A DNA stretch of 39,329 nt from an uncultured bacterium (GTDB lineage: Bacteria > Desulfobacterota > Desulfobaccia > Desulfobaccales > 0-14-0-80-60-11), in contig CALEAV010000036.1 of NCBI GenBank assembly GCA_937943575.1, forward strand, positions 1 to 39,329, written 5' to 3'. This document shows, piece after piece, positions 1 through 39,329 of this stretch (its first letter is position 1; each line of letters starts with the position of its first letter). A program made the translations under genes and the position numbers. The notes under the pieces were generated by a model. The model worked only from the letters and a program-made list of their open reading frames with translations, ran no database searches and was not told where the DNA came from.

Positions 1-78
1 CGGCCCTCCCCTCACAGCCACACCTCCAATATAAGCCAAGGGCGGCGGAGGGGCAAGAGAAAGGCGCCGGGGCGGGCT

Positions 79-702
79 TCAGGCGGGGGGTTGCCAGGCC
101 TCGCCCAGAAACAGGGGCAGCTCGGCGGCGCAGATGGGGCCCACCTCGATCTCCCAGCCGGTGTAGGCGGCGAGCTCCGCCTTCAGGGGGGCCAGGACGC
201 CGGGGAGGATGAGGCGTTTTTCTTTCAGGCGGGCGGCCAGCCTGTGGGTTGTGAGGCCCTGGTCCAGGCGCTGGGGGGTGAAGCTGCGGTAGACCATGGC
301 CATGTCCACGGTGTCGCCCCGGCACTCCACCAGCAAAAGGTAGAGGGGGCTGAGGGTGAGGGCCAGCAGCGCGGTCATGACCGTCAGGGTGAACTCACTG
401 TTGCCGGTGACGAGAAGCGGCGCCTCGGGCCCGGGGTCGTTGAGCTCCACCAGGTCCGGGGGCACCGGCCGGGGCAGCTCCAGGGAGGGCACCTGTGGGA
501 GAAATTCCCCCGGAGTGAGGGCGATGGCGAGGGCGTGGCGCTTGTGGGGCGCCAGGAAGTCCAGGGCTGCGGGGCTGACCTCCCCCGCCCGCAGCCGGGC
601 GGCCAGATCCCCGGGGTCGTGGGCCCCGGCGGCCGCCGCCTCCTCAGGGGTGAAATAGCGGGCCAGGTCGATCTTGTCGAAGTAGAGGTCCGCAGCGAGC
701 AT
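79..702 (-). CDS. Stand-alone corrinoid-binding domain protein (AcsC/CdhE C-terminal domain-like)
   Basis: A 207-residue protein. Its second half reads like the C-terminal corrinoid-binding domain of the large subunit of the corrinoid/iron-sulfur protein (AcsC/CdhE) of the acetyl-CoA pathway: LLVTGNSEFTLTV near residues 95-107, then KRLILPGVLAPLKAEL, TGWEIEVGP and LPLFL near the end. Those blocks match the family pattern (LVT-N, KLIIPG, TGWEV-VGP, IP-FL) from memory. The 4Fe-4S domain and the TIM-barrel domain of the full subunit are absent. The start is the ATG at 702, because GGAGAGG lies 7 bases upstream; a TTG at 762 would add 20 residues without such a site. It is a single gene with no recognisable Wood-Ljungdahl neighbours in the window. 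The fold assignment is reasonably firm; a methyl-transfer role is inference. Confidence 0.7.
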   Translation of the reverse strand: MLAADLYFDKIDLARYFTPEEAAAAGAHDPGDLAARLRAGEVSPAALDFLAPHKRHALAIALTPGEFLPQVPSLELPRPVPPDLVELNDPGPEAPLLVTGNSEFTLTVMTALLALTLSPLYLLLVECRGDTVDMAMVYRSFTPQRLDQGLTTHRLAARLKEKRLILPGVLAPLKAELAAYTGWEIEVGPICAAELPLFLGEAWQPPA

Positions 703-854
703 GGGCACGCCTCTCCGGGGAACCTGCCCCTTTACCTTAGCAGGGAGAGGGTCCGGGGTCAACGCCCCCGGGTGGTCGCGGCGGAAAAAGGCGGGTGGCG
801 CCCTGGGGCACCACCCGCGTCGGTCATTGGTATGGGTCGCCTGGCGGCGGGTCC

Positions 855-1988
855 TCAGCGCCGCAGGACGGCCTGCTCGGCGGAGCCTCCCAAACTGGAG
901 GTGACCACCACTGTCTGGGGATCAGCCTGCGTGGCGGGGACGGTCACCCGCAGGCGCAAGGGGGTGGGGCCGGAGCCGTAAACATAACCGCTCCCCTTTT
1001 CGGTGGCCGTCAGGACCGCCGCGGCGTTGTCGGAGGTGGCCCTGACTTCCAGCTGCCGGTTCCGGGCCCGGAATTGGGCCCGCTGGATGGTGACGGTGTC
1101 AGCGGCGGGCGGCGGCGGGGGCGGGGGAATGATGCCGCCGTAGATGTGGCCGGAGACCACGAAAAGAGTGGTTTCTATGGGCGTGCCGCTCGGTGGAATG
1201 ATGGTGAATTTGTTGTCATTGGCGCCGGGGCCCACCAGAGTGGTCTCGGTCACCCCGTCGCCCACCCAGGAGTCGGGATCCACCCCCGGCGCCAGGGTGG
1301 CCGCTTTGAGAAAGACCCATTCCGTGGGGGAGATGAGGAAGCGCTCGAAGCCCGGGGCCTGGCTGTTGGGCAGGCAGGCGGGCTGATCCGGGCAGATGGG
1401 GGCAAAGCCGCCGAAATCGAAGGTGTGGTTGATGGCCCGTTTGTCCGCCGGCACATTCTCAAACACCAGGGGCTGGGAGGACCAGGGGTGCCTGACGGTG
1501 TAGGTCCCGGCGCCGGTGGTGGTGGTGTCAATGCGGATGCGCACCCGGTTGAAGAGGAACTGGTCGCCGTTCAGGGGGTCCTCTCCCCCATAGGCCGCCT
1601 CCGCCGCCAAAGTGAGCTCGGCCTGGTCGCCGCCCCCCAGGTCTATCCGGGCAGTGGCCAGGTAGTAAAAGGCCTCTGCCCCGAAGCCGGTGGCCTCAGA
1701 AAAAAGGTTCCCGGCAACCACCGGATCGAAGATCATGGTGGGAGGATTGTTTCCGTCGCCGATGGGCGGCACTGGCAGGTCCAGTTTGATGCCCTGCGTG
1801 TCTTCAATCCACAGGGGGAAGCCGTTGCCGTTTTTCGTCTCCCCGGTGACCGGGTCAATGTAGGTGGGGTAGGTGGCGATGGGTCCCATGCCGCCCCGGG
1901 GGGGACCGAGCTGGGCCAGGGCGGCGGTGGCCAGCCCCGTCAGCAGGACGAGGAGGATAGCCGTGGTGAGGAATGGTCGCCGGCGCAT
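855..1988 (-). CDS. Secreted protein of unknown function
   Basis: A 377-residue protein beginning with a clear Sec signal peptide (MRRRPF, then a hydrophobic stretch to about residue 25, ending ATAALA before Q). No enzyme motif is recognised. The middle is beta-rich and polar, with two cysteines close together (FAPICPDQPACLP, about residues 200-212). A run of seven prolines (IIPPPPPPP, about residues 288-296) separates it from a C-terminal segment of about 75 residues that looks like a small beta-sandwich. The start is supported by AGAAGGAGA just upstream of the ATG. It is a single gene followed by the corrinoid-domain gene on the same strand, 152 bases away. It is probably exported to the periplasm or cell surface; its function is unknown. 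Confidence 0.7.
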   Translation of the reverse strand: MRRRPFLTTAILLVLLTGLATAALAQLGPPRGGMGPIATYPTYIDPVTGETKNGNGFPLWIEDTQGIKLDLPVPPIGDGNNPPTMIFDPVVAGNLFSEATGFGAEAFYYLATARIDLGGGDQAELTLAAEAAYGGEDPLNGDQFLFNRVRIRIDTTTTGAGTYTVRHPWSSQPLVFENVPADKRAINHTFDFGGFAPICPDQPACLPNSQAPGFERFLISPTEWVFLKAATLAPGVDPDSWVGDGVTETTLVGPGANDNKFTIIPPSGTPIETTLFVVSGHIYGGIIPPPPPPPAADTVTIQRAQFRARNRQLEVRATSDNAAAVLTATEKGSGYVYGSGPTPLRLRVTVPATQADPQTVVVTSSLGGSAEQAVLRR

Positions 1989-2113
1989 GTGCGTCTCCTT
2001 CTGGGCTGATGATTAATCTGGATGAGTTTATGGTAATCGGGCCGGAATCCAGCGGCCATGACCACAAGTGCTTAATCATGCCTGAGTAAAAGTGACCAGC
2101 AAGGAGAGAAAGA

Positions 2114-3187
2114 TCAGGGTGGCGGGGCAGGCAGGCGCAGGCGGGTCAGGACCCCGGCGTGGTCCGAGACGAAGGGGCCGTCCCGGCCGTCCAGCACCAC
2201 CCGGCTGTCCCGGATCTCTATCCCGTCGCCTTTGACGAAGAGGTAATCGATCCGCACCGGCGGTCCCGGACGGCGTGCATAGGGGTTGCCGGGGAGCCCG
2301 AAGGTGCCTCCCGGCTCGCCGGGCCGGGCGGCGGCGAAGGTGTCCACAAAGCCCCGGGCGGCCAGCTCCGCCAACAGGGGGTTTTCCGGGCGGGGGGCGG
2401 TGTTCAGGTCCCCGGCCAGAACCACAAGGCGCGGCTCATAGTCTGCAGCCAGCTCCGCCAGCAGAGCCAGCGCCTGGCGGAGCTGCCTGAGGCGCCCGGC
2501 CTCCGGGCAGCGGGGGGAGAGGTGCACGCTCCCTGCCGCCACCCTGCCGATTCCTGGAACCTCCAGCACCGCCGCCGCCACCCCCCGGGATTCAGTGCCG
2601 TTACAGGACACAGTCCTCTCCCGGACCGTGAGGGGCGGGGAGCGGGTCAAAAGCCCGATGCGGTAATGGGAAAAGGGCCGGGTCTCCCAGAAGCAGAAGC
2701 GGCTGACGGGGTGATAGGTGAGGCCCCGGGAGGCCAAACGTCCGGCCAGCTCCGCCAGGGTGTCGCTGTGGCCGTGAAGGAGGCGGCTCCAGGGTCCGCC
2801 GTAGCCTTCCTGGAAGAACACCATATCCGGCGGCCCGGCCCGGGTGGCCAAAAACTCCGTCAGGGCGGCGGCGCGCTCTTTCCAGCCGCTTCCCCCGGCG
2901 GCGCCCATGAGGTTGAGGGTGAGCAGGGTGAGATTGCCTGCCGCCGCAGCCCGGCCGCCCAGACAGAGGAACAGGCAGATGGCCAAGGCTGACAGCGCGG
3001 CCCCCACCCCCTGCTTCCTTTCCCTTGCAGGAAATCGGCTTGCTTTCCCGGGAAGCTCACGGTAGGATGGGACTCCAGGAATTGTCAGGGGTGGACCGGG
3101 AGAGCGCGGCTCCTGTCCCCTTCCCCTGGTTTCCCCTCCCGCCAATGTTTTAGCTTGAGGCTTATGGAGGCTTGGCCACAATTTCAT
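2114..3187 (-). CDS. Endonuclease/exonuclease/phosphatase-fold protein, exported
   Basis: The C-terminal 270 residues carry the EEP-fold (DNase I-like) hydrolase pattern: LTLLTLNLMGAAGG at the first strand, the metal-binding Glu in MVFFQEGYGG, GSVHLSPRC, the catalytic-loop AGDLNTAPRPENP, RIDYLFVKG and the final VSDHAGVLTRL. This family cleaves phosphodiester bonds in nucleic acids, lipids or phosphoinositides; the substrate cannot be told. A hydrophobic segment (ALSALAICLFLCLGGRAAAA, about residues 64-83) is probably a signal peptide, so the first 60 residues may not be translated. A GTG at 3007 preceded by AAGGAAG is the best alternative start, although it lacks the usual basic N-terminus. 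The long form is reported because no start is decisive. Confidence 0.75.
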   Translation of the reverse strand: MKLWPSLHKPQAKTLAGGETRGRGQEPRSPGPPLTIPGVPSYRELPGKASRFPARERKQGVGAALSALAICLFLCLGGRAAAAGNLTLLTLNLMGAAGGSGWKERAAALTEFLATRAGPPDMVFFQEGYGGPWSRLLHGHSDTLAELAGRLASRGLTYHPVSRFCFWETRPFSHYRIGLLTRSPPLTVRERTVSCNGTESRGVAAAVLEVPGIGRVAAGSVHLSPRCPEAGRLRQLRQALALLAELAADYEPRLVVLAGDLNTAPRPENPLLAELAARGFVDTFAAARPGEPGGTFGLPGNPYARRPGPPVRIDYLFVKGDGIEIRDSRVVLDGRDGPFVSDHAGVLTRLRLPAPPP

Positions 3188-3279
3188 AAAAAAGGGTTGG
3201 GGGGAGAGGGTAGGGGAGAGGGGGCCGGGCCCCCCACCCTCTGATCCCCATGGCCGAGACTTCCTGGCGGAGGTGCACC

Positions 3280-3849
3280 ATGAAAAAATCCCTGGGTCCC
3301 CGGACGCTGGCCTTCCCCACGCCGGTGTGGGTCATCGCCACCTATGACCAGGCAGGCAAACCCAATGCCATGACCGCGGCCTGGGCCGGCATCTGCTGCT
3401 CCAAGCCGCCGGCGGTGGCGGTGTCCCTCAGGAAGGCCACCTACACCTACGGCAACCTGGTGCTGCGCCAGGCCTTCACAGTGAACATCCCCTCCGAGGG
3501 CCACATCCGGGAGGCGGACTACCTGGGCATCGCCTCCGGCCGGGAGGTGGACAAGTTCGCCCAGGCCAGGCTCACCCCGGTGAAGAGCGAGGTGGTGGAC
3601 GCCCCCTACATCGCCGAGTTCCCCCTGGTGCTGGAATGCAAAGTTATCCATACCCTGGAGATCGGGCTGCACACCCAGTTTATCGGTGAGATCCTGGATG
3701 TCAAGGCGGACCCGGCGGTCCTGGGGGACAAGGGCCTGCCGGTGATGGAGAAGGTGCGGCCGGCGGTCTTCGGGCCCGAGGTGCGCTCCTATCACGGCAT
3801 CGGCGAATATCTGGGGCTGGCCTTCGCCATCGGCAGGGAAATCGGCTGA
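3280..3849 (+). CDS. Flavoredoxin-type flavin reductase family protein
   Basis: A 189-residue FMN-binding split-barrel protein. From its first residues (MKKSLGPRTLAFPTPVWVI, DQAGKPNAMTAAWAGICCS, VSLRKATYTYGN) it follows the flavoredoxin of Desulfovibrio gigas, a small FMN electron carrier implicated in thiosulfate reduction. AFTVNIPSE, EADYLGIASGREVDKF, PYIAEFPLVLECK and GLHTQFIGEI continue the match. The start at 3280 has GGAGG 6 bases before the ATG; the upstream in-frame ATG at 3250 lacks a comparable site. It stands alone between oppositely oriented genes, so the donor and acceptor are unknown. The family assignment is firm; the physiological role is inferred from the homologue. Confidence 0.9.
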   Translation: MKKSLGPRTLAFPTPVWVIATYDQAGKPNAMTAAWAGICCSKPPAVAVSLRKATYTYGNLVLRQAFTVNIPSEGHIREADYLGIASGREVDKFAQARLTPVKSEVVDAPYIAEFPLVLECKVIHTLEIGLHTQFIGEILDVKADPAVLGDKGLPVMEKVRPAVFGPEVRSYHGIGEYLGLAFAIGREIG

Positions 3850-3886
3850 AGGGCCGCCAGCGATCTGACGACCAGAGGGCCCGATT

Positions 3887-4309
3887 ATGCAGAAAACCCG
3901 GCGATACCTGGCTTGCGGGGCAGTCCCGCTCCTGATCCTGGCGGTGGCGGCACTCTTCGCCGCCTGCACGACGCCGCCGCCGCCCCGGCCCAGCTGGCCC
4001 AGCCTGGTGGTCACCGAGGACCGGGTGCAGTACTCCGTCAGCAACCTGAAGCTGCCCGGCACCCGGCAGGAGCTCCGGGCCCGGCGGGGGGAAGCCAACC
4101 TGTGGATCCCCTTGAGGGAGATGGCCAGCCTGCGGTTCACCGGCTATCTCCACCCCGATGATTACCGGCGGGCCCGGGTGGTGCTGCGCTCCGGGGAGGT
4201 GCTGGAGGTGGAGCTCTACACCCGGGGTCTCATCGAGGGCGACACCGACGCCGGCTACTGGAACCTGCCCCTGAGCCAGGTGGCCGCCATTGAGTTCGGC
4301 CGCAACTGA
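3887..4309 (+). CDS. Small lipoprotein, unknown function
   Basis: A 140-residue protein with a lipoprotein signal peptide: a basic start (MQKTRR), a hydrophobic core, and LFAAC at about residues 23-27, after which a Pro-rich linker (TTPPPPPRP) begins. The mature part has many basic and acidic residues, with beta-strand-like segments (SLVVTEDRVQYSV, ARVVLRSGEVLEVELYTRGL, VAAIEF). The last segments resemble the pattern of a small SH3- or PilZ-like barrel, but I do not recognise a family. It is cotranscribed with the prepilin peptidase gene, which starts inside its last 20 bases, so a pilus or secretion role is possible but unproven. Confidence 0.7.
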   Translation: MQKTRRYLACGAVPLLILAVAALFAACTTPPPPRPSWPSLVVTEDRVQYSVSNLKLPGTRQELRARRGEANLWIPLREMASLRFTGYLHPDDYRRARVVLRSGEVLEVELYTRGLIEGDTDAGYWNLPLSQVAAIEFGRN

Positions 4310-5072
4310 AGCGGGGGCGGTCCTGCTGGCCGGGCTGGTGGGCCTGGCGGTGGGGAGCTTCCTCAATGTGGTCATCACCCGCCTGCCCCGGGGGGAGTCG
4401 CCCCTTCAGGGCCGCTCCCGCTGCCCGCAGTGCGACACTCCCATCCGGTGGCGGGACACCCTGCCCCTGGTCAGCTACCTGCTCCTCCGGGGGCGCTGCC
4501 GCGCCTGCGGCGGGCCCATCCCCTGGCGCTACCCCGCGGTGGAGCTGGTCAGCGGGCTTCTGGCTGCGGCGCTGTGGGTGAAGTTTCCGGCCAGCCCCCT
4601 CCTCCTGGCCTACGGGCCCTTTGCCGCCGCTCTCGTGACCTTAAGCTTCCTCGATCTGGAGCACTTCTGGCTGCCGGACGTCCTGACCCTGCCGCTGACC
4701 GGCCTGGGGCTGGTCCTGTCCCTGATCCTGCCGCATCTGCGATGGTATGAGGCCTTTTTGGGGGCGCTCCTGGGGGGCGGGGTCTTTTATGGCGTGGCCT
4801 GGGGGTATTACCGGCTCACCGGCCGGGAGGGGCTGGGGCTGGGGGATGCCAAACTCCTGGCCCTCATCGGGGCCTTTTTGGGGGTGCAGGCCCTGCCCGG
4901 GGTGGTGCTCCTCAGCGCGCTCATGGGGGCCGGGGTGGGGGCGGTCCTCATCTGGCGGGAAAGGGCCGGCCGCCTCACTCCCATCCCCTATGGGCCGTTT
5001 CTGGCCCTGGCGGCCCTCCTCCATCTCTTCCTGGCCGACAGCCCCCTTGTGCCGCAGGCCCTGTGGCGCTGA
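4290..5072 (+). CDS. pilD: Type IV prepilin peptidase (A24 leader peptidase/N-methyltransferase)
   Basis: An inner-membrane bifunctional enzyme that cleaves and N-methylates type IV pilin and type II secretion pseudopilin precursors. The N-terminal block GSFLNVVITRLPRG is followed by the zinc-binding tetracysteine methyltransferase domain (C45, C48, C70, C73; CPQCDTPIRWRDTLPLVSY). The two catalytic aspartates of the aspartyl protease are seen at D122 (FLDLEHFWLPD) and D186 (GLGLGDAKLLALIG). About seven hydrophobic segments span the 260 residues, a normal length. The start appears to be TTG at 4290, giving a 20-base overlap with the lipoprotein gene and implying translational coupling. No pilin or secretion gene lies in the window, so the substrates are encoded elsewhere. 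Confidence 0.92.
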   Translation: MSSAATEAGAVLLAGLVGLAVGSFLNVVITRLPRGESPLQGRSRCPQCDTPIRWRDTLPLVSYLLLRGRCRACGGPIPWRYPAVELVSGLLAAALWVKFPASPLLLAYGPFAAALVTLSFLDLEHFWLPDVLTLPLTGLGLVLSLILPHLRWYEAFLGALLGGGVFYGVAWGYYRLTGREGLGLGDAKLLALIGAFLGVQALPGVVLLSALMGAGVGAVLIWRERAGRLTPIPYGPFLALAALLHLFLADSPLVPQALWR

Positions 5073-5226
5073 GCCGGGGATAAGCCGGCCGCGGGCGGGC
5101 TCATCAAAAAATAACCCCCGCCTCCGACATTTCTCATCCGGGGCGGGGAGAGTGATGGTCTGAGCCAGGGGCCATGCCTTCAGCCCCCGGCCGCCCTGGC
5201 AGGTGCGGAAGGCCCGGAGGCCCCGG

Positions 5227-5553
5227 TTAGGGCAGGAAGAACCCCGGTTCCCCGCCCGGGCGGCCGAGACGGCGCTGGAAGGTCCACTCCGCCGGCTGGC
5301 CCACAAAGGCGTTGGCCGACTCCCTGACGGTGTTGCTGGGGATGGTGACCGGCAGGGTGCCCACAAGGCCGCCCATGCCGATGAGGGTGGTGGCCACCCC
5401 CGCCGGCCTAAGAAACAGGGCGTCCATGGCCTGCCAGGCGGCGCTGGGCTCGGTGTCATAATAGCGGTAATACTGCATCTGGGCCGCCGCCGGGGCCGCC
5501 AGCAGGGCCATGAAAAGCAGGGCCGCCGCCAAGCCGGGGATTCCGGATCGCAT
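5227..5553 (-). CDS. Small exported protein, unknown function
   Basis: A 108-residue protein with a signal peptide (MRSGIPGLAAALLFMALLAAPAAAQ). The mature part begins QMQYYRYYD and contains one moderately hydrophobic Gly-rich stretch (GVATTLIGMGGLVGTLPVTI) that could insert in a membrane. The end is basic and glycine/proline rich. The ATG at 5553 is chosen because AGGGGG lies 6 bases upstream; a longer frame to 5613 would add 20 residues ahead of the signal peptide. It is divergent from the ankyrin lipoprotein gene. Family not recognised. Confidence 0.65.
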   Translation of the reverse strand: MRSGIPGLAAALLFMALLAAPAAAQMQYYRYYDTEPSAAWQAMDALFLRPAGVATTLIGMGGLVGTLPVTIPSNTVRESANAFVGQPAEWTFQRRLGRPGGEPGFFLP

Positions 5554-5666
5554 GGTCTGCCCCCTAAAAAGAGGTTTTTTCCATATTATTCGGCTTTCTC
5601 CAGGAAGACACAAGGGGCGGGGGCGTTTTTGTGACGCTCCCCGGGCCTGCTGTCGCCGGTTGTGAG

Positions 5667-5696
5667 TTGGCGGAAAATCCGCCTCTCAGCTACAAT
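5667..5696 (+). promoter_or_regulatory. Candidate sigma-70 promoter for ankyrin lipoprotein gene
   Basis: TTGGCG (5667-5672) and TACAAT (5691-5696) are 18 bases apart, about 30 bases upstream of the ATG at 5726. Read by eye only. Confidence 0.45.
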
Positions 5697-5725
5697 GTGC
5701 GTCATCCCCTTTGAGGAGGTTGGGC

Positions 5726-6661
5726 ATGAAACACAGCTTCGCCGGAGCCGTCGCCCTGCTTTGGCTGGCCGTGGTTGTCTTCGGCTGCAGCAATCCCCAG
5801 GAAGAGGCCCGCATCAAACTGGGCCAGATGAACCTCAAATATAACGAAGACACCTTCGTGGAGCGGGCCCGGGACGGGGACGTCCTGGCGGTGCGGCTCT
5901 TCCTTCAGGCCGGCATGAACCCGGAAGTGGCGGACAAGGAGGGCAAGACCGCCCTCATCGCCGCGGCCCAGAGAGGCCGGGCGGAGATCATCCGGCTGTT
6001 GCTGGAGAAGGGCGCCAACGTCAATGCCAAAGACAAGCGCTTCGGCGGCACCCCCCTTATCTGGGCGGCCCTGCAAGGCGATGTGGAGACCCTGAAGCTG
6101 CTGCTGGAGAAGGGTGCTGATCTTTCGGCCACCGATGAGAAAAACGGCATGAATGCCCTCCTGGCCGCCAGCGCCCGGGGGCATCTGGAGGCGGCCAGAG
6201 TGCTGCTGGAGCGGGGCCTGCAGGTGAACGCCGCGGACAAGGAGGGCCGGACGCCCCTGTTGTGGGCGGCCCAAAGCGGTAACCCGGAGCTGGTGGCCCT
6301 CCTGCTGGACAAAGGCGCTGATCCCAAGGCCCGGGAGAAGAACGGCCTGGACCTGCTTCTGACCGCGGCCTCCCGGGGACGCCTGGACCTCGTGAAGCTG
6401 GCCCTGGAAAAAGGGGCGGATCTCACCACGCTGGACAACGAGGGCAACACCGCCCTCATCTGGGCGGTGAAGAGCGGCAACCCGCAGCTGGTCTCCTTCC
6501 TGCTGGAGAAGGGCGTCCCGGTCGACGCCCGCAACCAGAAGGGGAAGACGGCCCTGGGCCAGGCCCAGGAGGTCAAGCGCCAGGATCTCGTGGACCTGCT
6601 GCTCAAGGCCGGGGCCGCCCCGGAGGCCCCCCAGGGGGAGGCGCAGCCCAAGAAGCCGTAA
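5726..6661 (+). CDS. Ankyrin-repeat lipoprotein (copy 1)
   Basis: A 311-residue protein with a lipoprotein-like signal (hydrophobic segment ending VVVFGC, Cys at about residue 21). A short charged lead-in (EEARIKLGQMNLKYNEDTFV) is followed by about eight ankyrin repeats of 32-34 residues, recognisable from G-TALI-AA-RG---I--LLLEKGA-VNAKD and variants. Ankyrin stacks bind protein partners; here the partner would be periplasmic or membrane-associated. The ATG at 5726 is preceded by GAGGAGG at good spacing; an ATG 15 bases earlier is less likely. A second gene with the same layout lies at 37768-38574. It is a single gene with its own candidate promoter. The domain call is firm; its function is unknown. 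Confidence 0.85.
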   Translation: MKHSFAGAVALLWLAVVVFGCSNPQEEARIKLGQMNLKYNEDTFVERARDGDVLAVRLFLQAGMNPEVADKEGKTALIAAAQRGRAEIIRLLLEKGANVNAKDKRFGGTPLIWAALQGDVETLKLLLEKGADLSATDEKNGMNALLAASARGHLEAARVLLERGLQVNAADKEGRTPLLWAAQSGNPELVALLLDKGADPKAREKNGLDLLLTAASRGRLDLVKLALEKGADLTTLDNEGNTALIWAVKSGNPQLVSFLLEKGVPVDARNQKGKTALGQAQEVKRQDLVDLLLKAGAAPEAPQGEAQPKKP

Positions 6662-6710
6662 CCGGAGAGCCGGGGGCGCCCGGCTCGCCGCCCCGGCGGC
6701 CCGGGCGTCG

Positions 6711-7334
6711 CTAATCCCGGCAGGGGGTAATGCCGAAGGGGTTTTTCCCCAGCCGGTTCAGAAGATCCAGGACCAGGCGGGCGGTGGCCCCCCAGATGCA
6801 GGTGTCCCGGAGATGCCAGCAGCAGACGCTCACCGTGCGGCCCTCATAGGTGTAGAGGTCGGTGCGCCACCGGCGGGGCGGAAAAAACTCGGCCAGGGGA
6901 AGGGTGAAGAGGCGGGCCACCTCCCGGGGATTGGGCCGGAAATCATACGGGTAGGGGATGACCCCCACAAAGGGGTGAATGCAAAACCCGGTGACGGTGG
7001 CAGTGGGCGCCAGCATTCCCAGCACCTGCACCTCCCGGGGGGCAAGGCCGATCTCCTCCCAGGTTTCCCGCAAGGCGGTGGCCAGCAGGTGGGGGTCGCC
7101 GGCGTCGGCCACCCCGCCGGGGAAGGAGATCTGGTTCCGATGGTGCTTCACCTGCTCGGTGCGCTGGGTGAAGAGCAGGTGCGGCTCCTCCGCCTGCCAG
7201 AAGACAGGCACCAGCACCCCGGCGGGCTGGCAGTCCGGCGGGCTGTCCGCGGACAGGGTGACCGGCGACAGCAGGGCTTGGAGCGCCGCGGGCGAGAGGG
7301 AAAAGCGCGGGGCGCCGGGGGAGCGGTCAGGCAT
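6711..7334 (-). CDS. Nudix hydrolase, CoA pyrophosphatase (NudL/YeaB-like)
   Basis: A 207-residue Nudix protein that would split coenzyme A or its derivatives into phosphopantetheine and 3',5'-ADP. The family signature of CoA pyrophosphatases is visible just before the Nudix box (LLFTQRTEQVKHHRNQISFP, then GG). It is followed by the box itself, with catalytic residues in TALRETWEEIGLAP; the extra residue between GD and RE is normal for this subfamily. Later blocks are GFCIHPFVGVIP, FTLPLAEF and IWGATARLVLDLL. The ATG at 7334 gives a family-typical length. A GTG at 7433 would add 33 residues of low-complexity sequence. It converges on the ankyrin gene, whose stop is about 50 bases away. Confidence 0.85.
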   Translation of the reverse strand: MPDRSPGAPRFSLSPAALQALLSPVTLSADSPPDCQPAGVLVPVFWQAEEPHLLFTQRTEQVKHHRNQISFPGGVADAGDPHLLATALRETWEEIGLAPREVQVLGMLAPTATVTGFCIHPFVGVIPYPYDFRPNPREVARLFTLPLAEFFPPRRWRTDLYTYEGRTVSVCCWHLRDTCIWGATARLVLDLLNRLGKNPFGITPCRD

Positions 7335-7426
7335 GGCAGACACGGGGCAGCGGGCTTCGTGCTCCGCATTTCCCTGTATTGTCTCCCAGTTCGCCGGGAT
7401 TGACAAGGCACCCCGGGCGCCGGGGT

Positions 7427-7455
7427 TTGACACCTCCGCCTGAAAGGATTATTTT
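7427..7455 (+). promoter_or_regulatory. Candidate sigma-70 promoter for ferritin-like gene
   Basis: TTGACA (7427-7432), a 17-base spacer and TATTTT (7450-7455), about 78 bases before the ATG at 7533. The -35 element matches consensus fully. Confidence 0.5.
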
Positions 7456-7532
7456 GACAACGACGGTTCCCAGGCAGGGCAGGGATCCCGGCCGGCCCGG
7501 GAGAGGGTCAGATTTCAGTCAGGAAGGGTGCC

Positions 7533-8078
7533 ATGGCACAGGAAAAAGACCAGCCGACGGTGCGGGATTATCTGCTGGCGGCCCTGAAGGAGGCCATCCA
7601 GATGGAGGTGGACGGCCGCCAGTTTTATCTGGAAGCGGCCAAAAAGGTTCAGAATGAAGGGGTCCGCCAAATCCTCGAATATCTGGCCGAGGCCGAAGTC
7701 TACCACATCAAGAAATTCAACGAAATCTACCACAGCCTGGAGAAGGACCCCAACTGGACCGAAACCCTGGCCTCCTTCAAGCCCCCCAAAATCGAGCCCT
7801 ACGCCTGTGTCCTGGCCCTGGAGAAGGCCGGGCAGGCGACCGGGGGCAAGGACGACTTGGAGGCCCTGCGCACCGGCCTCAACATGGAGCAGTGCGCCAT
7901 CGATTATTACACCAAACTGGCCCGGGAGACGGAGGTGCCCCTGGCTCGGCGCTTTTTCATCAGCCTGGCCCACGAGGAGCGGGGGCATTACATGATGCTG
8001 CTGGACATGCACAATTACCTCACCGACCCGGCGGACTGGTTTTACGTGCACCAGAGGAGCCACGTGGACGGCGCCTGA
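7533..8078 (+). CDS. Rubrerythrin-family ferritin-like diiron protein
   Basis: A 181-residue four-helix protein. Di-metal ligand candidates lie in the expected helices: E25 (MEVDGRQFY), E55 and H58 (AEAEVYHIKKF), E119 (GLNMEQCAIDYY), and E148/E149 with H152 (LAHEERGHYMMLL). This is the rubrerythrin/ferritin-like pattern. No C-terminal rubredoxin domain with CxxC pairs follows, so it is the erythrin-only form. Such proteins reduce peroxide or handle iron in anaerobes. A ribosome-binding site (AGGAAGG) precedes the ATG, and a promoter and a hairpin terminator bracket the gene, so it is probably monocistronic. The peroxidase role is inferred from the family. Confidence 0.85.
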   Translation: MAQEKDQPTVRDYLLAALKEAIQMEVDGRQFYLEAAKKVQNEGVRQILEYLAEAEVYHIKKFNEIYHSLEKDPNWTETLASFKPPKIEPYACVLALEKAGQATGGKDDLEALRTGLNMEQCAIDYYTKLARETEVPLARRFFISLAHEERGHYMMLLDMHNYLTDPADWFYVHQRSHVDGA

Positions 8079-8119
8079 GCCCGGCTGAGGTTCAGGATTG
8101 CCTGCTCAGCGGAGGAAAG

Positions 8120-8150
8120 GAGGCAGAGCCGCCAGGTTCTGCCTCTGTTT
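8120..8150 (+). terminator. Hairpin terminator after ferritin-like gene
   Basis: Perfect 8-base arms GAGGCAGA (8120-8127) and TCTGCCTC (8138-8145) flank a 10-base loop and are followed by TGTTTCTCTTC, an imperfect T-rich tail. Confidence 0.6.
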
Positions 8151-8239
8151 CTCTTCAAGCCCACAACGTGAGCTTTATTTTGGAATACCCCTCCAGACTT
8201 TGTATTAATGGATTTTTACTTAATTAACCTCGACCAACC

Positions 8240-8339
8240 TTGGACTTTTTGGACTCTGGACCTTGGGCATTGGACTTTGGACTTTGGACTATCAGCTTTG
8301 AACTTTGAACTTTGGACCTTGAACGTGGGACTGTGGACT
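8240..8339 (+). repeat. Heptanucleotide tandem repeat (TTGGACT)n, about 14 units
   Basis: One hundred bases made of 7-base units with consensus TTGGACT. Successive units read TTGGACT, TTTTGGACT (2 extra bases), CTGGACC, TTGGGCA, three TTGGACT, ATCAGCT, two TTGAACT, TTGGACC, TTGAACG, TGGGACT, GTGGACT. The array ends 5 bases before the ATG of the next gene and is far less GC-rich than its surroundings. The rest of 8151-8239 is also unusually AT-rich and holds no gene. Confidence 0.9.
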
Positions 8340-8344
8340 CACAC

Positions 8345-9106
8345 ATGGAACTGATCATCCTGGGGTCCGGCACCGGGGTGCCGTCTCGCCGGCGGGGGGC
8401 GCCGGGCTATGCGGTGCTGGCCGCCGGCAGGCTGGTGGTCCTGGACCTGGGCGCCGGCACGCTCCGGGCCTTGACGCATTTCGGCCTGGATTTCTCCCGG
8501 ATTGATCTTCTGGCCCTCACTCACCTGCATCCCGACCATGTGGGGGACCTGGTCCCCTTCTTCTTTGCCACCCACTACTCCCTGGGCTACACCCGCCAAG
8601 AGCCCTTCCTTCTGGCCGCCGCCCGGGGCTTCAGGGAATTTTTCGAGCGCCTCAAGGTTCCCTTTGGCCGCTGGGTGGAGCCGCCCCCCGGGCTCATGGA
8701 TCTCCGGGAGCTCAACCCCGAGGGCCCCGACGGGCTGGAGCTTCCCGGCCTTAGGCTCAAGAGCGCCCCGGTGCGGCACCTGCCCGGCAGCCTGGCCTAC
8801 CGCCTGGAGGCGGAGGGCGGCTCCCTGGTCTACTCCGGGGACACCGAGGCCTGCGACTCCCTGGCGGAGCTGGCCCACGGGGCGGATGTGCTGCTGTGCG
8901 AGTGCGCCAAGCCGTATCTTATCCCGGGGCACATGACCCCGGCACAAGCCGGCGGGCTGGCCGCCCGGGCGAAGGTGCGCCGCCTCATCTTGACGCACTT
9001 CTATCCGCCCTGCGATGAGGTGGACGTGGTGGCTTTGGCGGCGCAGGAATTCGGCGGCGAGATCATCCGGGGGGAGGACGGCCTCAGGGTGAGCATCCCG
9101 GGCTGA
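8345..9106 (+). CDS. Metallo-beta-lactamase-fold hydrolase (RNase Z-like)
   Basis: A 253-residue protein. MELIILGSGTGVPS opens the fold, and the metal-binding THLHPDHVGD (H60, H62, D64, H65) follows. Further metal ligands are expected at VRHLPGSLAYRL, VYSGDTEACDSL (Asp) and LILTHFYPP (His). The overall arrangement is that of RNase Z-like and aryl-sulfatase-like hydrolases; the exosite of true tRNase Z was not recognised, so the substrate is open. No ribosome-binding site precedes the ATG, because the heptamer repeat runs right up to it. An in-frame TTG at 8312 inside the repeat would add 11 residues encoded by repeat units. The following 200 bases to 9310 show no convincing gene. Confidence 0.85.
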   Translation: MELIILGSGTGVPSRRRGAPGYAVLAAGRLVVLDLGAGTLRALTHFGLDFSRIDLLALTHLHPDHVGDLVPFFFATHYSLGYTRQEPFLLAAARGFREFFERLKVPFGRWVEPPPGLMDLRELNPEGPDGLELPGLRLKSAPVRHLPGSLAYRLEAEGGSLVYSGDTEACDSLAELAHGADVLLCECAKPYLIPGHMTPAQAGGLAARAKVRRLILTHFYPPCDEVDVVALAAQEFGGEIIRGEDGLRVSIPG

Positions 9107-9310
9107 GGCGGGGCTGAATGGGCTGAGGTGAGGCGGCGGTGACAGTAGTTTTTTAGGGTGAGCCGGAGGATCTGACCTTTCTTCAACGCTTCCGGAAGGG
9201 AGGGCTGAGGAAGTGGAAGCATGAGCCGGCCGCCCTTGACCTTCTTCCCCACCCGCTCATGTCATTGTCTCAAAATGATGCGGGCCGTCCGGAAAGTCGG
9301 GGGGCGGGGC

Positions 9311-10279
9311 TCAGGAGGTGCGGGCCAGGAGCATCTCGGTGATGCCCCAGAAATACCCTTTTTCCGGCGATTCCGGGAAGGGCCGCAGGTCCTCTTGGGC
9401 CGCCCGGGTGTATTCCCGGGCCCGGTTGCGGGCGTAGTCCAGGGCTCCCAGGCGCTCCAGGAGCTCCCGGATCTCCGGGGTGTTCTCCGGGCGCACCTCC
9501 CGGGCCAGCTCTTTGAGGCGCCGGCGATCGGCGTCGGCAGCCCGCTTCAGGGCGGTGATCAGGGGCAGGGTGATGCGGCCCTCCTTGAGGTCATGGGCCA
9601 CGGGCTTGCCCAGCTGTTGCTCGTCGCCGGTGAAATCCAGGATGTCATCCACCAGCTGGAAGGTGAGGCCCAGGTTAAGGCCGAAGCGGGTCAGGGCCTC
9701 CTCCTGCTCCGGCGGGGCGCCGCTGACGATGGCCCCGATCTGGCAGGCCGCACTCATGAGCACCGCGGTCTTGCGGTGGATGATGTCGAAATACTCTTCT
9801 TCCGTGAGGTCCAGGTTGCGGGCGTGCAGGAGCTGCAGGATCTCGCCCTCGGCCATCATGGTGGTGGCGTGGGCCAGGACCTTCAGCACCTTGAGGTGGT
9901 CGGTGGTGACCGCCAGGGACAGGGCTTTGGCCAGGAGGAAATCGCCCACCAGGATCACCGCCTGGTTGCCCCAGATGGTGTTGGCGGTGGAGGTGCCCCG
10001 GCGCACGGTGGCCGCATCCACCACATCGTCATGCAGCAGGGTGGCGGCGTGCAGGTATTCGAAAATAGTGGAGAAATCCGCCAGGTGATTGCTGCGGCAG
10101 CCGCACAGGCGGGCCGACAGCACAAAGAGCAGCGGCCGCACCCGTTTGCCGCCGCTCAACAGGATGTGCCGCCCCACCTGGGAGATGAAGGGCACATGGG
10201 TGGTGAGATTGGCTTCCAGGGCCCGGTTGATGGCTGCGATGTCCGGGGCCAGGGCCGCCAGCAGCTCGGCTTGGTTCAT
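9311..10279 (-). CDS. Trans-polyprenyl diphosphate synthase (octaprenyl/heptaprenyl type)
   Basis: A 322-residue soluble prenyltransferase that condenses isopentenyl diphosphate onto an allylic primer to make the long side chain of a respiratory quinone. Both Asp-rich motifs are intact: LLHDDVVD (D84, D85, D88) and LVDDILDF (D211, D212, D215). GGKRVRPLLF (IPP binding) and GEILQL also fit. The length and the small residues before the first motif suggest a long-chain product, menaquinone-like in an anaerobe; the exact chain length cannot be read. It is divergent from the HIT gene, with 131 bases between the starts. Confidence 0.92.
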   Translation of the reverse strand: MNQAELLAALAPDIAAINRALEANLTTHVPFISQVGRHILLSGGKRVRPLLFVLSARLCGCRSNHLADFSTIFEYLHAATLLHDDVVDAATVRRGTSTANTIWGNQAVILVGDFLLAKALSLAVTTDHLKVLKVLAHATTMMAEGEILQLLHARNLDLTEEEYFDIIHRKTAVLMSAACQIGAIVSGAPPEQEEALTRFGLNLGLTFQLVDDILDFTGDEQQLGKPVAHDLKEGRITLPLITALKRAADADRRRLKELAREVRPENTPEIRELLERLGALDYARNRAREYTRAAQEDLRPFPESPEKGYFWGITEMLLARTS

Positions 10280-10410
10280 GGCGAAATATCCGTCAAGTGA
10301 AAAAAATAACTTAGATTCCGGCCCCTGTCAATGCCATTGCGGCGGCCCCGGCGGCGCCCTCCTGCCCCTGGGCGGCGGAGAGGACGCCCTCCGCGATCCG
10401 GGCTGAAACG

Positions 10411-10851
10411 ATGACGGCGCCTTCCTGCAAATTCTGCCGGATTCTCACGGGCGACCTGCCGGCCGCGGCGGTCATCGAGGATGCGGCCACCTACGCCTTT
10501 CTGGACCACCGGCCCCTTTTCCCCGGGCACTGCCTCGTCATTCCCCGGCGGCATGCGGCCACCCTGCCGGAGCTGCCCCCGGAGTTGCTCGCGCCCCTGT
10601 TCGCCACCGTGCGCCTCCTGGCCCGGGCCGTGCTGGAGGCCCTGGGGGCCGAGGGCTCCTTTGTGGCCATCAACAACACCGTGAGCCAGAGCGTGGGGCA
10701 CCTGCATGTGCACGTGGTCCCCCGGCGCCGCCGGGACGGCCTCAAGGGGTTTTTCTGGCCCCGGCAGAAGTACCGGGATGAGGCCCATCTCCGGGAGGTC
10801 CAGGCGACTCTGGCCGAGGCGGCCCGGCGCCTGAGGGCCGCAGGCTGGTAG
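10411..10851 (+). CDS. HIT-family nucleotide hydrolase/transferase
   Basis: A 146-residue histidine-triad protein. CKFCRILTGDLPAAAVIED opens the fold, FLDHRPLFPGHCLVIPRRH covers the nucleotide-binding strand, and the catalytic triad HLHVHVVPR lies at H97, H99 and H101. NN in VAINNTVSQSVGH is also conserved. Members hydrolyse adenosine phosphoramidates or dinucleoside polyphosphates; the substrate here is not determined. The lone CxxC (C6, C9) is half of the zinc site of many HIT proteins. It converges with the phosphatase gene downstream. Confidence 0.9.
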   Translation: MTAPSCKFCRILTGDLPAAAVIEDAATYAFLDHRPLFPGHCLVIPRRHAATLPELPPELLAPLFATVRLLARAVLEALGAEGSFVAINNTVSQSVGHLHVHVVPRRRRDGLKGFFWPRQKYRDEAHLREVQATLAEAARRLRAAGW

Positions 10852-10964
10852 CGGATGCCCCGGGAAATTCCCTCGCCCCCCGATATCAGGGCTGAGGGGT
10901 GATTGAGGGGCGGGCGGGGAGTCAGGCGCCTTCGGCCCGGCCCCCGCACCTTCCCGGCGCCGTC

Positions 10965-11615
10965 TCAAAACTCCCCGGCGAAAAAGAACTCCTCTTCCGG
11001 CAGCTTCACGCAGGTGAGGAAATTGCCATAGACCGCGCCGGTGTCGATGCCCAACTTGTTGGGCATGATGAGGGGGGCCCGGAAAGGCGTATGGCCGAAG
11101 ACGATCTTCTTGCCGAAATCGTCGAAACACATGATGAACTCCCCCCGGATCCACAGCAGGTCCTCCTCCAGCTGCTGGTCCAGGGGCACCCCGGGCTTCA
11201 CCCCGGCATGGACGATGAAATACTCCGGGGTCTCGTAATAAGGGCGGAGCTCCCGGAAAAAGCTCTCGTGCTCCGGCGGCAGGCGCAGCTCCGGCATCTC
11301 CTGCCAGTTCTCCCCCCAATACTCCCTGAGGGTGCTTCTGCCGCCGTTGAACAGAAAAAGCTCCCGGTCCCTGCCGGAGAGAAAGTCCAGGAACATGGCC
11401 TCATGGTTGCCCTTGAGGCAGATGACCCGGTCGCCGGGATGACGGGCCTTGAGGCGCACCAGATACTCCACCACCCCCCGGGAGTTCAACCCCCGGTCGA
11501 TGTAGTCCCCCACAAAGACGAGGCGGTCCCGGCTGAGGTCCGGGTTCACCTCCTCCAGCAGCCGCTCCAGGTGCCCCAGGCAGCCGTGGATGTCCCCCAC
11601 CACATATAAGCTCAC
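10965..11615 (-). CDS. PPP-type serine/threonine protein phosphatase / diadenosine tetraphosphatase-like
   Basis: A 216-residue metallophosphoesterase with all core motifs: GDIHG (7-11), GDYIDRG (36-42) and GNHE (69-72). Late histidines lie at FIVHAG and VFGHTPF. Bacterial PrpA/ApaH-like enzymes of this size dephosphorylate Ser/Thr/Tyr proteins or cleave Ap4A. Its 5' end faces the PflA-like radical SAM gene, whose stop is 35 bases upstream on the same strand, so the two are probably cotranscribed. Confidence 0.9.
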   Translation of the reverse strand: MSLYVVGDIHGCLGHLERLLEEVNPDLSRDRLVFVGDYIDRGLNSRGVVEYLVRLKARHPGDRVICLKGNHEAMFLDFLSGRDRELFLFNGGRSTLREYWGENWQEMPELRLPPEHESFFRELRPYYETPEYFIVHAGVKPGVPLDQQLEEDLLWIRGEFIMCFDDFGKKIVFGHTPFRAPLIMPNKLGIDTGAVYGNFLTCVKLPEEEFFFAGEF

Positions 11616-11650
11616 GCCGTTCCCTCACCGTACCCTGGCGTCAGGGCGCC

Positions 11651-12586
11651 TCACAGCTCCAGCCAGCGGAAGAGCCGCTCCCGGCGGTCCAGGCGGGTGA
11701 GGCCCGCGGCCCGGGCCGCCCGCTCCGCCTCGGCGATCTCCTGATCGGTGGGAAAGCGCTTCAGGGACGGGTGCTCAAAGGCCCGGCCGCAGGGCCGGTA
11801 CTGGGCCATGACATTCACGTAGGTGTGGGGGGAGATCTCTTTGGCCAGAAATTCCATGACCTCCCTGGTGCCCGCCAGGTTGTCCGGCAGCACCAGATGC
11901 CGCACCAAAAGCCCCCGCCGGGCGATGCCCTCGTCATCCAGAACCAGGTCCCCCACCTGGCGGTGCATCTCCTTCACGGCCGCCCTGGCCACCTCGGGGT
12001 AATCCCGGGCGATGGTGAGCTCCGCCGCCACCTTGGGGTCCCAGAACTTGAAATCCGGCATGTAAATGTCGATCACCCCGTCCAATAGCTGCAGGGTCTC
12101 CACGGCGTCATAGCCGCCGGTGTTATAGACCAGGGGCACGTTCAGGCCCCCTTCAATGGCCTTGGGCAGGGCCGCCAGGATCTGATAGACCTGGTGGGAG
12201 GGGGTGACAAAATTGATGTTATGGCAGCCCTTCTTTTGCAAAAACACCATGATGGCCGCCAGATCGGCAATGCTGATCTCCTCGCCCTCGCCGCCGTGAC
12301 TGATGTCCCAGTTCTGACAAAAAATACAATACAGATTGCAATGCGTGAAGAAAATGGTGCCGGACCCCCGCCGCCCCACCAGGGGATCCTCCTCCCCGAA
12401 ATGCGGCCCATACGAGGCCACAATGGGGAGGTCACCGGTGCGACACAACCCCAGCTCCCCATGGTGGCGGTCCACCAGACAGCGATGCGGACACAAGGTG
12501 CACTGATTCAGAATCTCATAGGCGACGGCAATCTTCTTCTCCAGGTCGCCCCGACGGTAGGTCTCCAGATATGCCGGTTCCCACAT
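11651..12586 (-). CDS. Radical SAM protein, pyruvate formate-lyase-activating enzyme-like
   Basis: A 311-residue radical SAM enzyme. The SAM-cluster motif CxxxCxxC is at C83, C87, C90 (THCNLYCIFCQNWD). An N-terminal Cys set (C29, C32, C36, C48; CTLCPHRC and LGLCR) may bind another metal centre or zinc. VTPSHQVYQIL, VYNTGGYDAVETL, IDIYMPDFKFWD and VRHLVLPDNLAGT follow the PflA-like family often found next to AmmeMemoRadiSam genes. The target is unknown. GAGGAGAACGTT before the ATG supports the start. Confidence 0.88.
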   Translation of the reverse strand: MWEPAYLETYRRGDLEKKIAVAYEILNQCTLCPHRCLVDRHHGELGLCRTGDLPIVASYGPHFGEEDPLVGRRGSGTIFFTHCNLYCIFCQNWDISHGGEGEEISIADLAAIMVFLQKKGCHNINFVTPSHQVYQILAALPKAIEGGLNVPLVYNTGGYDAVETLQLLDGVIDIYMPDFKFWDPKVAAELTIARDYPEVARAAVKEMHRQVGDLVLDDEGIARRGLLVRHLVLPDNLAGTREVMEFLAKEISPHTYVNVMAQYRPCGRAFEHPSLKRFPTDQEIAEAERAARAAGLTRLDRRERLFRWLEL

Positions 12587-12680
12587 AACGTTCTCCTCGG
12601 ATGGGGGGGCGCCAGGCTCCCCTCCCCACCCCCGGCAAGGGGTACGGGCCTGCGGCCCCCGGCCCCCTCTCCCCCAGCTC

Positions 12681-14639
<1,959 letters not shown>

Positions 14640-14724
14640 GAGGAGTCGGTTTTTCACCAGATTATAACCCGAACCGGGGGGCGGGGGAATCTTCGCCTCA
14701 AGGCGTGGGCAGAACCGGCGGCCT

Positions 14725-16122
14725 TCAGGAGGAGGAACCCGCCTGAGTCGGGGAGGGGCCGGCGGAGGGGTTCTCCCCCGCTTCGCCGCTGGCGGCGGAG
14801 ACCTGCGGGGCTGCGGGCAGGGTGAAGAAGAAGGTGGCGCCGCAGCCCGGCCGGGACTCCACCCGGATGCGGCCCCCGTGGCGCTCGACGATCTTTTTGC
14901 AGATGGCCAGCCCGATGCCGGTGCCGGGATACTCCTGCCGGGAGTGCAACCGTTCGAACATGAGAAAGATGCGGTCGAAGTGCTTGGGGTCGATGCCGAT
15001 GCCCTCATCCTTGACAAAGATCTCCCACATGCCGTCGGCGGGGCGGGCGCCGATATGGATGCGGGGCGGCCGGTCGCCGCAGAACTTCAGGGCGTTGCCG
15101 ATGAGGTTCTGAAAGACCCGGGCGATCTGGGCCGGGTCGGCCAGCACCGTGGGCAGGGGGTCCCGGCTGATGACGGCCTTTCTGGCCCGGATGGTGAGGC
15201 TCAGGTCCTGGAGGACCCGGTCCACCAGGGGGTCCAGGGCCACCGGCACAAAGTCCTTCCCCCGGCTGGTGACCCGGGAGTAGTCCAAAAGGTCCCGGAT
15301 CATCTGCTCCATGCGGGTGATGCTGTTCAGGGCGTGGTCAATGAACTCCCGGGCCTTGGGGTCCTGATCGTCCTTATAACGCCGGGCCAGGAGCTGCAGA
15401 AAGCCGGCGGCCACGTGCAGGGGCTCCTGGAGGTCATGGGAGACGAGGTAGGCGAACTGCTCCAGCTCGGCGTTGGAGCGGGCCAGCTCCTGGGCCTTGA
15501 GGGACAGAAGCTCCTGGGTGCGCCGGTGTTCGGCGATCTCCTTCTGGAGCTGTGCGTTGGCCTGGGCCAGCTCCCGGGTGCGCTCCCGCACCTTTTCTTC
15601 CAGCTCGGCGTAGGCCCGCTTCAGGGCCTCCTGGGCCTGCTTGCGCTCGGTGATGTCTTCGATGGCCAGAAGGATCATGTCGGGCCGGCCGCCGCGGCCG
15701 GGAAGCAGCCGGGCATTGAGGAGCATGGTCTTGACCCCGATGTGGGGGAAATCATGCTCCACTTCGAAATCCTCGAAGACGGAGCGCTCCGGGATGATCT
15801 TTTCCAGGAGCTCCCTGAGCTGGGGGATGTCCCACTGGCGGTTCCCCAGATCATACAGGAAGCGGCCCTCGGTCTCCTGGGGGGTCACTTGAAAGGTGCG
15901 GTAGAAGGAGGGGTTGGCCGCCACCACCCGGAGGTCGGCGTCCAGGACCACCAAGGGCTCCCGCACCGTCTCCACGATGCTCTCCATGAAGGCCAGGGCT
16001 TCCCGCAGGGCCTGCTCCGTCACCGGACCGGCGTGGGCGGACCCGGCCGCCTCCGCCGCCTTATCCCCGGGGTAGGCCGGCTTCAGGGTCTCGGGCTGCA
16101 AGGGTTTGCCGGAGTCCGTCAT
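14725..16122 (-). CDS. PAS-domain sensor histidine kinase
   Basis: A 465-residue cytoplasmic kinase with no membrane segment. A PAS domain (about residues 45-160, VVLDADLRVVAANPSFYRTF to LLAIEDITERK) is followed by a long coiled coil (EELKV-type heptads, about 160-225). The HisKA phospho-acceptor is in VSHDLQEPLH. The ATPase domain follows with N box NLIGNALKF, G1 VKDEGIGIDP, FERLHS, and G2 GTGIGLAICKKIVERHGG. The layout resembles phytochrome-like kinases. The Ala/Ser/Gly-rich tail is unstructured. No response regulator is adjacent, so it is an orphan. The start at 16122 lacks a strong ribosome-binding site, so the N-terminus is uncertain. Confidence 0.9.
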   Translation of the reverse strand: MTDSGKPLQPETLKPAYPGDKAAEAAGSAHAGPVTEQALREALAFMESIVETVREPLVVLDADLRVVAANPSFYRTFQVTPQETEGRFLYDLGNRQWDIPQLRELLEKIIPERSVFEDFEVEHDFPHIGVKTMLLNARLLPGRGGRPDMILLAIEDITERKQAQEALKRAYAELEEKVRERTRELAQANAQLQKEIAEHRRTQELLSLKAQELARSNAELEQFAYLVSHDLQEPLHVAAGFLQLLARRYKDDQDPKAREFIDHALNSITRMEQMIRDLLDYSRVTSRGKDFVPVALDPLVDRVLQDLSLTIRARKAVISRDPLPTVLADPAQIARVFQNLIGNALKFCGDRPPRIHIGARPADGMWEIFVKDEGIGIDPKHFDRIFLMFERLHSRQEYPGTGIGLAICKKIVERHGGRIRVESRPGCGATFFFTLPAAPQVSAASGEAGENPSAGPSPTQAGSSS

Positions 16123-16289
16123 AGGGTCTGGAAGGCATCGCCAAGGGCCAGGGCGGGGGACCCGGGCCTGACACAGGTCAACTTGTTCATTTGATGGGAG
16201 ATTCCGCCACGCCACCTTCAAATTAATGCCGCCGCCCGCCATGTCAATGGGCGGGGGGACAAGGGCCCGGCAGTCCGGTGAGAAAACCC

Positions 16290-16318
16290 TTGCCATCTCC
16301 CGCGGAAAGAAATATAAG
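16290..16318 (+). promoter_or_regulatory. Candidate sigma-70 promoter of the cbiM operon
   Basis: TTGCCA (16290-16295), a 17-base spacer and TATAAG (16313-16318). Transcription would begin near 16325, at the 5' edge of the structured leader. The rest of 16123-16289 shows nothing recognisable. Confidence 0.55.
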
Positions 16319-16324
16319 AAAGGC

Positions 16325-16427
16325 GCAGTGGGGCATGAAGCCCCGCGGTGGACGTCGCAGGTGAAATCACCCGGGCCATGAAGGCTTGCCGCCCCCGGGA
16401 GGGGTGCGGGCCTTCAGGGCCTTTTTT
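16325..16427 (+). promoter_or_regulatory. Structured leader with intrinsic terminator upstream of cbiM (leader A)
   Basis: Hairpin 1 is GGGGC-ATGAA-GCCCC (16330-16344). GGTG-AAAT-CACC (16360-16371) follows. The block at 16371-16385 (CCGGGCCATGAAGGC) can fold as GCC-ATGAA-GGC or serve as the 5' arm of a terminator. In the terminator, GGCCATGAAGG (16374-16384) pairs with CCTTCAGGGCC (16411-16421), one mismatch in 11, followed by TTTTTT (16422-16427). The two folds exclude each other, the hallmark of transcription attenuation. The same 15-base block and layout occur before exbB. The conserved B12-box and core sequences of cobalamin riboswitches were not found. The ligand is unknown. Confidence 0.6.
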
Positions 16428-16474
16428 GTTGCCTGGCGCTGCGGGCACTGAAGGGTAAGGAGGAAGAACAGGGC

Positions 16475-17092
16475 ATGCATATCTCGGAAGGGGTGCTCTC
16501 TCCGGCAGTGCTGGCCGGAGGGGCGGCCCTGACGGCCGCCGGCACCGCCATCGGCCTTAAGAAACTGGACTATGAAGCGATTCCCCGGGTGGCCCTCCTG
16601 TCTGCCGCCTTTTTTGTGGCCACCCTCATTCACGTGCCGGTGGGGCCGGTGGGCCTGCACCTGGTGCTGAACGGGCTGATGGGCCTGCTGTTGGGCTGGC
16701 CGGCCTTTCCCGCCATCCTCATTGCCCTGTTCCTGCAGGCGCTCCTCTTTCAGTTCGGGGGCCTCACGGTCCTGGGGGTGAACACCGTCACCATGGCGGT
16801 GCCGGCAGTGGCCTGCTTTTATCTCTACCGCGGCCTCCTCCGGCGCGGCGGGACCGTGGCCGCGGCAGCCGCGGGGGCCTGCGGGGCTACGGCCATTCTC
16901 CTGAGCGGCCTGCTGGTGGCGGCGGCCCTCCTCTTCACTGGGGAGGGCTTCCTCACGGTGGCCCGGCTGGTGGCCCTGGCCCACCTGCCGGTGATGGCGG
17001 TGGAGGGCGTCATCAGCCTGTTTGTCTTCCAGTTTTTGAAAAAAGTCCGTCCGGAGATGCTGGAGGGAATTTATGGCCCTGGGTCACATTAG
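16475..17092 (+). CDS. cbiM: CbiM/NikM-type substrate-binding membrane protein of nickel/cobalt ECF transporter
   Basis: A 205-residue integral membrane S-component. The diagnostic N-terminus MHISEGVLSP is present: in this family the N-terminal Met amine and His2 coordinate the Co2+ or Ni2+ ion. IHVPVGPVGLHLVLNGLMG and GLTVLGVNTVTMAVPA supply the further conserved histidine and asparagine. About six hydrophobic helices are visible. AAGGAGG lies at good spacing before the ATG. It is the first gene of an operon in which the next gene overlaps its end by 20 bases. The choice between nickel and cobalt cannot be made from sequence alone. Confidence 0.92.
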   Translation: MHISEGVLSPAVLAGGAALTAAGTAIGLKKLDYEAIPRVALLSAAFFVATLIHVPVGPVGLHLVLNGLMGLLLGWPAFPAILIALFLQALLFQFGGLTVLGVNTVTMAVPAVACFYLYRGLLRRGGTVAAAAAGACGATAILLSGLLVAAALLFTGEGFLTVARLVALAHLPVMAVEGVISLFVFQFLKKVRPEMLEGIYGPGSH

Positions 17093-17720
17093 GCACTGGG
17101 TGGCAGCCGCTGTCGGCGCCTTAGTATCGGTGGTGCTGGTCATGGCGCTCCCTGCCCTGGCCCACCGGGTGCTGGTCTTCGCCTTCGTCGAGGGGGACAA
17201 AATCCAGGTGGAGGCCAAATTCGTCCCGGACACGCCGGTGCGCCAGGGGACGGTGCGGGTGCTGGAGGCCACGGCAGGCCGGGAGCTTTTGACCGGCACC
17301 ACCGATGACCAGGGGAGGTTCTCCTTTCCCATTCCGGCGGAGGCCAAAGGGAAGCGGCTGAATCTCCGGATTGTGGTGGAGGCCGCCATGGGGCACCGGG
17401 GCGAGTGGCTGCTGAAGGCGGACACCTATCTGCCCCCGGCCGCGGCGGAGTCCGAGGCCGCCCCGGCGGCGGCTGCCGGGACCCCTGCTCCTGCAGCCCT
17501 GCCCCCTGGCCCTCCCCCCACCCCCGGCCCTTCTCCTGAAGCCCTGGAGGCGGCTCTGCACCGGGCTCTGGAGCGGCACCTGGCCCCCATGAAGGAGATG
17601 CTGGCGGAGCTCTCCCAACGCCGCACCACCCTGCCGGACGTCCTGGGGGGGATCGGCTATATTGTGGGCTTCTTCGGCCTGTGGGCCTACTTCCAGAGTC
17701 GGAGGCGGAACCGTCCGTGA
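17073..17720 (+). CDS. CbiL/NikL-like auxiliary protein of nickel/cobalt ECF transporter
   Basis: A 215-residue membrane-anchored periplasmic protein. An N-terminal signal segment ends MALPALA before HRVLVFAFVEGDKIQVEAKF, so processing would expose an N-terminal histidine, as in NikL/CbiL partners of NikM/CbiM. The following 85 residues look like a carboxypeptidase-regulatory-type beta-sandwich (GTTDDQGRFSFPIP). A Pro/Ala-rich linker (about residues 123-150), an amphipathic helix and a C-terminal membrane span (GGIGYIVGFFGLWAYF) complete it. It overlaps cbiM by 20 bases and cbiQ by 4 bases. In the family this component is needed for metal uptake with the S-component. Confidence 0.82.
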   Translation: MALGHIRHWVAAAVGALVSVVLVMALPALAHRVLVFAFVEGDKIQVEAKFVPDTPVRQGTVRVLEATAGRELLTGTTDDQGRFSFPIPAEAKGKRLNLRIVVEAAMGHRGEWLLKADTYLPPAAAESEAAPAAAAGTPAPAALPPGPPPTPGPSPEALEAALHRALERHLAPMKEMLAELSQRRTTLPDVLGGIGYIVGFFGLWAYFQSRRRNRP

Positions 17721-18505
17721 GCGCCATCCGGGAGCCCTTCTCGGAAGGGGAATCCCTCCTCCACCGCCTGGACCCCCGGGGCAAGGTGGCGGCGGCCGCC
17801 GCCTTCTCGGTGCTGGTGGCCTCCAGCCGCACCTTTGCCACGGCCCTGACCGGCCTCTGTCTGGCGGTGGTCGCCATCCTGTGTGCCCGGCTGCCATGGC
17901 GCAAAGTGGCCGCCCGCCTGCTGGTGGTGAACGGCTTTGTGCTCTTCCTCTGGCTGGTCCTGCCCTTCACCTATCCGGGGGAGGTCGTCTGGCGCTGGCG
18001 GTGGTTCGCCGCCACCCGGGAGGGGCTGGCCGCCGCCGGCCTCATCACCCTCAAATCCAACGCCCTCCTCCTGGGGCTCATCGCCCTGGTGGCCACCGTG
18101 CCCCTGGTGGATCTGGGCCAGGCCCTGCACCGCCTCCGGCTGCCGGACAAGCTCTGCCATCTGCTTTTGTTCACCTACCGCTATCTCTACGTCTTCGAGC
18201 AGGAATACCAGCGGCTCACGCAGGCCATGAAGATCCGGGGCTTCCGGCCCCGCACGGATCTGCACACCTACAGGAGCTATGCCTATCTGGCGGCCATGCT
18301 CCTGGTGCGGAGCCACGACCGGGCCGAGCGGGTCTATCAGGCCATGCTCTGCCGGGGCTTTCAGGGGCGGTTTTACAGCCTGAAGGAGTTTTCCTGGCAG
18401 CCCCGTGACCGTCTCTTCCTGGCCACGGCGGGCCTGAGCCTGCTGGTGCTGGCCGGGCTGGAATGGCTTCTTCCCTGGACCCTCGGGCGGACCGGAGGAG
18501 GATGA
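17717..18505 (+). CDS. cbiQ: CbiQ-type ECF transporter transmembrane (T) component
   Basis: A 262-residue energy-coupling membrane protein. The start is GTG at 17717, in a GTGA overlap with the stop of the preceding gene. HRLDPRGKVAAAAAFSVLVA is the typical opening of CbiQ/EcfT. The two coupling motifs that contact the ATPase are seen as AMKIRGFRPRT and AMLCRGFQGRF (A-x-x-x-R-G pattern), roughly 35 residues apart. Several hydrophobic helices lie before them. It transmits ATP hydrolysis by CbiO to CbiM. Confidence 0.9.
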   Translation: MSAIREPFSEGESLLHRLDPRGKVAAAAAFSVLVASSRTFATALTGLCLAVVAILCARLPWRKVAARLLVVNGFVLFLWLVLPFTYPGEVVWRWRWFAATREGLAAAGLITLKSNALLLGLIALVATVPLVDLGQALHRLRLPDKLCHLLLFTYRYLYVFEQEYQRLTQAMKIRGFRPRTDLHTYRSYAYLAAMLLVRSHDRAERVYQAMLCRGFQGRFYSLKEFSWQPRDRLFLATAGLSLLVLAGLEWLLPWTLGRTGGG

Positions 18506-18506
18506 C

Positions 18507-19178
18507 GTGCACCACATGGAAGGCGACCCCATCATTGCCGTGCAGCACCTCACCTTCCGGTATCCCGGGGCGCCCCGGCCGGTGTTTGAAGACTTCTCCT
18601 TTGAACTTTTGCCGGGCCATCACCTGGGGCTGGTGGGCCCCAACGGCGCCGGCAAGACCACCCTGCTGCACCTGCTGATGGGACTCTTGAAACCCCAAGC
18701 GGGCCGCATCCTCATCTTCGGGAGGGAGGTGAGCACCGAGAAGGACTTCGCCTGGGTCCGGCAGCGGGTGGGGCTGCTCTTCCAGAACCCGGACGACCAG
18801 CTCTTCTGCCCCACGGTGCTGGAGGATGTGGCCTTCGGACCCCTCAATCAGGGGAAGACCAAGGCAGAAGCCGTCGCCCTCGCCCGGGAGACCATGGCAA
18901 AGCTGGGGCTGGAGGGCTTTGAGGAGCGCCTCACCTACAAGCTCTCCGGGGGGGAGAAGAAGCTGGTGGCCCTGGCCACCGTCCTGGCCATGCAGCCGCA
19001 GCTGCTGTTGCTGGACGAACCCACCAGCGGGCTGGACGAAGCCACCAAACTCCGTCTCATTCACATCCTCCAGCACCTGTCCATTCCCTACATGATCGTC
19101 TCCCACGAGCGGGAGTTCCTCAACGAAACCGTCAAGAAATGCTGCCAAGTGCATGCGCATTGCTGTCAACCCGAGTAA
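18507..19178 (+). CDS. cbiO: CbiO-type ECF transporter ATPase
   Basis: A 223-residue ABC ATPase. Walker A is GPNGAGKTT (44-52), the Q-loop is GLLFQNPDDQLFCPTVLEDV (the ECF-specific form), the signature is KLSGGEKKL, Walker B is LLLLDEPTSGLDE, and the switch histidine is in IVSHE. The start is GTG at 18507, preceded by GGAGGAGG at 8 bases; the ATG three codons later is too far away. The protein is shorter than the usual 250-280 residues. Its C-terminus is odd: KKCCQVHAHCCQPE carries four Cys and two His in a symmetric arrangement where relatives have a plain domain. It pairs with CbiQ. Confidence 0.92.
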   Translation: MHHMEGDPIIAVQHLTFRYPGAPRPVFEDFSFELLPGHHLGLVGPNGAGKTTLLHLLMGLLKPQAGRILIFGREVSTEKDFAWVRQRVGLLFQNPDDQLFCPTVLEDVAFGPLNQGKTKAEAVALARETMAKLGLEGFEERLTYKLSGGEKKLVALATVLAMQPQLLLLDEPTSGLDEATKLRLIHILQHLSIPYMIVSHEREFLNETVKKCCQVHAHCCQPE

Positions 19179-19201
19179 CGCTGGCAGAAGGGGATGAATG
19201 T

Positions 19202-20209
19202 ATGCTGAAAAGAGTGTGGCTGATCTTTGTGTCTCTGGCGCTGGCTGTGCCACTCAGTCTGGGGCTGCCCTCGGAAAGCCCGGGGGAGGACAAGCCGGGA
19301 ATGAGCCCCGTCGAGGGAAACGTCCCAACGGCAGCTCAAGGCCAGGAGGGGGAGAAAAAGCAGGAAGGCGACGAATGCCCTGCCACCTTCGGCCCGATCA
19401 TCACGGACACGGCCATCCCCATCGACAAGGGCAGGTTTGCAGTCCAGCCCACCTTCGGGCTGGCCTTTGTCACCCACCGCTTCAGCCCGAACTGGCGGCG
19501 GGTGTCGCCTAGCGGGGATTTCCGTTCCTTTTCCATGGAATGGAAATTCACCTATGGGCTGATGGACAACCTTGAGGTCTTCGTGGTGCTCCCCTATGTC
19601 CACAACTGGGCCAGCCACGTGGATGAGCCGGCCCCCGGGGGAGAGCGCGCCGCCAACTTCGGCGGCCTGGGGGACATCAACCTCACCTTCAAATACCGCC
19701 TGGTGGAGGAGACCCAGACCCGGCCCACGGTGACCGCCCTCTTGGCGGTGGATTTCCCCTCCGGGCACTACAAGCACCTCAACCCCCGCTTCCTGGGCAC
19801 GGACGCCATCGGCGGCGGGGCCTACGTCTTCACCCTGGGCCTCAACCTGCAGAAATACCTCCGGCCGGTGATTCTTTACGGCAACCTCTGGTATTCCATG
19901 CAGACCGCCTTTACGGACGACTCCGGGCGCAATTACCCCCGGGACTTTGTCACCGTCAATCTGGCGGCGGAATACCCTTTGAATAAGAAATGGGTGGCGC
20001 TTGTGGAACTCACCAGCTTCTGGGACGCCGGGCGCCTCATCGGCCACCAGGCCAACACCCCGCCCGGGGCCCTGCTCTCGGTGCTGCCGGGGCTTGAATA
20101 CATGGCCACGGAGAAGCTCTCCTTCGCCTTCGGCGTCAACCTCGACCTGCTGGGCAAGAATGCCGACGCCGCGGTGACGCCCCTTCTCTCTTTGGTGTAC
20201 GCTTTTTGA
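19202..20209 (+). CDS. Outer-membrane beta-barrel protein in the nickel/cobalt uptake operon
   Basis: A 335-residue exported protein. The signal peptide is MLKRVWLIFVSLALAVPLSL; a charged low-complexity segment (about 25-55) follows, then alternating hydrophobic strands to the end (GRFAVQPTFGLAFVTHRF, GDINLTFKYRLV, TVTALLAVDFPSG, VTVNLAAEYPL, KLSFAFGVNLDLLG) and a terminal Phe (LLSLVYAF), the outer-membrane insertion signal. It resembles the channel family called MetA-pathway of phenol degradation. The ATG at 19202 is preceded by AAGGGG and lies 24 bases after cbiO, so it is in the operon. It may be the outer-membrane route for the metal; this is inference. Confidence 0.75.
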   Translation: MLKRVWLIFVSLALAVPLSLGLPSESPGEDKPGMSPVEGNVPTAAQGQEGEKKQEGDECPATFGPIITDTAIPIDKGRFAVQPTFGLAFVTHRFSPNWRRVSPSGDFRSFSMEWKFTYGLMDNLEVFVVLPYVHNWASHVDEPAPGGERAANFGGLGDINLTFKYRLVEETQTRPTVTALLAVDFPSGHYKHLNPRFLGTDAIGGGAYVFTLGLNLQKYLRPVILYGNLWYSMQTAFTDDSGRNYPRDFVTVNLAAEYPLNKKWVALVELTSFWDAGRLIGHQANTPPGALLSVLPGLEYMATEKLSFAFGVNLDLLGKNADAAVTPLLSLVYAF

Positions 20210-20228
20210 AAAAAGGAGGAATCGCAGA

Positions 20229-20702
20229 ATGAAACGTTTAAGCCTGACGGGGGCCTGGCTGGTGGGGCTGGCACTGGGGGCGTTGCTGGTGGCCCCCGAC
20301 GTCCTGGCTCAGGGGCGCGGCCAGGGCTTCCGGGCCTGCCCGTACACCCCTTACCTGTGCCCAGTGAGCGCCACCTGCGTGGCCTTCGAGGAGGCCGGCA
20401 AGGTGGTGCGCACCCTCACTGAATCCCTGGGGCCGGACATGTATCCGGGGATGGCGGTGGTGGTGGAGACCAAAACCCGGGGCGAGGTGCACGTGCATCT
20501 GGGGCCGGTGTGGTTTCTGGAGCGCCAGGAGTTCGAGCTCAAACCCGGAGACCCGGTGCGCATCAAAGGCGTGTGTGAAAAACCGGCGGAAGGCAAAGGA
20601 CATCAGGCGGTCGTGGCCTATGAACTGCACAAAGGGGACTTTGTCCTGCTCCTCAGGGATGCGCAAGGACGCCCCTACTGGGAGGCCTGGCGGAAAAAAT
20701 GA
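20229..20702 (+). CDS. Small periplasmic protein, possibly OB-fold-like
   Basis: A 157-residue protein with a signal peptide (MKRLSLTGAWLVG to about residue 27, VLAQ). Three cysteines cluster early in the mature part (RACPYTPYLCPVSATC). The remainder alternates strands and turns (MAVVVETKTRGEVHVHLGPV, ELKPGDPVRIKGVCEKP, HQAVVAYELHKGDFVLLLRD, GRPYWEAW). The ELKPGDPVRIKG-type turn resembles OB-fold proteins of the periplasm, but this is only a look-alike. AAAAGGAGG precedes the ATG, 19 bases after the barrel gene, so it belongs to the operon. The CxxxxxC pattern and the histidines could bind metal. Function unknown. Confidence 0.65.
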   Translation: MKRLSLTGAWLVGLALGALLVAPDVLAQGRGQGFRACPYTPYLCPVSATCVAFEEAGKVVRTLTESLGPDMYPGMAVVVETKTRGEVHVHLGPVWFLERQEFELKPGDPVRIKGVCEKPAEGKGHQAVVAYELHKGDFVLLLRDAQGRPYWEAWRKK

Positions 20703-20973
20703 GGAGTCCCGGAGGGGGTGAAGGGTGTGGGAATGGTCGGGAGCGGACGGAGCTTTGCCCCAAGGCGCCTGTGGTAAAAATGCAGCCAAAGAAGCGGGGC
20801 TTTGGGCTGGGAAGCCCCGGGGCTTCGCCATTCCGGGCAACGGGGGCGGGAGAGCCTGAGGAGGAGCGGGGCACCGCTTTCCACCTCCCGCAGGCCGCTG
20901 CCCTCGCTTAAGGCAGGGCAAAATCCAGGACCCGGGAGGGCCTTGTGCCCTTCCCGCAGGTATGGGAGGAGAT

Positions 20974-21765
20974 ATGCGGCGTTATGTGATTATGGGAGTC
21001 TTAGGTGTGGTTGCGGGGGTGCTGGGCCTGGCAGGTTCGGTTCGGGCCCATTTCGGCCTCATCCTGCCGGACAAGGCCATGGTGACCCAGGAGGACAAGC
21101 CGGAGGTGGCCCTCACCCTGGCCTTCCTCCATCCCTTTGAGCAAAAAGGCATGGCGATGGGCAAGCCCCTGAAATTCACGGTCAAGGCGGGCAAGGAAAA
21201 GTGGGACCTCCTCCCCACCCTGAAGGAGACCCAGGTCCTGGGGCAGCCGGCCTGGCAGACCACCTTCGCCCTCAAAAAACCGGGCATCTACGCCTTCTAC
21301 TTTGACCCCCAGCCCTATTGGGAGCCGGCGGAGGACAAGTTCATCATCCACCAGACCAAGACCTACGTGGCCGCCTTCGGGGCGGAGGAGGGCTGGGACG
21401 CCGAGGTGGGGCTCAAGGCCGAGATCATCCCCCTGACCCGGCCCTTCGGCCTCTATGCCGGCAATGTCTTCCAGGGGCAGGTGAGATTCAAGGGCAAGCC
21501 CCTGCCGGACGCCGACGTGGAGGTGGAGTTCTGGAATGACGGCGGCAAGGTCCAGGCGCCCAACGACTACTTTGTGGCCCAGGTGGTGAAGACGGATAAA
21601 AACGGGGTCTTCACCTTCTCCCCGCCGGCCCCGGGCTGGTGGGGCTTTGCGGCCCTCACCACCGAAAAACAGGCCGTGGCCGACAAGGACGGCAAGAAAA
21701 AGGACGCCGAATACGGCGCCGTGCTGTGGGTGCAGTTCCACCCCTGGCCGGGAACGGGAAAGTGA
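20974..21765 (+). CDS. DUF4198 (NikK-like) periplasmic protein
   Basis: A 263-residue exported protein. The signal peptide ends SVRA before HFGLILPDKAMVTQEDKPEV, so the mature N-terminus is a histidine, typical for DUF4198 proteins encoded with nickel/cobalt uptake systems. The body is a two-domain beta-sandwich: KPGIYAFYFDPQPYW, FGLYAGNVFQGQVRFKGKPL, DADVEVEFWNDGG, VVKTDKNGVFTFSPPAPGWW. GGGAGGAGAT before the ATG at 20974 fixes the start; an ATG 12 bases upstream is less likely. It lies 271 bases after the preceding gene. That gap holds a 7-base-arm hairpin (GGGGCTT/AAGCCCC) and no gene. It may capture or deliver metal in the periplasm; this is inferred from neighbours. Confidence 0.8.
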   Translation: MRRYVIMGVLGVVAGVLGLAGSVRAHFGLILPDKAMVTQEDKPEVALTLAFLHPFEQKGMAMGKPLKFTVKAGKEKWDLLPTLKETQVLGQPAWQTTFALKKPGIYAFYFDPQPYWEPAEDKFIIHQTKTYVAAFGAEEGWDAEVGLKAEIIPLTRPFGLYAGNVFQGQVRFKGKPLPDADVEVEFWNDGGKVQAPNDYFVAQVVKTDKNGVFTFSPPAPGWWGFAALTTEKQAVADKDGKKKDAEYGAVLWVQFHPWPGTGK

Positions 21766-21961
21766 AGGGTGAGGGGAGGGCCGGGGGATCCTTGGGCCTC
21801 CCCTCCCAGAGGCTTCCGGGAGGTGATGGGGCAGGCCCCTGAAGGGGACAGGGGGGTATGGACCCGGGCGCCCTTCAGGGGGCATCGCCGGATTGCCAAG
21901 GGCCGCCGCCTGGGATATAAGGGAGAGAGAGCCTCAGCCCATCCTCCCCCCGGGGGCGGCC

Positions 21962-22789
21962 ATGAAAGCCATCTGGAAGGGCTACCTCAAGGTCAGCCTG
22001 GTCACCATCCCCGTCCGCCTTTACCACGCCCTGAGCCCCAAGGTCCTGAGCTTTGAGCTCCTGCATCGGGACTGCGGCACCAAAATCGTGCAGCAGCGTT
22101 ACTGCCCCCGCTGCCATAAGGTGCTCACCGCCGAGGAGCTCATCCGGGGCTACCGCTACGGCAAGGACCTCTATGTCACCGTCACCGACGAGGACCTGGA
22201 GAGGGCCAAGGCTGCAGCCAGCGACGTCATGGAGATCCTGCAGTTCGTGGACGAGCGGGAGATCCACCCCCTCTTTTACGCCGACGCCCACTACCTGGTG
22301 CCCGACGGTCAGGCCGGCACCGAGGCCTTCGCCCTCCTGCACCGGGCCCTCATCGACACCAAAAAGGCGGCCCTGGCCAAGGCGGTGCTGCGGCAGCGCC
22401 AGCATCTCTTGGCGGTGCGCCCCTATCAGGGGGCCCTCATCGCCTTCACCCTCCACTACCCCGAGGAGGTGGTGGCGGTGGAGAGCCTCCCGGAGGCGGG
22501 CGAGGTCCTGAGGGCGGCGGTGGACCAGAAAGGTCTGACCCTGGCCCGCACCCTCATCGAGGCCCTCTCCGGCCCCTTTGCCCCGGAAAAGTATCCGGAT
22601 GAATACACCCATACCCTGATGCAGCTCATCCAGGCCAGGGCGGCGGGGGAGGAGTTTCAGGTGGCCACCCCACCCGAGCCCCAGAAGGTCATCAATCTGA
22701 TGGAGGCCCTGGCCCGCAGCGTGGCCCAGACGGCGCCCCAGGCCAAGGCGCCTCCGGCCAGGGCCAAGAAGGCCGGCAAGGGGGGCTGA
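21962..22789 (+). CDS. ku: Bacterial Ku, DNA end-joining protein
   Basis: A 275-residue Ku homodimer subunit that binds double-strand breaks and recruits ligase. MKAIWKGYLKVSLVTIPVRL and KVLSFELLHRDCGTKI open the core beta-barrel, with a Cys pair in RYCPRCHKVL. YGKDLYVTVTDEDLE, IHPLFYADAHYLVPD, LRQRQHLLAVRPYQGALIAF and the Ala/Lys-rich C-terminal tail (KAPPARAKKAGKGG), which contacts DNA or ligase, also fit. The ATG at 21962 is used; an upstream TTG or GTG frame to 21893 adds non-family residues. It is followed on the same strand, 161 bases away, by the ligase, a typical end-joining pair. Confidence 0.93.
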   Translation: MKAIWKGYLKVSLVTIPVRLYHALSPKVLSFELLHRDCGTKIVQQRYCPRCHKVLTAEELIRGYRYGKDLYVTVTDEDLERAKAAASDVMEILQFVDEREIHPLFYADAHYLVPDGQAGTEAFALLHRALIDTKKAALAKAVLRQRQHLLAVRPYQGALIAFTLHYPEEVVAVESLPEAGEVLRAAVDQKGLTLARTLIEALSGPFAPEKYPDEYTHTLMQLIQARAAGEEFQVATPPEPQKVINLMEALARSVAQTAPQAKAPPARAKKAGKGG

Positions 22790-22950
22790 TTGTCCGGCGC
22801 CTCCGGCCGGCAGACGCCGCAGGGCGCATCCCTCCAGGGGAGAGGCGGCCTGAGGTGGTTGGCGGGACAGGCCGGGGTGGCGGGGACACCTTGGCCCCCC
22901 GCTTGCGGAAGTTCTCTTAAACACTCGCCAGTTGAGGCGCAAAGGCGGGC

Positions 22951-23919
22951 ATGAGCCCACCCGCATCCCCTCCCCGGGGCGCCATCCCCGTCTTTACCGG
23001 GCCGGAGATGCTCACCGCCCGCCTTGCCCCCATGCTGGCCTATTTCTCGCCCCCCTTTGACTCGCCCCGCCACCTCTTTGAGCTCAAATGGGACGGCACC
23101 CGCTGCCTGCTGTTCCTTGACCGGGGCACCCTCCGCCTGCAGAACCGCCGCCTGGAGGACATCACCTGGCGCTACCCGGAGCTGGCCGGCATCTCCGAGG
23201 ATCTTGCAGCCCGAAATGCCATCCTGGACGGCGAGCTGGTGGTGCTGCAGGACGGCCGGCCCTCCTTTACCCTGCTGCAGCAGCGGGAGCAGGTGGGGGC
23301 TCCCTTCAGGGTCAGCCTGCTGGCCCGGCGCCTCCCGGCCACCTATGTGGCCTTTGACCTGCTCTTTCTGGATGACCGGCCCCGCTATCTCCTGCCCCTG
23401 GAGGAGCGCCGGGCGCTGCTGCAGGGGTGCCTGAGGGAGTCCCCCCGGCTGGTGCTCTCCCGGGCGGTGCCAGAGAAAGGCCGGGCCTTCTTTGCCGGGG
23501 CGGTGGCCCAGGGCTTTGAGGGCGTCATGGCCAAGGCCAGGGACAGCCCGTATCTCATCGGCATCCGCTCCCGCTATTGGCTGAAAATCAAGCCCCGCCT
23601 CACCGAGGAGTGCGTCATCATCGGCTATACGACGGGCAGGGGCGGCCGGGGGGAGAGCTTCGGGGCGCTGCTGGTCGCCAGCCCCGAAGGCGGCCGGCTG
23701 GTCTACCGGGGCCGGGTGGGGAGCGGCTTTTCCGAGGCCCTGCTTGCGGACCTCACCGGGCGCCTCCGGGCTCTGGAGGTGGAGGCCCCGCCCCTTGCCG
23801 GCGTGCGGGTGAGGGGCGCCCGCTGGGTGAATCCGGAGCTGCGGGCCCTCATCAGCTATCAGGAGAAGACCGCCGACGGGCATTTCCGGGCGCCGGTCTT
23901 TGTCCGCCTGCTGGGTTGA
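22951..23919 (+). CDS. ATP-dependent DNA ligase (LigD ligase-domain type), stand-alone
   Basis: A 322-residue ligase that seals nicks using ATP. The adenylation lysine is in FELKWDGTR (K46). ILDGELVVLQDGRPSF (motif III), YVAFDLLFLD, EGVMAKARDSPY (motif IV) and RYWLKIKP (motif V) follow. A C-terminal OB domain (CVIIGYTTGRGGRGESFGAL to GRVGSGF and RWVNPELRALISYQEKT) completes the catalytic core. The primase/polymerase and phosphoesterase domains of full LigD are absent. The ATG sits in the loop of a GGGC-ATGA-GCCC hairpin (22947-22958). It acts with Ku in non-homologous end joining by context. Confidence 0.92.
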   Translation: MSPPASPPRGAIPVFTGPEMLTARLAPMLAYFSPPFDSPRHLFELKWDGTRCLLFLDRGTLRLQNRRLEDITWRYPELAGISEDLAARNAILDGELVVLQDGRPSFTLLQQREQVGAPFRVSLLARRLPATYVAFDLLFLDDRPRYLLPLEERRALLQGCLRESPRLVLSRAVPEKGRAFFAGAVAQGFEGVMAKARDSPYLIGIRSRYWLKIKPRLTEECVIIGYTTGRGGRGESFGALLVASPEGGRLVYRGRVGSGFSEALLADLTGRLRALEVEAPPLAGVRVRGARWVNPELRALISYQEKTADGHFRAPVFVRLLG

Positions 23920-23994
23920 AGGGGGGGCCTTTCATGGGGGTGGGGGGCCGCAGAATCATGCAGCCTCTTCCACACCCACTCCCCCTCCCCCCCC

Positions 23995-24081
23995 ATGGAG
24001 GATGTCTTCCGCACCCTGGTGGTCAACGGTTACAGCCGCCAAGCCGAGGAGGCGGTGTCCAGGCTGCCCCGCACCGGTTAG
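23995..24081 (+). CDS. Possible 28-residue small ORF
   Basis: ATG GAG GAT through to TAG encodes MEDVFRTLVVNGYSRQAEEA followed by VSRLPRTG. The composition is protein-like and the codons are normal. However, the sequence upstream is a C-rich run without a ribosome-binding site, and no family is recognised. It could be a remnant of a larger gene. The rest of 23920-24148 holds nothing else. Confidence 0.2.
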   Translation: MEDVFRTLVVNGYSRQAEEAVSRLPRTG

Positions 24082-24148
24082 CCGCTAATAAAAAGGGATG
24101 GGGGCTGCAGGCAGGTCAGGGGGAGCCCCTCGCTCCCGGGCTCTGCTC

Positions 24149-25150
24149 TCAGCCATAGATGGCCGCCATCTGGCGGATCATGCGGGCCACCTCCGCCCGC
24201 AGGTCCTCGGGCGCCAGGAGCTCCGCCTCCGGCCCGAAGCTCAGGACAAAGGAGGCCACCTCCGGCCGGCTGGTGGCGGTGAATTCCACCAGCACCCCGC
24301 CCCCGGGGAGGGCCGTGAGCTTCTGATCCCCGCTCCAGCGCCGCTCCCGGACGTAGGCCGCCGCCTGCGGGCCCACCTTCAGGCGCACCCGGAAGGGCTC
24401 CCCCTGCATGAGGCCGAAGGCCTGCCCCGGATCCGGCAGCTCCAGGGGCGGGTGGAAGTGCCGGTCCGTCAGTTTCACCGCCAGGAGGCGCTGCATCGCC
24501 AGGAGCATGTTGTCATAGACGACCTCCGGGGGGCCGTCCTCGGTCATGCGCCAGCAGCGCAGATACAGGGTGGCGTGGTGCGACAGGAAAAACAGGGGCG
24601 CCACGGCGTATTCCCGGGGCTTGGGGTGCTTGGGGGAATGGTACCTGACCCGGCAGACGCGGTGCTCAGTCATGGCGGTAAGCAGGGTGTGCACCAAGTC
24701 CTCCTGGCCGGAGTAATCCACCATCCCTTTGGCGCTGGCCTGGGCCAGCGGGGTGAGGGCCTGGGAACGATCCCTCGGGTCCGACAGAAGGGTGGTGGTG
24801 CGGGCGATGGCCTGGCCCACCTCCTCCCTGAGCTCCGGGGGCAGAAGATGGCAGACGAAATCCCGGCACAGGAGCAGAAGCTGGATGGCCCGGGCGTCCA
24901 GACACACCCGGGGCGGCGTCTGCGGGGTTTTCACCCGCACCCACTTGCGCCGCCCCTCCCGCCAGCTCTCCACCGTCACGGTACGGCTCATCTCAATCTG
25001 CTCCAGCATGCGGAGCACCGTCTGCTTGGAGCAGCGCAGCATCCGGGCCAGCTGCGGCAGGGAATACTGCCGGCCGCTGAAGAGGAGCAGGCCATACAGG
25101 TTGAGCATCCTGGCCGCGGGAGAGACATGGGGGGCGAGTTTCTCCGGCAT
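24149..25150 (-). CDS. WYL-domain transcriptional regulator (HTH-WYL-WCX)
   Basis: A 333-residue regulator. An N-terminal winged helix-turn-helix (ARMLNLYGLLLFSGRQYSLP, LARMLRCSKQTVLRMLEQIE) is followed by a WYL domain (about 140-230: HRVCRVRYHSPKHPKPREYA, VAPLFFLSHHATLYLRCWR, where YLRCW replaces the classical WYL). A C-terminal WCX domain (PFRVRLKVGPQAAAYVRERR, VLVEFTATSRPEVASFVLSF) closes it. WYL proteins sense nucleic acid or nucleotide ligands, and several control defence or DNA-damage genes. It is divergent from the ARPP-1 gene, with 98 bases between the starts, and probably controls it. The ligand is unknown. Confidence 0.9.
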   Translation of the reverse strand: MPEKLAPHVSPAARMLNLYGLLLFSGRQYSLPQLARMLRCSKQTVLRMLEQIEMSRTVTVESWREGRRKWVRVKTPQTPPRVCLDARAIQLLLLCRDFVCHLLPPELREEVGQAIARTTTLLSDPRDRSQALTPLAQASAKGMVDYSGQEDLVHTLLTAMTEHRVCRVRYHSPKHPKPREYAVAPLFFLSHHATLYLRCWRMTEDGPPEVVYDNMLLAMQRLLAVKLTDRHFHPPLELPDPGQAFGLMQGEPFRVRLKVGPQAAAYVRERRWSGDQKLTALPGGGVLVEFTATSRPEVASFVLSFGPEAELLAPEDLRAEVARMIRQMAAIYG

Positions 25151-25170
25151 GGGACCCCCAAAAAAAATTT

Positions 25171-25185
25171 ATTGCATTCCGCAAT
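25171..25185. promoter_or_regulatory. Small inverted repeat between divergent WYL and ARPP-1 genes
   Basis: ATTGC (25171-25175) and GCAAT (25181-25185) are separated by ATTCC, within an AT-rich patch between the two starts. It is a plausible operator half-site pair for the WYL regulator. By eye only. Confidence 0.3.
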
Positions 25186-25248
25186 CTGGAACATCGCCAG
25201 GATAGCATATTTCCCGGGGGAGGGAGGAACATTTTATGGAGGTGCCAC

Positions 25249-26232
25249 ATGCCGGAAGTCATGCAGGATTTCTTCCCGAAACTGGAGGCCGGGGCGCCCG
25301 TCACCTTCCGCAACCTGAGCCTCTGGCCCTTGTTCTACGAAGCGATTCCGGCCCCCCCTTATCTCACCCTGGAGGCGGCCCTGGAGCAGAGGGTGCTGGA
25401 GATCACCGAAATCAGCGAGCAGGGGGTGGTGCCCCGCATCCGGTTCCGCAATCTGGGACAGACCCCGGTCCTCCTTCTGGCCGGGGAGGAGGTGGTGGGC
25501 GCCAAACAGAACCGCATCCTCAACACCAGCCTGCTGGTGCCGGGGGAGGCGGAGGTGAAGGTGCCGGTCTCCTGCGTGGAGCAGGGGCGCTGGTCCTACA
25601 AGGGGCGGCAGTTCACCAGTGAACGCCGGGTGAGCTCCCCCCTCCTCCGGGGCAAGGTTCAGGGCCGGGTGTATCAGTCCCTCCGGTCCGGGCTGGGCTT
25701 CATGGCCGATCAGATGGAGATCTGGGAGGAGGTGCGGCACAAGGCCTCCCGCCTCCAGGTCCACAGCCCCACCCTGGCCATGGCCGACATCTACACCTCC
25801 TATGAGGACGATCTCCGGGAGTTTTGCCGCCACTTCCCTTTGGTGCCCGAGCAGAAGGGCTTCATGGCCGCCATCCAGGGCCGGCCGGTGGGTCTGGAGG
25901 CCTTCGAGGCCCACAACAACCTGGCCCGCTACTACCCCAAACTCCTCAAAAGCTATGCCCTGGATGCGGTGGATGCCATTCACAGCCGCCATCCCGTGGG
26001 GAGGAGCCGGCTGCTGAAAGTGGAGGAGCTCCTCACGCACCTGAGCTCCCTCACCCTCAGCCTGCGGCCCTCCCCGGGCCTGGGGCAGGATCTCCGGGTG
26101 GAAAACGAGGCGGTGGTGGGCGCCGGGCTGGTCTGGCAGGACGCCCTGGTCTATTTCAGCCTCTTCCCCAAGGAGATTGAAGAGCGCCCGGGCCGCATGA
26201 TGTCGCCCCGCCGCCGGCACCGGATGCTTTAA
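25249..26232 (+). CDS. ARPP-1 (DUF6569) family protein
   Basis: A 327-residue protein. The middle block is strongly diagnostic of the ARPP-1 family: LTLEAALEQRVLEITEISEQ, VPRIRFRNLGQTPVLLLAGE, then EVVGAKQNRILNTSLLVPGE and VPVSCVEQGRWSY. The family name stands for ARG and rhodanese-phosphatase-superfamily-associated protein; its biochemical activity is not established as far as I know. The C-terminal part (about 200-327) contains FVPE-type helices with YYPKLLKSYALDAVDAI. No signal peptide or membrane span is seen. GGAGGTGCCAC before the ATG supports the start. It is likely controlled by the divergent WYL regulator. Confidence 0.88.
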   Translation: MPEVMQDFFPKLEAGAPVTFRNLSLWPLFYEAIPAPPYLTLEAALEQRVLEITEISEQGVVPRIRFRNLGQTPVLLLAGEEVVGAKQNRILNTSLLVPGEAEVKVPVSCVEQGRWSYKGRQFTSERRVSSPLLRGKVQGRVYQSLRSGLGFMADQMEIWEEVRHKASRLQVHSPTLAMADIYTSYEDDLREFCRHFPLVPEQKGFMAAIQGRPVGLEAFEAHNNLARYYPKLLKSYALDAVDAIHSRHPVGRSRLLKVEELLTHLSSLTLSLRPSPGLGQDLRVENEAVVGAGLVWQDALVYFSLFPKEIEERPGRMMSPRRRHRML

Positions 26233-26262
26233 ACTCTCACCACGACTTCCCCTGTCCATGGT

Positions 26263-26281
26263 CGGGGGCCGCCAGCCCCCG
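26263..26281 (+). terminator. GC-rich hairpin after ARPP-1 gene
   Basis: CGGGGGC (26263-26269) and GCCCCCG (26275-26281) form a perfect 7-base stem with a 5-base loop. There is no T-run, so a Rho-independent role is uncertain. The rest of 26282-26509 shows no gene. Confidence 0.35.
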
Positions 26282-26509
26282 GCCTCAGGGGGGCCCCGGG
26301 GAGAGAAAGTTCGTCACCCCTTCCTGTCGTCGCCTTCCCGATGCATCCCAAAGGCGCCGGACCGGGGCGAGGCCTAAGATCTGGACCCGGTGCGCGACAT
26401 GGTGGATAATTTCTTCAAATGATGTCCTCGCCTCCCCGGCAGGATTCCCGGCCCGCCGGCGGCCCGCCGGGAAGGGGAAATTCCCACAGCGGCACCGGGG
26501 GAGGGGGCG

Positions 26510-27256
26510 GTGTTCGATCCGCTGAAGCTGGGGCGGCATGTTGCCCGGCAGGTGACCCGGGGCCGGGCCCGGCGCTACTATCGCTTCCGGCCGGCCCGCT
26601 TCTACGGCGGCATCGCCACCGCCGACTGCCTGGGCTGCAATTTGCGCTGCGTCTTTTGCTGGGCCTGGCAGGAGGTGCACCACGCTCCGGTGTGGGGGCG
26701 TCTCCATGAGCCTGAGGCGGTGGCCGCCCGCCTCACCGCCATCGCCAAGGCCCGGCATTACTCCCAGCTGCGCCTCAGCGGCAATGAGCCCACCCTGGTG
26801 ATGCCCCATCTTCTGGAGGTGCTGGCCCGCCTGCCGAAGGATTATGCCTTCATCCTGGAGACCAATGGCCTCGTTCTGGGGGCGGAGAGGCAGTGGGCCG
26901 GAGAACTGGCGGCCTTCCCCCAGGTGTTTGTGCGGGTGAGCCTCAAGGGCTGCACCCCAGAGGAGTTTTCCCGTCTCACCGGGGCCAGGCCGGAGGCTTT
27001 TGAGCTGCCCTTTCTGGCCCTGGAGCATCTGCTCGCCGCCGGGGTGGACTGCCACGCCGCAGTAATGCTGAGTTTCTCGCCCCCGCAAGCCCGGACCGCC
27101 CTGAGGAAACGTCTGGCCGCCATCCACCCGGCCTTGGCGGACTATGAAGCGGAGGAGCTCATCCTCTACCCGCCGGTGGCCGCCCGGCTGGCCCGCCGGG
27201 GGCTGAAGTATCTCTCCGCCCGGCTGCCCTCCGGGGAACCCGCGCCGCCGGCCTGA
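26510..27256 (+). CDS. Radical SAM domain protein, substrate unknown
   Basis: A 248-residue protein with a radical SAM cluster motif CxxxCxxC in GCNLRCVFCWAWQE (about residues 43-56). The next conserved features are SGNEPTLVMPHLLEVLA (the GGE-like SAM-binding segment, here SGNEP), FILETNGLVLG and VRVSLKGCTPEEF. It is short, with no auxiliary cluster Cys set. It resembles small archaeal and bacterial radical SAM proteins of unknown reaction. GTG at 26510 follows GGGGGAGGGGGC, a strong purine-rich site. The candidate promoter for the TonB-receptor leader begins 31 bases after its stop. Confidence 0.82.
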   Translation: MFDPLKLGRHVARQVTRGRARRYYRFRPARFYGGIATADCLGCNLRCVFCWAWQEVHHAPVWGRLHEPEAVAARLTAIAKARHYSQLRLSGNEPTLVMPHLLEVLARLPKDYAFILETNGLVLGAERQWAGELAAFPQVFVRVSLKGCTPEEFSRLTGARPEAFELPFLALEHLLAAGVDCHAAVMLSFSPPQARTALRKRLAAIHPALADYEAEELILYPPVAARLARRGLKYLSARLPSGEPAPPA

Positions 27257-27286
27257 CGTGCAGGAGCCCCCCTCTCCACAAAAAAC

Positions 27287-27314
27287 TTGACAGCGCCATG
27301 TCGCCGGCTATATT
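27287..27314 (+). promoter_or_regulatory. Sigma-70 promoter of the TonB-receptor leader
   Basis: TTGACA (27287-27292), a 16-base spacer and TATATT (27309-27314) give the best promoter in the window, more than 400 bases upstream of the receptor start. The 471-base gap 27257-27727 is therefore a long regulatory leader. Confidence 0.65.
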
Positions 27315-27320
27315 GGTGGT

Positions 27321-27400
27321 CGAAATCCGGGTCGAAGCCCGGGTGTGACGAGAGCCACGAAGGCTGAGCTCCGGGAAGGAGCGGCGTTCGTGGTTTTTTG
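27321..27400 (+). promoter_or_regulatory. Structured leader with intrinsic terminator (leader C)
   Basis: Hairpin 1 is CCGGG-TCGAAG-CCCGG (about 27327-27342). Hairpin 2 can form as AGCC-ACGAA-GGCT (27353-27365). The terminator pairs CCACGAA (27355-27361) with TTCGTGG (27387-27393), with inner GCTCC/GGAGC arms, and is followed by TTTTTT (27394-27399). Hairpin 2 and the terminator compete, as in the cbiM and exbB leaders. Confidence 0.55.
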
Positions 27401-27559
27401 TTGGTGGGCTCACGGCCGGACGGCACCGGTTGCGGCTCCGACGCCGGCGAGCGGTTCGGGCCGGGATGCCGCGGGCGGACGACCGCCTGCCGCCCGGGCG
27501 GGGGGCCCTGGATAGCCGGCACCTGACGCCCTGGTGTTCCCGGGGGTAAACGTCTTACA

Positions 27560-27606
27560 GCCACGGAGGCCGCCTCCCGGAAGGGGAGGGCACGTGGCTT
27601 TTTTTT
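27560..27606 (+). terminator. Second intrinsic terminator in the TonB-receptor leader (leader D)
   Basis: GCCACG (27560-27565) pairs with CGTGGC (27593-27598), and inner CCTCCC pairs with GGGAGG (27584-27589). Eight T residues follow (27599-27606). The 5' arm can also fold as GCC-ACGGA-GGC. It lies about 120 bases before the receptor ATG. The 160 bases between the two terminators are very GC-rich, may be structured, and encode no gene. Confidence 0.65.
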
Positions 27607-27727
27607 CTTCTCGCTTGTGGAACTGCTCACACGGCCTACACTTGGAGCGGGGAAGACCGCCAGGCAGCGGCTTCGGGGAAGGAAGCCCCAGGAACAAGAG
27701 ACCAGAGGGGAAAGGAGAGACACGACC

Positions 27728-29761
27728 ATGGCCTGGCCTTTCATGATTCGGGGGTTTATTTTCTGTGTCCTGTGTATCCTGAGCCTGGCGGGACGGGGCT
27801 GGACCCAGGAGGCGCCGGCGGCGCCGCCCTTTGAAATGCCGGAGCTGGCGGTCACGGCCCACAAGTCGCCCCAGCCGGTGCAGGAGGTCACCCAGCGCCA
27901 CGACCTCATCACCTCCGAGCAGATCGAGGAGATCCCCTTGGGGCAGCGCAATCTGGCGGAGATCTTCAAATACCAGCCTTCCACCTTTGTGAACCCCCTG
28001 TCCCGCAACGACGCCAACTGGGGCTCCTATGGCGGCCTGGGGCCCAAATACAACGTCTATCTGCTGGATGGCCTGCCCATCGACTCCTTTGTGGATCCCA
28101 TGAGCCTGGACGCCATTTACCTGGAGAGGGCTGAAATCCAGCGGGGCCCGGCCTCCATCATGTACAGCAATTACCTGAGCATGGACTTTGCCGGGAACCA
28201 GACGGCGCTGGCGGGTATTGCCAACCTCATCACCAAGGAGCGCATCGATGCCCCCCAGACCCGCATCCTCGGCGGCTACGGCAAGTGGAACACCTTCCTG
28301 GGCAAGCTCTACCACCAGGGGAATGCCGGGAATTTTCATTACTTCCTGGGGACCAGCTACGAGCAGTCCGACTACACCAACTATGGCACCCCGAATTCCT
28401 GGCTCAACATGATCGACAAGCCGGAATACCGCAAAATCAAGGCCTATGCCAAGGCCACCTATTTCTTCACCCCGGAGACCAGGCTCTCCCTTTTCGGACA
28501 TCACACCATGCATGACGGCGATGCGGGGCGGCCCAACCGGGGCTTTGACCACCAGTATGATCTCCTCAACCTCGCCTTCGAGAGCAGGCTTACCCCGGCC
28601 CTGACCCTGGGGGCCAAGGCGGGCTACCGCTACTACAACCGCACCTGGGAGGAGGACAACTTTCCCGCCAGCCTGGCTTTGCGCTCCACCGACGGGGTGC
28701 GCCAGCACATCTTTCCCCTGGACTTTGCCCTCTCCTTCCGGCACTGGGGCAGGAGCCTCCTCACCTTCGGCACGGACCACCAGTTCATGACCTACAAGAC
28801 CTTTTCTGAAGTGGCCGGCCTGCGGAACTACTTCAACGACGTGGACGCCCGGCTGCACGGGGTATATCTGGAGGAGAAGCTGGTCCTGGGGAACTGGGTG
28901 CTCCGGGCCGGGGTGCGCTACGCCCACACCCACCATGACTATGACCGGGTGAGCGGCACGGTGCCGGCCCAGCGCAGCCGCTCCTGGGACCGGGTGCTGT
29001 GGAGCACCGGCATCCGCTACAATCTCTCCCCCCGCTTTGCCCTCTTCGCCAATGCCGGCTCCAGCTATGTGGTGCCCTCGGCCAAATCCGTGGCCGGCAC
29101 CATCCCGGCCAGCGACTTCGGGGTGCCCGGCCGCCACGGCCAGCTGCCCAACCCCGGTCTCAGCCCGGAGAGCGGCATCAGCACTGATTTCGGCGCCGTG
29201 GCCTGGGTCCTCCCCCACCTCAGGATCGGCATCCGGGGGTTTTACACCCGCCTGGATGACGCCATCGTGGAGAATGTGGTGAGCCGGGATCCCTCCCAGA
29301 CCCAGTCGGTCAACGCCGGCAAGGTGGATGCCGGCGGCTTTGAAATCGACCTCATCCACCCCTGGCACAAGAATTTCCATTGGTTCGCCAATGCCACCTA
29401 TACCCAGACCAATGTGAAAAACTCCCTGGATCCCCGGCAGAGCAACAGCGATGTCCCCTTTGTGCCCAAATGGATGGCCAATGTGGGCTTCACTGCGCAT
29501 CTGCCCTATGATGTCACCGTCTCCCCGTACTTCCAGTACATCGGGCACTATTTCGACACCACTGACAAGTCCTCCCGGCGGCGCTTCGGCAGCTATGTCA
29601 CCGTCAATGCCAAGGCCGGCAAGAGTCTCTACAAGGCGCCCCGCTTTGAGTGGCTGGCCAACGTGGAGATCGTCAACCTGTTCAACCGCCGCTATGAGAT
29701 GCCCTGGCAGTTCCGGGACGTGGGCTTCCAGGCCCTGGGGAGCCTGGAGTTGCGGTTTTAG
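27728..29761 (+). CDS. TonB-dependent outer-membrane receptor
   Basis: A 677-residue gated barrel. A signal peptide (MAWPFMIRGFIFCVLCILSL) is followed by a TonB-box-like segment (FEMPELAVTAHK) and the plug domain (ITSEQIEEIPLGQRNLAEIF, YNVYLLDGLPIDSF, AIYLERAEIQRGPASIMYSN, GIANLITKE). A 22-strand-type barrel ends in FQALGSLELRF with a terminal Phe. GRPNRGFDHQYD, GVRYAHTHHDYDRVSG and VPSAKSVAGTIPASDFG are typical extracellular or periplasmic barrel segments, some His/Asp-rich. The ATG at 27728 is preceded by AAAGGAGAG. The substrate is unknown; the ABC genes downstream suggest a metal chelate or corrinoid. Expression is probably controlled by the two leader terminators. Confidence 0.92.
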   Translation: MAWPFMIRGFIFCVLCILSLAGRGWTQEAPAAPPFEMPELAVTAHKSPQPVQEVTQRHDLITSEQIEEIPLGQRNLAEIFKYQPSTFVNPLSRNDANWGSYGGLGPKYNVYLLDGLPIDSFVDPMSLDAIYLERAEIQRGPASIMYSNYLSMDFAGNQTALAGIANLITKERIDAPQTRILGGYGKWNTFLGKLYHQGNAGNFHYFLGTSYEQSDYTNYGTPNSWLNMIDKPEYRKIKAYAKATYFFTPETRLSLFGHHTMHDGDAGRPNRGFDHQYDLLNLAFESRLTPALTLGAKAGYRYYNRTWEEDNFPASLALRSTDGVRQHIFPLDFALSFRHWGRSLLTFGTDHQFMTYKTFSEVAGLRNYFNDVDARLHGVYLEEKLVLGNWVLRAGVRYAHTHHDYDRVSGTVPAQRSRSWDRVLWSTGIRYNLSPRFALFANAGSSYVVPSAKSVAGTIPASDFGVPGRHGQLPNPGLSPESGISTDFGAVAWVLPHLRIGIRGFYTRLDDAIVENVVSRDPSQTQSVNAGKVDAGGFEIDLIHPWHKNFHWFANATYTQTNVKNSLDPRQSNSDVPFVPKWMANVGFTAHLPYDVTVSPYFQYIGHYFDTTDKSSRRRFGSYVTVNAKAGKSLYKAPRFEWLANVEIVNLFNRRYEMPWQFRDVGFQALGSLELRF

Positions 29762-29945
29762 GCAGGACAGGGCGGGGGAAAAGGGGCTTGCAACCCTCTC
29801 CGGCACCCGGGGGCGGCCGGGTCCATGGGGGCCTGCCGCCCCTCAGAGCTTGCGCCTTGTCGGGCGACAGGATATGGTGAGCAGGAAAGGGGGGCGCCAG
29901 ACGGCCTGGCGTCCCCGACGCCCGTTTCCCCAGTGTCCACCAATC

Positions 29946-30959
29946 ATGCCCACCGGGAAAAGCCTTGTGCTCCTGGCCCTGCTGTGGGCTGCCTTGCCGG
30001 CGGCCGCGGCATCCCCCCCTTCTGACCCCGCCCCGGTGACCGTCACCGACTTCCGGGGCCGCACCCTCACCTTCCCCCGGCCGGTGAGCCGCATCGTCTG
30101 CCTCATCGAGAGCGCCCTGAGCGGCCTTTATATGCTGGGGGCCGAGGACCGGGTGGTGGGCGTCTCCGCCAACGTCTATCAGGAGCCGGTCTTTCCCTAC
30201 TATGCCCGGCTGGACGGCCGCATCGCCGCCCGGACCCTGCCGGCCCCGGGAAACTGGGACTTTATCAGTGTGGAGCGGGTCCTGGCCCTCAAGCCCGAGG
30301 TGGTCATCCTCTGGGCCCAGCAGACGGAGGCCATCGCCGCCCTGGAGAGCCGGGGGGTGCCCGTCTTCGGGGTCTTTCTGGCCACCCTGGCGGAGGTGGC
30401 CGGGGAGATGCGGGAGCTGGGCCGCCTCACGGGCACCGAGGCCCGGGCCGCCGAGCTCCTGGACTGGACCGGGCAGGAACTGGCCCGAATCTCCCGTCGC
30501 CTGACGGGCCTCCGGCCCGAGGAACGCCCCCGGGTCTATTTCATGTGGGCCCAAAGCCCCCTGGAGACCTCCGGGGGCACGAGCACCGTCCAGGACCTCA
30601 TCGAGCTGGCGGGGGGCCGCAATCTCTTCGCCCACCTCCCCCGGGAGCACCTGCGGGTGAAGCAGGAGGAGCTGTTGGCGGCCAATCCCGAGGTCATTAT
30701 CATGTGGCACAATCCCCGGCTGAAGCCGGTGGACATCCTGGCCCTGCCGGCCTGGCAGGGGCTGGCCGCCGTGCAGACCCGGCGGGTGCATGAGCTGCCC
30801 CCGGTCTTCCTATGCGACCTGTGGACCCTGAAGTATGTCCACGCTGTGAAACTGGCGGCCGCCTGGCTGCATCCCCGCCGCTTTGCCGACCTGGACCTGG
30901 CGGCGGAGGAAAAGAGGATGTTGCAGGTCCTCTACCGGGGCCGGCTGGGGGGGCCCTGA
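29946..30959 (+). CDS. Periplasmic substrate-binding protein of a FecB/BtuF-type ABC transporter
   Basis: A 337-residue type III binding protein (single-helix hinge). A signal peptide (MPTGKSLVLLALLWAALPAA) precedes VTVTDFRGRTLTFPRPVSRI, the characteristic family opening. SALSGLYMLGAEDRVVGVS, NWDFISVERVLALKPEVVIL and GVPVFGVFLATLAEVAGEMR make the first lobe; GGTSTVQDLIELAGGRNLFA, EELLAANPEVIIMWHN and VHAVKLAAAWLHP make the second. The GVFLATLAEV stretch recalls molybdate-binding MolA as well as iron/cobalamin proteins, so the ligand is open. The 184 bases upstream hold a weak promoter-like pair (TTGCGC 29850, TATGGT 29873) and a strong hairpin (29891-29916). Confidence 0.87.
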   Translation: MPTGKSLVLLALLWAALPAAAASPPSDPAPVTVTDFRGRTLTFPRPVSRIVCLIESALSGLYMLGAEDRVVGVSANVYQEPVFPYYARLDGRIAARTLPAPGNWDFISVERVLALKPEVVILWAQQTEAIAALESRGVPVFGVFLATLAEVAGEMRELGRLTGTEARAAELLDWTGQELARISRRLTGLRPEERPRVYFMWAQSPLETSGGTSTVQDLIELAGGRNLFAHLPREHLRVKQEELLAANPEVIIMWHNPRLKPVDILALPAWQGLAAVQTRRVHELPPVFLCDLWTLKYVHAVKLAAAWLHPRRFADLDLAAEEKRMLQVLYRGRLGGP

Positions 30960-31966
30960 TGGGCTGGGGAAAGAGTGTGCTTCTGGTGGGTCTGCCGGTG
31001 GCGGCGGGGGGAGTGTCGCTTTTGGTGGGGCCGGCGGAGGTGGCCGGTGTCCGGGAGACCCTGGCTTACCTTTTGGGGGCCGCCGGCCTCGGCCCCGGGG
31101 CGGCCCCGGAGCGGGCCCAGCTTCTTGGCACCGTCCTCTGGGAGGTGCGCCTCCCCCGGGTGCTCCTGGCCCTGGTGGTGGGCCTGGCCCTGAGTCTTTC
31201 CGGCGCCGCCCTCCAGGCCCTGTTCCGCAACCCCCTGGTGGCCCCGGAGGTCCTGGGGCTGAGCGCCGGCGCGGCCGCAGGGGCTGCCCTGGCCCTGGCC
31301 CTGCCGCCGCTGCCGGTGCACCTCACCGCCTTTGTGGGGGGCGCCGCGGCGGTGGGCCTCACCTACGGCATCGCCTACGCCCGCCAGGGCGTCTCCATCA
31401 CGGCCCTCATCCTGGGCGGGGTCATCGTCAACGGCATCTTCACGGCGCTGCTCACCATCATCCAGTTTCTGGCCGACCCTTTCCGCCTGCAGACCATCGT
31501 GCAGTGGACCATGGGCAATCTGCACACCGCCACCTGGGACAAGGTCCTCTCCGCCTCGCCCCCCATCCTGGCCGGAAGTGCCCTGCTGCTTTTGGGGCGC
31601 TGGCGCCTCAACGTCCTGGCCCTGGGGGAAGAGGAGGCCCGGGCCGTGGGGGTGCATCCGGAGCGCGCCAAGCTCCTCATCCTCCTCCCCGCCACCCTGG
31701 CGGCCACCTCCGCGGTGGCGGTGGCGGGCATCATCGCCATGGTGGGCCTGACCCTCCCCCATGTGGCCCGGCTGCTGGTGGGAGCCGACAACCGCCGCCT
31801 GCTGCCGCTGACGGCCTCCCTGGGAGCCCTCTTTCTGGTGGTGGTGGACAACTGCTCCCGCACCCTGGCGGCCTTTGAGCTGCCGGTGGGCATCTTCACC
31901 CTGCTCATCGGCGGGCCGGGGTTCATTGTGCTCCTGCGTCTGAAGCTTTTGCGAGGGGCCCTGTGA
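30959..31966 (+). CDS. FecCD/BtuC-type ABC transporter permease
   Basis: A 335-residue inner-membrane permease with about ten hydrophobic segments. VRLPRVLLALVVGLALSLSG and ALQALFRNPLVAPEVLGLSA are hallmark sequences of the FecCD family. ITALILGGVIVNGIFTALLT and MVGLTLPHVARLLVGADNRR (the coupling-helix region contacting the ATPase) also fit, as does VDNCSRTLAAFELPVGIFTL near the end. The start overlaps the stop of the binding-protein gene (TGATG), so translation is coupled. Confidence 0.93.
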   Translation: MGWGKSVLLVGLPVAAGGVSLLVGPAEVAGVRETLAYLLGAAGLGPGAAPERAQLLGTVLWEVRLPRVLLALVVGLALSLSGAALQALFRNPLVAPEVLGLSAGAAAGAALALALPPLPVHLTAFVGGAAAVGLTYGIAYARQGVSITALILGGVIVNGIFTALLTIIQFLADPFRLQTIVQWTMGNLHTATWDKVLSASPPILAGSALLLLGRWRLNVLALGEEEARAVGVHPERAKLLILLPATLAATSAVAVAGIIAMVGLTLPHVARLLVGADNRRLLPLTASLGALFLVVVDNCSRTLAAFELPVGIFTLLIGGPGFIVLLRLKLLRGAL

Positions 31967-32736
31967 CCGCCGTCAGGGTGGCCTCCCTGAGCTTCGCCTA
32001 CCGCCGGCGGCCGGTGCTGCAGGAGCTTGACTTTGAGCTCGAGGGGGGCTCCCTCACCGCCATCCTGGGGCGCAACGGCAGCGGCAAATCCACCCTGCTG
32101 CGCTGCCTGGCGGGGCTCCTGCCCGTGGCGCCCGGCACGGTGGCGGTGGCCGGGCAGGACCTGGCCCGTCTCTCCTGCCGGCAGCGGGCCCGGCTCATCG
32201 GCTATCTGCCCCAGTTTCACCAGCCGGCCTTTGATTTCGCCGTGGAGGAGGTGGTGCTCACCGGCCGGGCCGCCTGGGTGGGGCTGAGCCCCGGGGATGA
32301 GGACCGGCGCCGGGCACGGGCGGCTTTGGCCCACCTGGGCATCAGCCATCTGGCCCCCCGCCCTTACACCGAGCTGTCCGGCGGCGAACGGCAGCTGGTG
32401 CTCCTGGCCCGCATCCTGGCCCAGGACCCGCCGGTCATCCTGCTGGACGAACCTCTGTCCCATCTGGATCTGTGCCACCAGGTGCAGCTCCTTGGGCTTC
32501 TGCAGGAATTGAGCCGGCAGGGCCGCACGGTGGCGGCGGTGCTCCATGACCCCACCCTGGCCCTGCGGCATTTCCACCGCCAGCTCTACCTTCGGGACGG
32601 GCGCCTGCTTTTGCCCTCCGGCCCGCCGGAGGCCGGGTTTCTCTCCCACATCTACGAGACGCCGGTGGAGGTGCTGACGGGCGCCGCCGGGCCGGTGGTG
32701 GTGCCTAAGGCCGGGAGCGCCGGGGAGAGGTCTTGA
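31963..32736 (+). CDS. FecE/BtuD-type ABC transporter ATPase
   Basis: A 257-residue ATPase. Walker A is ILGRNGSGKSTLL, the Q-loop is YLPQFHQPAFDFAVEEVVLT (the FecE form), the signature is ELSGGERQLVLLAR, Walker B is VILLDEPLSHLDL, and the switch His is in AAVLHDPTLA. GTG at 31963 overlaps the permease stop by 4 bases. The stop codon (32734-32736) lies within the -35 hexamer of the promoter for exbB, so the two transcription units abut. Confidence 0.93.
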   Translation: MTAVRVASLSFAYRRRPVLQELDFELEGGSLTAILGRNGSGKSTLLRCLAGLLPVAPGTVAVAGQDLARLSCRQRARLIGYLPQFHQPAFDFAVEEVVLTGRAAWVGLSPGDEDRRRARAALAHLGISHLAPRPYTELSGGERQLVLLARILAQDPPVILLDEPLSHLDLCHQVQLLGLLQELSRQGRTVAAVLHDPTLALRHFHRQLYLRDGRLLLPSGPPEAGFLSHIYETPVEVLTGAAGPVVVPKAGSAGERS

Positions 32737-32761
32737 CGCCGCAGGTTTAACGGGATAAAAA
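32733..32761 (+). promoter_or_regulatory. Sigma-70 promoter of the exbB-exbD-tonB unit
   Basis: TTGACG (32733-32738), a 17-base spacer and TAAAAA (32756-32761). The -35 element overlaps the stop codon of the ATPase gene. Transcription would begin near 32768. Confidence 0.55.
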
Positions 32762-32767
32762 ATCTGC

Positions 32768-32853
32768 TAATCGGTGGATGAACCACCGCCGGCAGGTGTT
32801 GATCCCCGACAGCCGGGCCATGAAGGCCGATCCCGGGCCTCATGGCCTTTTTT
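32768..32853 (+). promoter_or_regulatory. Structured leader with intrinsic terminator upstream of exbB (leader B)
   Basis: Hairpin 1 is CGGTGG-ATGAA-CCACCG (32772-32788). CCGGC and GCCGG (32811-32816 region) can enclose the middle. The block 32813-32827 (CCGGGCCATGAAGGC) is identical to 16371-16385. GGCC-ATGAA-GGCC (32816-32828) can fold alone. Alternatively GGCCATGAAGGCC pairs with GGCCTCATGGCC (32836-32847), with one bulged A, followed by TTTTTT (32848-32853). The exbB ribosome-binding site follows immediately, so termination would remove the whole unit. Confidence 0.62.
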
Positions 32854-32867
32854 ATGGAGCCAGCCCC

Positions 32868-33542
32868 ATGGACATTCTGACCAAAACCCTCCTGGAGATC
32901 ACCCTGGGCGGCAGTTTCTGGGTCCTGGCCCTGCTTCTGTGCCTCAGTGTGGCCTCGGTGGCGGTGATGTTGGAGCGGGCCTGGGTCTTCTTCGGGCATC
33001 TCTATGACGAACCGGCCTTTCTGGCGGTGGTGACCCCCCTGTTGCGCCAGCAGCGCTGGGGGGCAGCCCTGAAACTCTGCCAGGAGAGCAAGGCCTTTGA
33101 GACCCGGGTGCTGGCCGCCGGGCTCCAGGAGGTGACGGGGGGCCGGCCGGCGGTGCAGGAGGCCATGGAGGCGGAGCGCCTGCGGCTGGGCCTCCTCCTG
33201 GAGAGGCGCCTGGGATTTCTCGGCACTTTGGGCGCCAACGCCCCCTTCATCGGCCTGTTGGGCACCGTGCTGGGCATCATCCACGCCTTCAAGGACCTGG
33301 CCCTGGCGGAGGGGGGCGGGGGGCCCGCGGTCATGGCCGGCATCGCCGAGGCCCTGGTGGCCACCGCGGTGGGCCTCTTGGTGGCCATCCCGGCGGTGGT
33401 CATGTACAACTTCTATCACCGCCGGGTGCATCTCGTGCTGGAGCGCTCCCGGGTGCTGTCGCACCTCCTCCTGGGCCATCTGGAGGCGGGGGGGGCGGCG
33501 GCAATCCAGACCGCCCCCCGGCAGGCAGGAGGCCGGTTATGA
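32868..33542 (+). CDS. exbB: ExbB/TolQ-type proton channel protein
   Basis: A 224-residue MotA/TolQ/ExbB-family protein with three membrane spans: one near the N-terminus (FWVLALLLCLSVASVAVMLE) and two in the second half (FLGTLGANAPFIGLLGTVLG and GIAEALVATAVGLLVAIPAV), separated by a cytoplasmic helical region. With ExbD it couples the proton gradient to TonB. The ATG at 32868 has GGAG at 8 bases. An upstream in-frame ATG at 32778 would place 30 residues inside the attenuator and is unlikely. It overlaps exbD by 4 bases. Confidence 0.92.
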   Translation: MDILTKTLLEITLGGSFWVLALLLCLSVASVAVMLERAWVFFGHLYDEPAFLAVVTPLLRQQRWGAALKLCQESKAFETRVLAAGLQEVTGGRPAVQEAMEAERLRLGLLLERRLGFLGTLGANAPFIGLLGTVLGIIHAFKDLALAEGGGGPAVMAGIAEALVATAVGLLVAIPAVVMYNFYHRRVHLVLERSRVLSHLLLGHLEAGGAAAIQTAPRQAGGRL

Positions 33543-33934
33543 AAGGTCCCACCCACGGACCCATCACTGAGATCAACATGACCCCCTTGGTGGACATCGT
33601 GCTCGTCATCCTCATCATCTTCCTCATCACCGCCACGGTCATGCTGCCCCGCACCTTCTCCATCGCCCTGCCCCAAGCCACTCAGGCGGAAAAACTGGAG
33701 AGCACCCCGGTCATCGTGAGCCTTGACCGGGAGGGCAGGATCGCCATCAACGGCCGCCGCCTGGAGCACGACGGGGAGTTTGAGGCGGTCTTCCGGGCCC
33801 AGCCCCAGGGGAGGGAATCCCTGGCGGTCATCGCCGCGGACAAGGAGGTGCGGCACGGCCGCTTGATTGAGGTCATCGACCGGCTGCGGGCCCTCAAAGT
33901 GCAGCGCCTGGGCATCGAGGTGGAGCAGCCCTGA
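33539..33934 (+). CDS. exbD: ExbD/TolR-type protein
   Basis: A 131-residue single-span protein. The conserved motif EINMTPLVDIVLVILIIFLI carries the functional aspartate (D19) in the membrane span. The periplasmic domain (VIVSLDREGRIAINGRRLE, VIAADKEVRHGRLIEVIDRL) is typical. It starts in an ATGA overlap with exbB, showing translational coupling, and is followed 2 bases later by tonB. Confidence 0.94.
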   Translation: MKGPTHGPITEINMTPLVDIVLVILIIFLITATVMLPRTFSIALPQATQAEKLESTPVIVSLDREGRIAINGRRLEHDGEFEAVFRAQPQGRESLAVIAADKEVRHGRLIEVIDRLRALKVQRLGIEVEQP

Positions 33935-33936
33935 GC

Positions 33937-34758
33937 ATGGGTGCGCTGGGGCCGCATCCGGGAGGGGGGGAGGACTGGCGGGTCTGGCCGGCGGCGCTGG
34001 CCGGCTCCCTGGCCCTCCATGTGCTCCTTTTGGCCGGGACAACCTGGTGGCGGGGCGGCCCCCCTCCCAAAACCCGCCAGGTGGTGCCCATTGAGGCCAT
34101 TCTCCTGACCCAGATGTCTCCGGGACCGGCGGGCGGCGGCGGCACCCCGGCGGGCCCGGCGGCGGAGAAGGAGGCTCCTCAACCGCCCGCCCCTCCGCCC
34201 CCTCCCAAACCCCAGGTGAAGCCCCGGCCGCAGGTCAAAAGGCCGCCTGAACCGCCGCCACCCTTGGCCCTGCCCCGGCCTGGGGCCCCCCCGGCCCTTG
34301 CTCCCAAAGCAGCCCCGCCGGCGCCCGCCGAGCTCACCGCCCGGGCCGGGGGCTCTGTGGCTTCCGGAAGCGGCGGAAGCACAGGGGGGAGCGGCGGGGG
34401 CACGGGGGGCGGCCACGGCCCCGGCAGCGGCACCGGGGTGGGGGCCGGTATGGGCACGGGCAACCCCCTGGCCGCCTACCTGCAGGAGGTGCGCCGGCTT
34501 CTGGAGCGCCACAAGGAATACCCCCTGCTGGCCCGGCAGATGCATCTGGAGGGGGTGGCGGTGGTCCAGTTCACCATTGCCGCGGACGGCCGCCTGGAGG
34601 GGGCCGGCCTGAAACGCTCCTCCGGCCACGGGCTCCTGGACCAGGCGGCTCAGGACACGGTGCGCCGGGTGGGCCGCTTCCCGCCGCTCCCCCCCGCCCT
34701 GGGCCGGGACCGCCTGGCCTTGGCCATCCCCATCTCCTTCCGCCTCCTGGACCGCTGA
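33937..34758 (+). CDS. tonB: TonB energy transducer
   Basis: A 273-residue protein. An N-terminal membrane anchor (ALAGSLALHVLLLAGTTWWR) precedes a long Pro-rich segment (PPAPPPPPKPQVKPRPQVKR, about residues 85-115) and a Gly/Ser-rich spacer (SGSGGSTGGSGGGTGGGHGP, about 145-180). The C-terminal domain follows (YLQEVRRLLERHKEYPLLAR, EGVAVVQFTIAADGRLEGAG, LDQAAQDTVRRVGRFPPLPP). The long Pro/Gly spacer fits a periplasm-spanning transducer. It completes the TonB system that would energise the receptor upstream. Confidence 0.93.
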   Translation: MGALGPHPGGGEDWRVWPAALAGSLALHVLLLAGTTWWRGGPPPKTRQVVPIEAILLTQMSPGPAGGGGTPAGPAAEKEAPQPPAPPPPPKPQVKPRPQVKRPPEPPPPLALPRPGAPPALAPKAAPPAPAELTARAGGSVASGSGGSTGGSGGGTGGGHGPGSGTGVGAGMGTGNPLAAYLQEVRRLLERHKEYPLLARQMHLEGVAVVQFTIAADGRLEGAGLKRSSGHGLLDQAAQDTVRRVGRFPPLPPALGRDRLALAIPISFRLLDR

Positions 34759-34872
34759 CGCCCGGGATGGTCCGGTCCGACCGGCAGGGGGCTGCGGACA
34801 CACGGCCGTCCCCCTTTCCCCCGGCCCCTGAAATCAGTCCCCGCAGCGCCGGGCACCCTCCCCCTGATCAAA

Positions 34873-34982
34873 ATGAGTAGTTTTGCTCATAGCCTCTGTC
34901 CCCTGGGGAAACCACAATAAAAGCCACCAGCATATGGGCAGGCAGGGCCCTGACCCCCTCCGGGAGGCTTCCTGCCAGGGGG
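34873..34982 (+). promoter_or_regulatory. Intergenic region with inverted repeat and stem-loop before the cytochrome gene
   Basis: In the 287-base gap between tonB and the cytochrome gene, ATGAG (34873-34877) and CTCAT (34886-34890) form a small inverted repeat. Then GGCAGG (34941-34946) can pair with CCTGCC (34971-34976) around an inner CCTC/GAGG hairpin, and CCCCC (34954-34958) can alternatively pair with GGGGG (34978-34982), a pseudoknot-like possibility. There is no T-run. Nothing else was seen. Confidence 0.3.
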
Positions 34983-35045
34983 TGACCGGGGATGTCCGGT
35001 TGCTCATCACTCACCGACAGGTTCAACCCAGAAAAAGGAGAAGCC

Positions 35046-37529
35046 ATGTCCTTCGCCCGCTTTCGCCGCCGCGCCGCTCCGTGGCTCCTGCTGCCGCTCG
35101 TTGCCGGGCTGCTCCTCACCGGGGTGCCCGTGCCGCCGGCCCGGGCCCAGGTGGAGCCCCCGCCTTTTCCCATTCAGACGCCGGAGGATGCCCGGGCCTG
35201 GGGGTTTGACTCCCTGGGCCGCATGATGTCCGGGCAGATGCCGGGGTATCCCAAACCCCACGGCCAGCCGTTGGTCCTCAACCCCGCTTATAAGGTGCCT
35301 CTGCCACCCAATCTGGGGGAGTTCGTCAAGAACCGGCAGGCCGCCCTGGCGTTGGGCAAGGCCCTCTTCTGGGACATGCAGGTGGGCTCCGACGGCATCA
35401 TGGCCTGCGCCACCTGCCATTTTCAGGCCGGGGGGGATGTGCGCCCCACCAACCAGGTGGCCCCGGCGGGCAATCAGGTGAGGTATGAGCGGGACACCGG
35501 CCCCTTCAGCGAAGTCATCGGCTTTTTCAATGCCGGCCGGACCGGCTCCGATACCTTCGAAACTGTGTTCGGTCGGACTTGGGCGGCAAATTTTGAGCTG
35601 GCAGGGGAGGACTTCCCCCTGGTTCTCAAGCAGAATGCCTTCCTGCCCGCCACCCCCGTCTTTGGGGACATCATCGCTGCGGACCCCGCCAGCGGCAACC
35701 GCAACGACGTGGTGGGCTCCATGGGTCTGATGACGGGCACCTTCGCGGGGGTCACCCCGGGCAGCCCGGTGGATCTCTTCTCCGGCTCCCTGGGTACCAT
35801 GCGCCAAACCACGGCCAGAAACGCCCCGTCTTCGGTCAACGCGGTCTTCAACCTCTTCCAGTTCTGGGACGGCCGGGCCCACCCCAGCTTCAACGGCGCC
35901 AACCCGGTGGGGCCCTTCTCCCGGCCGACCCCCAAGTATTTCACTTATAAAAACGGCAAGATCCAGTCCAAGGTGCTGCAGATGCAGATGGCCTCCCTGG
36001 CCTCCCAGGCCACCGGGCCGCCCCTAAGCGACGTGGAGATGTCCTTTGCCGGCCGCACCTGGCCGGAAATCGGCAAGAAGCTGACCCGAGGTGGGCTGAT
36101 GCGGCCCCTGGCTTACCAGGAGGTGGCGGCGGAGGACAGCGTCCTGGCCTCTTACCGGCATTCCTCCGGGAAAGGCCTGAACAAAACCTACAAGGAGCTG
36201 GTCCAGGCCGCCTTCCGGGATGAGCTCTGGAACGCCCCGGACAGTCTCGCCTTCACCTTCCCCCAGGGCAAACTGGTGCGCACCACCACAGATGAGCTGA
36301 TCTTCCTCCCCGGGGAGGTCCAATTCCTTCAGGCCAAGGCCACCAAGGGCAAGGGCGGCACCAAGCCGCCCCCCGGCTACACCCTGATGGAGGCCAACTT
36401 CGCCCTTTTCTGGGGCATTGCGGTGATGCTCTATGAAGCGGAGCTGGTCTCCCCCCAAAGCCCCTTTGACCGGTGGATGGAAGGGAATGGCGCCTTCGTG
36501 GAGGGGTTCGGGCCAAAGGAGCTGGACGGCCTCAACGTCTTTGTGGGCGCCGGCAAGTGCATCGCCTGCCACAGCGGTCCGGAGTTCACCAACGCCACGG
36601 TGCGCAACACCCAAAACGGCCGGGAGCAGATCGAGCCGGTCATCAGGCTGGACGGCACCCCGGCCTTCTATGACAACGGCTTCTACAACGTGGGCATCAC
36701 CCCCACGGTGGATGACCTGCTGCGGGGCGCCGCCGGTCCCGGCAACCTCCCCTGGGGGTCGGCGCGGCAGTTCCTCTTCCAGAAAAACGGCATCCAGAAC
36801 ATCCCCTTTCCCATCATGGGGCTGCCCATCGGCAATCTGACCCCGGGGACCTGCACCGGGCTGGATGCCAACGGCAAATGCATCGGCACCTTCACCCCGG
36901 ACCCCGCTTCTTCCCAGCTCTTTGCCCTGGCCGAGGATCCGGACCTGGGACCCATCCACTTCCTGGTCTGCACCGACCTGGATGGGGACGGCAGGTGCGG
37001 CCTCAATGATGACATCGTCATCAAGGCCCTGGACATGGACGGCAATGCCAAGGCGTCCAGCCTGCGCAATGTGGAGCTGAACGGCCCTTATTTCCACAAC
37101 GGCGGCGCCGCCACCCTGCAGCAGACCCTGGATGAGTACGACATCGGCGGCAAGTTCAACCGGGCCTTCCTCAACCGGGTGGACATGCTGCCGGATATCG
37201 CGCCCCTGGGACTGGGCGACCTCACCACGCCCCAGGGCTTTAACGCCGAAGAGGCCCTCATCGCCTTCCTCCTGGCCCTCACCGACCCCAACGTGAAAAA
37301 GGAGGCCAAGCCCTTTGACCATCCCCAGCTTTTCATCCCCATTGACGGCACTGCGCCCATCCTGGATGTGTCTCAGCCGGATTGGAACGCCTGGCTGAAG
37401 AGCAAGCCCCTGTGGTTCCGGGAATTGCCGGCTACCGGGAAGGACGGCGGGGCGGAACTCCAGACCTTCCTTTACCTGGACCACTTTGAAGGGGACACGG
37501 GCAAGGGGCCGATCATCGAAAATCCGTAA
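35046..37529 (+). CDS. Large di-heme cytochrome c peroxidase (MauG/CCP)-like protein
   Basis: An 827-residue exported protein with a signal peptide (basic MSFARFRRR, hydrophobic core, PPARA). Two c-type heme sites are seen: CATCH (residues 121-125, in GKALFWDMQVGSDGIMACAT context) and CIACH (about 505-509, in GAGKCIACHSGPEF). The bacterial CCP C-terminal block is present (SSLRNVELNGPYFHNGGAAT, LQQTLDEYD). Classical CCPs are about 330 residues; here the hemes are 380 residues apart. A Ca-binding-like loop TDLDGDGRCGLNDD (about 643-656) is inserted. It would reduce peroxide or oxidise a partner in the periplasm. The start has AAAAAGGAGAAGCC before the ATG. Confidence 0.88.
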   Translation: MSFARFRRRAAPWLLLPLVAGLLLTGVPVPPARAQVEPPPFPIQTPEDARAWGFDSLGRMMSGQMPGYPKPHGQPLVLNPAYKVPLPPNLGEFVKNRQAALALGKALFWDMQVGSDGIMACATCHFQAGGDVRPTNQVAPAGNQVRYERDTGPFSEVIGFFNAGRTGSDTFETVFGRTWAANFELAGEDFPLVLKQNAFLPATPVFGDIIAADPASGNRNDVVGSMGLMTGTFAGVTPGSPVDLFSGSLGTMRQTTARNAPSSVNAVFNLFQFWDGRAHPSFNGANPVGPFSRPTPKYFTYKNGKIQSKVLQMQMASLASQATGPPLSDVEMSFAGRTWPEIGKKLTRGGLMRPLAYQEVAAEDSVLASYRHSSGKGLNKTYKELVQAAFRDELWNAPDSLAFTFPQGKLVRTTTDELIFLPGEVQFLQAKATKGKGGTKPPPGYTLMEANFALFWGIAVMLYEAELVSPQSPFDRWMEGNGAFVEGFGPKELDGLNVFVGAGKCIACHSGPEFTNATVRNTQNGREQIEPVIRLDGTPAFYDNGFYNVGITPTVDDLLRGAAGPGNLPWGSARQFLFQKNGIQNIPFPIMGLPIGNLTPGTCTGLDANGKCIGTFTPDPASSQLFALAEDPDLGPIHFLVCTDLDGDGRCGLNDDIVIKALDMDGNAKASSLRNVELNGPYFHNGGAATLQQTLDEYDIGGKFNRAFLNRVDMLPDIAPLGLGDLTTPQGFNAEEALIAFLLALTDPNVKKEAKPFDHPQLFIPIDGTAPILDVSQPDWNAWLKSKPLWFRELPATGKDGGAELQTFLYLDHFEGDTGKGPIIENP

Positions 37530-37573
37530 ATCTCACCGCTCCGGGAAAGCTCCCCCTGCCCCGGAACTTTGCC

Positions 37574-37605
37574 GCCGCGGCCGTAATCCGGCTGCGGCTT
37601 TTTTT
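37574..37605 (+). terminator. Intrinsic terminator after the cytochrome gene
   Basis: GCCGCGGCCG (37574-37583) and CGGCTGCGGC (37589-37598) form a 10-base stem with one G-U pair and a 5-base loop, followed by seven T (37599-37605). Confidence 0.85.
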
Positions 37606-37632
37606 GACCTGAAGGGACCTTTGGTGTAGAGT
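37604..37632 (+). promoter_or_regulatory. Candidate promoter of second ankyrin lipoprotein gene
   Basis: TTGACC (37604-37609), a 17-base spacer and TAGAGT (37627-37632). The -35 element overlaps the end of the T-run of the preceding terminator. Confidence 0.45.
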
Positions 37633-37767
37633 AAATGACTGGCAAAAGGCGGGAGAGGGGGCAAAGTCCTCGTTCCCCGGCCCTTCTCCCCGATGCAGTC
37701 TCACCTGAGGTGGGCGCTGCGGCGCCGCCGACCTTGCCGGGAGGGAGAGAGACAGGTGCCTGCCGGG

Positions 37768-38574
37768 ATGATGCGCTTCCGGATTCTCCTCATCAGCCTC
37801 GCCTGCTTTCTGATGACCTTGGCATGCGCCCGGGACCCCCAGGCCGACGCCCGGGTCCAGCTCTCCCGGAAGGGGCTGGAGTTCACCCCCGAGGTATTCC
37901 TGGCCCAGGTGCGCAAAGGGGAGCTGGAGGCGGTCCGCCTCTTTCTCGCCGCCGGCATGTCCCCCGACACCCGGGACAGGCGGGGCAATACCGCCCTGAT
38001 CCTGGCGGCCCAGCAGGGGAGGCCGGAGGTCATCGCCCTGCTGTTGGACCAGGGCGCCAAGATGGAGGCCCGTGACCCCCTGGAGGGCCGGACGCCCCTT
38101 TTGTGGGCCATTGCCTATAAGCGCCCCCAGGCGGTGGCGCTGCTCCTGGAGCGGGGGGCGGATCTCAGCGCCAGCGACCGGCATGGCCGCAATGCGGCCC
38201 TCACTGCAACCCTCTATGGCCGGGCGGAGATTCTGGCCCTCCTGGCCGATAAAGGGGTGTCCTTCGCCGGTGCGGATGCCCAGGGGCGCACCCTGCTCAT
38301 GCTGGCGGCGGGCGCCGGCCGGGCGGACAACGTGCGGTTTCTTCTGGAGCGGGGCGCCGACCCCGACGCCCGGGACTCCAAGGGCCGCACCGCCCTGATG
38401 CACGCCGCCATGGCCGGCCGCCGGGAGGTGGTCAAGGTGCTTTTGGAGAAGGGCGCCGACGCCGACCTCGCCGATCAGGACGGCAAGAAGGCCCTGGATC
38501 TGGCCCGGGAGGACGAAGAGCTCCTCAGACTCCTCTTTCAGGCGGAGAAAGCCCCATCGCCCGCCGCCCCCTGA
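37768..38574 (+). CDS. Ankyrin-repeat lipoprotein (copy 2)
   Basis: A 268-residue protein: a signal segment with a lipoprotein-like cysteine (MMRFRILLISLACFLMTLAC), a charged lead-in (RDPQADARVQLSRKGLEFTP) and about six ankyrin repeats (GNTALILAAQQGRPEVIALL, GRTPLLWAIAYKRPQAVALL, GRTLLMLAAGAGRADNVRFL, GRTALMHAAMAGRREVVKVL). Its layout mirrors the ankyrin gene at 5726-6661 down to the FxxxVRxGxLxAVRLFLxAGM capping segment, so the two are paralogues. The start is one of two adjacent ATGs at 37768/37771; a longer frame to 37693 would put basic residues before the signal. The periplasmic binding partner is unknown. Confidence 0.83.
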   Translation: MMRFRILLISLACFLMTLACARDPQADARVQLSRKGLEFTPEVFLAQVRKGELEAVRLFLAAGMSPDTRDRRGNTALILAAQQGRPEVIALLLDQGAKMEARDPLEGRTPLLWAIAYKRPQAVALLLERGADLSASDRHGRNAALTATLYGRAEILALLADKGVSFAGADAQGRTLLMLAAGAGRADNVRFLLERGADPDARDSKGRTALMHAAMAGRREVVKVLLEKGADADLADQDGKKALDLAREDEELLRLLFQAEKAPSPAAP

Positions 38575-39061
38575 ACTCCCCCGATATGCCCCCACCCTGG
38601 GTCGGCGCAGAAAGAAGCCGCTCCGGAATTGCCCCTTCAGGTGCGCCGGGACCCCATCTTGAGCCGCTCAGCCCGGAGATCCTCCGGGTCAGGCAGGGGG
38701 CGGCGGAACCGGCCGCCGGCTCCCGGGGCGGGTCTGCGGGCAGCGGGGGGATGTGTCCTCGGTATCCACCCCCACCTGAGAGGGGGCACCTCCCTTGGCA
38801 GGCCGGCCAGGCGGCGAAGCTCCTCCCACCCGGGCAACTCGCTCAGGCCTTGATTGACCCGGCCGTCACCCGCCAGCACCCAGGGCAGCCGGTGAGGAGC
38901 GGGGAACCCGGTCGCCGGGGGAGTGCGGGTTTGGCCGGCAGGTCTGCAGAGGGCGGGAGGAGCTCCACGCTGGAGTGGGAGCGGGCCTACCGCCGCCCGG
39001 ATTCGCCGGAAGACGACAAGGGCCGCCAAGCCGTGGCCATTGTTTCCCCTTAACCTTGCGT
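38575..39061. other. 487-base stretch without a confident gene, next to the CRISPR array
   Basis: Frames on both strands are open for about 155 codons (38586-39053 plus, 38637-39104 minus), but neither shows a recognisable family, a ribosome-binding site or consistent protein-like composition. The minus-strand frame runs into the first CRISPR repeat. A segment reading PLRWGWIPRTH on the minus strand is faintly like SRAP-family proteins but is not followed by the expected residues. It may be a decayed gene. Confidence 0.35.
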
Positions 39062-39329
39062 TTTTCAATCCTCGCCCGGTATTGCTACCGGGCGCTACGC
39101 GCATGCGGGTGACCCCATGAAACCAGCTAGTATCAGTTTCAATCCTCGCCCGGTATTGCTACCGGGCGCTACGCCAGTGCGGGTCCAGGCCCCCAGCTAT
39201 ATCGTGCGTTTCAATCCTCGCCCGGTATTGCTACCGGGCGCTACGCCTGCCGGTGCGGATGAGGTCACAATGCTCCAGGACGTTTCAATCCTCGCCCGGT
39301 ATTGCTACCGGGCGCTACGCCTGCCGGTG
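39062..39329 (-). CRISPR. CRISPR array, leader-distal end (4 repeats, truncated by window)
   Basis: Four repeats of 37 bases at 39062-39098, 39136-39172, 39208-39244 and 39282-39318, with spacers of 37, 35 and 37 bases and 11 bases of a fourth. Each repeat begins GTTTCAATCC on the plus strand and contains 9-base palindromic arms CGCCCGGTA and TACCGGGCG around TTGC. Read on the minus strand the repeat ends ATTGAAAC, the crRNA 5' handle seen in several type I and III systems, so transcription is probably leftward from a leader beyond the window. The first repeat differs at its first base (T for G), as expected of a degenerate terminal repeat. All repeats are followed by GC, so the unit could be 39 bases. 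No cas gene is in the window. Confidence 0.95.

Follow-up and report, generated by a model that had tools for sequence, protein, structure and literature searches.

The window, by which we mean the whole stretch of 39,329 nucleotides that was analysed, carries a nickel/cobalt transport operon and, further downstream, exbB-exbD-tonB, which adjoin genes for a TonB-dependent receptor and a FecCD-type ABC importer. The genes concerned are the following:

16475-17092, plus strand: CbiM/NikM, substrate-binding subunit of a Ni/Co ECF transporter (Pfam PF01891, 9e-56; NCBIfam CbiM)
17073-17720, plus strand: NikL-family nickel/cobalt ECF transporter subunit (NCBIfam NF058648, 4.9e-52)
17681-18505, plus strand: CbiQ/NikQ (Pfam PF02361)
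18507-19178, plus strand: CbiO/NikO ATPase (Pfam PF00005)
27617-29761, plus strand: TonB-dependent outer-membrane receptor (NCBIfam TIGR01783, 1e-31, under the family cut-off)
29451-30959, plus strand: periplasmic binding protein (Pfam)
30812-31966, plus strand: FecCD permease (Pfam)
31963-32736, plus strand: ABC ATPase (Pfam)
32868-33542, plus strand: exbB, with a likely ATG start at 32868 (Pfam PF01618)
33539-33934, plus strand: exbD (NCBIfam TolR/ExbD)
33937-34758, plus strand: tonB (NCBIfam TonB)

An 845-residue protein resembling di-haem cytochrome c peroxidases (MauG) is encoded directly 3' of exbB-exbD-tonB (34992-37529), and four CRISPR repeats (Rfam CRISPR-DR9) lie on the minus strand at 39062-39318, at the extreme end of the contig.

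Three leaders in this region share one plan, consisting of a promoter, a 5' hairpin (H1), a linker of variable length and a second hairpin (H2) embedded in a terminator 5' arm:

16290-16318, plus strand: promoter-like boxes of the cbiM leader, TTGCCA-17-TATAAG (10/12 consensus positions)
16321-16427, plus strand: cbiM leader, upstream of the cbiM/nikM operon
16328-16346, plus strand: H1 of the cbiM leader, GUGGGGC-AUGAA-GCCCCGC (from folding and covariation)
16375-16385, plus strand: H2 of the cbiM leader, GCC-AUGAA-GGC, a putative antiterminator hairpin that overlaps the terminator 5' arm
16373-16427, plus strand: intrinsic terminator and U-run of the cbiM leader, mutually exclusive with H2
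27287-27314, plus strand: promoter-like boxes of the TonB-receptor leader, TTGACA-16-TATATT (11/12 consensus positions)
27322-27400, plus strand: third leader, upstream of the TonB receptor gene at 27617
27325-27344, plus strand: H1 of the third element, AUCCGGGU-CGAA-GCCCGGGU
27354-27364, plus strand: H2 of the third element, GCC-ACGAA-GGC
27351-27400, plus strand: terminator of the third element
27512-27603, plus strand: degenerate tandem copy, GCCACGGAGGC ... CGTGGCTTTTTTT, with no clear H1 (21.1 bits, E 0.025)
32733-32761, plus strand: promoter-like boxes of the exbB leader, TTGACG-17-TAAAAA (9/12 consensus positions)
32764-32853, plus strand: exbB leader, upstream of exbB-exbD-tonB
32772-32788, plus strand: H1 of the exbB leader, CGGUGG-AUGAA-CCACCG
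32817-32827, plus strand: H2 of the exbB leader, GCC-AUGAA-GGC
32815-32853, plus strand: terminator of the exbB leader

A sequence-only reading of this DNA had described an attenuator-like leader before cbiM that shares a block of 15 bases and a fold with the leader of exbB. The block, CCGGGCCATGAAGGC, indeed occurs exactly at 16371-16385 and 32813-32827, with no other exact copy in the genome, and the attenuator plan with competing H2 and terminator folds was seen in both leaders. With up to 2 mismatches the same block has 149 genome matches, so that the 15-mer alone is not diagnostic. Five hairpins of the window combine an ATGAA loop with at least 4 stem pairs, and four of them are H1 (loops at 16335 and 32778) and H2 (16378 and 32820) of the cbiM and exbB leaders; the ATGAA loops reported earlier are thus present, but they represent one form of a less strict loop that ends in GAA. 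In these two leaders, H1 starts within about 10 bases of the promoter-like boxes and is followed by the linker and H2. The promoter claimed before cbiM was only partly recovered: boxes close to consensus start at 16290, but a stricter scan of 16200-16480 returned no promoter. As a relative (G002) carries two intact H2-terminator copies in tandem, 196 bp apart, the degenerate copy at 27512-27603 may be decaying.

The folds of the cbiM and exbB leaders, with H1-like hairpins and the terminator, gave z = -2.9 and -3.6, respectively, against shuffles. The terminator form was more stable than the form in which H2 was enforced, by 8.2 kcal/mol for cbiM, 14.5 for the TonB receptor and 8.5 for exbB, and H2 is the fold available before the terminator 3' arm is transcribed. 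For the exbB leader, H1 was missing from the lowest-energy fold of a shorter stretch and present with a longer one.

A pattern search showed that relatives carry like leaders in front of their cbiM and exbB genes, and a first covariance model (R1) was built from 14 of these. R1 had matches in 29 of 29 genomes of the order, which are all the sampled genomes of the class, with up to 9 copies per genome; one single-contig genome of the order (G024) has nine elements. Because R1 missed the third element of the window and misaligned distant H1s, a curated set was used for a second model (R2), which covers mainly five-base H1 loops. Scanning named genomes for H2 plus a terminator, a pattern that misses variant terminators, gave at least 120 loci, with Desulfobacterota, Nitrospirota, Firmicutes and spirochaetes among the matches listed; the Firmicutes among these were Thermovorax, Sporomusa ovata, Phascolarctobacterium, Acetatifactor and Alkalibaculum. 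The pattern was present in 34 of 198 Desulfobacterota genomes (16 families). One of the positive genomes (G187, contigs C147 and C183) has H2-terminator sequences identical to those of G012, a genome of another family; its two elements are probably cross-contamination of the MAG. An Anaerolineae locus (L285), with no H1 by eye, no R2 match and no CooT or DUF3842, is probably a false match, and matches of a loose ATGAA pattern in viral contigs were left out as chance matches.

Comparison of these leaders showed that H2 is near-invariant, GCC-A[U/C]GAA-GGC, with a five-base AUGAA or ACGAA loop in 96 of about 100 cases, the two being equally frequent. H1 loops end in GAA and mostly have 4-6 bases (ATGAA, AAGAA, ACGAA, TGAA, CGAA, ATTGAA), the sequence of the H1 stem is free and the linker between the hairpins ranges from about 18 to 59 nt, mostly 25-40. 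Conserved letters are therefore limited to the loops, [N]NGAA in H1 and A[U/C]GAA in H2. A reading of the loop ATG as the start of a short upstream peptide was dropped: the loops are often AAGAA or CGAA, and hence hold no conserved start codon.

Covariation was found in the H1 stem and between the H2 loop and the terminator. In an alignment of 51 sequences with a five-base H1 loop, double-sided changes occurred at all five H1 pairs, stem positions took up to six pair types each, and 98% of the H1 cells could pair, a percentage that is partly by construction since the rows were picked for having an H1 hairpin, while the pair diversity is not. The entire structure scored 0.599 on these 51 sequences; shuffled versions reached 0.208, and slid versions no more than 0.137. 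Among 121 elements chosen without H1, 47 had a GAA-ending hairpin (stem of at least 5) 15-75 nt upstream; as controls, the other 63 loop endings gave a mean of 1.0, and intervals further upstream gave 9 and 4. The variable base of the H2 loop covaried with the terminator 3' arm (C-G 69, T-A 42, T-G 10 and C-A 0, the search pattern permitting all four), indicating that the H2 loop pairs inside the terminator and that the two folds are mutually exclusive.

Over the leaders, no family of Rfam 15, including NiCo, cobalamin and Moco, reached its gathering cut-off, and ranking by E-value gave weak unrelated matches far under the cut-off. At 16 loci of other taxa, all Rfam matches lay in other parts of the locus, namely one tRNA and two cobalamin riboswitches. 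The earlier proposal of a new element that is no cobalamin riboswitch fits these results, and neither a lack of covariation, nor a lack of recurrence, nor a strong Rfam match, each of which the sequence-only reading had counted as fatal to it, was what we found. A Desulfobacterota locus also showed a sub-threshold match to the cspA thermoregulator (L148, 1895-2281, plus strand; 38.3 bits for a cut-off of 78). A literature search, with subscription journals mostly beyond reach, found no description of such an element, and a survey of nickel in cable bacteria that deals with TonB receptors and NikMLKQO makes no mention of a riboswitch (PMC11247825). As far as the literature searched goes, the RNA element is undescribed.

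The genes around 217 elements were grouped by ORF clustering, some clusters being named by profile search and others by eye. NikM/CbiM was found at 74 loci, TonB-dependent receptors at 58, CbiO at 50, CbiQ and NikL/NikK-type proteins at 35 each, ExbB at 26, ExbD at 21, TonB at 20, a porin-like protein at 21, DUF3842 at 17, a secreted tetrapyrrole-methylase-like protein at 16, oligopeptide-type binding proteins at 14 and CooT at 12. The metal-uptake genes expected downstream are thus there, the element preceding NikM/CbiM, TonB receptors, ExbBD-TonB and the DUF3842-cooT operon; judging from these genes, the regulon is one of nickel uptake, and possibly of cobalt uptake too. We consider it almost certain that the leaders form a genuine terminator-based regulatory RNA family of metal uptake.

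Several members of the regulon deserve mention in their own right. In the genome from which the window comes, one element (G000:C47:17350-17488, L463) lies before ORFs of 753 and 1021 residues, the latter resembling CobN by eye, and another (G000:C2:42056-42133, L223) is followed by an ORF that resembles TonB receptors and by a binding protein of the oligopeptide type. Genes for large chelatases that look CobN-like by eye, accompanied by a Mg-chelatase-like partner, stand behind the element in L463 and on the minus strand of L218, downstream of 5200; the arrangement looks as though CobN homologues had a part in taking up nickel or cobalt. The tetrapyrrole-methylase-like proteins (PF00590; ORF cluster C10, e.g. 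L293, L207, L208 and L216) recur in the regulon with an apparent signal peptide, and a periplasmic SAM-dependent methylase would be odd. In Nitrospirota and Desulfobacula (L305, L309, L340, L362) the first gene behind the element encodes a class I methyltransferase, possibly part of a metallophore pathway.

The distribution of the element was compared with that of CooT, DUF3842 and the nickel regulator NikR. NikR controls nikMNQO/nikKMLQO-type operons in Desulfobacterota (PMC545781); it has the same physiological job and target class as the element, but it is a DNA-binding repressor, and the element occurs almost only in genomes without it. In Desulfobacterota, CooT was present in 33 of 34 genomes with the element and 83 of 164 others (p = 5e-8), and NikR in 2 of 34 versus 86 of 164 (p = 2e-7), both by Fisher tests that ignore kinship; one of the two NikR-positive genomes is G187, where the elements are likely contamination. 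For DUF3842, the counts in the tested Desulfobacterota draw were 23 of 24 element-positive genomes and 11 of 29 others. These 11 pattern-negative genomes with DUF3842 served as a prediction, and R2 recovered the element in 10 of them (G042 has DUF3842 and no element match), compared to 1 of 18 genomes lacking DUF3842 (G175, where the element precedes cooT) and none of 12 genomes with NikR. Outside Desulfobacterota, genomes with a pattern match had DUF3842 in 22 of 26 cases and CooT in 16 of 26, one match being probably false. There were also exceptions: seven element-positive gut Firmicutes and spirochaetes have DUF3842 and no CooT, G236 and G175 have CooT and no DUF3842, and a genome that is 99% complete (G225, two element matches), a partial genome (G065) and a MAG (G246) have the element and neither protein. 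Neither protein alone therefore explains all cases, and single cases are affected by MAG incompleteness and contamination.

DUF3842 and cooT are adjacent genes, which share a few bases in L327 and L340, and cooT is a member of the regulon in several genomes, usually beside DUF3842. The element stands directly 5' of DUF3842-cooT in Sporomusa ovata (L470) and in G200 and directly before cooT in L467 and L468, and a second Sporomusa DUF3842 gene (L471) has its own element upstream. Autoregulation, as in the Sporomusa arrangement, is common for antiterminators. In the genome of the window, DUF3842 and cooT lie on another contig (C13:5552-6137), and no element was seen adjoining them.

The small gene of the regulon was identified as CooT (PF10133) by a profile match (E 1e-23), an N-terminal Met-Cys and an invariant Cys2. 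Its product matched 6fan with 48% identity and Z = 12.7; the only clear matches of the fold search were CooT entries, followed by RimM and ATP-synthase epsilon at Z of about 4-5, which are functionally uninformative. The COG containing CooT presumably bears an old 'predicted RNA-binding' label, which was not used as evidence. The CooT homodimer of R. rubrum takes up a single Ni, bound through Cys2 with a Kd of 9 nM, and the protein is described as a Ni-binding CODH accessory protein whose function is unclear (PMC6006190). No RNA role for CooT was found reported in the literature searched. A strain of Clostridium autoethanogenum with cooT deleted is available (PMC10230548). The DUF3842 protein of the regulon (PF12953) was assigned by profile match (E 2e-32; E 2.9e-56 for the copy in the genome of the window, C13:5552-5935). 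Its predicted model (pLDDT 89) is Rossmann-like, with a best fold match at Z = 9.0 over 120 residues (rmsd 4.0) and many ties; structure searches of this model recognised no RNA-binding fold, and no paper on DUF3842 was found within the reachable literature.

We propose that, by default, the nascent leader would fold into the intrinsic terminator and transcription would stop after about 80-105 nt. A trans-acting factor would recognise the two GAA-loop hairpins, H1 at the 5' end and H2 as the earlier of two alternative folds, and by holding H2 would keep its strand from the terminator, allowing RNA polymerase to read through. At low nickel the factor would capture H1 and H2, and at high nickel it would be released or inactive; for a regulator of importers, activity is to be expected at low nickel. 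DUF3842 and cooT together encode the best candidate for the factor; proteins of the CooT family are small homodimers. Twin hairpins with a variable linker would suit a two-headed reader such as a homodimer, which could be CooT, DUF3842 or a complex of both. We infer here the identity of the RNA-binding protein, nickel as the signal and the direction of control. That the signal is nickel rather than cobalt or a corrinoid is probable, and the full account, in which a DUF3842/CooT-linked factor captures the twin hairpins at low nickel, has in our view an even chance of being correct. DUF3842 and CooT may both be simply members of the regulon, and the role of CooT in CODH maturation counts against the antiterminator account.

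Conservation limited to the loops, the variable linker, co-occurrence with DUF3842/CooT and exclusion of NikR favour protein-dependent, nickel-linked antitermination over a direct riboswitch, in which the GAA-loop hairpins themselves would bind Ni2+, Co2+, a metallophore or a corrinoid intermediate and DUF3842 and CooT would be members of the regulon. We consider this second reading unlikely, though it deserves serious attention, chiefly because G225, at 99% completeness, has element matches and neither protein; G065 and G246 are accounted for in the same way, and the spread across several phyla agrees with it. Small twin-hairpin aptamers also have a precedent in guanidine-II (mini-ykkC), in which two small ACGR-tetraloop hairpins are separated by a variable linker, the loop letters alone are conserved and the loops form C-G pairs with each other. 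The element resembles guanidine-II in its twin small hairpins, linker and loop-only conservation, but has mostly five-base loops and precedes metal-uptake instead of guanidine-export genes; as the second base of the H1 loop is free (A, U, C or G), a loop-loop C-G pair of this type is not general. So few conserved letters, a linker of such variable length and a free H1 stem offer little for a pocket binding an ion or a small molecule, and the very tight co-occurrence with DUF3842 argues against this reading as well. The NiCo (czcD) riboswitch, a multi-helix junction aptamer before efflux genes, likewise exerts RNA control over nickel/cobalt transport genes, whereas the element consists of two simple hairpins before importers and has no Rfam match.

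The twin loops might also be read by a third or general RNA-binding protein, e.g. of the CsrA type, with DUF3842 and CooT acting as upstream nickel traffickers. Each of the two proteins is missing from some element-positive genomes and structure searches recognised no RNA-binding fold in DUF3842, in line with this view, but among gene clusters lacking a transport or enzyme assignment no other was found beside the elements about as often, and we regard such a protein as rather unlikely. An ANTAR system is very improbable. ANTAR-target leaders (eut, nas, ami) have the same overall plan, with twin hairpins of similar loops, the second in the terminator 5' arm, both presumably captured by a dimeric factor, and with regulons of several operons, and some six-base H1 loops of the element do carry A1 and G4 (AUUGAA, AAUGAA). 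However, ANTAR leaders have A1/G4 hexaloops and serve nitrogen metabolism, while the element has [N]NGAA and A[U/C]GAA loops, mostly of five bases (five in H2), and serves Ni/Co uptake; its linker of mostly 25-40 nt contrasts with 5-12 in the eut RNAs of E. faecalis (PMC3369931). ANTAR proteins (PF03861) were absent from all six genomes of the order searched, G024 included, and from several others, so that the element, although similarly built, is not an ANTAR system in the genomes tested, as had been argued from loop type in the earlier reading. Constitutive terminators with chance hairpins of common GC-rich motifs, which the many mismatched copies of the 15-mer might suggest, are refuted by covariation, unbiased H1 enrichment, conservation across phyla and the coherent regulon, and have a negligible probability.

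In sulfate reducers and related anaerobes, NikR is the basis on which the regulation of nickel is understood, and it is absent from 110 of the 198 sampled Desulfobacterota genomes, more than half. The element is a candidate for replacing NikR where it is missing, and it offers a regulon for unassigned TonB receptors and binding proteins together with testable roles for DUF3842 and the Ni-binding CooT. Tentatively, and at somewhat less than even chances, CooT and DUF3842 could constitute a nickel-sensing, RNA-binding antiterminator, a second type of twin-hairpin system unrelated to ANTAR, which would take over from NikR as the chief regulator of nickel uptake across anaerobes of several phyla and would explain the function of CooT. 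If confirmed, antitermination by twin GAA-loop hairpins would represent a nickel-responsive RNA antitermination system and would provide a portable Ni-regulated genetic part.
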